A stretch of DNA of 64,000 nucleotides, taken from Lepraria neglecta. Its lineage: Eukaryota; Ascomycota; Lecanoromycetes; Lecanorales; Stereocaulaceae. The DNA lies in contig CM065653.1 in the NCBI GenBank assembly GCA_033220425.1, forward strand, positions 2,480,001 to 2,544,000. Direction: 5' to 3'. The notes under the pieces were generated by a model. It saw only the letters and a list, made by a program, of their open reading frames with translations. It was not told the origin of the DNA and did not search any database. Position 1 is the first letter of the stretch. The number at the start of each line of letters is the position of its first letter. This document shows positions 1 through 64,000 of the stretch, piece by piece. The translations under genes and the position numbers were made by a program.

Positions 1-455
1 GACTGAGAGGATTAGTGCTAGGAGTAGGATTTGAGGGTATCCAGGTCAGGAATGATCGTAAAAATACGAGGTTGGGACGAAAGCTTGATGGGACGAATTG
101 TACATATTGAAAAAGATCTTTAGACATTGACATAAAAGCTTTAAGTAGGTAGATTTTAAGTAGATGACAATGAACATGTGATGGTATGCCCAACTCGCCA
201 TTCACACCGAATCGTCAGGTATATCAAGGCCTCCCAACCGAATAGCGCCAATCCTTTCAAGTACAGAATGTTACCATGCATGCATGCAACCTTTTTCGCG
301 AAGGAACCGACCCCAGAGCGTGTCAGTCAGCGCTGAGCCTCATCACATCACCATCGTTCTTCGAATCGAACAGATACTCCGTTGGTACTCAATCGTGAAT
401 GCGCCTTTCCGAGAGCGCCTATCCGTGTGCATCTATCCGTGGCCCACTCACTCGC
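1..455. other. Non-coding, 3' flank of the BIM1-like gene
   Basis: AT-moderate sequence downstream of the minus-strand BIM1-like gene. I see no convincing reading frame, RNA gene or repeat in it. Confidence 0.5.
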
Positions 456-1334
456 TCATATCGTCATTGCGAACATCATCGCTGCGGCTAGGGGTATTGA
501 GGCAAGCCAGGTTCTACTCGAGGAGAGTGAGTCGGCGCCTGAAGTCAGGCTGCTGGTTTGGAAAACATATTGGAAGCTGATGTCCGAGCTGTTGGAGCAG
601 TTGTCTGGTGTGACTTCTGGCACATCTTCTGGTTCTGCGAAGGTGATATCCACACACTTGTAATCGTCCACAAATCAGCAAAATATTCCGAAAATACGTC
701 ACACGTCCTGGAAAGGAGATTGCCAACTCACGTTGTAAAGCGCCGCGCCATGCTGCGCTGCCTCAATGATCTGAATGGTAGCATTTCTTCCAACCACCGC
801 TGTATAGTTGGCCGGTAGCGGCACCTGCGGCATGCAAATGCTGCCTTTGTATGCGGTGTTGTTCGGGCCCATGATGCCAAAGACCGTCTGCATTGGCAGC
901 GAGTAGTTATTGGGTACTGTTCCGTCGCCGAGGTTAATGTACATGAGCGCCATTGAGTGGCCTTGGAACCAGCCTGGTTGTACTCCGACGGCGCCGCCGC
1001 CGATAGGCCATTTGGTGCGGTTGCTTGACATGGGCATGCCGCCGCCTGGTAAACATGCTCGTTAGTGGTGATTTTTGAGAGAAAGGTGGGGTGAAAGCGT
1101 ACACGGATACATCCACTGCATGCCGTATGGATAAGTATTGTTGTCGCCGACACCGAGTCCATGAGTTCCGTCGGGGACGTATGTTCCATTGTCTCCACTG
1201 ATCGAACCATTCGTATGGAGGTTATCGCCTCGCCATCCTGGATATGTAATAACAGTGTGTGACGAAACGATGGTAGCGAAAAAGGAAAGACATGTCGTTG
1301 CGGTGAGAAGAGATCGTGGTAAGCCGAACATCAT
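456..1334 (-). CDS. BIM1-like copper-binding GPI protein (X325, LPMO-related)
   Basis: Three exons on the minus strand: 1334-1103, 1045-732 and 656-456, with introns of 57 and 75 bp; the phases close to give 248 residues. The N-terminus is a signal peptide ending in VSS, so the mature protein should begin with His (HTVITYPGW). A free N-terminal His is the copper ligand in the LPMO-like X325 family. A second His lies in GHSMA, and an Asp follows in CVDITF, matching the His-His-Asp site described for Cryptococcus Bim1-type proteins. There are many N-glycosylation sequons, then a Ser-rich tail and a short hydrophobic C-terminus ending MMFAMTI, as expected for a GPI signal. Family members take part in copper uptake or cell-wall function and are not known to cleave polysaccharide. 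The family call rests on recognised motifs; the exact role here is inferred. Confidence 0.85.
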
Positions 1335-2130
1335 GAAAGCGGTGTCGATGGAAACACAATAGTGAAATAGCCAGCAGCGCTCAACTGTCCTGTATCGAGT
1401 GACACCGCCTACAAACCTGACTGAAGGGATAGATTCTGAAACTTGTCAGGCGACAGTCAAGAAGTCTTGGAAGATGTAAGAATAGATGAGGAGGATGGCA
1501 GTGGAGTTATCTCGACCAACACTGAAGCCTGTAGCCGCGCCAGTATTAGACGGAGAGGCACACTGGGAGAACATTGGACGATACCGCCTGCACTTGCAGC
1601 GGCCCATGTTTTCTAGGGTAGAGCTGATTGGGGAGGGGACGGTTGGGCGGCTGCAGTCTTTATCAGCACCCGCATGAAGGGGGAATCATTGGAATCATGT
1701 TCAGCCTATCATCGCCAGGATGTGATTCCTTCTGCTGTGACTGCGAGGGGTGCCCGGCGGCAACCTTACTCTTATGGGCGATAGCCCCGGATTCATGCTT
1801 GCAATGCAACATCATGTTCTCAGAAGTTACGAGATACTGATCTTGCTTATGAAGGTGACGACGCTTAAGCTGACGTTCTACCGTTCATGGAAACCCTAAA
1901 GTTTCATCCTCACATCATCGCCTCGTCGGTGCGTATCTCACAAAACGATCAACCATTGTGCAATTCATGATAGACACTTTACACGCAAAGGGAAGTTTGA
2001 CCTAGAAGGAGACCTGCTAATAGCGGTTGGCGTTGTCAGCACACGTTCTAGATCTAGCAGCGCTTGGACACAGGCTTCATGGGTGAAGAGCATTCGATGA
2101 GAGCATGAAAACCATTATATGTACATATTA
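1335..2130. other. Intergenic, promoter side of the BIM1-like gene
   Basis: Upstream of the minus-strand BIM1-like gene and downstream of the decayed membrane-protein gene. Open frames here are short and lack codon structure; I see no RNA gene or repeat. Confidence 0.4.
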
Positions 2131-3180
2131 CTACAGAAGGAGACATATATACAGAAACCAAAAGAGAACGCCAAGCTGCATTACATCAGATCCCCTCATA
2201 TACCTCATCAAATCTTTGTTACCCATTATACCACCATTGGGCTTTAAAAACTCCGGAGATGACATTGGCGGCGCATTCAGCCTGTCCTGCTGGTATTTTG
2301 GCGATTTCAGCACAGGATGCGGTTTTCGAGGAGGTGACTGGTATGTGTCATTCGGACCATGCGTCAGGGCCGCCTCCATGTTCTCCATTGGATACATGTT
2401 CCGCCCACTTTCCAGATCATCATCTTCATCGATGCTCGCATAAGGCCCCTTCTGGTTGGAAGAGCGAGATGGAGGTGGTGGATTCCAGAAATGCCCCCGA
2501 GTCCTCGTGGGCAAAGGACTGCCTACGACTGTAGTGGCAGTACCGAAGCTGCCTTCTGAATTTCCAGCTGCTGAATTTCCAGAGCGTAGTCTCTTTTCAG
2601 CGTATGACGACGTGAATTGTTGGGCGTGGGTGATAAGAGGCCGCATGGTTGGCAAGCAGGCAGCTATTATCGAGCAGGAAGATTCCACTGTGCTCCAGAG
2701 ATTGACTCCAATGCCATCCCAAGTCACATCTGAGTTTGTCCAGTTGGTCGTGACTATCACATGTACACGGATTATGGAGGTAGCGCAGACACTATTTCCC
2801 AAATAATCAGCAGCGATCACGAGGACAGGCTCTGATACTTATAATATTTCCAGCATGAAGATACCGGTCAGCGATCCCTTTATTCTCTTCGGCATCTGGA
2901 GGTTCCATGTCATCGGGATGGGCAATGCAAGGAACAAGCAGTCCAGTAAAAGATTGCTTATGCCTCTTGCGAGAGCCGCTTTTTCGATACTCTGACATTT
3001 GGTGTTCGGAATCATCTTGTTCCACGATGCTAGTACGGGTGTGCATTCGAAGACGGGCTGCCAAAGTTTGAAGATTCGGGAGCTACTCACTTTAGCAAGC
3101 TTCATGAAAGCGCTAATTTCGAAAAGAATGCTCGCGAGTTGAGGACAAGCAGATCGACCTTTATGCGCTTCTTCGAATGA
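2131..3180 (-). pseudogene. Decayed SAT4/PTH11-type fungal rhodopsin-domain membrane protein
   Basis: The minus strand carries recognisable blocks of the fungal rhodopsin-like domain (SAT4 or 'integral membrane protein' family). They lie in order: a helix piece near 3170-3085 (QLASILFEISAFMKLAK), then FECTPVLASW and LALPIPMTWNLQMP near 3050-2900, then the family signature DVTWDGIGVNLWS...CLPTMRPL near 2730-2650, and an acidic, Pro-rich cytosolic tail to 2131. The blocks do not join. Between KLAK/RIF and the FECTPV block the expected helix is missing. The frame ends in TAA just after GIFMLEIL, and the next block cannot be reached in phase with a normal intron. The first two helices and a start codon are not visible. 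I read it as a host gene remnant; a badly split live gene is less likely. Confidence 0.6.
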
Positions 3181-3550
3181 CGTTGATTTAGTACGTTTGA
3201 TTTCCTCTGTACAGCCAGAACCGTAGAATTAAAGGTACAAGTGCAACTTCAGGAACGAATGTGCTCACCATTGGCGCTTCGTAGCGCTCAGCCCTAACTT
3301 ACAAGTCCCGCAATCTCTGTATATTCTATTCAGCTCCTCAATCCTTATGCGCTGTCCACCCTTTGCACTTAGCCACGCCACCTGTCGAAGGGGCCCACTT
3401 GGCTGCTATACTCGATCAGCAGACAATAACCTGCGCCTACGGCTTGTCAATGGACAAAAACTTCCATGTTGCTTTTACGTCTTCTTCGCCGATACTTGTT
3501 CCCTCAGTGAAGTTATACCGCGACTTTGAAGGTTCTGCCTCAAGGCAGCC
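3181..3550. other. Intergenic, upstream of the NLR-like gene
   Basis: About 370 bp between the membrane-protein remnant and the NLR-like gene. It should hold the NLR promoter. Short overlapping frames at 3347-3557 do not join the NLR exon in phase, so I left them out. Confidence 0.4.
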
Positions 3551-6500
3551 ATGGTAGGTGCCTACTGCCCCGCTCACATGGATCTTCCTAGCACTGACAC
3601 CTACAGGACGCTTGCGGCACTCCAGAACAGCCCATCAAGCGCTTCGGACTCACTGAAGTGTATGTTCCCGCAGACGTGGCGACCGCCGACGTGGTCTTCA
3701 TCCACGGCCTGAACGGGAATCCACATGATACTTGGACCAGCGAAATCTCCCACAATTTCTGGCCTGCACAGCTCTTGCCTTGCCATCTACAGGAAGAAAA
3801 GGCACGGATATTGGTCTACGGATACGATGCAGATATTGTATCATTTACGGACGGCGTTTCCAGTGATAAAATTCACAATCATGCGGAGCACCTCGTTGCA
3901 GAGTTGGCCGCTAACAGGAGTGTTCGCAAAGCTAGGGAGCGTCTTATCATTTTTGTCGCCTACTCTCTAGGAGGCTTTGTACTTAAGCGCGCGTTGATAT
4001 ACTCTTCGGAAATATGTGGGAGCTACACTGAGTACCTAAGATCTATCTTCGTGTCTACGTATGGCATTATCTTTCTTGGAACCCCACACAAAGGTATGGA
4101 CACCATGAGATGGCGTTCACGGTTGGAGGCTGTCTGTCAAGTAGCCATACCCAATGACGTCGTCGACCACAGTTCATACTTAGTCGATGCTCTCAAGTCC
4201 AACAACCAAACCCTCCAAAATATTGATCGTCAGTTCATCCAGCTCAGCAGCCACTTCCACTTATACTTCTTCCACGAAGGGAAACCCACTGATATAGGAA
4301 ACAAGAAAGAATACATCGTTGACGAGGGGTCTGCATCTCCAAATATCCAAGATGTTGAACGTGCAGTCATCCAACAAGACCATTTGCACATGTGCAAATT
4401 CGAAAGCAATAATACCCCAGGCTTTGAGCTCTTGGCGGAAGGAATACAACGCTACGCCAGTAGAGCGCCGGGAACGATTAGCTTACGGTGGGGTTTAGAA
4501 AAAGCAGATCGGCTGGCGAAGAGGAGGGCCCAAGCCGAGGAGCTATATCCCGATATAGCCAACCGCAGCGACATTGTTGGGTTATCTAAGTCTACACCAC
4601 CAGGTTCGTGGATCTCACACTAAAGTATATTAGAATCCAATGTAGAAGCAAGGAAGGTCTTGAAAGAAATGAGTCTTGTCACCATAACCGACATCATTTG
4701 TACGAAGCTATTGGTATACGGTTGTTCGAACGCTGATGAGTCTCAGGGTCGGTCCCGTATTTGCGGAACCCGGATTTTGTCGAGCGGGAGCCATTGCTCG
4801 AATAACTGGCGAAAATGCTAGCCTTTTCAGAAGACTCGCAGGCAAGAGTAGCCCTGTATGGCCTGGGCGGGTCAGGGTTCGTACTTTGGACGAGTTTGGA
4901 TAGCTTGGTACCCGCTGACCGGATACAGCAAATCGCAGATCGCTCTAGAGTATGCGTATAGAAGCATCAAACTGACGGGAAAAATCAGCGTCATATGGGT
5001 CGACGCGAGTAGCGAGCTCACCTTCCAGACTGGGTTGATGGCGTTCGCCGAGCAAGCAGGCTTTCAGAATGCCACTAGCACCCAGGCAACCATGATGAGT
5101 CAAGCGAGAATATGGCTAGAGAAAACCCACAATAAGTGGCTCTTGATCATCGACAATGCAGATGATGAAAGAATCTTCGACAAAACCATCACAATATCGA
5201 AAACAGCAGCTACGGGTATCGTATCAGAGAAAGTCTCCTTGCTCAGTTATATTCCCAGATGCGCTAACAGTGCGATTATTTTCACGACTAGGAATGGACA
5301 AGCCGCAAACAGACTGACGGCCGTTGGAGACGTCGTGGAAGTGCCTGCTCTGGACAAGGAGGGAGGAAGACGATTGTTGACGAAGAAATTAGGTGTTCTC
5401 GAAGCAAACCTCGAAAGCACCGCGGAAGACTTGCTTTCCCTTCTTTGTTACCTTCCTCTTGCAATCGTTCAGGCTGCTGCATACATCAGATCAAGAGTCA
5501 TCACGATCACGGACTATATCAGTCTGTTCGAGGAGAATGAAAACGATTCATCCAAGTTGCTAAATGAGGATTTTGAGGATACAGCACGGTCAATGGAAAG
5601 CAAGAATGCAGTACTCAAGACCTGGATAATATCATTCAAGCAGATAGAAAGGTATCATCGTCGATCCGCAGATTTACTCTTTCGCATAAGCTTCTATAGC
5701 CATCAAAGGATACCAAGCACACTCTTGTACACAGGAGGCAGCAAGGCCGACTATATAACGGACTTAGGCGTTGTCAAATCGTTCTCGCTCGTCTCAAGAA
5801 GCGATCTATACGGTGCAGTGGATCTCCATCGTGTGGTACAGATTTGCACACGAGCATGGCTACGGTCGATCTCGGAAGAATCCAAGTGGGCCAGCGAAGC
5901 CACACGTGTTGCTTCGCTGTCATTTCCCGAAGACGACGTGGACAACTGGGCTCATTGCGCTACACTGTTGCCGCATGCGCTGGCTGTCTTGGAGTGTCAG
6001 ATCTCGAATGAAGCGCGAGCTGCTCAAGCGACCTTACAAGCCCATGTTGGGTCTTATCTGGTCTCACAGGGCAAATATGATGAAGCAGTGTCATGGCACC
6101 GTCGCGCTCTCGCGACCCGGCAATCAGAGCTCGGCGGAACCGATTATAGGACTCTGCAGAGCTCCGAATCATTGGGTAAGGCGCTTTGGCGTTGCGGTGA
6201 ATTTGAAGCAGCCAGGACGCTTCTTTGCAGAAGTCTCAAGTCCTGCGAGACTGAATTAGGCATCGAACATAAAGATACGCTCAAAACCTGCGCGACCTTA
6301 AGTGATGTATGTTGGGACTTGGGTCTCTTCAAAGCCACGGAAGAATTGAACAAACGTGCACTGGAAGGACGACGGAGGGTTCTAGGAGACAAACATCGTG
6401 ATACGTTGGACAGTGAATCTAACGTGGCGGTGTTCCAGTGGTTTCATGGAGACTACTTTGCTGCTTTGAAAACAGCGCGCGAACATTTACTTCGCGTTCA

Positions 6501-8142
6501 GTCATCTACCAAAGATCTCAGGCCTGAATCATTGAGGGCGCTAGACCTCATAGCTTCTCTCGAAGAGGCTCTAGGGGTGTTCGAGTCCGCCCAACATCAT
6601 TTCTCAAAGCTCCTAGAGGGGCAACTATCCTTACTAGGTCCCGATCATCCAGAGAACGCCAAGTTGATGTCTCGACTTGCAAACATCTACGCATTCCAGA
6701 GGAAATTTCAGGAAGCGTATCGCTATGGCAATGATGCCTACGAGTTGTCGAAAAGAGTACTGGGACAGACACATCCGCAAACGATCTCATCGCTCCAAGA
6801 TTTGGCTATGATATATGAAAATGACGGGAAATTCACCCTCGCCGAAGAGTGTTTATTACTTTGCCTCGAATACACCCGAAAGCGGTCCGGAGACAAGAGT
6901 CCAATCTTTCATTGTGTTTCCATCCAATTAGCGAATTTATGGCGAGTGGTACGTCGTTATAAGGAAGCCGAGCAGACCGTTCGACAAGTCTTAAGCGACC
7001 TTGTCGAACAGCTAGGGGCGCGACATCCCAATACAATGCAGGCCACCAACTCCCTCGTGCTAACACTTCGAGATCAATGCACATTCGAGGAAGCAGAACG
7101 AATCAATCGAGAACTTCTAGAGGATCAGAAAGAGACCTTGGGCCCAAAGCATCCTAGTACCTTGACGAGCGCGAGCATATTAGCCTTGGTACTTCAAGAC
7201 CAGCGCCAATACGAAGAAGCAGAACAGGTTAATCGACAAGTTCTGGCAGATCGAAAAGAGGTCTTGGGCCCGAAGCATCCTAGTACCTTGACGAGCGCGA
7301 GCAACTTGGCCTCGGTACTTCAAGACCAGCGCCAATACGAAGAAGCAGAACAGGTCAATCGACAAGTTCTGGCAGATCGAAAAGAGGTCTTGGGCCCGAA
7401 GCATCCTGATACTCTAGATACTCGAGTTGAGTTAGCAAGGATTTTCACGATACAGAAGAAATATTCAGAATCCGAGGATTTCACCCGGCAGGTCTTGAAA
7501 GACCTGGAAGAGGGGCTTGGAAGAGACCATCTCACTACCCTGAGAGCTATGAACAATTTAGGCGTTGTCTATTGGTATCTTAACAAGTATGAGGAAGCAG
7601 AGGAGCTTACTCGGCAAGCGCTTGAAGGAGAGAAAGCTTTTTTTGCTGGAAACTCACCCAGAATCTTAAATACTACTGCCAACCTAGCTGCAATTCTTGG
7701 AAGCAGGAAGGATTATAAAGCTGCGGAGGATCTGAGCCGCCAAGTGCTGGAAGCAAGAAAAAAAGTGCTGGGCAAGCAACATCCCGATACTCTAACCAGT
7801 GTTGATAACCTAGCTGGGTTACTTCAGGATCAAGGCCGGTATACTGATACCGAGGAGCTCTATCGAACAAGCATGAACAATCTGGCCGAGGTGTTGAGCA
7901 GCCGAGGCAATTACGAAGAGGCCGAGCACAGAAGCTCCACTTCCACCAAAAGAATAAAGAATTGGCTTCAGAGACCGCTCCAGAGCGCTGCTTCATTTCT
8001 TTTTCGTCCATATTCGACAAGTAATCGAAAGGATCAATCGACGAGGCTCTTCACAATATCAAGCGTCTTTCGGCAAAGAAATGAAAGGGAAATGGGACAA
8101 CAGCTAAATAGAGATGGACGGCGAAGGAGTAGGATTCGATAA
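3551..8142 (+). pseudogene. NLR-like gene: alpha/beta hydrolase - NB-ARC - TPR, interrupted by one nonsense codon
   Basis: Proposed exons are 3551-3553 (start codon only), 3607-4603, 4747-4876 and 4929-8142; all phases close over 1448 codons. The N-terminal third is a SesB-like alpha/beta hydrolase with VVFIHGLNGNPHDTW, a nucleophile elbow YSLGG and FLGTPHKG. The NB-ARC P-loop GLGGSGKSQ is assembled across the 52-bp intron at 4877-4928. Further on come WLLIIDNADDE (Walker B), FTTRN and CYLPLA. The C-terminal half is about 42-residue TPR units of the kinesin-light-chain type. Such STAND proteins sense non-self and can trigger incompatibility-type cell death. In exon 3, codon 4803-4805 is TAA where the family has Gln (LLE-Q-LA). 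As read, translation would stop after the hydrolase domain. A lost allele, a sequencing error, or a hydrolase-only product are all possible. The first exon is the least certain part. Confidence 0.8.
7141..7398 (+). repeat. Near-identical tandem TPR units, 126-bp period
   Basis: Two consecutive TPR-coding units starting near 7141 and 7267 are almost identical at DNA level, with only a handful of differences, and the next unit begins the same way. Each encodes 42 residues around LQDQRQYEEAEQVNRQVL. Surrounding TPR units are clearly diverged, so this is recent duplication or homogenisation inside the gene. Confidence 0.85.
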
Positions 8143-8177
8143 AATAGGAGCTTCCCTTTTAATAGAATATCTCAACT

Positions 8178-8577
8178 ATGGATCAAACGTATCGGACCGC
8201 GTCTAGGCTTACAGGCATGGTGGAATACCTCAGAAACACAATGATCGATTCGGTGGATGAGTTCATAAGCAGACTCAAGCTTGACCTCAGCCTTATCCGC
8301 AGCGGGTAAGACTTTGCATGTACCAAGATAGAACAAAATAAGAGCCACAATTTAACCTTCTCAAACCAAAGAAACTAGATAACCGTAGACTCGAAAGGAA
8401 GGCGTCTGCAAATATGCTAGAGAGGACTTGTAATAACATAGAAGGAATATAGAGGATACTGACGCTGCCGTACTGGGTGGACAACTGATCGGTTCGAACG
8501 CCAAGACCGTGCCAGGCATCACGCCCGTGCGCGTTGCCCTGGTCATGGTCCTGCTTGTAACAACTTACTTGTATTGA
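8178..8577 (+). other. Two coding-like fragments of an unrecognised small gene
   Basis: A frame from ATG 8178 to 8305 (43 codons, starting MDQTYRTASRLTGMVEYL) ends at a good donor, GTAAGA at 8306. A second open stretch, 8461-8577, ends in a hydrophobic segment (VALVMVLLVTTYLY) and a stop, like a C-terminal membrane anchor or GPI signal. I could not find an acceptor that joins them in phase, so the middle may be decayed or hold a further exon. I do not recognise the family. It lies 35 bp after the NLR-like gene and just before the TA-rich relic. Confidence 0.3.
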
Positions 8578-8885
8578 ATATAAAGAAGAAGAAGAAGCTA
8601 TATAGGTAGGCAGAAGACTATATAGTAGCCGTTAAGGCGCTAGAACGAGAGATACGCAGGTAGTATGCCAAGTACGCCCGTAACACTAGCGATATATTAT
8701 TCCGGCCTATAACTATATAAAATAGAGAGAATAGTCGAGGATAACTATAGGGAAGACGGTAGTTATAATCTTTAGGTTATAAGAGTAAGAATTAAAGGGT
8801 CAGGATAGGCGGCGTACTGCTCCTATTTATACCCTAACTTAGCGGCTATCTCTAAGGCCCTTAAGGTAGGCTGTACGAGAGCGTG
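8578..8885. other. TA-rich relic sequence, RIP-like composition
   Basis: This block is rich in TATA, CTATA and GGTAG-type words and poor in CA dinucleotides compared with its neighbours, and no long frame is open. That composition is typical of repeat-induced point mutation of an old repeat in Pezizomycotina. I cannot name the original element. Confidence 0.4.
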
Positions 8886-9010
8886 TGCTTTTCTGGATGC
8901 TCGAACAAGGGGGTCTTAGTGAGTGTGAGCGTGAAGCATTGGCAAGAGTCTTGCACATCATAATTGGCTAAAAAATATATATGAAACCCCACCTCCTACC
9001 ACACACCATC

Positions 9011-9978
9011 ATGACTCGCAAGAAAAAGCCCCCACCCCAATCAAAACGGCATGCGGTCACTGACAACTCCGGCTGGACACACATTACCAAAGGGCCCAAA
9101 TCCACCATCAACACCCAGCACACTAAACGACTCTTGCAGCAGGAAAAAATCAGACGAGAAAGTCTCAGTCTAGAAGCGTATTCGGATAAATTCGAGAAAT
9201 ATTACACGCCGAAATGGAGAGAGTCGTCGTGCTTTAGAAACCTCGAGTCAATTGTCGAGCAGGATGTACTGAGTGCGAATAGCACTATCACAATCACACG
9301 ATGCGTGTGTCTAGGTCTAGGGAGCCCTACAGCAGGCGTAGAAGTCTCATCCTGGGAACTCGCAGCCTTAGTATCGATTCTCGAAATATTAGGTATCACT
9401 ACAAATTTGAAGATTTCGTATTTTGCTTCAGCTGACCACCCTCCACAGGCACAAAGCATCAGATTAAAGAAGCAATGTTCCAGGATCCCGTCTTCAACGC
9501 CACCGACCATGCTTTCCTCAAAGATCGTGATTATACTATTGTCGAAGACCCATCCGCCTTTTCCATGATTGACGACACGACATTCCTCTTCGCACCGCAC
9601 CTCGAATGGGTTCACCTAGCTAAGGCACTTGAGGGTGCGAACCCGAGCTTGTGTGTTTGTGGGGATATTGATGGATTTATTAGTGATGAGTAAGTAAGCT
9701 CCTCGCCGACACATATTTCCATATACGAATCGATAAAGTCGCGGTCAACTAATTCTTTTGTGCACAGTTCAATTGCCAAAAAGACGAGCGAAGATGTCCA
9801 TCGAGTCTTGAGGGATTACACAGACAAGATGACTTGGAAGGCTATGCCTGATTTTGACGGCGGCCATAATTGGTGCTTCTTCTTGTGTATCTACTGGTTA
9901 CGGGGCCAGGAGGGCGCTGAGGATGATGAGAACATGGAGCATCGGACCATGACGGCTTTGGAAGACCTCCATCTGTGA
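9011..9978 (+). CDS. SRR1-like domain protein
   Basis: Three exons: 9011-9392, 9449-9689 and 9768-9978, with introns of 56 and 78 bp; phases close to 277 residues. The start is the ATG at 9011 (MTRKKKP); an in-frame ATG at 8981 would add ten residues and is less likely. The SRR1 domain (BER1/SRRD family) is visible as CVCLGLGSPTAG, then QDPVFNATDHAFLKD, FLFAPHLEW and NPSLCVCGDID. The basic N-terminus (RKKKPPPQSKRH) is typical of fungal members. SRR1 proteins affect clock output in plants, and yeast BER1 is linked to microtubule phenotypes; the biochemical activity is unsettled. Nothing here tells its role in this fungus. Confidence 0.85.
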
Positions 9979-10758
9979 ACCATTTAGAGGTCTGCACTTA
10001 CACGTTCCCCACTTTCAGCTCGAGATGGATCCATAGAGCATATCTTCGAGCTATCAATTAAATGTACATTTTCCACCAATGCTGCTCTCGGACGCTTTGT
10101 CTTTTATGCGAACCCAAATTGCCCTGAGAACTGCTCCAGCGTGCTAGAAGACTACTCGATATCAATGTCGGTGGCGATTATCAGTCTTCTAAAGTGGATC
10201 TTCGCCTTCCTCCACCAAAGAACCTCGGACTCGAATTGAGACCGTCATCATGCTACAGAACCAGATGGCGAAATCCCCAAACCGCAGTCCAGAACTTGAG
10301 ACACACAGCTTGCACTCAGGGTAGATTGCCGGCATGAAGCCTCTTATGAATGGACTTGCTGTGCAGTCGAAGTACCTTTCTTAGCATTTCTCCCGGGTTT
10401 CTGCCGAGGTATTGGTAGCTTTTTGATGCTCCTTTTTTTGAATGCTCTCGACCTGGAAGGACTTTGTAGCCAAATTGATAGTCTTGTTGGATGATGACCA
10501 CAAATGGTGCCGATGCTATGTATAAAATTCGCTGGTGGACTACCCGTACAAGTCCTTACAAATAATCACCAAGAACGTAAGATTGGCCATGCATGCTCCA
10601 AATTCACGACCCCTTCTGTATGACGCTCGAACGTAGCCCCTTTTCCAGTTTTCCGGTGTACATGCAGCCCATCGCTCATAACCCATATGCTTTTTCGGTA
10701 CCAAAATCGTATCCCAAACGCCCTGCTGCTTTACATTCCATGCATAATGCAAATATTA
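9979..10758. other. Convergent intergenic region between the SRR1-like gene and btgC
   Basis: Contains the 3' ends of two converging genes. I see no coding frame with conserved content, RNA gene or repeat. Confidence 0.45.
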
Positions 10759-13069
10759 TTATCTCGAAGAGATTGTCTGCCCTCCGCAATCAGGAATCTT
10801 CAGTCCCGACTTTAGGCTCCTTCCCGAATCCATCAGGCCCCACTTATCCTCCCATTGCTCGTCGGGTGTGTTGAATTGGACTTTCCAAGGCTCATCAAAG
10901 GCTTCAAACCTGAATCGCAGTGTATCAGTAAGAATTCCTGACCATCTCATAGCCTTTTTCAGAGTGTTCAACTCACCAAAAGAAATCCGTCTTGTTAGTC
11001 AGACTTTGACAAATGAAAGTATCCATAAAGGTATTCATCTCATCAATACCCGCCACACTTCCAGGGGTGCACGTATGTACGGACGAATTCCCACAGTCTT
11101 TTCCGCCTGCACTAGGCCACCCTGTCTCGGAGATGACGTTAATCTTATTTGTTCCTTGAGTCAAGGGGGTATCATTCTCCGTCCAGAAGTTGTACGTCCA
11201 TGCTGCTGCGACATCTGCACCGACACCTGCGAAGAAAGGGTGGACGTTTGACATAATGAGGTCTGAGTCTGCTGCGAGGCCTGCTGTCCAAGAGTCGCCT
11301 AGGTCGGAGGTGGCGACTGGGAGATCGATCTTTTGATTGGTCAAATTCTGCCTGACGCCGGACAAGGTGGTGCCCAGCTGGTCTAATGTCATGTCCTTGC
11401 GGTACAACACCTCGTTGCCAACTATGACGCCGGCGAATGGGCCGGCACCATTCTTTGAGAGAATGTCGTACATGGCGCTCAGGCCACGGTTATTCGTGGT
11501 TGAATTGTTGTCAAGCCAGACGCCGAGCCAGACCTTCATATCTGGCAGTGCAAGCTTCGAGATGGCGTGCAGCACCATTTCAGTTTGATTACAGTCAGTA
11601 CCATACAGACGGATAGTATTTGTAAGCTGAGAAAGGACTGCCACATCCATGGTAACATTATCCTGGCTTGGGGGGTTGGTAAGACAAGCTGGATACTGTG
11701 CATTGAAGGGCGTATAGTCCATTCCCGGGAACACCTTGTGAAGTCCAGGATTGTTCATCAACTTCTTTATTTGTGCCGAATTCATATCCAAGTCGCTGTC
11801 CTTCGGAGTAGATGATCCTGTATCGGAGGAAGACGAATCCGAGCTGTGTCTGTTTTTCAAAGCACCTATGACTCCACCAACAATAGCACCAATCACCACC
11901 AATGCTATAATGATGCCCACTATCCACCGTAACCTTTTTCGTCCCGAGGTCTGCTTGCTGAGCCACTGGCTCTTCTCAACTCCATTGTCTTCGAAGCCTG
12001 GCGCACCCGATGACCCAGGAACCGGGCCATATTGACCGCTTGGATCTCGGGCACCTGTTGGAACAGCATTTTTACGCCCAACGAGGCCTCCGAGTGTACT
12101 GAGAACTCCTCCTGCTGCTGCTGCACCCCCGACTCCAGCAGCACCTGCCGTTGCACCTGACTGATTTGGTTGGTTTTTGAGACCTAATATCGACCTCCTT
12201 GGCCGTAACGGTGGCGCCATTCCGTCGTCTCCGTCATCTTCGATCTCATCTGGGTTGATGTCACCTCGTCCTACTTGAGGGTCCCACGCCGTTGAGAAGC
12301 GATTGTAAGGATTGTCTGAGTATAAGCCACCAGCGTTGTCATAGGCCTCATGGTGGGGATAGTCGCTTAAAGGAATACTATGAGTCGAAGGGTAACCTCG
12401 GGGGGTCAGGTCTCCTGGCGTATGTATATCAGATCCTCTTCCATCGTCAAATGGATTAGATCGCCCTGAGGGAGCTGGTGATGAGAATGGATCCCTTGTT
12501 TGATGGCTAGATGGAGGGGCTGGCACATATGGTGTGCTCGTTCCTAATGTATCATAGCCTCGCTCTGGTGGAAACCCTCTATGTGCTTCTGGTATATCTT
12601 CTAAGCTTCGCATCGCCTCCACCCCACTTTCACGTTCGTTGGTGTTAGCGACACCATATGCAATGCCTGTTATTCCGCCACCAGCCGCCCTTTCCCCCAT
12701 ATTATCCGCACCAGGCGTTATCGTAGATGTAGTTCGGTTCGATGTTGAGTGGTCCAACCCCTGATTTCCGTAGGCACCTTCTTGGGCTTGCCTCGTGTTT
12801 AGTTGTATTTGAGGGCGGGTATATTCAGAGTCTGAGGAGTCGATAGGTTGGGGAAGTTGGTAAGCGAATGAAGCCTGAGACCTGTGCGCGGGAGGAGGGG
12901 GTGGGCTGTCGTTGTAACGCCTTGTTGGAGAATCTGTATAGGCTGGAGGGGAGGAAGGCTGCGTATCCCGAAAGGCATTGCTATCTTGTGTTAGGTAGCT
13001 TCGTCGATTTGCACTCAAGGAAGCTTCGTCATCGTCGTTGAAGCTGAAGGTACGACCTAGTCCCGACAT
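10759..13069 (-). CDS. btgC: GH17 endo-1,3-beta-glucanase, membrane-anchored (BtgC type)
   Basis: Two exons: 13069-10977 and 10909-10759, with a 67-bp intron; 747 residues. I chose ATG 13069 (MSGLGRTFSF), which matches the usual family start; an upstream in-frame ATG at 13099 adds ten residues. The N-terminal half is a disordered, Pro/Ser-rich cytosolic region. It is followed by a single transmembrane helix (WIVGIIIALVVIGAIVGGVI) that makes a type II membrane protein. The outer half is the glycoside hydrolase 17 domain. It contains the acid/base Glu in VIVGNEVLY and the nucleophile Glu in NVISETGWPS, then FEAFDEPWK across the splice junction. BtgC-type enzymes hydrolyse or remodel wall beta-1,3-glucan. 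Length and order agree with Aspergillus btgC. Confidence 0.93.
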
Positions 13070-14061
13070 TGTTAATCGCCTCTGAGTGAAGTGAGACAAA
13101 GTAATTCTGCGAATAATGCAAAGTGAAGGACTAGGCTGAGATTTGGGGCTGGTGGCGGAGCCTCGTATCCTTCTTGTTAGATGAATCAGCAGAACGAATA
13201 CAAAGGTCTCATAGTTATTTGTCTAGAAGCGAGCTTAGGTCCCAAAAAGAGAGGCTCCGCAGTTTCTGCTCTAGTCAAGAAGCGCCCAGCCGGGTTGGAA
13301 ACGTAGAGTAGCTATTTTTGGCACTGTTGATTTTCTCCACTGGTCTAGTGGTACCCGAGCAACTATCGCTTGTAAAGAGAGGTCTTGTTCGCTGACATGG
13401 TCTACATCTGCTCTGCGTATTCCAACCCCAAAAAACCCAATCAGCAGAGTGCTCTCCAGTAGGAAGATTTGTATACTCCAACATCCCTCTTTAACACTGG
13501 AAGCCAGAGGTTTGCGACCATCGCAACCGCCACGTTTTTATTAGGCGCTTGGCCCACCACCACCTGATCTCTTTATCTTCTAGTTGCAGCAAATGTTTTT
13601 TTATGCGATTTGAAGTACGCTGCGGCGAAAAATCTATTGAGAATGATGTGCTTGCTTGCTCAGCAAAACCTTGGCATGGGCTGTAATCAAAAGTTGTCTT
13701 GACTGGATCGGTAGTATAATATTTCGCAAAGTAGATCAGATCAATGAATAGGCTGGATCCAGGCCTCTATTGATTAGCAGGGTAATAGCCCATGTAGTAG
13801 AGCTACCAAGGTGGTAGTAGGACGGTATTAATCTATATACAAGGCTCTCAAGTCAAAGCATATGTACGCCGATAGGAGATGGTCAAGAGAAGGATTAAAA
13901 CTTAGATAGACTAGATGCTCTCTCGCCGTGTGTATATGTATGAATGCATCCCAAACGAGAGAATGCACAAGGGTATTCGCTCTTCCCCCTTCCAAGATCC
14001 CAAGCTCTGATAAAGGAGATATTATGTCAACGAATGCTACATGCAGATGACTGGAGGCACC
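13070..14061. other. Intergenic, btgC promoter and 3' end of the next gene
   Basis: About 1 kb. The part at 13,680-13,930 is AT-rich with short words such as CTACCAAGGTGGTAG (a small inverted repeat near 13,805). A TGGTCTAGTGGT word near 13,340 resembles a tRNA A box, but no B box follows. I see no gene. Confidence 0.4.
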
Positions 14062-17000
14062 TCAATCATGCAATCCAAATGCCTTTCTCAGCATTCCAAA
14101 TCTCTTCTTCTTCTCCGTCTTCCCCACAACTAGAGGTGCGGTCCTTGGGGGACCACTTTCACTTTGGACTCTGCCCATGTTTGGTCTCACTGAAGTACGA
14201 ATACCTACGGCAGGCCCATCAGAAGTCTGCGGTCTACTACCAGGAGCACTTTGAATGCCTCCTGGGCCTTGCGGCAAGGGCCATGAGATATCGTCTGCCA
14301 TCGTGATTTTCTTGGGTGTGTTTCGCCTCTGTAGTTTAGGACTCTTCGGCGAGTTCTGCGCTGTGCTTGTCGGAGAACCCAGAAGTGGCTGTCCTTGGGG
14401 AGCAGGGTCCGCCGTGGGAGAACTAGGGCCTATTACACGTTCATTCGTCTTTGGAGGCCCAGTGCCCATCATCCTCTCTGCTCTAGATCGCTCAAGCGGC
14501 GTATCTCTTCTTGCGGCACTTTCCATGTCAGATTTGTGCACTCTTGTGGGGTCATCGCTCTTCTTCCTGCTGCCCAGTGCACCGAAGAAGGACCGCTTCT
14601 TCTTCTCGGCAGCTTTCTTAGCCTGCAGACCGGATCCCATGGCTGCGGTTGGGGCATCTCCAGATGCAACACGGAGAGAGCCGGTTGCAAGTGCAGCTCC
14701 TTCTGGTTTGGTGTTAATAGGAGCAGGCTTAGTACCATTCATCTTTGCTTTCGAAGGAGCAGGTGCATTTTCAATCGAACTATCCTCGAGGTCGGTAGAA
14801 TCGCCTTCGTCGATACGTCGTGGTATACCTCGAACCGGTGTCAGTCCAGTTGGTTCGTCTTCGTCGCTGGAGTCGGCGAAGCGGCTAGTTGCTGCTGGTC
14901 GGGAGTAATCCTCGTCATCACTAGAATCACCGAAACGACTTAAGAAGCGTGAGCTTGCTTTTGACTCGACTGGTTTCGCCTTGGCTTTGCCGAAGCCGAA
15001 GCGCGAAGGTGACTTCGGGCGTTTTTCATCCATTGAAGAACCTCGAAGGGATGTACGCACTGGTTTGCCTGAGCTAATAGAGCCTCGCATGGAAGTCCGC
15101 ATGCCACCTCCACTAGGACCTGCCGAGCTGAAGGGACGACGCGCTGTCAAGCCGGTTGGGGATGATGTTCGAGCACTCAATGAGCCGGTGCGCAGAGACT
15201 GTGCTCCAGCATCCATTGATTGGGGTCTCATTGTTCGCTTCATATTGTACTTGCCGGCACTTGATGCGGACCGCCGCTCCTTCTTGAAGCTACTGGATGA
15301 GTCGCTGTTATTGCGGAACACGCTAGGTTTCACGGCCGGCTTTGGCTTCTTGGCCCGGGGAGCCACTGGTGTCAATGAAGTCGACGGTACACCCTCAGAA
15401 GCAGCTCGCGTATGAACGACTTGGGGCTTGTTGTAGTCCACCATTGCTACAGCTGATACTGGACGGTTTTTCTTTTGTAGTGCGCCTCTAGGTTCTGCTG
15501 GCGGTGGCATCGAAGTTCTTTTCGTGCTGTTTTTCGAAGCCGGTTTTGTGGGAGGTCCACCACGCATTGATGACCGCATTTGAGGCTCTTGTGCGGTCTC
15601 AGATTGTGATTTACGCATTGATGATTTCAAAGGAGCCGCTTGAGGTGACGCAGCTCTTGCGTTGTTATTCTGATATTGCTTATCTTGCCGACTAGGTAAG
15701 ACTGCTCTGCTGGCGTCCAAAGGGGGTGGGCTCGACTTTCTTGGCGACTTCTTCCTCTTCTTTTTCACGGAGTCCGGCCCTCTCATTGTCTTGTTAGGGA
15801 GGACTGGCTCGTCGATGGCTCCAGGGACAGCTGCTTGTTCCAGTTGCTGTTTCTTAGTCTGACTGAGTCCAGACCAGTAGGCTTGAGCCCTGTCCCATCC
15901 TTCGTCTGACCCTGGTTCGGACTGCTCGCTCGCGCTCCTTCCCAAAGGACTGCGTGTAGGAGCATTTGTAGCCGGAGCTTTCGCTGTTGGAGCCATGGAG
16001 GCCTTTGCAATAGGGGCCTTGAAGCTTGGGCTGGCAGGTGGCGATTTGGTGGCCAGAGGTACCATTGGACTGGCTGGACTTTCGACAATAGCGTTGATAG
16101 ACCCAAAGCCATCGCCGTCAAGGTCATCAACATCCTCTGCCGCATCGCTATATACACTTTCACCAGTGTCCTCAGACTCTTCGCCACTTTGAGCTTCGAT
16201 CTGTGTGCGCAAGTTTTCGGCCAATTCTCCAACATGTGGTGATCCAGGATCATGTTGATGAGCAGCAGCTTCTGGCTCAGGTTCTGCTAGGCCGACTGTT
16301 GCAGGTGTGATCACAGGCGAATGATGTTCAACAGCGTGGACTGTCGAGGCCTGGACGATTTCTGAGTTCTCTAAAGAACGTGGGAACCCCCCGGGTATTC
16401 CGATCCACCCATCTTTGTCTTGGCCGCTATTTTCTAGTGCTGGCGTAGCTGGCTGGAGCGCAATTGAAGGCACCGACGCGTCCGGCTCTCCAGATGGCTT
16501 TTTGGCTGTCCCCTCCTTCTCATCAAAGAGACCAGCCTCATCATCAGAATGATACCCACTTCCTTCGACGGAAGTGACCTGTGGAGGCAAGGGATCTTTG
16601 GAGTCACTCTGCGAGGTTGGTCCTGTCGAGGCTTTCTTTTCTCTAACCGCAGCATCTTGAGAAATAATACTTCCAACCACTTGGTCCGTAGATGTGTCCA
16701 TGCTGCGTAGCATATCCTGACCCCAATCCTCGCTATTTCTCCGCTCCTTTTCGGAATCAAGCATTGGCTCTTCGTGACGAGCTCGAACACTACCAAATGA
16801 GGGCAGTGCTGGTGTAGGCTTGATGATGCTGTCTTCTTCCGGATCCACGACTGCCCCTTCCTGCTTCTTAGACTCTCGGACAAGATCAAACCAGCTTCTA
16901 CCTTTCGTCTTGTTCTGGGGACTTTGAAGAAGTACAGGCGAGTCCGGAGTCATGGATGGGCTTGCAGCGCGGCCAACGGCAACAGAGTCGTCGTCAAAGC

Positions 17001-18716
17001 TCACCCGAACGCTCTTCTTTTTCTTGGGTACCGAACTCGATCCATCTGATATGTTGGAGGCTGTGTCGGAGGCTTCACCAGGGTTAAGGCTTGCGCGGCG
17101 ACCTGCGAGCCGGCTTGCGGTTGGAGACGCCCCTCGTGAGGAGGAGTGCTTCAGAGCAGATTTCGCGGGCGATACTGACCGTCCTGGCGGCTGATGCCTG
17201 GTGCCGCCTGGAGTCTCATATTCGGGCTGGGAGGAGAAGTGAGCAGCTCTGGCCGGGCTTAGCGATTGAGGTCGACCAGCGCCGGGTACATCTAAAGATG
17301 TACGCTTAGGTCCTTTAGGAGCATCGGCCTGACTGACGGATCTGTTGTGCTGGGGACCTTTTGACACAACCTTAGACGTGTTTGCAGGTGTGGTTGCGCC
17401 CACAGCACCATTCTGCGTCGCTTGGCCATTTGTCTTCTTCCCCGGTACTCTTCTGTCTTCCTGCTCTTCGGCCTCGCGATCTTCACGGACAATCGATGGT
17501 TGTTTCATCAACAAACCCGCTGCCCTAGTATTGTAATTTCGTGGCCGATCGGTTGCACTACTGAGTTCCGAAGTCGCTGAGTCGGTATCGGATGGGTACG
17601 CATTGCCGAATCCTTCGCTCGCTTCTTGAGTCTGAGAACCCGTAGCTGGAATGATCTTCTTTTTCTTCCCCTTGGGTTTTGGAGCCTCGGTGACGCCACC
17701 AGCCTGAGATCCAGTATCCGATGGTGGAGGCGTAGGTAGACCTTGGCCAGATTGCTGTTGTGGGGTGGCTTTTGATGCAGCTGCTTGAGCCGCACCACTG
17801 GTTATGCCAGTTGCGAGATGGCTCCCTTCCGATGAGCCTTTGGCTACCACCTTTTTCTTCTTCTTGACTGGTGCTGCGGCTGTCTCCTTTATTGAATCAA
17901 GTATCCGATTGACTTCCCCGTTGGGAAGCGCCCCTACCCCGGTAGGTTGCGTCGGTGGTGGAGACCTCACATGTTCACTAACTAAGAGTGATGTCGGAGA
18001 TGAGTTCTGAGGGCTCATCGGCCTTGAGAAGTTGATCGAGGCTCTGCTTCCTGGACGATCAAGCTCGCCGACAGTATCTAGGCTGCTTAATCTGGCCTTC
18101 GGCCCTCCCTGGTTGCGGTTCACGTTTCCCGGTCCCCTGTCTAAACTTGCGCCGCGTCCTCTGGGCAGCCGCGGGGGTGTAGAGCTGACTCTTTCTGGTG
18201 GGTCCACACTTGCTGCTCTCCGAGCAGCCATTTGTGGTATTGGCATGGGTGCGGCATATCCTTTAGGAAGCGCCGGTACTGGAGGAGGCTGTTCATAGCG
18301 CGTGTATGTTCCTTGCGTAGAGGCAGGGCGGTTTGGAGCAGGCGAGGGCACATCTCTGAATGTCCGCTCGGTCAGGGACCCGCCGCTGCCTCTCCGCTGT
18401 AGTCCCGGTCGGTCTGATGCGCTGCCATTTGAAGAAACAGAGCTTTTCCTCTGCATACGCTTGGTTTGTATCTGGCCGACGGGCGTTGGGCTCGTGGTAT
18501 GAGAGCGTAGAGCTGCAGCTGCAGCGGCATTTGAAAGGTTGGCAATGGAATTCCGATTCGCAAGGAAAGCTTGTGTAGCTGCAAGAGATGCAGCAGAGCT
18601 AGGTGTGGACTTCACAACTCGGGGCTGTAGATGATATCAGCATGGGAATGGCATTCCTATCTAAGGATTCCAGCTGAACTGACGGGATTTGAGCTCGCTC
18701 TCTTTCGGTGGAACAT
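14062..18716 (-). CDS. Large disordered protein, possibly a Seg1-type eisosome scaffold
   Basis: Two exons: 18716-18684 (11 codons) and 18624-14062, joined over a 59-bp intron with branch GCTGATAT and acceptor CTACAG; 1531 residues. The long frame alone has no ATG at its front (it would start at GTG), and the short first exon supplies MFHRKRASSNP before PRVVKSTPSSAASLA. The protein is almost wholly disordered: Ser/Pro/Lys-rich, with many RRxS-type phospho-site candidates, runs of Lys (KKKKK) and acidic SSDDED patches. A conserved-looking block sits at each end (AASLAATQAFLANR...AAAAALRS, and KKRFGMLRKAFGLHD). The N-terminal pattern and the basic start recall the fungal Seg1/eisosome stability family, but I hold that only weakly. 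It is divergently arranged with the epoxide hydrolase gene. Confidence 0.8.
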
Positions 18717-19388
18717 TGCTGCTAATTGTTCGGTCTCGCGACAACGTCCTAAGAAGCCCTCCTGCAACACCCACTCTCGTCGCGTGGGCAGGGGGAGATT
18801 TCTCGAGGGACTATCGTCGCTCGGTCTCGGAAGAAAACATCTGGCGCAATTTCCTTGCTAGCTCGCCTGACGCGGAGCCGGTAGGATGATAACACCTCAG
18901 CTTAAAGTAGATTTGAAGGGGGCTGAATGTTGCCGATAAATTCAACGACTATTTCGTGATTATTGAAGGAGTTCGAGGCAGATATGCATGGACTATGAGG
19001 CGAAGTTGATTTGTTTCCGACCCTGCTTTCGCAATGAATGGGATGTCGCGGGAACGCGGGCAAACTGCCTGGTCTAGATTCTTTAGTACAACGCACCAAC
19101 GCACCACCATGCCACTAGAGCATGTATCATCAATCGCTGATGGGTTTTTGGGGACGTCATTTACTTGCCGGACTTCATTCTTAGAGGAAATTTACTGCAA
19201 GAGTAACGAGAACTTTCACTGTTATTCCAGTTCTGCAGAATCGATTTTTCTCTCCATAAGCTTCCGACGTGTTTATACTACTGGTATGACGGTCTCAAAT
19301 TTAACGTCTATTCGTTTTATGGACTTCTGTTCGATGTGAACCAAGGTCCCATTGGCTAGTTGCCTCCCATTCTTGTCTTTTCAACGCA
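18717..19388. other. Divergent promoter region
   Basis: About 670 bp between the large disordered protein gene (-) and the epoxide hydrolase (+). It must hold both promoters. Short frames here do not show conserved content. Confidence 0.5.
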
Positions 19389-20528
19389 ATGCCACTTACA
19401 CCTCTTCCCCCGGGCCTCCGGGAAAGCCAAATCACAAGCAGTGCTTCAGACCTGTCCTACCACATCATCGAGGCTGGACATAAAGGTAGCCCTCTTGTCC
19501 TTCTCCTTCATGGCTTCCCCGAGCTGGCCTATTCCTGGCGCAAGGTCATGCCTTCTTTGGCGAAAGCCGGCTACTACGTCGTAGCGTTTGACCAGCGAGG
19601 CTATGGCAGAACCACAGGCTGGGACACGAGAAACTTCGAGGAGGTAGACTTGCAAACTTTTGTCCAGACGAATCTCGTGCGAGACATGATCGTACTAATA
19701 AATCGGCTTGGCTACCATCAAGTAGAGTGCGTCGTTGGCCACGACTTTGGCTGCGTTCCTGCTGCATTGTCCGCTTTGATTAGGCCGGATATCTTTCGCA
19801 ACGTTGTTCTGTTGGGCCATCCGTTCCAAGGATCTCCCAAACTACCTTTTGGTTTCAGTCCAGATGAGGAGGAACAGTTAACGAAGCCTGGCATGATTGA
19901 AGAACTTGGACAGCTAAACCCGCCGAGGAAACACTATAGATGGTATTACTCGACAGCTGAAGCCAACAAGGAAATGGCGCCACGCGAAGGACTCCATGAA
20001 TTCTTGAGAGGGTACTTTCATCTGAAGAGCGGAGACGCCGAAAATAACCCTCATCCACTGGAAAGCATGACAGCAACAGAGCTCGCAAAGTTGCCGCATT
20101 ACTATGTTATGCCTTTAGAGCTTGGTATGCGAGACACTGTTGCTCAAGACATGACGGCAGAAGAACAGGTCAACGTCCGCAAGAAGTCTCAACGCTGGCT
20201 GCCTGATTCCGATCTCGAAGTTTACGTTAACGAATTCGGGCGTACAGGATTCCAAGGTGGACTGAATTGGTATCGCATCATGACTGATCCGAAGCTACGC
20301 AAAGACCTTGATATTTTCGCGGGCAAGAAGATCGAGGTGCCTCTTTTATGCGTAAGCGGGACGAAAGACTGGTTGATTTATCAGACTCCTGGGGCAGTGA
20401 ACAACATGAAGGAAGCTTGCATTGATTTTCGGGGTATCACTTGGGTTGAGGGCGCCGGTCATTGGCCTCAACAGGAACGACCTGAACAGGTCATTGAGGA
20501 GGTGCTCAAACTATTGAATACGGGATAG
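19389..20528 (+). CDS. Epoxide hydrolase-type alpha/beta hydrolase
   Basis: A single exon of 379 residues starting at ATG 19389. The fold is read from the oxyanion motif HGFPE at residues 41-45, DQRGYG at 68-73, the nucleophile Asp119 in GHDFGC, and the catalytic His358 in GAGHWPQQE. The position of Asp at the nucleophile elbow, rather than Ser, points to the epoxide hydrolase / haloalkane dehalogenase branch; HGFPE favours epoxide hydrolase. Two lid Tyr residues that activate the epoxide are plausible in RWYYST or GLNWYR, but I cannot assign them firmly. The enzyme would turn epoxides into diols, with an unknown natural substrate. No signal peptide is seen, so it is probably cytosolic or peroxisomal. 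It converges on the next gene with a 201-bp gap. Confidence 0.9.
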   Translation: MPLTPLPPGLRESQITSSASDLSYHIIEAGHKGSPLVLLLHGFPELAYSWRKVMPSLAKAGYYVVAFDQRGYGRTTGWDTRNFEEVDLQTFVQTNLVRDMIVLINRLGYHQVECVVGHDFGCVPAALSALIRPDIFRNVVLLGHPFQGSPKLPFGFSPDEEEQLTKPGMIEELGQLNPPRKHYRWYYSTAEANKEMAPREGLHEFLRGYFHLKSGDAENNPHPLESMTATELAKLPHYYVMPLELGMRDTVAQDMTAEEQVNVRKKSQRWLPDSDLEVYVNEFGRTGFQGGLNWYRIMTDPKLRKDLDIFAGKKIEVPLLCVSGTKDWLIYQTPGAVNNMKEACIDFRGITWVEGAGHWPQQERPEQVIEEVLKLLNTG

Positions 20529-20729
20529 TCCTGATAACTTCAAAGCATTCGATCTTTGTGGCCAGCTTCCAGCTCTCCACTCTTTCAAACGATGCGAAAG
20601 CTCGAGCAGTTCTCTGTAAACCTTCGAGGTAGAAACCCACAGCCGAGATATCATGGCTGGCAGTAAACACATCCCGAGCGCGCAGTCCGTACAGTTTTGT
20701 AAACGTAGGAAGCTGTAATTCGCCGCTTT

Positions 20730-22143
20730 TCATTTGAATTCCCGACTCTCCCCAATATCACAAACATCAAATACCCCTGTTTCTGGCATGTCACTCTTCG
20801 CTAAAGCTTTCTTGAGGAGCTGAGGCGGCTCCAAGGCATCCTCCTCCGTCAGCACCCATGTTCCCCAATGTATACCCATCGCCCGCCTACATTTGGTGTC
20901 CATGAAAATGTTGACGCTATCAAAGGGATTTGCGTGCATTGGCGACATGATGTAGCGAGGGTCATAAGCGCCTATTGGGATCAAACCAAGATCGAAGGGT
21001 CCTCGAAGGTCACCAATTTGTTTGAAGGCCGGGCAGTGTGGATAGCTGTGCTCTGGCCCATAGTCGTCTACGCCCTTCGGTAGCTCGGGAACTGCTCGAT
21101 AGCCGGTGTCGCCACCAAAGTACACTTTCCTGCCTCCGCTCTCTACACTCCAACTTGCCCACAGAGAAACGCCCTTGTCGAATGCAGTTCTGGCGCTGGT
21201 ATGTTGACAGGGAAGACATCCGATGCGGGCCAGTATGCTTTGAGACTTCTCTCCTGCTGAGCTTGCTGCCACATCTGTGCTGGATACAGCAGGTTTGCTT
21301 GCCGCAGGCGACAAGTTCATGTCTCGTTCCTCCCACCAGTCAAGCTCCGTCACCCCCTCATGTATGCCGGACTCTGCGAACCATTTTTTGTTGCCGAGCG
21401 GGACGAAGAATTGCACATTCGGGTGCTTTGCCTTGATCTTCATAATAGTAGGGTGGTCCATATGATCATAATGATTATGTGATATGACGACGGCGTCAAC
21501 GGTTGGAATATCTTCGATCTGGCAGGGGACTTCTGTGTATCGTTTGGGGCCGAGCCACGTGAACGGACTGCATCGTTCACTGAAGACGGGATCAAATAGA
21601 ACACGGAATCCTTGTGGGAACTCTACGAAGTAGCAGGCATGGCCGAGCCATGTTGCTCGGAGAATCGGCGTATCTCGCGAAGGGAGGAAGTCAGGTTTCC
21701 GGACAGTGACTGTGGGAGGTGTGGTGTCCGGGCTGTTTGCCAGACCCTTGTAACGTCGCCTAGGGACTGTGAGCTTGGAGACTCAAATGAGATCTGACGG
21801 AGATAACTCCACACACCATATCATAGCTTTCATAATCGCCGGGCCACTCATGTTTCTCCAGCTCTCCTGCGACGAGATGCCCAAATTAGCATGACTTCAT
21901 AGTCAAGTTATTGAGCTCAATGCTCACCCAGGGATTGATGAAACCCTTGCCATCTTTGAGGTGATGGATCTTGTCCTTGGCATCCTCTGGCTGGGCTCCA
22001 GTAACCGATGCTGATGAGATTGTAGCAGCATACAAAGCCGCAGCTGTTGCTGAGCTCGACATTGTTTGAGAGCTATAAGATGATTTGCGGGAATGATCAG
22101 ACTTCTTCGGCAAACAGAAGAAGCGGCGGAAAAATGCTCGCAT
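20730..22143 (-). CDS. NAPE-PLD-like metallo-beta-lactamase-fold hydrolase (FMP30 type)
   Basis: Three exons: 22143-21928, 21866-21817 and 21759-20730, with introns of 61 and 57 bp; 431 residues. The middle exon is only 50 bp but its sequence (ESWRNMSGPAIMKAMI) is typical of the family. The zinc site is clear: SHNHYDHMDH (HxHxDH), then Cys/His-rich LPCQHTSART, GGDTGYR and PIGAYDPRYIMSPMH, and a late His in GIHWGTW. The family includes mammalian N-acyl-phosphatidylethanolamine phospholipase D and yeast mitochondrial Fmp30. The basic, Phe-rich start (MRAFFRRFFCLPKK) could act as a membrane or mitochondrial signal. It would release N-acylethanolamines from membrane lipid; this is inferred from the family. 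Its promoter is shared with BCS1 and is split by a transposon. Confidence 0.9.
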
Positions 22144-22382
22144 CAGGACGTAGAGGGAACTGAAGAAAGGAATGTGAGATCAAGGAGACGATAATGTTTT
22201 GTAGGACGAGACAGGCAGTAGCGAACGGCTTCGGTCACTAGGTTGATCCGATTTTAGTCGTCATTGCATGGCTTAACTCCGTCGACGGGATTGTAAGCTT
22301 AAAAGAACTGTTTAATAGCGAGCAGTCTATGAAGAAGCTGTACCTTGGCTCCAAGGACTCTCCAATCGTTTGATGAGGTCAT
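22144..22382. other. Left part of a divergent promoter, cut by a transposon
   Basis: Non-coding sequence between the NAPE-PLD-like start codon and the transposon's left flanking repeat. With 23783-23895 it makes up the roughly 350-bp ancestral promoter shared with BCS1. Confidence 0.6.
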
Positions 22383-22387
22383 GGTGT

Positions 22388-22451
22388 CTCCCGGGGTAAA
22401 AATAAATTGGCCGATCTGCGCCTGATTTTTGCCCCCAGCCAAAACAGTACT
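22388..22451 (+). repeat. Left terminal inverted repeat
   Basis: Begins CTCCCGGGGTAAAAATAAAT and runs 64 bp to CAGTACT. It is identical to the reverse complement of the right repeat. Confidence 0.95.
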
Positions 22452-22494
22452 GTTTTTCTTCCTTTCCCTAATACCTTACCTTAATTCGATTAAT

Positions 22495-23697
22495 ATGGGC
22501 CGAAAACGAAAGCGAATAGCTGACGTATAACCTCATATACCCGGTACTGAGCATCCTACGCCTACCAAGGCTAAAATGCAGGGCGTAATAGAGTTCCTAG
22601 AGGCAAAAGGCCTACTCAAGAAAAATGCCAATACCCCGATCCCTACAGAGCTCCCTACAAAGCACGATATCTACGAGTATTTCAACGTTCCTGACCGCTC
22701 AGCGTCACGTATCCTCGGCGCCGAAAACCCTACCGAACAGGCCGCAGAGTCGTCTCGTCGGGGCTACTATCAGGGGATAGAGGAAAAACGCGGGCTTAAG
22801 GGCAAAATTGGCTGGCGGGAGCTGAAAAGAATGGAAGAAATCGTAAACGATGGGAATATTAGATATCGGGCCCTACTGTGGGCGGAGCTAGCCAAAAAAG
22901 CTGGCCTTACAGGGGATAAACAGGTCCATTTCTATACGGTTCGGAAGTTGATGCAGGATCAGGAGTACTATAAGTGTATCGCCTGTACAAAGAACTGGCT
23001 CTCCAGTAATATTCGAATAGAACGCCGGGTATTTGCTTGGGATAAGCAGACGTATAAGCTAGAGGACTGGAAACGGGTACGCTGGAGCGACGAGATATAT
23101 TTCGGCTTTGGCCCTGAGGGGAAGCTACGAATTATTCGACGTCCCGGCGAGCGGTTCTGTTGGGACTGTATTCAGGAACGGGGTAAGCCCCTAGAAGAAA
23201 AAGATAAGAAACGACTATACGCTTGGGCTGCTGTGGGCTGGAATTTCAAAACGCCCTTAATCTGGTATACGATACCGTTAAACCAGAACGGGAAGATGTC
23301 ATAAACCGCGTATATCGACAAGATCCTCGAGCTAATCGTTAAGCCCTGGCTCGAAAACGGGGGCGGCGAGTAGTTCGAATTAGAAGAGGATTGGGATTCA
23401 GGCCATGGCCCAGCGGATAATAATAATCAGGTACGGAGATGGAAGGCTAAACACGGGCTTGATTCATGGTTTAATGGCCCTAAATCCCCGGATCTCAGTG
23501 TGATTGAGACGTGCTTCCAGCCGTTAAAGCAGTTCCTTTCGAATAGTGGCCATTGGGATGAGGAAACGCTGCAAAAACGGGCTGAGGAGGGCTGGAATAA
23601 CCATGTTTCGCAGGATTTAATAAATAGATAGGTGCTTACAATGGAGGATCGGATATATGCTTGTTTAGACGGTGATGGGAGGATGACAGGCTATTAA
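22495..23697 (+). pseudogene. Tc1-like DDE transposase with four internal stops
   Basis: The frame from ATG 22495 (MGRKRKRIADV) to the TAA at 23695 is 400 codons and reads through as a DDE_3-type fungal Tc1-like transposase. The N-terminal DNA-binding region (QGVIEFLEAKG...DIYEYFNV) comes first. The triad blocks follow: RWSDEIYFGFG (first Asp), EEDWDSGHG (second Asp) and SPDLSVIET (third Asp). The C-terminus GDGRMTGY is family-typical. Internal stops are at 22528 (TAA), 23302 (TAA), 23371 (TAG) and 23629 (TAG). Several fall where relatives have Gln, so they fit C-to-T change of CAA or CAG. The copy cannot make a full transposase, though its ends look usable in trans. Confidence 0.9.
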
Positions 23698-23718
23698 ATA
23701 TAAATAAATGGTAGTAAT

Positions 23719-23782
23719 AGTACTGTTTTGGCTGGGGGCAAAAATCAGGCGCAGATCGGCCAATTTATTTTTACCCCGGGAG
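23719..23782 (-). repeat. Right terminal inverted repeat
   Basis: Mirror copy of the left repeat with no mismatch over 64 bp; ends TTTTTACCCCGGGAG and is followed directly by GGTGT. Confidence 0.95.
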
Positions 23783-23895
23783 GGTGTCTGGTTGAAGTTC
23801 ATGTTGCGGCAAGAGCTATCAAAAGCGGTCGAAAACCTCCAAAAGCTTGAAGCTTTTCCAACAACCATCGACGATGCTCTGAGCACCAATTGGGC

Positions 23896-25495
23896 ATGGC
23901 AAAGAATGCCGCCCCAGCAACAACAGATGCAGTGGGCCAGTATGGGCGCACCGGCCTATCGGGCCCTCTCCCACACTCGACAGCCAATGAGGGTGGATTT
24001 CTTGCCCAAGTGTCGGGCAATCCCTTCTTTACTGCTGTAAGCGGGACAGTTCCACCCCGTGTACATTGACAGATGTTGACTTTAATACTAGGGACTCGGT
24101 TTAGCTGGTTTTGGTGCAGCCCTCGCTGTCGCCCAGAAAGGTCTGCGCCATGGCGCCAGCCTCATCAAACGACGTCTACTCGTCGACATGGAAATAAATG
24201 TCAAAGATGAATCATTCCCATGGTTTCTCCACTGGATGACAGTACATCAGCGAGGTCAACTATCAAGATCTGCTGGACATGGTGCTCTCGAAGGTACAAG
24301 TACTCGCAAGCTTGGGTTCGTGGAGTCGCTCATGCAGCGCTTCACTCCACGAATGCATCACCTTTCCATAGACACCGAGAAGATCGAGCTTCCCAACGGC
24401 GCTGTACAAACGCAGTTCTACTTCATGCCCGGGCCTGGGAAGCACATCCTCCGCTACAAAAATGCCTTTCTCATGGTCAATCGCGCCCGCGAATCCAAAT
24501 CCCTGGACCGAATGACAGGCAAACCTTGGGAGACTGTGACCCTAACAACGCTTTATTCTCAACGCCACATCTTCGAAGACCTCTTCACGGAAGCTGAGCA
24601 ACTGGCGCAGCAGTCTACAGAAGGCAAGACGATCGTTTACGAAGCCCGGACAATATCTTGGGAGCAATTTGGTGAACCGCGCAGGAAAAGGCCCATAGAG
24701 TCAGTGATCCTGGACAAAGGGGTCAAAGAACGCATTGTGTCAGATGTCAAAGACTTTTTGGGAAGTGGGAAGTGGTACTACGACCGCGGCATACCATATC
24801 GGCGGGGATATCTACTACATGGACCTCCAGGCAGTGGCAAAAGCTCTTTCATACAGGCTCTAGCGGGCGAGCTGAACTACAATATTGCCACGCTGAACCT
24901 TAGCACGCGGGGTTTGACAGACGACAGACTCAATCACCTTCTTACCATTATTCCACGAAGGACGCTGGTACTCCTCGAAGATGCTGATGCAGCTTTTGGG
25001 AATCGGAGAACTCAGACTGATGCTGAAGGGTACCAAGGCGCCAATGTTACTTTTTCAGGCTTGCTCAATGCACTCGATGGGGTCGCTAGTGCTGAGGAAC
25101 GAGTTCTCTTCATGACCACAAACCATGTGGAGCGCCTTGACAGTGCTTTAGTGAGGCCAGGTAGGGTGGATATGATAGTACGGATAGGAGAAATTACACG
25201 ATGGCAGGCTGGCCATTTCTGGGATCGCTTCTACGGGGAGCTTGATCAAAAAGGAACTTTCCGAACACGGTTTCTCGAGCGGTTGGAGCAGCTCGGATTG
25301 ATTGAAGCGGAGGATAGGAGGATGACACATCCCGAGAGAAGTACAAGCGCGTCAGCTTTACAGGGCTTGTTCCTATACAATAAGGACGACATGGAGGGAG
25401 CTATAGCTATGGCACCAGGTCTGCTTCCGGAAAGCTTAATTGAAAGGGATGCGTCGGCCAACGACTCTGGGTCACCTCGCGCTTCGCATGGATGA
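23896..25495 (+). CDS. BCS1: Mitochondrial chaperone BCS1 (AAA ATPase)
   Basis: Two exons: 23896-24036 and 24092-25495, joined over a 55-bp intron inside GNPFFTA-GLGLAGFGA; 514 residues. The start is the first ATG after an in-frame TGA. The short N-terminus leads into a single membrane helix (GLGLAGFGAALAVAQKGL, about residues 48-65). The BCS1-specific region follows (EINVKDESFPWFLHWM, TQFYFMPGPGKH). The AAA core has Walker A GPPGSGKSS near residue 291, Walker B LVLLEDADAAF near 339, and TTNHVERLD...RPGRVD. BCS1 sits in the inner mitochondrial membrane and moves the folded Rieske protein so it can join complex III. The loop after MTVHQRG is somewhat unlike typical BCS1 but nothing essential is missing. 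A transposon now lies 113 bp upstream. Confidence 0.95.
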
Positions 25496-25711
25496 AACTC
25501 GAACAAATGTAAATAAAGAGATGAAATTCCAAACCTCAAATGGCATAAACAAAAGAGGGTTCCCCGACAAATACCTGAGCACTGGCAACAATGGGTACGT
25601 TTGGATCGCATTATGCCTTGGCTATAATTCGGACTCATGAACAACGCTGGTTCTGATTTGACACGATGCAGGCTTTTCGATTTGAGAGGACGGAACAAAA
25701 AAGAAATTGAC

Positions 25712-25852
25712 GCCTAGCTGTGGACTTGAACTACAATTTTCAGATTAATCAGTCCAGTAATTTTCTCGCGGCTCTGCACTGATCAGGCGTGAGCAACACG
25801 GTCCAGTCGACCCGAATGTTTACCTAATGTTCTACCATTGAATTATCTAGGC
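25712..25852 (-). tRNA. tRNA-like Pol III unit A with an anticodon-loop insertion
   Basis: On the minus strand the 141-bp unit starts GCCTAGATAATTCAATGG and ends GCTAGGCG. Acceptor arms pair over 6 of 7 positions. An A-box-like D arm and a B-box-like TΨC arm (TAGTTCAAGTCC) are present, and a T6 run follows within about 15 bp, as for a Pol III terminator. Anticodon-stem halves TTAGG and TCTGA can pair with GU pairs, but the loop holds about 77 nt in place of 7. No anticodon can be assigned with confidence. It could be an intron-bearing tRNA gene, a tRNA pseudogene or a SINE-like unit. Confidence 0.45.
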
Positions 25853-25946
25853 TATTATTCACTTAGGTTCCCTATTACTCTATATTGCCCTGGGGTATTC
25901 GATATGAGCAAAGCTCTAATGAAAAGACGAAGCAAAAAGAAATTGC

Positions 25947-26098
25947 GCCTAGATATGGACTCGAACCACAATTTTTAAAGCTGGCCAGTCCAGGAGACCC
26001 ACCGAGTGCAACTTATTAGCTGTCTGCGGATTTATTAGTCTAGGGAGCTACCCCGACCCGGGTGTTTGCTTGACGTTCTACCATTGAACTATCTGGGC
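25947..26098 (-). tRNA. tRNA-like Pol III unit B with an anticodon-loop insertion
   Basis: A 152-bp relative of unit A, 94 bp away and in the same orientation. The 5' end GCCCAGATAGTTCAATGG has a perfect 4-bp D stem (GTTC/GAAC) and an A box; the 3' part has the exact B box GGTTCGAGTCC. Acceptor stem 6 of 7, TΨC stem 5 bp, then T5 downstream. The D arm resembles tRNA-Gly. The anticodon stem TCAAG/CTTTA encloses about 88 nt. The inserts of A and B share only short words (CGGGTCG, CTGGACTG), while the tRNA-like ends are well kept. Confidence 0.5.
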
Positions 26099-26501
26099 TG
26101 TTGTTCACTTTATTGGCCAATTCCATCATATGATCAACTCAAAGGAGCCATTCACTACGAAGCTAGAACTTGCAAACTTGTACAGATGAAGAGTATGATG
26201 AAGATCCATTGCTTTCGTTTCTCCTGCCGCAAGCTACGTCGATTGAATCGTTCCCGGGAGGGTATGATAGAAATGTTTTGGATCGTGTTTTATTTGGTGC
26301 TCTATCCATCGCTGATAATTTTACAATCCTGCTCTAATGAACAATCTTCTATCTGACTCCTGAAAGTCATGGCTTTCTTTCCCAAAGACTTCCCGGATCA
26401 AGCATTTGCGCATCCTGACATCTCAAAGGGTGGTCTCAAAAGCACAGCCGCCTCACCGAGTCACCAAATGTGTATGCCACCCAACAATCTTGCGCCTTGC
26501 T
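26099..26501. other. Intergenic
   Basis: Between the tRNA-like units and the small broken frame. I see nothing definable. Confidence 0.4.
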
Positions 26502-26996
26502 TCAATCGTTGTTGACTTTCTTTGCGGTTTCTCGGTCATCCGCTCCAAACTTTGGGATGCTAGAACCTTCGCTAGTATGGCTCGGCGTATTGGCAGTGGT
26601 GCCGGTGGCGTTCTCGTCTATGGGAGGAGGCAGTAGGGGTAGGAATGTGAACTTGAAGGGAGCCCCTTTGTTTGCAGTACCCACATCCTCTTTTTGAGAA
26701 GTTGTCCTTGCTTGTGGATTCTCTGAAGCGCCGGCAGAGGTAGCGTTCGTGTTTCGTTGCTAGAAGAGAGAGTATGGCTGGCCTGGCATAAGCGGCAAGA
26801 AGCTCTGCGTCTGAGTGGGATTTTTTATGTCCTAAGAAGTATTAGCAACTTTTGAGCGGCTTGAGCGAAGCTTCCATGTCCCAAAAGGCCGGGCGTTTGC
26901 CTTCTTCAAGGCACGAACGGCGGGTGAATTATTTACTGAACGTGGCAACTCTTTCTCCGCGCCTGGCTGAGCGTTTTTCGCCGTTTTATCTGCCAT
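26502..26996 (-). pseudogene. Small unrecognised frame interrupted by two TAG codons
   Basis: A minus-strand frame from ATG 26996 (MADKTAKNAQPGAEKELP) to TGA at 26502-26504 would be 165 codons. It keeps a coherent, hydrophilic composition throughout, with blocks FLPLMPGQPYSLF and FKFTFLPLLPPP. It is broken only by TAG at 26832-26834 and TAG at 26760-26762, both placed where CAG (Gln) would fit. An intron ending at CTTCTTAG (26832) could remove the first, but I found no good donor, and the second would remain. I do not recognise the protein. Confidence 0.35.
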
Positions 26997-27791
26997 TTCT
27001 AATATTGTGATGCTGAATGGGCTATCTTCCAAGTGTTCTGGTGGAAAGCTAGGGTGGACAGGGGATGTGTCCATGAATGGTTTAAAGAGTTTGACAATCA
27101 CCCAAATTCAGGAAACTTGAGGGCTACGGAATGGATAGAGGAAGAAGCTTGACGAGAACAAACCCCGTGATATGGAAAGACCGAAAAATGTATTGGAAAC
27201 AATCAACACTATGAAGCAAGTGCTGATACCTAATATCAAGAACCACTAAAAGGGGCATATTTCTAAGACCAATTTACGACAGTTGGTGATGTCTTCAGTT
27301 ATTTGGTCCATTCGGCATTGGAGACGCGATACCTATGTGAGGTTCCTCTGGCTTTTTGAGCCTCATGGTCGTCAATTTGTTCAAGAACTGTACAAATTTC
27401 AGGAGTGTCTACTCAAGCGTAGCATAAAGTTCCAATGTCTCTGCTCGAGTTGAGCAGAACGTCTAGACATTCCTGCTCAAGAGAAGTAGGAGCTTGAGGT
27501 TCTTTCGCTCAAGTCGAGCAGAATGCAGAGAATTTCATACTTCTAAAAGCTGGATTTTATAGCGTAACGTACTGGTGAGAGATTGAGAATTGCAAGGACG
27601 ATTAGGGCTATTGGTCCCCATTTGGACTAGTTGGTAGTGAAAGTGAAAGCAAGATGACGTCTAGTGGGGTTCTAGAATCAAGGTCAAATAATCGCCTCTT
27701 TTTCGGTGACGCGCATTGCTTTCTTTGTTTGCACCCTTTTTCCCCTACAATCTTCATCCCTTGGAATCTCGCTCTTTACACTACAGCCAAT
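26997..27791. other. Promoter region with repeated GCTC(A/G)AG inverted sites
   Basis: Upstream of the membrane-protein gene at 27792. It carries two related palindrome-like sites (27441-27459 and 27505-27522) plus further GCTCAAG and GAGCTTGAG words between 27,410 and 27,525. Confidence 0.4.
27441..27522. promoter_or_regulatory. Pair of GCTCRAGTYGAGCAGAA-type inverted motifs
   Basis: Copies CTGCTCGAGTTGAGCAGAA and CGCTCAAGTCGAGCAGAA, about 63 bp apart and some 270-350 bp upstream of a start codon. Each is an imperfect palindrome around GAG. They could be binding sites for a dimeric regulator; this is inference only. Confidence 0.25.
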
Positions 27792-29466
27792 ATGATGGAA
27801 TACCTTACCCACAGGCGACCCAAGTCGAAGTCCCCTATACGAACCTCAGAAGAAGTCGAGGCTCCTGTCCTCAATGAAGAAGATGAAGCCTTCCTTGCGC
27901 GTATCGAGTCCGAGGGAACACCACCTGCACTACCCGAACGCCATGCTCCTCGTCTCCCTCAGCGTCCTCAAGACCTACCAGAAGTAGGTGATACCATAGG
28001 CAACAATGCCCAGCTTGCTCTCTTGGATGGCTCACAAAACATTCCATTGCCCGATGCTCCCGACACTCCAGAAGGCGTACTCACCACCGCTGAACCCGAC
28101 GATATTGATCAAGGGAAAGACAAAGGCAAGCAGAAGGAAGTCAAGAAGTCAAAATGGAGCTTTCTGCGGAGAGATAGTCGAGACACCAAGCGCAAGAACA
28201 AAGAACGAACAGCAACAGACCTTATGAGCGCCGCTGAAGGCCTCAAAGCAGCGGATGCCCACCCGAATGAGGATGGCACTGTTTCTGATCCTGAAGCGAA
28301 GGAAGAAGAGGAAGAGATGGCTGCTGTCCTTGAGAACCTGAACCTGGCAGCCGTCAACAATCGAGTCTTCTCAATTTCAAAAGAGTCTCAAGAGCTTATG
28401 CGCAAGTCCGTCTATGCCATCATCTCACGCCAAGTATGTTGCATGAGACTAATACGTTAAACAGATTCACACTCGTCCTCAAAGACCTAGTGAACGGTGT
28501 CCCTACAGCCTACGGTGACCTTGAATCCCTCCTTACGAACTCGGAAGACCAAATCCAACGCTCATACACCCATCTTCCTCCCTGGCTCCAGAAACTCGTC
28601 GAACAGCTTCCCTCAAAGATGACGAAATCGATTGGCCCAGAGATGCTTGCTGCCGCCGCTGAGAAACACGGCATGAACTCGAAGTATGCCAATATGGCTG
28701 GCAGCGCAGCTTCGAAAGCAGGCTTGAGCTTCAAGGTGCCAAGTCTTAAGGACCTAGTCACCAATCCCGGTGCTGTAGTCGGCATGCTGAAGACTATCAT
28801 GAATTTCCTCAAGCTTCGATTCCCAGCATTCCTAGGAATGAATGTGCTCTACTCCCTGGCTTTGTTCAGTAAGTGCTCCCCTGATTTCAAACCTGACTCA
28901 TTTCGTTTGTCCGCTTCCTCTGCATCTCCATGGCTGACCTGGGTATAAAGTCCTGCTCTTTGTCTTCTGGTATTGTCACAAGCGCGGCAGAGAAGTCCGC
29001 CTCGAGAAGGAGCGCCTTCTCACTGAACAAGAAATCGCCGCCCTGGAAGACGACCCTCCCATGACATCCTCCAATGCTCCACCACTGACGACCGCTCCTC
29101 CTGGCGCATCCATGAGGGAGGTTGAGGCTGGAAGATTAGAAGCCGAAGCCATAGAGCAGCGGCAGCAGCGGGGTCGGGCACAGTATGCCGAAGGCGGCTC
29201 GTTAGCACAAGACTTGAGGGAGAAAGAAGGGAAAAAGGGGGCTGGTGAGCCAAGGTCGAGTTAGGCAGTGCACACAATGCGGCTGATTGAATGCAGAAGT
29301 CGACATAAGGGAAGTGAGTATCGATGAGCCACAGAGCGAGAGTTCGGTACGGCAGGAAATGAGACAAATTCAGGAATGGAAACGGCAGAAGCGGATAGAC
29401 GATAAGTGGCGAGGGCAACCTAGTAAGGCGCCACTGGACAGTCAGGAAAGCTGTACAGTCCTGTGA
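27792..29466 (+). CDS. Conserved fungal one-helix membrane protein ('ring-like' family)
   Basis: Four exons: 27792-28405, 28465-28868, 28951-29244 and 29297-29466, with introns of 59, 82 and 52 bp; 493 residues in perfect phase. The start is ATG 27792 (MMEYLTHRRPK); an upstream in-frame ATG at 27654 is less likely. The first half is acidic and disordered with a basic stretch (KKSKWSFLRRDSRDTKRKNK). The conserved core follows (ELMRKFTLVLKDLVNGVP, WLQKLVEQLPSKMT, KAGLSFKVPSLKDLV). A membrane helix spans about FLGMNVLYSLALFILLFVFW, and then comes a charged coiled tail. Reading straight through exon 3 gives a stop at 29262. The 52-bp intron with donor GTGAGC and branch CTGAT removes it and adds 57 codons of similar composition. 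I know the family only as a conserved fungal hypothetical, so I give no function. Confidence 0.8.
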
Positions 29467-31947
29467 GACCGGGGATTGTGTTCAGACTGCTCCATGATTA
29501 CGAATGTACGATGGGACGAGTATGAATGACGCGACTCTCAATGTGAGAATCAAATTCGGTATAACTTCAGCGAGCGAGTGGACTATTCGGTTTCTTTTCC
29601 TCTTGCCTGCTGGATTTTATTCACAATATACCAAATTTATAATCACCGTTCATCTCATCGCGACTTATATACTCTGACTGCCCTTGCTTTGAGCCCCTTT
29701 ATACCAGGCATCCCATCGAGAGTAAGTACTGTGACATTCCTTTAATTCTCGTTTCCTCGGCATAAGCTTATCACTTGCCGTCTCCACATATATTCAATGT
29801 ATAAAGCAGCCGCAAGAGGTTATGCTTTAACTTGACAAAGTGAAAGTAGTATTGAAGACTCTCGGTACCATTTTCTGGTACCTTGCCATCCTGTATTCTA
29901 AAATGTACATCTCCTCATTATTCTGGGCAAAAACTTGAACAATCCTGACAACAACGAGGACTGTTACTAATCAATGTTCGTGTTCTGGACGCGCTAGGAG
30001 CGTGAAACCGAACCATGTTCTTTTCGCTGAAGCGAGGTGTAGCACCAACACTCCCTGGTGAAAAACAACAAGCTCAAGGACTCGGATCGATGCTTGAAAC
30101 TGAACCATGTATTCAGTTGGTTGAAGCAGGTTGTAGCACCAGAAATCCCTGGCGAAGTCCAGTGACATTTTGAGTCGGTCATTGAACTTGACATGAGTAT
30201 CTACGGAGCTAAACGACAATGGTCCAGACAATCCGGGAGGTCCTAGGAAAGAATGGCCGTCGACAATTTATTGGTGCCTAGAGAGGACGAAAGCTTCATC
30301 ACGCTGGGGGAGTATTTACTTACCCCGTGACTGGAGTATGAGGACCTAGAAAAGCTAAGGTTGCTAGCTGGAGTGACCTAAATGGTCATGGTAAAACCGT
30401 AGACCGCGTATTACGCCTCCTCCACGAGAATTATTAAGGATGCTAAGACATAGAAATGCTGCTCTGCTATCTCCTTGAAGAAGGAGAAGCAACGAAGTCT
30501 TCGGTCTATTAAGAGTCGAGACAAATTCACCGGTGATCACATTACTCGTGGTCTTGCCGTGGTGGAGAATTATTCGAGTTGTGAACAGTCACAAATCCAT
30601 CTAGCGAGTGGCAAGCGCAAGAAGCGCACTGCTATGAGTGAAGGATGAGACATGGGAGGTATTTCTCTCGGAAAAGCACGGTCTCCGCCCATCTTCATTT
30701 CGCATGTCTGTACACTTCCCGTACAGCGCGGGATATGACATGTGGTGGGAGTCTTCTGCATCCCAGAAAACATCCATATACGAGACTTGATGGAGGCAGC
30801 GCTGAGACCAGCACGTGGACAAGGCAGTGAGTGCTGAAGGCTAGAGGAATGTGATGGGGTGCCTCGTACGCTTAATTAATCTCGCACTCCTTTATCCCAC
30901 AGGATGTCAAGTGAAGGAGGAGGATAGTGCGGCGGGGGTTTGGATCCCTGGCCACAGACAGCGGAGATGTCTCGCTAGCATTACCTAGTATTACTGTCTC
31001 CTGAGTTTCAGGCGACCGGCAAAGCGAAGCCAATCGGGCTAGAGGGCAGTCTGGCGGTCTCAGAATTGAAATTGGTGCTCTTTCGAGTTGCAAAGCGCTT
31101 TGTGACTCTTTGTGGGTCTATGTTAAGGTCGAATGATCGAATCAAAGCAGGTCCTTATTCTTGCCTGTATTGACGAGAAGGAGTAATATAACCTTGGCAT
31201 TGTACCTGTCATTCCGAGGTGGGCGTATGCTAATATTAGCTACCGCGGGTCGCGGGCGCTTCCTTTCGGGTCATTCGGGGCCAGCGAAATTGCAGTCATC
31301 CTGCCCCACACACCACAACGACCATACACGGTCAGAAAGGAACCCAAAAGGACAAAGTGAAACAGGGGAGTTCCGACTATACCAGCTCTAGCGTCTCGCC
31401 CACTCTGTCTGCAACGGTTCCTACGGGCTTTAGCAACTGTGGAGAACGCCCTGTACCTGCATGACTGGTGCTCTAGCCCGACTGCACCCCTGTCACTTGC
31501 TTGCGCTGTATCAAAAATCTTCAAGGCTCAAATGGCTCAGCGTTTCATGACGCCGCTTGGTGAAGCTCCTTGTCGTTTTCCTTCGCATCTTTTCATCGAT
31601 TTGTTCAGCTAAGCTTTGTGAGACGGCACCAGGGGAAATTGAATGTGATCTGTTCATTGGGTGTAACAACGAGCTCCTTGTACCGAAACCACAATGGCCC
31701 CTCCAACCGCTCCATATGCCCAATTTGTGGCACTGCTATATCATTCCCCCATCCCGCCCAAGCATTTCTCTCCTCTTGAATTATCAGGTTTGCTCGTTGT
31801 TGTCTCCCTCTTTTTTTGCATCAGTAGTCAGGTCACTCGCTTCCTTGACTGTTGTTCATTCGTTTCCTACTTTACAACTTAATTCAACCACTCACTTGCT
31901 AGGCAAAGTACTACACTATATTCTACTTTACAGTTAATACCGTCACC
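29467..31947. other. Long intergenic region
   Basis: About 2.5 kb with no convincing gene. It holds a diverged direct repeat near 30,004-30,157. The last 400 bp are rich in pyrimidine tracts and probably form the promoter and leader of the following cell-wall gene. Confidence 0.45.
30004..30157 (+). repeat. Diverged direct repeat, 92-bp offset
   Basis: Units at 30004-30065 and 30096-30157 share GAAACYGAACCATGT, then TGAAGC, GTGTAGCACCA or TTGTAGCACCA, and TCCCTGG. No clear coding sense is seen on either strand. Confidence 0.6.
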
Positions 31948-34900
31948 ATGCGGACTACAGCAGTTTCTGCTCTCCTTGCCCTCGTGGCTGTCCAGCAGGC
32001 TGCAGCTAACGTAAGTACCTCGGACAAGGCTCTCATCAACATATGCTAAGACAATATCAATAGGGAATGGGTGGAGGCCAAAGCTGGGGCGATGCCAACT
32101 CTCTGCCGTCTTGCTCGAACGCACCCAATCAGTGCAATGACCAGCAGAAGTCTGGTTATGATTTCACCAACGCCAACCTTCCCGAGGGCAGCTGCTCGGG
32201 TTATGGTGGCATGTCTTTCCAAGGCGTGAGCTACGGCTCTTTCGGTGGCAAGAGCAAGCGGGACCTCTTCCCTCGTTGGGGGTCATTGGGGGGGTCATCG
32301 GGTTCGAGCTCCAAATGCGTTCAAGGACAAGCCTCCAAAGGAAGTGGACCGCAGCTGTCTTGCGGCGGTGGGATCCCTCAAGGAAAGGCATCGATCTCCA
32401 ACATTCAGCTCTCCGTCGACGTTGATGTCGATGTCGAGTTCGTTCACAGCTACGAAGGTTCCAGCCAGACTTGCTCGTACACCAAATCATGCTCTGCTGG
32501 CAGTGTCAACAGCATTCAGAACAATCAGTGTGGTGGCTCCACTTCCGTGAAGTGCCAGCTTCCCTCCAATTCTCAACAAAACTCTTGCAACATTGGTATC
32601 CACAGCATTGGCTTTGACTGCACACCCGGACAGCAGCAATCTTCTTCTCCTCCTCCTCAGCAGCAGTCAACTCCTGCACCAGGGCCATCAAGCCCACCAA
32701 GCAGCCCACCTGCGTCCTACCCACCTCAGTCGCATCCCCCTCAATCGCAAGGCACTGCTCCGGTCTCTCATCCGCACCAAAAGCCATCGATGTCGTCTCC
32801 AAGCTTCCCTCCAGTAAGCGTGCCAGGCAACTCAACTGCACCCCCTGGTACATCTCCACCAGCTCCTCCTGCAACTTCACTATCCAGCCAATCCCAAGTC
32901 GCCACTACCAGCGCTCCTTCTCCCCCAGAGTCCACTGTGAGCGAAGTTACTAGTGAGATCGTCTACACTACCATCACGAGCTGCCCAGTGACCAGCACCC
33001 ACACCGAGGCAGGAACCACATCGGTCCACGTCACCACTGTACTCTCCACAGTTGTTCAAACCAGCACCGTTACAATCTGCACCAAGTGCGTGGCACCACC
33101 AAAGAAGACCAACACGCCTCCTGCTCCTGCGTCTTCTCCCGCGTCTTCTCCATTAGCGCCTGTACCAACAAGCTCTGCGCCAGCTCCAGCTCCTCCCGCA
33201 TCTTCTCCACCAGCGCCTGTACCTACGAGCTCTGCGCCAGCTCCAGCTCCTCCCGCGTCTTCTCCCGCGTCTTCTCCATCAGCGCCTGTACCAACAAGCT
33301 CTGCGCCAGCTCCAGCTCCTCCCGGATCTTCTCCATTAGCGCCTGTACCTACGAGCTCTGCGCCAGCTCCAGCTCCTCCCGCGTCTTCTCCCGCGTCTTC
33401 TCCCGCGTCTTCTCCATCAGCGCCTGTACCAACAAGCTCTGCGCCAGCTCCAGCTCCTCCCGGATCTTCTCCATTAGCGCCTGTACCAACGAGCTCTGCG
33501 CCAGCTCCAGCTCCTCCCGCGTCTTCTCCCGCGTCTTCTCCATCAGCGCCTGTACCAACAAGCTCTGCGCCAGCTCCAGCTCCTCCCGGATCTTCTCCAG
33601 TAGCGCCTGTACCAACGAGCTCTGCGCCAGCTCCAGCTCCTCCCGTGTCTTCCCCGAGCAGTGCTCCGGCTCCAGCTCCTCCTGCGACTTCGCCATCCAG
33701 CGAGTCCCAGGTCGCTACCACCAGTGCACTGCCAGCTCCACCTGCTGTCCCCACGACTACTCAAGAAGTCGTCACAACCGAGATGTAAGTTTAGGAACGC
33801 TTTGAGAAATTGGCTTCAAGCTAACATGATCTGCAGTGTCTACACTAGCTTGACCACTTGCCCAGTGACCAACACGATCACTCCTCCCCACGGCACTCCC
33901 ACTCAACAGGTCACAACCACAGTCTCGACCATCATCAGCACTACAACCTCGACGATCTGCACCAAGTGCATTGCTCCCCCCGCGTCCAGCACCCCTGCCC
34001 CGCCACCAGCGGCAACAACGTCCGCTCCACCAGCACCCCCAGCGTCCCAAGTTGCTTCTTCATCCCCAGCGTCCAGCACCCCTGCCCCGCCACCAGCGGC
34101 AACAACGTCCGCTCCACCAGCACCCCCAGCGTCCCAAGTTGCTTCTTCAACCCCAGCGTCCAGCACCCCTGCCCCGCCACCAGCGGCAACAACGTCCGCT
34201 CCACCAGCACCCCCAGCGTCCCAAGTTGCTTCTTCATCCCCAGCGTCCCAAGTTGCTTCTTCATCCCCAGCTCCCCAAGTTGCTTCTTCATCCCCAGCTC
34301 CACCCCCAGCTGCCACCCCAGCTGCACCATCCGTCCTCCCCAGCTGTCTCAAGACTTGGGTCACAGTCACCAAGTGCAAGGACAACTCGGACTACGACTG
34401 CTTCTGCCAAGACGACACCTTCACCCAGAACGTCTACGAGTGTATCAGCTCCTGGGAAAGTGACCAAGCTCAACAGCAATCCGCTATGTCCTACTACGCC
34501 GGTATCTGCGCGCAACACGTTCCCGCCCACCCTGCCATCGTCACTGCAGTCCCATCAACCATCACTCTCGTCCCAACCCCAGCTGCGCAAACACCTGGCT
34601 CAGCTCCCCCAGCAGCTAACACTCCCGGCCCAGTCGGCTCTCCTGCACCAACTTCTGCCCCCGCTGCACCCCCAGCGGCCGCAGCCACGACCGCAGCCCC
34701 GGCTCCCGCAGCAGGCACACCAGCGCCCGCGCCCCAGCTCCCACCAACGACCATCTCCATCTCAACAACCGTCACGCTGCCCTGCCCCGTCGCTCCCGCC
34801 AACCAGATCTCCGACGGCCAAGTCCAGGCCCAGACTGGCATGCCCTCAGGCTGCACAACTACCCAACTGCTCACCACCCAGGTCACCCTGCCTCAAGTCG

Positions 34901-35160
34901 CTTTCAGCACTGGCGCTTCCTCAAGCGTTGGCCTCGTGGCTGGCACCCCAGCTCCAGCACAAGCTGCCGCCACTGGTGCCCCAGCTGCTCCAGCGCCCGC
35001 TGCACCAGTTCCAGGTGTCGCTGGTGCCTCCTCCTCGGCGCCAATCTCAACCCCAACCAGCACCGTCGCACCCTTTAAGGGCGCCGCTGCCCGTACTGGC
35101 TCATCAAGCATGGCTATCTCAGTCGTCTTTGCTGCTCTTGGTCTGTTTGTCTTTGCATAA
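31948..35160 (+). CDS. GPI-anchored cell-wall protein with Pro/Ser/Ala-rich repeats and a CFEM-like Cys domain
   Basis: Three exons: 31948-32010, 32064-33784 and 33837-35160, with introns of 53 and 52 bp; 1035 residues. Exon 1 encodes the signal peptide (MRTTAVSALLALVAVQQAAA). A Cys-rich N-terminal domain follows, with a KR site (SKR-DLFPRW) for Kex2-type cleavage. Next come two copies of an EIVYT...CPVTxT...TICTKC module, one per large exon, and long mucin-like tracts of Pro, Ala, Ser and Thr. A six-Cys block (PSCLKTWVTVTKC...DYDCFCQDD...YECIS...GIC) resembles a reduced CFEM domain. The C-terminus (SSSMAISVVFAALGLFVFA) is a GPI signal. It is probably a heavily O-mannosylated wall or adhesion protein. 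All repeat-length changes keep the reading frame. Confidence 0.85.
33110..33655 (+). repeat. In-frame minisatellite, 57/69/81-bp units
   Basis: Eight GCGCCTGTACC starts at 33156, 33213, 33282, 33339, 33420, 33477, 33546 and 33603 give unit lengths 57-69-57-81-57-69-57. The long units differ from the short by one or two 12-bp CCCGCGTCTTCT inserts that encode PASS. The array encodes APVPTSSAPAPAPP-type repeats. Confidence 0.93.
33984..34244 (+). repeat. Three 87-bp in-frame tandem units
   Basis: Units start at 33984, 34071 and 34158 and encode 29 residues each (SSTPAPPPAATTSAPPAPPA...). They are nearly identical, and shorter partial units of CAAGTTGCTTCTTCATCC follow. Confidence 0.93.
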
Positions 35161-35878
35161 AGCGTGTTGAGCTCAATGAGTACGACGGAAAAAGAGAGAA
35201 AGAACAGAGAGAAAGAGAGGAAGGGGAGGGGGAAGGAACGAAGAAAGCTACATTCACGTCTTTCCTTAATCACTGCATACAGCACTTTGATCGTTTTGGG
35301 CCGGTTGGCGCTTTAATTAGATTTCCTGGGAGATGAGGATCTCGTGCATATGCATGTGTGTGTGGTGTAGGCTTTTGACACTGTATTTTTAATACATGTG
35401 TGTGGTAATTGGGATTTTTTAGTGCGTCTATCATAAAATAAGATAAAGAATAAAAATAAAGAAAGGCAAGAGCCTATTCATATATGAAGTTGACTTGACT
35501 TGACTTGAGTGACCGGACTTGATGATAATTTGCGATATGCCAGCAGCTTTGTGTGAAACCCAAAGTATGATTCGAGTAATAAAGACACTCACATAGATTA
35601 GAGCCCGAGTATCACATCAATCAACTCCATCGAATGTATAAGCAAGTACTCATGCGCTGCGTGTCTATATAGAATCACCACATTATGCACCAACGCCGTA
35701 TAATTAACATTCGCTACGTCATTGGTTGAAGATCCATCCCAAACGCCATCTTGATGCCAGCTATGGTTGAAGTGCAAGACCGTATATAAGGTAATCGTGT
35801 ACGAATACTCCACTTTCCAATCCTATTGTACAATCCACCAAATGTACTATAAAAAACATGCATAGAATTCGTGAACAG
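35161..35878. other. Convergent intergenic region
   Basis: Holds a purine-rich run at about 35,188-35,240 (AGAGAGAAAG and GGGGAGGGGG words) just after the cell-wall gene, then AT-rich 3' sequence. I see no gene. Confidence 0.45.
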
Positions 35879-38800
35879 CTAGATCTTGCGAAAATTCTCA
35901 ACCCCAAGCGTCGGCGTCTCCACCATCTGAAGCATAGGCACACCTTCGGCTCTGCGTCTCTCAAAGAAATTTTGGCATTCGATAATCAAGAGACTCCATT
36001 CAGCGAGGGCTCGGCCAGTGTATTTGCTGGGTCCCACTACTGCGCCTTCAGGTTTCAAGGGTGTGTTTTCTTGATCGGAAGGAGGGAGGGGATCCCTATT
36101 TAGGAGCACCTGGGCAGGGAGAGGAAGTTTGGGTGGGTAGAGTCGGCGCTCACAGCCGGTAGGGTTGTTTTCCGGATCGATCCATTCGAGGGAGAATTTG
36201 AAGGAGAGGGTTCGGAATTGGGGTGGGGATTGCGGGGTTCTGGGTGATCCTAGGCGAGCTTGGATCTGGTCTGCTTTCGACCTCTCCATGGGGTTGTCTC
36301 GTCCAGATAACGGGCTTGGTACAGTACCATTCGACTTCGTTTGTTGGCTTACAAAAGTCGGCTTGGGAGAGGTCGATGCTGGTATGATGCTCTTAAACAA
36401 ACTCCACCGCTTCTTGCCACCGTCCGACGATTGATTCGCGTTCGTTGCGCCGTTGGATAGTTGGCTCGATTGGCCTTGGGCAAATGGGTCACGTGAGCTA
36501 TGCCTTTCGTAGGGGTTGTTTTTAGAAGTGGTGGAAGTAGAGAGGATGCCGTCGAAGGAGAGAAACATGCCGCTAGGAGCCGGCTGAACATCGTCTCTAA
36601 TAATGTAAAGTCGACGTGCAGGCGCTGGACTGCACGCTGCAGTGGAGGGAGCCGTAAGGGAATGGTTCTCGGCGTGATCTTTAAGGTAGACGAAATGTCT
36701 CCATGTTTCTTGCAAGCGCTCGGTAAGGGCCTTCAGTATCGCTGTATCCAACCCTGGATTGCTGCCATCTAGCCTTGCAATCCTCCAGACAAGTAGACGC
36801 ATGAAGAATGCCCGTACCATGGGACACCAGTGACAAAATTGAATTTGGAAAGTGTCCTTTGTCAACAGCCACTCAAGACATATCTGGCGCTTTCTATCCT
36901 CGTCAGAGGTGATTATTCCCCACATGCTATAGAGGAAGGAGCAGAGTCGAAGTTCTGTCATAGTATTCTGGCTTTGTAGCATGTGTTTGCATACCTCGAG
37001 CCAAAAAGACCAGTCGATAATGGCCGTTGCTGATGATTGACAGTAGCGACTCAGGATGGGTATGGCCTCCTCAAGAAAATCGCAGAGGGTAAAGCATGCA
37101 TTGTGGTCGAAGACCGAGGTTTTTCTAGCTGCAGCCTTGAGAAGGCTGCAGAAGGACTGAGCGAAAAGGGACTGAGCCCTGTCCACCATGATTGCGAAGC
37201 CAGATAGACAGTCTCTCAAAAGCATAATGAGACGATTTTCGGCCATTGGTCTGACTGCTCCATTGGCTGGAAGTGACAACATAGTAGCCGTAGCATCTGC
37301 CTCTCCAAGCATGTCATCAAATGTGATCGATGAAGGCATGTTGACGAGGTCGACAGGCGGTGAGCTGTTCGTCTGTTGTAACGTGGTATCCAAGACTGTA
37401 AGTATCTGAGCCTGTACCAATATCCATCCAGGCGTGGCCATCGTCTCTTCTGGTGACGCATCATCCGGAAGAAAGCGGCAGACTAAATCTGTATAGAATT
37501 TCGCAAAAATGAAAAAAAGATCAGTATCTCGCCCTGCCCATCTTCGAATCCATGGCCCGTGCCATGGAATGTACGCCGTAGCGATAGGTACATGAGGTCG
37601 AGTCCTTAAATAGCTCGTCATTGGTCGCAAGGCATTGAACCTAAGTGAATGCAGACACGGTGGGAATGTAGCAGATACTCTATCCGAGATAACGGGGTCC
37701 AGTCTGGCTTCTTTTCGAATGCCACTCCCCACCAAAACACGACGCATAGTCTCCGGAGGTGTCGCCCAAAGCCGCACCAATATTTCTGCAACACCCTCAC
37801 AGTAAAAGAAAGCGTATGCTGTGGCCCTCCCACAAAAGGTAACGACAGACGCGGGGACATTCCGAGTCGACATCTTATCGACTACATATGCCATTTGTGC
37901 CAAAAGATTTTGCGTAAATGTATTCCGGACATTGTGATATACCGAGTCTGCTAAGAAGTCCGAGGACATGGTCATAGTCGATCCCAACGATGTTGTCGAG
38001 CGAGATTTTAGAGAAGCCCGCGGAGTTTTCCCAGATTTTGGTACAATGGCCATTGCAGGTAAGGTCCATTCCGGCCTAACCATGAGGGCTGTAACAGCTT
38101 CCAGAACTGCCGGTCGATCGTTACCAGAGACCGATTCGCCATGTCTGCCATTCAGCATCTCTAGAAGACCTATCCACCATTTGTTGAGGATCACCGTTCG
38201 TCGATCTAAATCTTCGGGTCTTAAGGACGAAGCTGAAGGGTGATCGGCGTGAGTTCTCAAGAAGGGCAATAGTGCAGAACGGACGACGGCGGTTTTCAGG
38301 GTGCTTGGCCGAGATTGGAACTTTTGATGTTCTCCATCGAGACCCCGGAATGCACTCCATAATGGATCCTTCTTTCTTGGTGATTCTGCCCCTAGACCCT
38401 GCATCCGTTCAAAGGACTTTACACTCGGGACAGGAGGATTGCTTGAGTCGGAGGATTGGTGGTTTAACGATGGTAGCTTGGCGGTTGAGAAAGATTTGGG
38501 GATAGAAGGCACTGAAGGAGTTTCCGGGCTGGGGGTTTTGCTTAATATAGAGCTAAGCGGTCTTCTCGATCCTCTGCGCAATAGACTGTTCCTTCGAGAG
38601 GGGACCTTGACATGGCCATTTGCGTAACCATTAGAAGTGTCATGAATGATTGCTTCTTTTGGATAGCTGTTTTCTATATCTCCTGCCGCATCCTTTTCTT
38701 GAGGAGGTCTCCTCTTGCTTGGAGATGGCGAAGGTGACCGTGAGGCTGATATCCAGGACTTTCGAGCAAAATTTGAAATTGAGCCAGAGACCGAACGCGC

Positions 38801-39232
38801 CTTACGCTCGCGATCTGTTGCAAGTCCATTCTTACGAGTTTTCGACTCATATATAAGGTCCTCCGGAGTGTCGTCTGCTCCAATAGTAAATTTTGATATG
38901 GCGAATTGAGGTCCAGAGTCTCGCTGAGTCGATTGGCGTTTCATCGAACTCAGTCGCCTCAATGACCTGCGCGCCTTCAAATTGCCTTCTGACGCTTGCT
39001 CTGTAGTATTTTGCCGAGACGTTTTCCCTGGCATACTTGCCAACACATTTTCCGAGAAGCTGCGGCTTAGGGAACTCGTTCTTTGGGGTAAGGCTTTCGA
39101 GGGCGTATCTTTAGGGAGTTGGGCGTAGCTGGCCGCGCGAGGTATCATGGAAGTTGCATCGGCCTCCCCTGCCCTAGGTCTGGTGGGCCTAGCAGTGAAG
39201 GCCGCGTCATGCATGGTTGGGCCATTGGACAT
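35879..39232 (-). CDS. DUF1765-domain protein
   Basis: A single exon of 1117 residues from ATG 39232. The first 300 or so residues are basic, Ser-rich and disordered. The central and C-terminal parts are helical and match the fungal DUF1765 family: DRRTVILNKWWIGLLEML, HNVRNTFTQNLLAQMAYVVDKMS, YFCEGVAEILVRLW and LRFNALRPMTSYL. The region near NMPSSITFDDMLGEADA to FCHWCPMVRAFFMRLLVWR also carries family-like blocks. No membrane helix or enzyme motif is evident. The family's role is unsettled, so I give none. The intronless form over 3.3 kb is unusual beside its intron-containing neighbours but needs no repair. Confidence 0.85.
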   Translation of the reverse strand: MSNGPTMHDAAFTARPTRPRAGEADATSMIPRAASYAQLPKDTPSKALPQRTSSLSRSFSENVLASMPGKTSRQNTTEQASEGNLKARRSLRRLSSMKRQSTQRDSGPQFAISKFTIGADDTPEDLIYESKTRKNGLATDRERKARSVSGSISNFARKSWISASRSPSPSPSKRRPPQEKDAAGDIENSYPKEAIIHDTSNGYANGHVKVPSRRNSLLRRGSRRPLSSILSKTPSPETPSVPSIPKSFSTAKLPSLNHQSSDSSNPPVPSVKSFERMQGLGAESPRKKDPLWSAFRGLDGEHQKFQSRPSTLKTAVVRSALLPFLRTHADHPSASSLRPEDLDRRTVILNKWWIGLLEMLNGRHGESVSGNDRPAVLEAVTALMVRPEWTLPAMAIVPKSGKTPRASLKSRSTTSLGSTMTMSSDFLADSVYHNVRNTFTQNLLAQMAYVVDKMSTRNVPASVVTFCGRATAYAFFYCEGVAEILVRLWATPPETMRRVLVGSGIRKEARLDPVISDRVSATFPPCLHSLRFNALRPMTSYLRTRPHVPIATAYIPWHGPWIRRWAGRDTDLFFIFAKFYTDLVCRFLPDDASPEETMATPGWILVQAQILTVLDTTLQQTNSSPPVDLVNMPSSITFDDMLGEADATATMLSLPANGAVRPMAENRLIMLLRDCLSGFAIMVDRAQSLFAQSFCSLLKAAARKTSVFDHNACFTLCDFLEEAIPILSRYCQSSATAIIDWSFWLEVCKHMLQSQNTMTELRLCSFLYSMWGIITSDEDRKRQICLEWLLTKDTFQIQFCHWCPMVRAFFMRLLVWRIARLDGSNPGLDTAILKALTERLQETWRHFVYLKDHAENHSLTAPSTAACSPAPARRLYIIRDDVQPAPSGMFLSFDGILSTSTTSKNNPYERHSSRDPFAQGQSSQLSNGATNANQSSDGGKKRWSLFKSIIPASTSPKPTFVSQQTKSNGTVPSPLSGRDNPMERSKADQIQARLGSPRTPQSPPQFRTLSFKFSLEWIDPENNPTGCERRLYPPKLPLPAQVLLNRDPLPPSDQENTPLKPEGAVVGPSKYTGRALAEWSLLIIECQNFFERRRAEGVPMLQMVETPTLGVENFRKI

Positions 39233-40489
39233 CGTCCCCAGACCAGAATAACTCGACTGAGCAACGCACTTGCTCAGGGTCGTAAGGCTCGACTATTGTT
39301 GCAACCTTTGCAACACCGCGCGCCTCGCAGGCCGCCGATTGGGAGAGAGAGCGTCCTATAATCGGGGGTCATGCTAGTTGCAGATTGTGGGATGTTAAGC
39401 GGAGGAACAATGTATTCGGTCAACGATGGTGTAGCACAGCCAATGTGACAGATCTAGCAGGGTATAGGTTTGTCAGCCGTGGGGAAGCGCAGGGTAAAAG
39501 AAGGACAAGAAAGAGTGATTTGCCCTCCGGTGAATGAGCTCCGAGGTGGAGGTTGGATAGGATCACAAACGAGAGTAATGGTTATGATGTGACCTGGTGG
39601 AGAAGTGCAAGCTCAGAGGTGCATGAGCATTTTCGATAAGGGAAAAGTTTCTTGCTGACGGAAGCCAAACGATTGTAGCGTTGGCACGGCCAAAATTAGC
39701 CCCGCCAATAGCCTGATCCAAACCTAAAATCGAGCCCCGAGCCCCCTTTAGCTACATAACCCTGCATAATCACTTATCGATATAGTTTCCACATCTGTAC
39801 CTCGAGTCCCAAAGGAGCTGCAGCCACGTAGCGAAGATCCCCAGATCTTCGAGTCCTCCACAGACCTATCCACGAGCCCAGTATGTCCTACTACTAATCC
39901 CGGGGGGTTTGGCTTGTGGAACGAAATAATGCAAACCAAATGTCGAGATCCCTTGCAACCCAATCCTACGTCGTATCCTATGGGATCGCTTCATCACAGG
40001 GTCTGTTATGCAACGTGTCCTAGATCCACCAGCCACTGTCTTGGTAAAAGGGAGCACGCATTGGTTCAGCTCAGAGAGTTTGGTTCAACGACTTGATAAA
40101 TCAGTCCGAGTTCGTTACTTGAAGCTATATGTAGTTCGACGCGGTTGTCAAAGGAATTGCCTGCTAGCTGGTACTAGTGCTCTACGCATCCATTGAACTT
40201 CTCAAGAGTATTCTCTTCTTTGAAAGTCGCTAAGATTCATCATTTGCAAGATCGAACGGAGTACTGTCAAAGAGAATGCTGTCCTGGAAGCAATATAAAC
40301 AGCATATGCGCTGAGATCAGGGACTGAACTCCTTCACTCGATGACCTGTACTCCGTCGTTTTCCTTGTGACTCCAATTGTGTTGTACACATCTTCCAAAT
40401 CCAGGCCCAATTTGATGTACATGACTCTCATTTTGAACTCGATCAGACCATATAACTTTTCTGACTGCCTTAAGGTATCACGAAAATAA
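39233..40489. other. Intergenic, promoter of the DUF1765 gene
   Basis: About 1.26 kb between two minus-strand genes. It contains the DUF1765 promoter and leader and the aquaporin 3' region. No gene, RNA or repeat is evident. Confidence 0.45.
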
Positions 40490-41775
40490 TCATACAGCCG
40501 ACTTCGCTCTCTTCTTCCGGGGTAGTTCTGGCCGCACCAGTCGCTTCAGCCCCAGCCAGGGGGTGTTGATGGGACTTTCGGGCCCAGTATAGATAAAAGC
40601 GTCATACAAGAATCCACCAAAAGTACACCCAAGGAAAGATGCGACGATAGGCACCCAGAAGTAATAATTTCCAGCAGTCCAGACCTCGGGACCGTAGCCT
40701 AGGATATAAGACATCAACCGCGGACCAAAATCTCGAGCTAGGTTAATGGCATAACCAGTCTCAACTCCGAAGCAAGCACCCAAACCAAAGATCAAAAAGA
40801 ATAGAGCCAGTGGAAACATATGACCTGCTCCTGTCTTGCCCATTGCTCCTTGATTCGAGTCGTCCTTGAGCGCGAATATGACGAACATAAGCAGGGTTGA
40901 TGTGATGAACTCCGAGAAAAATTGGCTGGCTTTACTCAAGTAAGGCTGCGGATAGGTACAGAATACGCCAGCTTGATCAAAGTCAGCAGGTTATTTTTGA
41001 CTCGTCTCGATCGTGGTAGACCAAGCATGGAAGGGCTATGACCGAGGCCTTACCTGTGGCAGTCTTTGAAGGAGGAACGCTGCGAATTCCATACCCTTCG
41101 TAGTTGTTGATAGCATTTACATAGTTGGCGTAGATCACCCCTGCAGCGACGAATCCGCCAAGGAATTGAGCGACGAGATAGACCGGGAACCTTCTCCAAG
41201 GGAGTCCTCGGTATAGACAGAAGCAGAACGTGATGGCAGGATTCAAGAAACCTCCACTATCGCCCGCAACATAAATGCCTAGCATTACGCCCAATCCCCA
41301 ACTGCATTTCCAATTAGCGCCTCCCTTGGACTTGTTCATGAGTGAGGGACACCTACCCCCAAGATATGGACTGATAGTTCCCATATCCGGCTCCTCCTGG
41401 AGCTGAGGTGGATATTGTGCCAGCATTCCCAGTGGAGTTACTACTGAGCAGAACCTGGGCGACAGAACCGTCTCCGAACATGACCATTATGAATACCCCA
41501 AAGAATTCGGCGAATGGCTCTCGTAGGGTCAGCCTTATGCGGCTCCATAGCAACTCGTGGTGCTCGAGGTCCTCATGTTCGTCGTCAATTGGTACATGGG
41601 GGTGGAGACCAAGGTATGTTCTGACAGACGAGAGAGTCTCGCCCCGACTGCTAGGCTTCTCTTGCTGTGTATGCTTTGTGCTGCTTTCTTTTGAGCCGCT
41701 CTCTTCTGGAGCTTCCGGTTGAGCATTGGCCAGCTGCCAGTCATGGTTTTCCGAATTTACAGGTTGCGTTGCCAT
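40490..41775 (-). CDS. Aquaglyceroporin (MIP family) with NPA and NLA motifs
   Basis: Three exons: 41775-41357, 41301-41054 and 40971-40490, with introns of 55 and 82 bp; 382 residues. A polar N-terminus of about 85 residues precedes the six-helix channel. The first half-helix motif is canonical NPA in GGFLNPAIT near residue 160. The second is NLA in GYAINLARDFGPR near residue 299. NLA at that place is known from yeast Fps1 and several filamentous aquaglyceroporins. The Asp after it (ARDFGPR) is a mark of glycerol-conducting members. It is expected in the plasma membrane for glycerol or small-solute passage during osmotic adjustment; substrate is inferred from motifs only. The loop between helices 2 and 3 carries many Ser/Thr and Gly. 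Confidence 0.93.
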
Positions 41776-42573
41776 CTCGATGGTTCAGACGAACGATTCG
41801 CAGACAGCTGCCACGAGGGTTCTGACGAAGGAAATGGTGAGAACGAAAGCTCATCTTGCCCCGTCTTCAGCTATTTGTGCACTAATGGTAGCAGCAAAGC
41901 CGTAAGCTTGACGTAATGGGTGGCATGGCGTTGGCGGGTTCGCGGAGACATATGCCGAGTGTGGGGTATTTAGTATGTAAAAGAAATGATGTCTCACGCC
42001 TAGGACACTGGTGCCGCTCACTACTAGATTAGGAGATTAGTTATCAAAATTGCTCTGTTGCCGAGGAATTATACAAATGGGAGGCTCGAATTGACTGCCG
42101 GTAGTTTTGTGGACAGAGAAATGTCATTAACGGAGGAACTCCGTTATTGGCTAAGAGCGAACGAAGTCAACTGGGATGATGAGATGACAGCTATTGTGTC
42201 TACAATCCGACGGGCAGAGATGGATATCGAATTCACTCTGCCATCTACTGAAGGACAGTGTAATGATAGGTTTAGTTGTACTAAGAATTATACAGCTAGA
42301 ATAGCGGGTAAGGAGCGAAGCGTACGGTGACAGCGACGTACTTTGGATAGGAAACAGTTTCGCGATCAAGACTCAGTATGCCTTATCGAAATGGCATGTA
42401 CATATATACACATGCATGGGTTCAGTTGAGCATCTCAGATGTGTTTTGACTGCTGATTGGCCTCGTTTCAGACAAATTGAACACTCGTCGTTTCAGGTGC
42501 GAATTCAGTACAGAAGAACACTTGTATGCATCCTCTAAAGTCTTGAAAAAGTCGAATGTGTATATGTACAAGT
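41776..42573. other. Intergenic, aquaporin promoter
   Basis: Between two minus-strand genes. A plus-strand frame near 42,121-42,330 (MSLTEELRYWLRAN) is open for about 70 codons but has no recognisable match or splice context, so I do not call it a gene. Confidence 0.4.
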
Positions 42574-43058
42574 TTAATGAGCCGGTGCTGCTTCCTCTTC
42601 CACATCGTCCTCGAACCAATCCTCCTCAACAGCTGTAGCCTCTCCTCCACTTGCTTGACCTTCAACCTCGGGCTGCTGCTGCTCGTACGCCTTCAGGTCA
42701 TTCGCAATGTCGCCTTCTTCAGGAGATTTAGGGGCGTTCGGTGGAGAGAACTTTTGTACATGGCCCTCTGAATCCGACGGCTTCACGGAGGGTGTTTTGT
42801 AGGCCTTGAGTTCTTTGATGTACAAGTCCTGGACGATATCGGCTTCAATGTGAGTCAGTCTATGGATCACTACAAAAGCACGCATTGGATTACAAACCTC
42901 TTAGAGCTGCTGTGGGAGCAAGGAATGTCCGGCGGTGGAGGACAGCTTGTTGCCCGGCTACGCGGGTCACTGCCAGACGCTTGATGGTGTTAGCATAGGT
43001 CATTAAAGCTTTGGGATACATCAATTGAACCCACCGAGGCCCTAAGTGACTGCAACAT
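42574..43058 (-). CDS. ATP14: Mitochondrial F1F0 ATP synthase subunit h (Atp14)
   Basis: Three small exons: 43058-43035, 42979-42898 and 42842-42574, with 55-bp introns; 124 residues. The N-terminus MLQSLRASRLAVTRVAG is basic and hydrophobic, as for a mitochondrial presequence, with an Arg pair in LHRRTF before the mature part. The mature part starts near ADIVQDLYIKELKAYK, the hallmark of subunit h. KPSDSEGHVQKF, PKSPEEGDIANDLKAYE and the acidic end EEDWFEDDVEEE follow. Subunit h belongs to the peripheral stalk region of the enzyme. The gene is divergent from TFIIB with a 513-bp shared promoter. Confidence 0.95.
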
Positions 43059-43571
43059 CTTGAGTATGGCGTCGTTTATCGCTCTAGTTGGGGACGTTGG
43101 AAGTTGGGAGGTCGGCAAAGGCAGGCGTGAAGAGGCTCAAGCTAGTCGCCTCGTAAGGCAAGCGCTAGTCCGCCCTGAGTCATCTCACGCTTCACAAGCA
43201 TTTCAACACCTTATCCAGCCACCTCCAGCCTTTCTCATCCATCCTCCACAACACTACTTCTACCTGGTCGACACTCAACCTAGAGGATCTGAAGTTGCCG
43301 GTCAACTCTCTTATCACACGGTTGCACGTCTTTGTGTTTTCGACTATCTGTGAGACTGAATCTCACGGAATCCTTCGTTGGCGGTCGGAAATCAGCCAAG
43401 TAGAACAGTCCTTCTTTTCACCTCCACCCTTACCATTTCTTCAAAGTCGCCAAGGTGTATTCTCCACTCTTCATCCGTGTGTGCGCCAACAAACACAACC
43501 TCAACAAATCCTCCAAAGGGGTAAAAAAGCGGACGAAGCAGCGGTTTGAGCAGAGGGTGTTGGCTGCTAAG
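43059..43571. other. Divergent promoter between ATP14 and TFIIB
   Basis: Contains the TFIIB leader. An in-frame upstream extension of TFIIB (from 43455) is open but rich in Lys/Arg and unlike the family start, so I treat it as leader. Confidence 0.5.
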
Positions 43572-44685
43572 ATGGCTACAATGGCCACCACGCCTCAAGA
43601 GCAATGGAAAGAGAATTTGAATCTGCACCTGCTCTGTCGTGATTGCAAGGAAGACCCGCCAAACTTGGTCGAAGAATTTTCCAGTGGCGACATGGTGTGT
43701 GGGACTTGTGGGCTAGTCCTTGGAGATAGGATCGTCGACACCCGCTCCGAATGGCGAACCTTCTCCAACGATGACCAAGGAAGTGACGACCCTTCTCGTG
43801 TCGGAGACGGCCCAAATCCGCTTCTGAACGGCTCCCAGCTACAGACCACCATTGCATTCAGTGACAGTGCGAATGGCCGGAGCCGTGATTTACACCGTGC
43901 CCAAAACAAATCCACCCACGACAAGTCTACCAAGACTTTGTTGGCTGCGTACAAGGAGCTTGGTACTTTCTGTGACGGACTACACCTTCCAACGAACGTC
44001 TCGAATACTACAAAGCTGCTATTCAAGAAGGTCCACGATGCCAACGCCTTCCGGGGCAAATCGCAAGAAACTGTCATCGCTGGCTGCATTTTCATTGCAT
44101 GCCGTCAACATAAAGTGCCTCGAACCTTTCGTGAAATCTTCGCCTTGACCAGAGTCTCAAAGGCCGAGATCGGGAGGATCTTCAAACAGTTAGAGAAGTT
44201 CTTCGCCGCGGAAAACTTGGCCGCAAAGACTAAGGTCGAAAAGACTGGTGGTAAGTCAATGTTGGTAGGCAGGCTTGTTCTGTTCTGCCTTGCTAACGTG
44301 ATCATGAAAAGGGCAAATGCTCGAGGAAGGTGCCTACAACACTACTCAGTCGACTGATCCCACCATGCTTTGCGAACGCTACTGCTCTCAGCTGGGTCTC
44401 AAGTTCGCGTTCATTACCCTCTCAAAAGAGATTGCGGTCAAGACAGACAAAGTCGGTTCCCTTGCTGGTCGGTCGCCACTGTCCATCGCCGCAGCGTGCA
44501 TATACATGGCGTCACATCTTCTGGGTGAGCCCAAGACTCCCAAGGAGATCTCCAACGTGGCCGGGGTCAGTGATGGCACCATACGCAATGCTTACAAGCT
44601 CATCTACCCTAAGCGGGAGGACCTTATTGATCCTAAGTGGCTTGAGAACGGCAAGGGCGATCTCAAAGCACTACCTACTACTTAG
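43572..44685 (+). CDS. SUA7: General transcription factor TFIIB
   Basis: Two exons: 43572-44250 and 44312-44685, with a 61-bp intron; 350 residues. The zinc ribbon is LLCRDC...MVCGTCG, and the B-reader/linker follows as IVDTRSEWRTFSNDD. Two cyclin-like repeats come next: the first around LLFKKVHDANAFRGKSQETVIAGCIFIACR, and the second around ERYCSQLGLKF...GRSPLSIAAACIYMASHLLGE with SDGTIRNAYKLIYP. TFIIB bridges TBP on DNA and RNA polymerase II, and the ribbon and reader help set the start site. The ATG at 43572 gives MATMATTPQEQWKENL, close to the usual fungal start. Confidence 0.96.
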
Positions 44686-45271
44686 GGCGCCGAACTCTCT
44701 GAAGATGGCGACGAAGAAATCTTCCTCACCTTGATGCGCCAGACTTTGTTTTTACGGAACGGAACTCAAAAAAAGAACTGCCTTTCTAATGGACGGTCTT
44801 GCCTTTCCAATGTCACTACATGCTTGCGAAAGTGCTGGTGGCCTCCGGTGACCTAATGCTTGCGGTCGATCACGGATAGTATTTATTTCACTGCATGCGA
44901 GCGAAGGTGTTGGTGGTTGCTAGTGGTCTAATGCTTGCGATTGATCACGGATGGCATTCGCCTGGTCAAAAGACCACTCACATACCCATGAGAATAAGAT
45001 TGTGTACTTTAAAATACCAGAAAAGATAGAAAATGAAGATCGTCGTTGCTTAGAAGCCTACTGTCTACGCAGGTTGATGCAAATCCATGCGGTCTTTCAA
45101 TCCAAGTACATATCCCCAAGCATGAAATTTAGATGGAATTGCTTCTACTGTCATGCTTGCTCACTAACCCAGTGAAGTATTTACACTTGCATGCGTAGGG
45201 TATCTCTAAAAGCACGACCCAAACAGAATTACGCTCATTGCTCCCAAAATCGTAGCCCCAGAGTGCCATAG
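44686..45271. other. Convergent intergenic region with a 75-bp tandem duplication
   Basis: Lies between TFIIB (+) and the cyclin (-). It contains the repeat described separately and otherwise AT-moderate 3' sequence. Confidence 0.5.
44816..44957 (+). repeat. Diverged tandem duplication, 75-bp period
   Basis: Unit 1 (from about 44816) and unit 2 (from about 44891) share CATGC, GCGAA(A/G)GTG, TGGTGG, CTAATGCTTGCG and GATCACGGAT. The differences are mostly transitions. Confidence 0.75.
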
Positions 45272-46579
45272 TCAAGCTTCCACTTCGCCTTCCTCAACAT
45301 CGTCGTCCAAATTAGGACTAACAAGACCTCCCCCATCCAGCGACTCTTCTGCAGGTGCAGCAGTACCATTTTGCTCAGCTACCACCCGTACCTGCTCTGA
45401 GCGCGGAGCGTCTGCGGAGTCATCCGCTTGCTCAGGCTGCGTAGGAACCCCATTAGCTTCAGCTGCATTGCTGCCGAGCCTTTGCCTCTTTCGAGGACTT
45501 TCATCGCCATTTTCCTCATAGCTAGCGCCGTTTGTGATGGTTTCCTGTCCTGTTCCTGCTCCGTCCTCATGGCCTCTCTTTGAACCTCTTCCCTCTGTTG
45601 CTTGGCTGCCGGTGGGCGAAGTGATCAGGCCGTTGACCGTGGCAGGACTTCGACCATCATCCCTCTTGGTTCCCTCAGCTCTCGTCTTGTCGTCCGAATC
45701 ATCTGCCATCTCAGATGAGCGCTCATACATACCACTCTCCCTCCCCGCTTTGGCCGGCACACCTTCATAGATGTCCGCCATGTAATTGCACGCCTTTCTT
45801 ATATCGCTTATCTTCACCCCAATAACATCCCACCAGGGCCTCCCTTGCTCATCATCTGGAAAAGAAACATCACAGTGTTTTGCAGCCGCGTAGAGCGAGC
45901 TCGTAGCGATTGTTCTGCTAGGGAAGAGCAGACATAGCGTCGTCAGGCAGCTGTCGTTAACAAATGCCCATGCCGCGTTTCGCAGCCTCTTATTGTGTTC
46001 TTCTCCGAAGAATACTAGAAGGTCGAATAGTGTTTTGTAAGGCGGCTCCAGACTTAAATCGAAACAGATAGCCTCGAGCATCACGTCCTCGTTGTAGAGT
46101 ATGACGTCTCTCCACCGCCAGTACTCTTTATCCTGCTCATCAACCACCTTCTGCGGATCCTTCTGCGCAACTCTCACGCACGCAATCACCAATTCTTTCA
46201 TCTTCCGACAATTCTCCTCCACCTTCGTCGCCAAGAATAGACTGGTAGCCCCGACCTCATAGTGATGAAAGCCCGACCGGCCGGGCGTTCCTTGCATTGG
46301 ATGGCGCATGTAGAAGCGGTGAAGGAATACAGAAGCGGTGGCGAGGGTGATTTGGGGCAGCTTGAGCATTATTCCGACTTGGAGGATGAAATTCACGCCT
46401 TTGCTGCGGTATTCGCGCTCTTTTTCGGGGGAAAGGCCATCGAGGATTGAGGGCGTTCGTTTCAGTTCGTCTTCTGTGAAGAGCCAGTGGGTTTCGGCGA
46501 TTTGGAGGAGCTCGCTGGGGAGGGTGGGTGGTTGGCGCGTTTGAGCATTTGCTGCGGTGATGTCGGTTGGTGCTGGCAT
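45272..46579 (-). CDS. Cyclin of the P-TEFb type (cyclin K/T, Pch1-like)
   Basis: A single exon of 435 residues. I chose ATG 46579 (MPAPTDITAANAQ); an upstream frame to 46648 has a hydrophobic start unlike a cyclin. The double cyclin fold starts at HWLFTEDELKRTPSILDGL, with GVNFILQVGIMLKLPQITLATA, FLHRFYMRHPM and LFLATKVEENCRKMKEL, matching transcriptional cyclins of the K/T class. The second fold runs through DVMLEAICFDLSLEPPYKTLFDLL to AAAKHCDVSFPD. The C-terminal third is disordered and acidic with basic KRQR near PRKRQRLGSN. It would bind a Cdk9-type kinase that phosphorylates the Pol II tail. K versus T subtype is not settled. It shares a 370-bp divergent promoter with the deaminase-like gene. 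Confidence 0.85.
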   Translation of the reverse strand: MPAPTDITAANAQTRQPPTLPSELLQIAETHWLFTEDELKRTPSILDGLSPEKEREYRSKGVNFILQVGIMLKLPQITLATASVFLHRFYMRHPMQGTPGRSGFHHYEVGATSLFLATKVEENCRKMKELVIACVRVAQKDPQKVVDEQDKEYWRWRDVILYNEDVMLEAICFDLSLEPPYKTLFDLLVFFGEEHNKRLRNAAWAFVNDSCLTTLCLLFPSRTIATSSLYAAAKHCDVSFPDDEQGRPWWDVIGVKISDIRKACNYMADIYEGVPAKAGRESGMYERSSEMADDSDDKTRAEGTKRDDGRSPATVNGLITSPTGSQATEGRGSKRGHEDGAGTGQETITNGASYEENGDESPRKRQRLGSNAAEANGVPTQPEQADDSADAPRSEQVRVVAEQNGTAAPAEESLDGGGLVSPNLDDDVEEGEVEA

Positions 46580-46949
46580 GGCGAGAGCAACGTGGTGAGG
46601 AGTGATGGTGGAGAGAAAGAACAAAAATTGAGAAAGGGAATTCGGCAATAGCCTGTGCTTTTTTGATAAGGACGAAGTTGCACCATGAAAGACAATGGAG
46701 CCGGATCTTGAAGTGTCGAGGTAACCGCCAGGCGAATTACCTTACAATACATCCCACACTAGCGCCATTGCCAATAATACCAAATGAATCACATCTAGAC
46801 AATAGCAGCAAATTCTTCCAACAACGATCACAATAAAGTCGTCGCTACAACACTCGAAACCAAAGCAATTTCACTTTTAAAAAGAAAAATCCAACCGAAG
46901 TCTATTCACTTGAAAGAAGTCTCGTACAAAAAAAGCAAGCAATACCAGA
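46580..46949. promoter_or_regulatory. Compact divergent promoter
   Basis: 370 bp between the start codons of the P-TEFb-type cyclin (-) and the deaminase-like gene (+). The right half is A-rich close to the deaminase ATG. Confidence 0.5.
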
Positions 46950-48513
46950 ATGTCTCCGCGTACTGACTTGTACTCGTCTCTGTGTCTGGAGCAAGCCTCC
47001 AAGTCTACGCTTCATTATCGCCATGGCTGTATCATTGTGCGTGGTGGCAAGGTCATCGGCCAGGGTCATAACGATTATCGTCCTGGTTTCAATGGCGGCG
47101 GCACTTTGAAGACTGGGAGGTTTGCAACCGGTGCATCAAGCAGCCCGGCAGTTTTGGCTCTCAAGCAGGGGAATAAGTCTAAGTCCAAGTCCAAATCTAT
47201 GCAGTCTGATCAGGGCGTGAATCCCGGCGTTTTGAGTCTGGCGGCCATGGAGACTAGTAACCTTGGTGGTGGTTGTTTGGCAAATAGCCCCCTTTCAATA
47301 CATAGTGAGATGATGGCAATTCAGTCTGCCCTCTCTCTGTCCTCCAACACGGCTTCTTACGGCTCTGCTCGCAGTTCGACGTTGATGCAAAAACCTGGGT
47401 CATATAAATTACCGGGTCGAGGTAAACGACAGCTACCACTACGAAATCTCAAAGACTATGTCAACACCGTCTGCGGCGAGGCCATCGCGGCTAAGGTCCA
47501 GACCGCAAAGCAGTCATCCAGCATGCAACGCGGTGGCGAGACTCAGGTTCGAGGGTCGCAATTTGAAACATTTGCATCTCAATGCGGTCAAGGAGAAGAA
47601 TCAGGACTCCAACAACGAGGAGAACGAGAACGCGCCGTATCCCACAATGAACCGTACTATGTTAGACCGCAAGAAGTATCCGTATGCTCTTCGTCACCAG
47701 TATCAGCGTCACCCTCAGGTCCACCACCACTACACCCAAGATGCGGCACAACGGCAGCCATCTAAGAGGGATAATTACCTTGATAACAACGATGATCACG
47801 TTACTGTACATCGAACTCAGGATCCGCGACCGGGTCCTGTACCGCAGAATACTATCAAACACAAGGCACCAAAACACAAGGTACCTGAAGTCTCTTTCTT
47901 TTCGTATACATCATTGGCTGATCAAAGAGTAATTTAGTCACCGAGTATTTCTGAGCCTGCTAGGAATCATCTCAAATCGTCACCGACTCTTCTGCTGCCC
48001 CAAGGCGTCACGGCAACCAGCTCCCAGAAAATTAGGGAGCGCACGAAAGATTCACGTTTGAAGGGCTCTGACCTCTACGTTGCTCGACTTTGCTGGAAAG
48101 AGACCAATAATGACCAGGTTTTGCATGGAATTGAACCGCCGGAGACAAGTAATCCACCGGACCCCGCAGATGATACCGACTCTTCATCTTCATCGTCACT
48201 GACAGGGTCACTGCATGAGGAGCTGCGTTTCTGCAATCTTAAAGTGAAAAAGGAAGTCGATCAGGCTCAGCAGCCTTTGTCAAAGACGCCGATGGCGACT
48301 CAGTCCCGGCCTTGCTACCGTTGCATTTCTTACATGCATTCTGCAGGTATCAAGCGAGTTTTCTGGACGAATTCGAAGGGGGAGTGGGAGGGGCAAAAGG
48401 TCCAGGAATTGGTAGACTCTTTGGAGTCCTCTGGGGAGGGAACGTCCGGTATCAAGACACTTTTCGTGACAAAACATGAAGTGCTGATGTTGAGGAGGAC
48501 TATGGGTTTATAA
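46950..48513 (+). CDS. Zinc-dependent cytidine-deaminase-fold protein, with an unexplained frame change
   Basis: The first part starts at ATG 46950 (MSPRTDLYSSLCLEQA) and contains HYRHGCIIVRGGKVIGQGHNDYRPGFNGGG and the zinc motif HSEMMAIQSAL (H-x-E). The last part, in another frame, has KGSDLYVARLCW and the second zinc motif RPCYRCISYMHSAGIKRVFW (PCxxC), ending at 48513. An intron 47881-47937 (donor GTACCT, branch GGCTGATC, acceptor TTTAG) is clear. Somewhere in about 47,480-47,600 the coding frame must shift by one base. I found no normal intron that does so: a 34-bp GT-AG interval would work but is too short. So this is either an indel in the gene or in the sequence. Both halves keep strong coding character. 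Substrate is unknown; the split zinc site with a long insert is typical of this fungal family. Confidence 0.7.
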
Positions 48514-49093
48514 CAAGCTCCAATGCTTTGCAGTCTTTTGCAATCAATGTGTACACAATCTTCAATTCAAGCGATGTTGCACCATCAACTGGCATTTCTC
48601 CCCCTGGCAGCTAGCCTTGGGCACAGGCCATGCTCTCGAACTTGGCATGTCCTTGAGGACGTAACCCCACAATTGACAGCGGCAGATCGGTATGGTAAGG
48701 AAGAGTCTTCGAACGGTCTCTCCTAGCCTTGCTGATCGTCCGTTCTGCGCCATCGCAGTGATCGAAATCAGGGATATCGAGTGCAAATCAGGACATCTGC
48801 CGTCGCCATTCAAGATCGCCAAGATCGCCAGGATCGGCGCTGTCAACTTTAAATCTTCCGGCTTCGTGGATGTGGCTGTGCACCTGTGGCGCAGGCTATG
48901 GGGAAGGAAATCAGCAATTCAACTTGTGCCGCATCATTCAAAATTACTCGCTCGTTACTCTCTTACCTTTTCTTTTGTCTTGTATATATTCTTCTATATA
49001 ATTGACCTGCATGTATGTCATACTACACCTTGAAAAGTTCCTCCTTGCGCAGAAGCGCTCTTATGTATATGCAGCCATTTGAAGCCAACAGCG
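48514..49093. other. Intergenic, promoter of the F-box gene
   Basis: Between two plus-strand genes. T-rich stretch with TATATA words near 48,985-49,000, a plausible core promoter region. I see no gene. Confidence 0.45.
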
Positions 49094-51163
49094 ATGGACT
49101 CGAGTACGAAAGACCGCCTCCATCCTGGCGAAGCTCCGAGCAGGTCCGTCGAGTCTCCATGCTATTGAAATTTTCTTTGGCTGACAGATGCGTGCCACAG
49201 GCTCGGCCAGATATGGGACCCTACCCTCGGAGCCTTCAGAGCTCAACGATTGCCCCTCGCCCTATCGAAAAGCTCCGTCTCAGCTAACACCACGGATGGA
49301 ACCACCAATGGATACCACTTTCCACGGCCTTCTACTTCCGCCTCGTACGCAAGTACTGCCTCAAGTCCGACCTCCTTCGTCACCAATCGTACCTACTCAA
49401 GTACACCTACAAGTCGTAGCTCGCTCTTCTCTCAAAATCCAAACTACTCAAGTCAAATGAGGGCACGGTCGAAGGCGCCTTCGCGAGCAGTTTTCCAGGA
49501 TCTGCCTCCGGAGATCTATGGCTGTATCCTACAGCAGCTGAGAGTGTTCCACGAGGATCCGCGGTCCCAAAGTTGCCAAACATGCTACATGCGGGATCTC
49601 TGTTCGCTTTCGTTGACAAGCAGGGGATGGGACAAGGCCGTGGTCAAGCGACTGTGAGTGATGTTTGCCATTACTATCTATGACAGAAGTGAATGCTGAT
49701 ATGACTGCAGGTATGATCGCGTACACATCGTGGGGCATGACTCGAAGGAAAATATCAAGAAGTATAAGATGAAAGCCGGGGTGCGACTGAAATTACTGAG
49801 ACGAACACTGCGAGAACGGACCTTCCTGGCACAATACGTGCGCGAGCTCAAGGTCCCTCGACTCCAAGCGGACGGAGACCTCATAGGAAAAGACACGATC
49901 AATACCGTCGCTTCTATTGTCATGGCATGCCCGAATTTCGAAAGACTAGTCGGATTCTATCCCGTCTACGGCCACGAATTTGACAGACTGACACACGCTC
50001 TGTCAACTCGAAGGAAACTAAAAGAGCAATTGTGGTTGATAGGAGAAAACGCAGCAATAGCCCAAAGATCACACAGACAACTAGCACCAGGCCTAATGGA
50101 TCCCGAGCAAAAATCCTCCTTCGTGCAATACCACAACGCCTGGTCCTCTCTAACCACCCTGATCCTCCACTCATCAAACCAAGGCATCCTAGAAAAGGAC
50201 ATCTTCGTCAATACAAAAACCGCCTCCCAGTCTCAAGATCCCCGCAAACTCTGCGGCCCAGGAATACTCCACCGTCTACCCTCCCTCCAACATCTCTGCA
50301 TCTCCTCCTTCGACATGGACGACTTCGATGACTTCATTCTCCAGCACCTCCCCGCGCTCCACTCCCTCCGCCTGCAAGACCTAGAAGGAATCACCTTCTG
50401 GGGCCTCTCCGAGTATTCCCGCACGCGCAACGCTTTCTCCCTCCGCAGTCTCGCCCTCGTAAATGTCGACATAACCTACATCTCCGCGATCTCGAATCTG
50501 CTCCTCCACCTCAAGAATCTCAAACGCTTCACACTCGTGCAAGATACATCCCCGGAGGTTGCAGAAGGGGAGATCGTTATACACCCTATCATCGCGAACA
50601 ACCAGCTCGAGTACCTCCACTGGGAAATCCCTGTCCCCGGCTCCGCGAATATCAACCTAGCCAACTCCATCCGCGCAAAGGGATTCCCCCGCCTCCACAC
50701 CCTCAGAGCCCCCTGCGATCACGACGGTTTGCTCCAAGCCCTCTGTAGGCCAAGAGCACAATGCGAACTCCCCTCCGACTGGTCCAGTCGCTACCTCAAC
50801 GATTTACCGCCTAACAGCCTTCGAGCCGCTCGCGGCGCAGCGCAGGAGAGAATCGAGCAGGCGTGGACTAAGGTGCAGTTCCGGGTTATTGTTGAAGAGA
50901 ACGGTATGGCGCATGAGATTTTTGATCTCCAGGGGTTTATTGGGGCTATTGGTTCAAAGATTACTTATTCTTTGGAGCCTGATGTGCCGGGGAGTGATAC
51001 TGCGCTGGTTGATTTTGATGATGTGATTAGTGGGAGGGAGGAGATTGGGGGGAAGAATTTCTGTAAAGGGGGATGGAATGCTAATCATGCCGATGGGAAC
51101 AAGTGGTGGCAGCATGCTGAACGGCCGAGATATCGGCCGGTTGAGCTGGCGAAGTTCTTTTAG
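49094..51163 (+). CDS. F-box protein with leucine-rich C-terminal region
   Basis: Three exons: 49094-49143, 49201-49653 and 49711-51163, each intron 57 bp; 651 residues, phases exact. The first exon (MDSSTKDRLHPGEAPS) is only 50 bp. After a Ser/Thr-rich disordered region comes the F-box, FQDLPPEIYGCILQQLR, with a Cys pair insert (SCQTCYMRDL) and CSLSLTSRGWDKAV. The rest has irregular leucine-rich features (LPSLQHLCISSFD, LPALHSLRLQDL, LKNLKRFTLV) and a conserved-looking acidic end. F-box proteins recruit targets to SCF ubiquitin ligases through Skp1; the target here is unknown. Codon use shifts to GC-rich third positions in about 50,100-50,850 and back to T-rich after that, within one frame. 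Confidence 0.88.
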
Positions 51164-51736
51164 CGGTGGCGTTGGAGAGGAAATCTATTAAAAATGTCAC
51201 ATGTAAAGAGCTGGCGGCGACATATACCCATGTTATCAGCCATACGGGGGGCAGAATATCCTTTTGCATATATACAATGCAAGCAAACTCATAGATTTTT
51301 CAACTCTCACGCATGCTTCACAAATTCTAGTGGTGTGTAGATAAACAGTTTTGAAAAGGGACTATAGAACTTTTGTGAGCACTTGCTAAAGGTAATGCAA
51401 GGTTTCATAGACCCGCTGAGAGGTCTGTCCAGTCTCGACTCATAATATATACAAGCGAGTGCAGATCCCATTTGCTTCTCACAGCAATAGCATAGCCATG
51501 AAAGGCAAACCCCCATACCCCATGCTGCTTGCAACGCCATGTCCATGCAGAGGAAGAACCGAACCTCTCAACACGCTCGCAGAATAGCACACGCAGATGA
51601 CCTCCGGTAGCAACAATCAAGCTGAAGGAAAACATGAACTCGTAAGCAAGCTTCTTTAGCCAAGAGACGGGACATCAAATCCATCCGCTCATCGTCCCAA
51701 ATGCAATAGTAGATACTGTCAATGGTGTTGAGGTCA
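51164..51736. other. Convergent intergenic region
   Basis: 3' flanks of the F-box gene (+) and SCH9 (-). I see nothing definable. Confidence 0.45.
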
Positions 51737-54525
51737 TCACATGTCGAAGTGGCCGTTATTGAAGACATGATCGTCATGAGAGCTGGTCTTGATGATCCCG
51801 CTCATTCGATCCCCGGGCTGGTTCTGTTTCCGCTCGGACGACTGGCCCCAACCGTCTTCATCCTCCTCCATATCCTCATCCATAGTCTCAAGGTCTTGAC
51901 CCTTGAATTGCTCCTCTAGATTGCTTTCATCCACAAATGTGAAGCCTTGGAAGTTTGCTTGCATACCGGGGGACAAAGGCGTTGATGCCGGCATGGCACC
52001 ACCAGCCAGTGCTGCAGCACGTTCATTGAGTGATGCAGAGTTTTCCAGAGCGTTGGTGAATTCGGGGTCGAAGTTGGAGGTGTCAAGGACGTTTTTCAAT
52101 TTTGGCTTGAAGGGTGGCACGACTCTCTTGTTCATCATGTCGTCCCAGTTGGTGTCAGCGAAGAAAACGTGTTCTTTGAGCTCCTCCGCATCTCTCTTTG
52201 CGCCTAGTCGATGTTTTGGATTGCGATTAAGCAGACCCTTGACAAAATTCCTTCCATCAAGACTCAATGCATCTTTAGGGAAGCGCACTTTTCCAAACGC
52301 GATGTTTTTATACATCTGCTGTGTATCTTCAGCGTAGAATGGACTCCACCCGCAGCACATCTCGAAAACCAGGACACCAAGCGACCAGAAGTCCACCATT
52401 GTCGTATAGCCAGCTTCATCCAACAAAACCTCTGGAGCCAGATATTCAGTGGTTCCACAGAAGGTATTAGTAGTTTGGTCTTTGGTAAGGTTGGCCTTCG
52501 ACAGGCCGAAATCGCAAAGCGCTATATGACCATTCGCGTCGAGCAGTATGTTTTCGGGCTTCAAGTCCCGATATACAATGTCGTACTGATGTAGATGTTG
52601 TAGAGCGAGGATGAGTTCGGCAATATAGAATTTGGCACGACTTTCATCAAACCTGCCCTCCTTTTGGAGATGCCAGAAGAGTTCGCCGCCTGACATGAAG
52701 CCTGTGACGAGGTATAGATCTGTCGGTGTCTGAAACGAAAATTTGAGGCCAACGATGAATGGAGAGTTGGCGGTTGCAGTGCGGACAAGTATATTCCGCT
52801 CTCCGAGGGTGTGGGCTACCTCTTTCTTCTGCACGATGACCTTCTTCGAGAGCACCTTCATCGCATATATACGTTGAGTGTCTTTCTTCCGCACCTGGTA
52901 AACCTGACCGAAGGTACCTGCCAGTGACCATTAGTTCTGGATTGTTGCATAAGACGTGTGAGACGAACCTTTGCCAATTAGCTTCAAGATCTTGAAGTCT
53001 TCGGGGCCGTAATGCTTCTTATCCGTCTTCTGAAAGCTGAAATCGAGGTGAACCTCGCCAGAAACTTGATCGTCATCGGGGTTTCGCGGTTGTAATTTAT
53101 ACCATCCCTCAATTCTTCTAGTCTCTTGGAATACGTCAGGTGTCACTTTGACATGGCCTAAGAATGCTTCTTGGTTTCCACTATCGTATATGTACACGCT
53201 GACTTCTGAGCTTCTTCCAAGGACGTCACTGTGATCGGTCAGCGAGAGCAAGTTTAACGGCTTTTAGAGAGTGGAACTTACAAAACTGCTACATGATCCC
53301 ATCTTGGATCGGTAACCTGCCGGCCGTTCTTGAAATCCTTTGGGTCGCTCAGGCTCGTAGTGCTGCTCTGCCTGCTCTTCATTTGAACTGCTATTGACCT
53401 GCCCATGTCGCTACCAGATTTTTGGATAGGTACACCGCCCATAGATTGCTCTCCGCCTTTTATCCCCAAGTTTGCGTCCACATCTCGTGGCTTGGAGATA
53501 GATTCAATCCATTCGAAAGCACAGACAGCATAGGGAATATAGCATGGTCGCAGACCTCGAGCGTGTGATATCGTCACGAAAAGTTTGCCTTTCGGGGGAC
53601 TAACAGGCAGGGATGAACGAGGTGTTGACGAATGATTTGCTCCATGCAATCCCAGTTTCTCGTTCCCTTGTTCGGGCGTTTGTGAACCTTGCTTGGCTGT
53701 ATCGGAGCCATCGTTCGATAGCGCTCGTGGAGTGAGTGGAGGGGTGTTCTTTTTACGTGGCAAAGCCACGCCATCTATTAGCCTAGTGGACTCAAGATTT
53801 GAAGTCAAAGAAGAAAGTACAGAAGTTGCAGATGTGTCCGCAGTTGGTGTGCTTGGTCTTGTTGACGGGTTTGATGAAGTAGGGTTCGACAGATAGGTAG
53901 CATAAACAGATAAGCTTGTGGTTATGCTTGACAGGAGATTCATGCCAGCAGTCTGTCGGCGTGTGCGTAAAGGCATGATGCTGTTCCCAGATGATTCTCG
54001 AGTCAAAATAGGACGACTGGTACCGGTACTGGTACTGGATGCATCGGCCTCAGGCGTCTGAGTGCTCCCATCGCTGCCAGCTTCACTCGCTTTGCGTATG
54101 GAAGATGAAGGCGATGATGTTGGTGGCGTGGGATACGGAGGAACTGCAATATGATCAAGCCTAGCGCCTTGCCCAGGAATCTCCCCTTGCGGCAATGGGG
54201 GTTGAAACGCCACAGTGTCCGCCTCGACTGGGGTGGTGGGAGCTGTAGGCAGAGCGCCCCTCGCGGTCTCAGGAACAAGCTTCGATGTAGGGTTCGCGTT
54301 TTCCATGACGGGTGTGGGGTGAATGGAAGGGAAGGAGTCTTGATCGCTGGGGCTTGTGAAAGGTCTTTCACGAACCTGTCCAAAATAGGTGTGCAGTATG
54401 CTGGGCATACGTTTGTCTGAAGGATCGGGACGTGGGGTGGCGACACCAGAAGGCGTCGTACTGATGGAGCCTATCTGGTCATGAGTGTCCTCGTCCGACA
54501 CAACCCTCGGACTGGCAGCATCCAT
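51737..54525 (-). CDS. SCH9: AGC kinase SCH9/Sck1 type with N-terminal C2 domain
   Basis: Three exons: 54525-53282, 53228-52969 and 52917-51737, with introns of 53 and 51 bp; 894 residues. A disordered Ser/Pro/Thr-rich N-terminus of about 300 residues leads to a C2-like domain (GKLFVTISHARGL...VAVFDVLGRSSEVSVYIYD). The kinase domain starts at YGPEDFKILKLIGKGTFGQVYQVRKKD. Catalytic parts are Lys522 (YAMKVL), YRDLKPEN near 617-624, DFG at about 637, and the activation loop Thr in NTFCGT near 653. The C-terminal extension has the hydrophobic motif FQGFTF near residue 830. SCH9 acts downstream of TORC1 and controls growth, stress response and nutrient signalling. The C2-kinase order and the motif set are diagnostic. 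Confidence 0.95.
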
Positions 54526-56016
54526 AGCGTATCAGCAGCTCTTCATGACAAATCATGCTCTATGGAAGCAAGCAAAGGCTAAACGAGGCTTTAGACATGC
54601 AAGCATGACGTGTCAAACGCTACGTTGACCTTGCAGAAGGGGATATTGTACGAAGTTCGCAGTTTGAAACCTCAAATTTGACAGTTGCACACAGGGTAGA
54701 GTGGGCAGAGCGCCGAGACGAGCGGAGAGTGGCTGGGATATCTCTCGCTTCAGTGTGAGATTTTTGGGAGCCCGGGCGTAGAAGAGCTAGAGCTGATCTG
54801 CAGCTAAACCCAAAAAAGCTTCGACATGGCTGTGCGAATGGTTTGTACGGAGTAGAATGTTCAAATTCGCGCAATTGGTCTGTGGCAGTAGAATGCGCGA
54901 CATAGGCGTAGAGTGTCAGAAGCAATGGCCGAAGCATACATACACGACATGTGGCATGCAAGTCTTGGAGAAAGAGGTACAGGACGGGCAAATGCGGAGG
55001 AAAGACGGGTGCAGATGCTTACCTGTGAGGATTTAGAAGAGCTTGCCTGAGGTACTCGGACGCTAGGTGAGGATTGATACCGTCGTGCTGCGCCGCCATG
55101 TTGATCAGATTGATGGGTCTGACCCAAGCTTCAGCTTCAACGTCAGTGTCAGCTTGAGGTGTCGTTGGTGTCCAAGTCGGAAGTAGGAGATAGATTGCGG
55201 GGCGGTGGGGGTTCTGGAGCGTCCTTTAGTAAAGATTCAGGGCCTCGGCCCACTCCGGGGAAACAAGCGGAACTTGAAGCGGCTTACAGCGGCCAAATCA
55301 AGGACACGGCAGAGCATTGTGCATACAGCAGAGCGAAGGCGCTTTTGGTCTCATGGCCAGGCGAGATTTAGAGATTTAAGCAGGGGCTACTCCTTCAAGG
55401 TCCCGTTACATCATTAGGAGCTGCCTCTCCCGCGTCCCAATGGAAAGTAACATTCGCCATTGGCGTCATGGACTTCCTCTTATCCTCTTTACCAGGCGGA
55501 GACCCTCCGGTTGGAAGCTGGCCCGTAAAGTTTCAACATCATCATCCCGCCGCGGGGTAATGTCTACTTAGCACTTTATCTTCCCGCATTCACTCGGTAA
55601 GTTGATGACGGCGGGATGGATATTGGAAGTGAGCAGGAATAGACGGTCAGGTAATTCAGCAAGTAGAGGGGAGACTTGATGGTCTCGAGGAAGGGAATTA
55701 GGGGTGTATGATTTTAGTATCTAATCAAAGCTCCATATAGTGGACCAAGATATAAAATTGATCATGGCTACGCAATGGAACGTTCGAGCTATAGAAGGGT
55801 CTCTCAGCCTTGGAATATAGTCAGCTAAAAAATTTGTGTTCTGGAGAATAGACTGGGGAAGGTTATGAAGTTAAGTTTCAGGACAAAACTTTGGGGAGGA
55901 CCGGCCAAATATTGAGCCGGAGCTGCTTGGGTTAAGACGCGCTACTTCATCGAGCTCACTTCACCGGCATCACGTTACTGCCACAGCGAATTGGGACAAC
56001 GTTTAACGTGGCAGCC
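54526..56016. other. Divergent promoter region between SCH9 and RSC7
   Basis: About 1.5 kb; the long upstream region of SCH9 may hold a long leader. Short frames at 54,620-55,420 have no conserved content. I see no RNA gene. Confidence 0.45.
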
Positions 56017-57771
56017 ATGGTTAGGAGATCTCGCGCACAGACTGCAGCTGCAGCTAAGAGTATGAGAACTCCCCATCCGCCCTTGACTCTATGCCTCATC
56101 AATCTCATCCGTATGGGAACTGATGGCTGACAAAATCAAAAAGGAAGCCCAACTCCTCAAAATCTTGATGGCTCCGATGAAGAGATGATGGATGGACTAC
56201 AGTCCGATCCTATAAGTCCTCAGCAGGACGGAAGTGAAGATGAAGCCGGAAACGAGGTAGACCAGGATGAGGATGACGATCGAGGTACACCCGCGGTCGA
56301 GTCAGAAGCGGGCTCTCATCCTTCAACGCCCGCTCCTGGACGCTTCTCAACGCTCCGAAAACGTCGAGCCGGACGACCACCCAGACGGGGATCGACGCGT
56401 AGGGATATGGCAGACGAGCCAGAATCGCGAGATACGGGGTCAGAGGCAGGTACCCCTAGGAAGAGGGGTGGCTGGCGTGGACGTGGCTTTGGGGGAGGGA
56501 GGTGGGGCAAGCCTAGGGGAGGACCTTCACACGTCACGCAAGTGCCACTGGACAAGGACGGCAATATGGCCGACGTCAAGAACGATGAGATACAGTTACC
56601 GCCAGATGAAGAAGGCGAGAAAAAGGTTGATGAGAATGGATATTTGAAAGGCGGCCGGGAATACCGAGTCAGAACATTCATCATTGAAGGCAAAGGTGAC
56701 CGATTGTACATGCTATCAACGGAACCGGCAAGATGCATTGGATTCCGCGACAGCTACTTGTTCTTCCAGAAACACAAGCTACTCCACAAGATTATTCTTG
56801 CTGAGGAGGCAAAGAAGGACTTGATCGAACGGAGTCTCATCCCTCACTCATATAAAGGACGTGCTATTGGTGTTGTGACTGCTCGTTCCGTCTTTCGAGA
56901 ATTCGGGGCGCGCATTGTTATCGGCGGAAAGAAGATCATCGATGACTATCAGGTGCAGGCAGCACGAGCTAATGGAGATGTTGAGGGGGAACTGGCCAAC
57001 CCGGAAGATAGAGTACCAGGCGGAGGGGAGGAGTATGACAGGAACAAATACGTGGCCTGGCATGGAGCAAGTGCTGTGTACCATACGGGTGCACCAAGCG
57101 CTCCAATTGTTAATGGAAAGGCAATGGACGGCAAAAAGCGTAGGGTCGTTGTTACTGGTGCCAATTGGATGTTCGAGCACGCCCGAGAAGCTAGGTGAGA
57201 TTCATAGAAGTCCGCTCACAAATCTCTCACTGACATTGCTAGCCGCTACAACTCCTCACTTGCCAACAATCGACGTCAAAATCTCAATGGTGTCTACGAT
57301 GTCCATACCAACGTAATGCAATATCCAAAGATCATGCAGCCCACTCATGCTCGTTGGGAGCATGTTCCGTCACCACCGCAAAAGTCACAAGCTCTTCAAA
57401 TCACTGCTGATGAGGCCGACGGAGACCTCAGTAGTGGCACAGCAGTACAGAATAATAGCCAGGATCAAGCCCACGATACCATATTTCCAGAAATTCCTCC
57501 AGTCTTCACGCGCAACTTCATGATTTCAGACACCTACTACACCACTCCTTCTACGTCGGTATTGGGATATCCAGGCCCAGACGAAGACGTTGTCGACGTT
57601 GGGCCCGGAGGCTTGACGCACGTGGCAGAAGATGTAGTGGCAGCATTACCCGAAGATTGCCGCAAGGCATTCATCGAAGCGCGAGCAGAGGAGAGCCGAT
57701 GGAAATCAAGTTGGGGCAGCGAAAAAGACGATGGAAATCGCAGTACTATTCGAATTACCTACAACGTATAA
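56017..57771 (+). CDS. NPL6: Chromatin remodelling subunit RSC7/NPL6 (SWP82 family)
   Basis: Three exons: 56017-56059, 56144-57194 and 57243-57771, with introns of 84 and 48 bp; 540 residues. The first exon (MVRRSRAQTAAAAK) is short and basic. An acidic region (DEDDDRG) and an Arg/Gly-rich stretch (GGWRGRGFGGGRWGKPRG) with AT-hook-like RRAGRPPRRG follow. The conserved RSC7/SWP82 domain reads YRVRTFIIEGKGDRLYMLSTEPARCIGFRDSYLFFQ, then IPHSYKGRAIGVVTARSVFREFGARIV and VVVTGANWMFEHAREASRYN. The tail has PPVFTRNFMISDTYYTTP. It belongs to the RSC or SWI/SNF remodeller that moves nucleosomes at promoters. Confidence 0.93.
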
Positions 57772-59523
57772 AGTAATGTCTGAACATGACATTTGTTATC
57801 TATGTGCCGCCGGCTATGACGAAGGAACTTTTAGAAGGACTTTAGGGGATCCACGGTGCTTTAGGCTGCAAAAATATGCAGGCTAGCGGTTGGAGACGGA
57901 GTTTTTATTCTAGGCTGCACTCGGGGTGAGAAAAGCCACCTCGAATTGTCACATTGTGCGTGGCCGAATGCTGTTCATGGTAAAGCGCCAACAAAAGGAT
58001 GTAATTTCGGATATATACTACTGGTGCCTATTGTTGCACATTAAAGACTAAAACTCGTTTTTATGGCTTTCAAGACGCTTTTCCTTCTACACGAGGTGTA
58101 CCCTGTGGGAGCTAGCCGAAAAAATTCAAAGAAACGCTAAGTCAAATGTGACAATACCTTACTTTCATCCTCTCGTGCGTGAGTCCTAGTGGTTTAGACC
58201 AAATATTACTCCGTTGCCTCCGGACCTACAAGAAGGCGGCCGAGGCATGCTCAAAAGGCTTCCGTTTTGGGTCGAGACACGAATCAACTGTGACACATTA
58301 TTGCCTCTGTTGCCACTCGTAGAGCCTACATCCAAGATGGCAAGAAGTCGCCCTCATAGATCTTTTGCAATTAGTAAGAACGGGCCGTAGCAAGAATTCG
58401 CGCAAAGCGAAATTTATCGCCGAAAATTATTAGGGGCTAGTAGTTAGGGGCCCTTCCGTCCGCGAATCCCCTTGAACAGGCATCGAATACCGCACACCAA
58501 AGCGTCATCTTTTTTCCTCTTTCCTTTTTCCTCGTCCCTAAACACACATCATCTTCTCCTACTAATTGTCCTCTACCCTCCTCCTCCTTCCTCCTCATAC
58601 CCAAAACGCCGAACCTCTCCAACAAATCCCAGAGCGGGTACACCGACTCCTCCCCATGGAGTAATATTGCGCTCATTTCCCCATCTCGAAATCTTAAGCC
58701 AATCCGAAACAGCCGAGTGACACGACAATCAAACCTCATCGTGTCCTCTACATCACACCGTTCTGCGATCTGCTCAACCTCTTCATCGCAGTCTCGGGAA
58801 TTGGATTTGGTACTTATTCTTGAAAGGGTGAAGATCAGACGGCATCCAGCATTGTCAGATTCATCCCCAGCGGGCCATCGGCAACTTGAAGCATCAAAGA
58901 AAAGTCGGGTTTCAGCAGCTGTTATACCCACTCCTCTGGCCGCCTTGATATCCTCTGCCTGCTACCATCGCGCGGCTTCTTCCCCCAACAATCACGCGCC
59001 CATGGCTTTGGAAACATAGAATCTTCACGATACCCTCCTTTCTTCACCTCCGCACAACATCCACCACCACCACCTCCACCATCGACACATTAACTTGTAG
59101 CTCCTTGGTCACCCTCACCACCAACCTGCTAAAAGCGGAGCGGCATCACTGCACGTGGCCGCATCGATAAGCACACAACAAGAAGACACCTTTTAATACC
59201 TGTTCTTTTCTCTTCACAACATCTTCCAGTCTTAGCGATCCTGTACTTTCAGCGTAACGACCCTTCTTACAACACAACCATCAGCAACGACCACCAAACC
59301 ACATATCCTAAATCCTTCAAAACACAAACAGCCCATGATATCAGACGATCATCTTGGAGCCTAGAGTCACACTCTTACCTCGCCGAGCTTAGCTTCTGCT
59401 GGGCGGCAGCGGCAAGCTTGGGCAAGCGGAGGTGAGCGACATCAGAACATCAGGCACGCGCTCGCCAGTACTTACACCTTCATAGCTCTGCTCGCGGCTT
59501 CGCTTGCGGTCCGTCATCACATC
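57772..59523. other. Intergenic region and long pyrimidine-rich leader of the next gene
   Basis: The last kilobase has C/T-rich tracts and repeated CACCA words and probably forms a long leader for the CLG1-type cyclin. A 164-codon minus-strand frame at 58,437-58,931 is open over this tract but looks like a by-product of its composition. Confidence 0.5.
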
Positions 59524-60975
59524 ATGCCTTCCTTCTACTCCAGCACTCTTCCTTCGCAGATGCCTCTGACCCCTCCCGACTACTATGATTCATTTTCTAG
59601 CAGTGACCGTGGGGTCAGCCAGCTTCCTGGCTTACGGTTGGGAGGTCATAATGCCCAGGCATCCACTTACGAGAACGGGAGACCCGAAGGACGTGATTTC
59701 TTGCCCCAGTACTCGCAATATACACTTGCTCCACCTCAACGATCCGCCTACGCTCAGGACAATGCTCGCCACGCACCCATAAGCTATCCTTCATCATCTC
59801 AAAGCTCTGCAAACCCGTATGGCATGGCAAGCGCTCCCTTGCTACCCCCAATCAGGATTCCGGACCGTTCTCTGGACGATTACCAGCAGCAGGTGCGACA
59901 GAAGCGTGCTCCTACTGCGACCCAGTCTAAAGAGGAGAAAGCGATGGGTGGCGTTGCGGCCCACTTGGATTACGAGATGGAAGACATGGTCGACTTCGTG
60001 TCTCAAACGGCACAGGGAATGTATGACATCTATGCTTCCAAAATCTGTCTTGCAGATATTGATATGACTCGAAGTGTCGTCAAATCGAAGGCGTCTGTGC
60101 ACCCGGAGTTTCGCAAATATGTCTCTCAGGTCCTGTCCTCCACTCGTTTGCCCAGCTCTACTATCCTGCTTGGACTCTACTACCTTGCCCAGCGGATGAC
60201 CCTATTATCGGCAAACGGAACATTTAACTATGGCACCGGCCAAGTGTACCGCATGCTCACCATTGCACTCCTGCTTGGCTCCAAATTCTTGGACGACAAT
60301 ACCTTCCAAAATCGCTCTTGGTCAGAGGTCAGCAACATTCCCGTCGGCGAGATTAATACCCTCGAGGTTGAATGGCTCGTGGCCATCGACTGGAATATGC
60401 ACATCGATCTCAAGGATCCGGAAGGATTCCAACGCTGGCAACGGCAATGGAAGGCATCTCAAGCCAGTATGCGCGATCAGTCCCTAGTGCAGTCACTAAA
60501 GCAGACTCACCTCACCGGTGGTAATGTGCAAAGACAACGATCTGTACACCAACGCTTATCGCCAATCAATCGCCTGATGCCTCTATACACTGGAGCGTCC
60601 ATGGATACTGCTTTCAAGAGCCGTCCGAATTCGCAATGGGCCACACCTCGCTATGATCCATGGCAAGGAACAAGCGCTCGTTCGGAGTATTCACCTCCAT
60701 CGGCACCCGAGACGGGACCTAACACTCCTGAGTGGTATGGTACCCACAGCGGACTTGGGTTTGGCCAGGCGCCGCAGCAAGTGTACCCAGCAATGAAGAT
60801 ACCTCCTCCACTGCAGGTGCTAGGTTCCAACGCTCCACAATCTGGGTTTTCTACACCATACGGCCAGCAGTATCCCTCTTACGGCCACGGCAACACCTGC
60901 GGCTGCGCTTACTGTATGCCTTACCATGACCGTTATCTTATGGCGGGCTATGGGGCTCAGTCCGTCGTCGGTTAG
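59524..60975 (+). CDS. CLG1: PCL/Pho80-type cyclin, CLG1-like
   Basis: A single exon of 483 residues from ATG 59524 (MPSFYSSTLPSQMPLTPPDYYDSF). The N-terminus is disordered and rich in Ser, Pro, Gln and Tyr. The cyclin box starts near MEDMVDFVSQTAQGMYDIY and continues with FRKYVSQVLSSTRLPSSTILLGLYYLAQRM, YRMLTIALLLGSKFLDDNTFQNRSWSEV and INTLEVEWLVAIDWNMHI, which is the Pho80-type order. The C-terminus is Pro/Gly/Tyr-rich and ends with a CGCAYC cluster, common in filamentous CLG1 proteins. Such cyclins pair with Pho85-family kinases in polarity and nutrient responses. The long leader suggests translational control, but nothing here proves it. Confidence 0.9.
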   Translation: MPSFYSSTLPSQMPLTPPDYYDSFSSSDRGVSQLPGLRLGGHNAQASTYENGRPEGRDFLPQYSQYTLAPPQRSAYAQDNARHAPISYPSSSQSSANPYGMASAPLLPPIRIPDRSLDDYQQQVRQKRAPTATQSKEEKAMGGVAAHLDYEMEDMVDFVSQTAQGMYDIYASKICLADIDMTRSVVKSKASVHPEFRKYVSQVLSSTRLPSSTILLGLYYLAQRMTLLSANGTFNYGTGQVYRMLTIALLLGSKFLDDNTFQNRSWSEVSNIPVGEINTLEVEWLVAIDWNMHIDLKDPEGFQRWQRQWKASQASMRDQSLVQSLKQTHLTGGNVQRQRSVHQRLSPINRLMPLYTGASMDTAFKSRPNSQWATPRYDPWQGTSARSEYSPPSAPETGPNTPEWYGTHSGLGFGQAPQQVYPAMKIPPPLQVLGSNAPQSGFSTPYGQQYPSYGHGNTCGCAYCMPYHDRYLMAGYGAQSVVG

Positions 60976-62159
60976 AACTGTCGGACAACACCACCAAGGG
61001 GCTCCCACACAGCTCCAACCTAACATGGATGGAATTCCTCAGTTACTTGACTACCTTCAACTTCTCACAGGCGCCATTAGAGTCTTCGAGTTATCTTTTA
61101 TTTTCGCTCCTACGATTCATCCTCGACGACTGCAGCAAGCGTATCCTCCTCCTTTCGAGTGGCAGAGAGCCCGAGTTCCACCGCAGAAGAGATGGCCCCT
61201 GGCTCGCTAGCTCGGTCCAATTACAACACATAATTTCAATACAATAAAAGGAAAACGGTTCGGCGTCCTCTTTTAGGGAATATTTTAACGGCCTCACATT
61301 CTTGTTCATACCACTCGGACTTCCCTTCGCAGGATCATGAATCTTCTTCATGTTCTAGCCGGCGCTCTAATAGACTTCTTACGGCGTTCACACATCCCGG
61401 ATTTTTTTACACGCAGACTACACGGCGTTTTCTTGGCGGCCAGCTTCTTTATCTTTGTCGAAGAGCAGGATTCTCCAATCAAGAGTACTCCATGACATTA
61501 CTCGCATGCATTGGCTACGCTCGCTAGATTATACCGCTCGCTTATGATGATAGGGAAAAGGCAAAAATGGGCTTTACATCGGATCAGGATTTTTTTTTTC
61601 TACGGCATGGCATTCGTTAGAGCCGGAGTGAGCTCAGGCTTACAACATGATACCCTCTCTTTTCTTGGCTACTGAGCATATTGTAGCCACAAAAATGTAC
61701 TCAGGGCCTTTGGGTGGTGGAACAGCCTATGTTTCCAAGGATTAGGCAAAATCAAGTGGAGGGTAGTAGGACAGACAGACAGACTACGTTTCACAGATTT
61801 TAGATTATGAGAGATTTGTGCTGTCCCATATCACTGTACTGCAAGCTTGATAAAAACGTGACGCTTTAATGTGAGAGCCCTGGGGAGAGAATATCCCTCA
61901 ACGCTTGACCAGAGCCATTTGCAAGCCCGTTCCTATCAGGTAGGTCTTGAGGTCTTGAGCTTCTATGCCAATGGACTTGCTCAAATGTCGAGCTGTGGGA
62001 CTGATCCTCTGCTCAATGTTGTACAATTTTCGCTTGCTATGCTATACACAGATTTCTCTATCCTCTATCAGGACCGTTCAAGATTAGTACCATGCTAAGA
62101 ACAGATTTCTCTACCCTCAGCAATTTTCCTCCAAACCCATTGCTTTGGCCATGCTGCCT
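60976..62159. other. Convergent intergenic region
   Basis: 3' flanks of the CLG1-type gene (+) and RPT5 (-). AT-rich parts near 61,590-61,900 hold no frame or repeat I can support. Confidence 0.45.
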
Positions 62160-63736
62160 TTATGCGTAGAAGTTGACCGTATCCTGTGAAGTATGTCAGT
62201 TAGATGTCACATGCAAATACAAATAGGAATCCTTACCTTCTTCTTCGCCTGCACCTCAGCAATAGCATCAACATAATGCTCATGCCCAATCTTGACCATC
62301 CCCTTCCTCAAAGCAATCATGCCGGCCTCAACACACACAGCCTTCAACTGCGCTCCTCCAAACTCATCCGTACTCCTAGCCAATTCAGGCCAGTTCACCG
62401 CATCATCCACCGTCATCTTCCTGCTGTGGATCTTCAAGATCTGTGCTCGTGCTTCTTCATTCGGTAATGGGAATTCGATCTTGCGATCTAACCGCCCTGA
62501 TCTCAAAAGCGCTGGGTCGAGAACATCAACACGGTTGGTAGCAGCGAGAACCTTGACCCGATCATCGGAGGCGAAACCGTCAAGTTGGTTGAGCAACTCC
62601 AACATCGTTCGCTGAACTTCTCTATCTCCGCTCTTCTCGCTGTCGAAGCGCTTGGTACCGACGGCGTCAAGCTCATCGATGAAGATGATAGAGGGTGCTT
62701 TCTCTTTGGCAAGGGCGAAGCAGTCGCGAACCAGCTTGGCTCCGTCACCGATGAACATTTGGACTAGTTGTGGGCCTGCGAGTTTGAGGAAGGTGGCATC
62801 GGTTTGGGCGGCGCAGGCTCGAGCGAGGAGGGTTTTGCCTGTGCCGGGTGGGCCGTACATGAGTGCTCCTGTAGAGAGGCATTAGTACATGGGTGATGGG
62901 GACCCAGGGGAGAGAGAAGGGGCGGGTACCTTTGGGAGCTTTGATGCCAATCTTCTTGAAGCGCTCTGCTTCTTTCATAGGCCAGACTACCGCTTCCACA
63001 AGTTCCTCAATCTGTTTGTCTAAACCACCCACGTCTGTGTACTTCTCTGTAGGCTTCTCATCGACCTCCATGGCCTTGACTCTGCTGTCATATTCGGCTG
63101 GTAATGTGTCGAGCACAAGATATGAATCCTTGTTTACACCGATCAGGTCGCCAGGCTTGAGAGCGGTATGATCAACTAGACCGATGAGAGGTAGGAAGAT
63201 GGTCTGGCGTGTGGATGTTTTGATGACGGCGGATTTGCCTATGCGTGTTGCGTCGAGATCGATGTTGGCGCCTTCTTCGGCTGCTTCTTTCTCGACATCG
63301 AGATCGAGCAGCTCTACGACGTTGCCGACGAGGTATGGGAGTTGTCTGTGAATACATATCAACATAATAGATTCCACGACACTTTGTAGATAGCGAAAGC
63401 CCACCTATTATTCTCAATCTTCTCTAAATTATCCTTTATCTTCTCCTTCATCGCAGCTTGCTCATGTGTCAAGCGTTGATACTCGCTCTTCATAATCCTC
63501 ATATCGTTCTCCAGCAGCCGCCGCCTCGTGACGATATCTCTTGTGCTTGAATGTAAGATCTCAGGGTCGAATATGTCTTCCTCCTTGTCTTCTTCTTTCT
63601 TATCGCCATCAGCGTCCTTCATCTCAGCATCGCCGTTTAGATCTGGCTTCTTGCCGTCCTTGTCACCTTCATCCTTCTTCTTGTCCTCTTCCTTGCCCTC
63701 TCTCTCCATGTCATCGAGATCTTCGAGCGTAGACAT
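62160..63736 (-). CDS. RPT5: 26S proteasome regulatory ATPase Rpt5 (subunit 6A)
   Basis: Four exons: 63736-63405, 63345-62930, 62868-62237 and a last one of only 24 bp, 62183-62160; introns of 59, 61 and 53 bp; 467 residues. The start [14 protein letters not shown] was chosen over an upstream in-frame ATG at 63778. An acidic/Lys-rich N-terminus and a coiled coil ([24 protein letters not shown]) precede the OB fold. The AAA domain has Walker A GPPGTGKT near residue 255, Walker [12 protein letters not shown], and the second region of homology [22 protein letters not shown]. The tiny last exon supplies DTVNFYA, ending in the HbYX motif (F-Y-A) that docks into the 20S alpha ring. Without that exon the frame would run to an unrelated tail. 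Confidence 0.96.
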
Positions 63737-63748
63737 GGTAGCGTTGAG

Positions 63749-63757
63749 GGTGGCAAA
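63749..63757 (+). promoter_or_regulatory. PACE-like word GGTGGCAAA
   Basis: An exact match to the Saccharomyces proteasome control element read by Rpn4, 13 bp before the RPT5 start codon. The position is closer to the ATG than usual, and a chance match of 9 bp cannot be excluded. Confidence 0.3.
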
Positions 63758-63908
63758 GGAGCGTAGTATCTGAGGCAAAGGATAGAGCTGGAGAATGAGG
63801 GATGATGTTGATATCTTTGTAGACTGGAAGGTGAAGCTATGAGAGTTGTAAATATTAGCTTACGGAACTTCACCGTCGCCTAGCCGCGGTGTGTCCGTAT
63901 TAACTTGG

Positions 63909-63952
63909 TATCCACCCTACGGCGAAGCGCCAGCTTCGCCGTAGTGTGGATA
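63909..63952. repeat. Inverted repeat, 20-bp arms and 4-bp loop
   Basis: Arms TATCCACCCTACGGCGAAGC and GCTTCGCCGTAGTGTGGATA pair with one mismatch around GCCA. It may be a fold-back or MITE end or a cruciform; the window edge prevents a full view. Confidence 0.85.
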
Positions 63953-64000
63953 TGGCCACGCATGAATCTAAATTTCAATCCGCGTATTATAAACAATTAG

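What the first reader, a model, noticed from the sequence alone, without database searches (positions are those of the whole stretch)
3551..8142. Hydrolase-NB-ARC-TPR NLR with a single in-frame TAA before the P-loop
Every splice junction and the P-loop (built across a 52-bp intron) are intact, and the 3.2-kb last exon is fully open, yet codon 4803-4805 is TAA where the family has Gln. So the gene either lost function very recently, or makes only a hydrolase, or the strain carries a polymorphic null allele as seen for incompatibility genes. CAA to TAA is also the change RIP would make.
Basis: partly seen in the sequence, partly recalled or inferred. Interest (0 to 1): 0.7.

Follow-up and report, generated by a model that had tools for sequence, protein, structure and literature searches.

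The report
Fungal immune-receptor gene with nonsense codon
A fungal self/non-self receptor gene of a known type is complete except for one stop codon just before its switch domain, so it is most likely a recently disabled copy, which is a common state for such genes.

Summary
A three-part fungal NLR (DUF676/sesB-like hydrolase, NB-ARC, TPR) lies at 3551-8142, with one in-frame TAA at 4803-4805. Introns 1 and 2 have counterparts in the nearest hydrolase paralog (intron 2: same phase and a similar 3' end, not exactly the same site). The P-loop intron has counterparts in 10 NB-ARC paralogs. So the TAA very likely lies in a real exon. "The family has Gln" is half right: of 14 paralogs aligned, 6 have Gln, 6 Glu, 1 Arg, 1 Ser. 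RIP is not supported: no long near-identical copy, and 1 of 16 departures at conserved NB positions is RIP-type, against 7 of 8 in a RIPped paralog. Skipping the stop by another acceptor would keep the frame, but its branch motif is poor. Best reading: a recent nonsense (null) allele whose mRNA is probably destroyed. Nine of the 18 closest NB paralogs also carry aligned stops. Strain-dependent nonsense alleles of fungal NLRs are in print (Podospora nwd6). Whether this one is fixed, segregating or an assembly error cannot be settled here. Side finding: the last 276 coding bases are shared with an NLR 3' end on C4 and with stretches on C1 and C3.

The parts
3551..3553 (+). exon 1: start codon only
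   Evidence: the paralog on C7 also has an intron straight after an ATG
3554..3606 (+). intron 1, 53 nt
3607..4603 (+). exon 2: DUF676 (sesB-like) serine hydrolase domain
   Evidence: Pfam DUF676 E=8.2e-7, 29.2 bits over a cut-off of 20.3; paralog 63% identical
4604..4746 (+). intron 2, 143 nt, donor GTTCGT, CTGAT with its A 10 nt from the end
4747..4876 (+). exon 3: linker with FVxR motif and first half of the P-loop, GLGGSG
   Evidence: aligned with 14 paralogs
4803..4805 (+). in-frame TAA, codon 353
4815..4817 (+). in-frame ATG, 9 nt after the stop and before the P-loop (possible but unlikely restart)
4877..4928 (+). intron 3, 52 nt, inside the P-loop
   Evidence: counterparts in 10 paralogs
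4929..8142 (+). exon 4: rest of NB-ARC, then TPR array
   Evidence: NB-ARC E=1.1e-8 for the spliced piece after the stop; TPR_10 E=1.7e-104
7086..7407 (+). 126-bp TPR tandem repeat, 2.6 copies, 89% matches
7867..8210 (+). 3' end shared with C4 (89%), C1 (86%) and, from 7988, C3 (82%)

Best explanation
This is a chimeric fungal NLR gene (sesB-like/DUF676 hydrolase, NB-ARC, TPR) that has recently picked up one nonsense codon in the linker just before the P-loop. Shown: the single stop in a gene model whose introns resemble those of paralogs, the open NB and TPR frames after it, and the lack of other stops or frameshifts. Inferred: ribosomes stop after a complete hydrolase domain; the mRNA, with an exon junction 71 nt after the stop and a 3.3-kb tail, is mostly destroyed by nonsense-mediated decay; so no sensor is made and the allele is null. 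It is either a young pseudogene or a null allele that segregates among strains.
For: Single stop in an otherwise open model. Introns with counterparts in paralogs. The piece after the stop scores over the NB-ARC cut-off (35.2 against 23.5 bits) and strongly as TPR. In-frame codon scores beat the other two frames for the hydrolase, NB, TPR and tail parts. With no other nonsense codon in 1,446 codons, neutral divergence since the loss is below 1.6-1.9% (95%), or 0.6-0.9% if indels at 5-10% of the substitution rate are assumed. Nine of the 18 closest NB paralogs also carry at least one aligned stop in this domain. Precedents: Podospora nwdp-1/nwd6 has stops in some strains only (PMC12222747, passages); Neurospora het-Vb is polymorphic for full and pseudogenized copies (PMC9262711, passages).
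Against: No reads, RNA or second strain were available, so an assembly error or an unusual splice form is not excluded. The 42-codon linker does not score best in its own frame (-0.03 against 0.06 in another). The NB departs at 16 of 66 well-conserved columns, against 1-5 in nine other paralogs without stops and 22 of 68 in L044; this may be subfamily divergence or older relaxed constraint. Introns 2 and 3 have a GTTCGT donor, unlike 9 of 10 paralog P-loop introns.
Confidence: 0.75

Rival explanations
1. Sequencing or assembly error: the strain's gene has no stop.
For: One base in an otherwise intact gene; no reads could be seen.
Against: The window lies in a 4.49-Mb contig of an 11-contig, 42.0-Mb assembly. 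That suggests long reads (inference), whose usual errors are indels in homopolymers rather than single substitutions (recalled).
Confidence: 0.1
2. The stop is skipped by another in-frame 3' splice site of intron 2 (AG ends at 4821, 4830 or 4833), so a shortened but complete NLR is made.
For: All three acceptors keep the frame with the donor at 4604. The TAA is itself part of an ATAAC at 4802-4806, one base off the CTAAC branch form. Three of the 11 P-loop introns have no recognisable branch motif either, so such a motif is not essential.
Against: The normal acceptor at 4746 has CTGAT with its A 10 nt upstream, as do 7 of the 8 P-loop introns with a motif (10-13 nt; the window's own intron 3 counted; L049 has 19). 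The alternatives have no [CT]T[AG]A[CT] motif from 4741 on, and the A of ATAAC is 16, 25 or 28 nt away (my count). The skipped 25-29 codons hold the conserved linker with FVxR.
Confidence: 0.04
3. Gene fission: a solo hydrolase is kept as a functional product, and the NB-ARC-TPR part may start at the ATG at 4815.
For: The hydrolase domain is complete; the ATG is 9 nt after the stop with A at -3. Fungi do have adjacent effector/NLR gene pairs (HET-S/NWD2; abstract of PMC4344463 in the listing).
Against: Restart after a 352-codon frame is inefficient in eukaryotes (recalled). A transcript starting inside intron 2 would meet ATGs of other frames at 4640, 4669 or 4736 first. The mRNA looks like an NMD target (inference). 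The hydrolase has Tyr where all 7 other motif matches among held loci have His next to the Ser; the effect of that is unknown.
Confidence: 0.06
4. RIP made the stop.
For: A C-to-T change in a Gln codon would be of the RIP type, and RIP has acted in this genome (L045/L047: 220 transitions, 1 transversion, 194 at CpA). The RIP index of 4604-4929 is 0.00, reached by 7.6% of window segments.
Against: In a DNA search of the genome the only long match of the gene is 65% over 658 bases; the tail copies are about 280 bases at 86-90%. One of 16 conserved-site changes in NB is C-to-T type, against 7 of 8 in L047. The gene's composite RIP index is -0.51, like the window's -0.58, but this is a weak test: L045, one of the RIPped pair, has -0.40. 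Of 12 paralogs with Gln or Glu, 6 have Glu, from which the change would not be RIP-type.
Confidence: 0.05

Closest known systems
sesB-like/NB-ARC/TPR fungal NLRs, e.g. Podospora anserina Pa_2_10340 (Dyrka et al. 2014, PMC4986451, passages)
   Same: Same three-part domain order; similar tandem TPR units; pairs of NLRs with highly similar NOD domains and different N-terminal domains are listed there.
   Different: This copy has a nonsense codon between the hydrolase and the P-loop. No sequence comparison with Pa_2_10340 itself was made.
Podospora nwdp-1/nwd6 (PMC12222747, passages)
   Same: An NLR called a pseudogene in the reference strain, without stop mutations in some other strains.
   Different: NACHT-WD40, not NB-ARC-TPR. 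Paoletti et al. ascribe NWDp1 to RIP (PMC1805685, passages); here RIP is not supported.
Neurospora het-Vb (PMC9262711, passages)
   Same: Polymorphic for full and pseudogenized copies within species; database gene models place unsupported introns to avoid premature stops.
   Different: A different gene; its architecture was not compared here.

Membership tests
Fungal sesB-like/NB-ARC/TPR NLR | N-terminal alpha/beta hydrolase | tested here: met
   DUF676 29.2 bits, cut-off 20.3
Fungal sesB-like/NB-ARC/TPR NLR | NB-ARC domain with P-loop | tested here: met
   Piece after the stop, spliced over intron 3: 35.2 bits, cut-off 23.5; the last-exon part alone is below the cut-off, 17.1 bits
Fungal sesB-like/NB-ARC/TPR NLR | C-terminal superstructure repeats (TPR) | tested here: met
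   TPR_10 339.7 bits, 12 stretches
Fungal sesB-like/NB-ARC/TPR NLR | High internal repeat conservation (over 85% over at least 100 aa in PMC4986451; found in a minority, not required) | tested here: inconclusive
   2.6 copies of 126 bp, 89% matches, about 107 codons in all
Fungal sesB-like/NB-ARC/TPR NLR | Triggers cell death or incompatibility | not testable with these tools
   No experiment
Nonsense pseudogene or null allele | Stop in a real exon before an essential domain | tested here: met
   by homology, not by RNA
Nonsense pseudogene or null allele | Further lesions or relaxed constraint | tested here: inconclusive
   No other stop or frameshift; 16 of 66 conserved NB columns changed, in a diverged subfamily
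Nonsense pseudogene or null allele | Stop confirmed in reads; varies or is fixed among strains | not testable with these tools
   No reads, no second strain
RIP-inactivated gene | Many C-to-T changes at CpA, skewed dinucleotides, a long similar copy | tested here: not met
   with L042/L043 and L045/L047 as comparison; the segment 4604-4929 alone has a somewhat raised index

The most novel reading that the evidence does not exclude
The change that made the stop also made a branch-point-like ATAAC. A fraction of transcripts could splice from 4603 to 4822 or 4831 and make an NLR without its linker motif, so the gene would become a switch between a solo hydrolase and a linker-less NLR rather than a dead gene.
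Probability: 0.04. Interest if true: 0.55.

Novelty: new member of a known kind. Interest (0 to 1): 0.2.

Why it matters
Fungal NLR repertoires are counted from intact models. A recent survey removed sequences with premature stops (PMC12258605, passages), so young nulls of this kind drop out of view. This locus is a one-lesion case in which strain typing could show whether null NLR alleles segregate, as they do at some incompatibility loci. Otherwise it is ordinary turnover.

Tried and rejected
Relatives in viral contigs, with the NB part as query: 9 pattern matches, none confirmed. No collection of fungal genomes was at hand, so orthologs and strains could not be compared. RIP as the cause: disfavoured by copy number and by the kind of changes; the composition index agrees but misses one known RIPped copy (L045, -0.40). 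An intron wholly within exon 3 that removes the stop: from the sites listed (donors from 4590 on) I worked out by hand the pairs that keep the frame (4748/4846, 4752/4841, 4757/4846, 4779/4841). Only 4757 has a GTA start, and it would end in AAG; no [CT]T[AG]A[CT] motif lies in 4741-4830. Donors further up in exon 2 were not examined. Restart at 4815: thought unlikely, see rivals. The conserved-column test was meant to date the loss; it is inconclusive because the window's NB is a diverged member. The RIP index around the stop is somewhat high (4604-4929: 0.00; 4704-4903: 0.05); I treat this as chance in a short, partly intronic stretch.

Counting notes. The 18 closest NB paralogs are L033-L050 (E up to 3.2e-16). 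The nine with aligned stops are L038, L043-L049 and L050 (L050's stop lies in a second piece that the row does not cover). Unmodelled introns may account for some. The 14 linker paralogs are L033-L043, L048, L049 and L059. Dropped before that count: L044 (P-loop seen, but stops in the linker frame), L045-L047 and L050 (no P-loop seen by the pattern), and the loci of other NLR classes with a differently built linker (for example L003-L022, L026, L029, L031, L051-L053, L057), which I did not align. One search measured P-loop introns in 11 loci that I chose (L032, the window itself, and 10 paralogs) out of the 19 examined. The output was cut, so its pairwise list is partial. RIP typing of the changes is mine, from residues, without codons.

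Full report
What is there. The window is part of contig C8 of a 42.0-Mb, 11-contig genome. The gene at 3551-8142 has four exons; joined, they read in frame with one internal stop, TAA at 4803-4805, codon 353. Before it lies a complete DUF676 (sesB-like) hydrolase domain (E=8.2e-7). After it lie an NB-ARC domain (E=1.1e-8 for the spliced piece after the stop) and a TPR array (TPR_10 E=1.7e-104). The frame of the last exon is open for 1,096 codons.

Are the junctions real? I compared them with paralogs in the same genome. The nearest hydrolase paralog (C7:1388643-1389590, 63% identical) has an intron directly after an ATG, as here. It also has a phase-1 intron after the hydrolase domain, with the end CTGATGGGTCTAG against CTGATGAGTCTCAG in the window; by eye it sits about 17 codons earlier than intron 2, so it is a counterpart rather than exactly the same site. 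The P-loop intron has counterparts in 10 NB-ARC paralogs, 47-64 nt long, while L039, L042 and L043 have none there. So the TAA very likely lies in a true exon, although both intron 2 and intron 3 have an unusual GTTCGT donor (9 of the 10 paralog P-loop introns start GTA or GTG). Hydrolase and NB parts have different closest relatives (C7 against C6 and C1 loci), so the gene is a mosaic; pairs of NLRs with similar NOD and different N-terminal domains are described in PMC4986451 (passages).

The codon. In 14 paralogs whose linker was aligned, the residue is Gln in 6, Glu in 6, Arg in 1 and Ser in 1.

Is it RIP? RIP has acted in this genome: L045 and L047 differ by 220 transitions and 1 transversion, 194 of the 220 at CpA. 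But a DNA search with the whole window gene finds no match longer than about 280 bases above 66% identity, and at conserved NB columns 1 of 16 departures is of C-to-T type (Ser to Phe), against 7 of 8 in L047 (the typing is mine, from the residues listed). The composite RIP index is -0.51 (window -0.58), but the index is a weak witness, since RIPped L045 has -0.40 in the same call. The short stretch 4604-4929 has 0.00, reached by 7.6% of window segments. A lone stop is more simply an ordinary point mutation.

How recent? If nothing after the stop is made, lesions should pile up. No other stop or frameshift is seen in 1,446 codons. That bounds neutral divergence since the loss at 1.6-1.9% (substitutions only) or 0.6-0.9% (with assumed indel rates), at 95%. 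The bound is void if the second part is still made. The NB domain departs at 16 of 66 conserved columns, against 1-5 in nine stop-free paralogs and 22 of 68 in L044: either a diverged subfamily or older relaxed constraint.

How does it work? Most likely it does not. Translation ends 71 nt before an exon junction and 3.3 kb before the normal end, a typical target of nonsense-mediated decay (general knowledge; PMC9118705, passages, states that PTC-bearing transcripts are degraded by NMD and studies this in Trichoderma). A free hydrolase, a restart at the ATG at 4815, or skipping by acceptors at 4821, 4830 or 4833 are possible on paper. Skipping has poor support: the normal acceptor has a branch motif with its A 10 nt away, while the alternatives have none of the consensus form; but 3 of 11 P-loop introns in that call lack the motif too.

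Context. Of the 18 closest NB paralogs, 9 have at least one aligned stop in this domain. Broken NLRs are thus common here, and this one has few lesions. In print, Podospora nwdp-1 was renamed nwd6 because it lacks stops in some strains (PMC12222747), strain Wa87 has an NLR repeat with two stops supported by reads (same paper), and Neurospora het-Vb is polymorphic for full and broken copies (PMC9262711). I saw passages of these papers, not the whole texts.

Side finding. Window 7867-8210 (the last 276 coding bases and 68 beyond) matches the 3' end of an NLR-TPR locus on C4 (L008/L063, 89%), a TPR-coding stretch on C1 (L064, 86%; no NB domain seen in the piece held) and, from 7988 on, a stretch on C3 (82%, not read). 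The rest of the gene is at most about 66% like anything else found in the genome, TPR units apart. On C4 the same frame stops after KNWP and there is a 4-base length difference; on C1 it runs further. So the C-terminal 70-90 residues of the model were probably brought in by ectopic exchange through the TPR repeats and may not be a conserved protein end (inference).

Verdict.

Noticed in passing
window 7867-8210: 3' end shared with an NLR locus on C4 (89%), a TPR-coding stretch on C1 (86%) and part with C3 (82%); looks like ectopic exchange through TPR units, with the reading frame not kept on C4.
   Followed up: partly
window 8400-9000: Stretches with 22 other matches in the genome and a positive RIP index (8142-9000: +0.46), starting a few hundred bases after the gene; likely decayed mobile elements (inference).
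   Followed up: partly
L045 (C7:31151-35224) and L047 (C9:29127-33200): NLR pair, one near a contig end and one on a 101-kb contig, differing by 220 transitions and 1 transversion, 194 at CpA: a textbook RIP footprint.
   Followed up: yes
L007, L008, L010, L011, L012, L013, L017, L018, L020: A large NLR-TPR family, about 74-94% identical in DNA in the pairs seen, with no stop in the NB-ARC match although RIP has acted in this genome; why it escaped is open.
   Followed up: no
window 3958-3975: Tyr precedes the nucleophile Ser (AYSLGG) where all 7 other motif matches among held loci have His (the pattern allowed His, Tyr or Cys).
   Followed up: no
window 22531-23304: Frame resembling a Tc1/mariner-type transposase by eye, with RIP index above 0 (22251-23500); not tested.
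   Followed up: no
window 7086-7407: 126-bp TPR tandem repeat, 2.6 copies, the last partial copy 69 of 70 bases like its neighbour: recent unit duplication.
   Followed up: partly
window 4604-4609 and 4877-4882: Introns 2 and 3 share the unusual donor GTTCGT, unlike 9 of 10 paralog P-loop introns.
   Followed up: no
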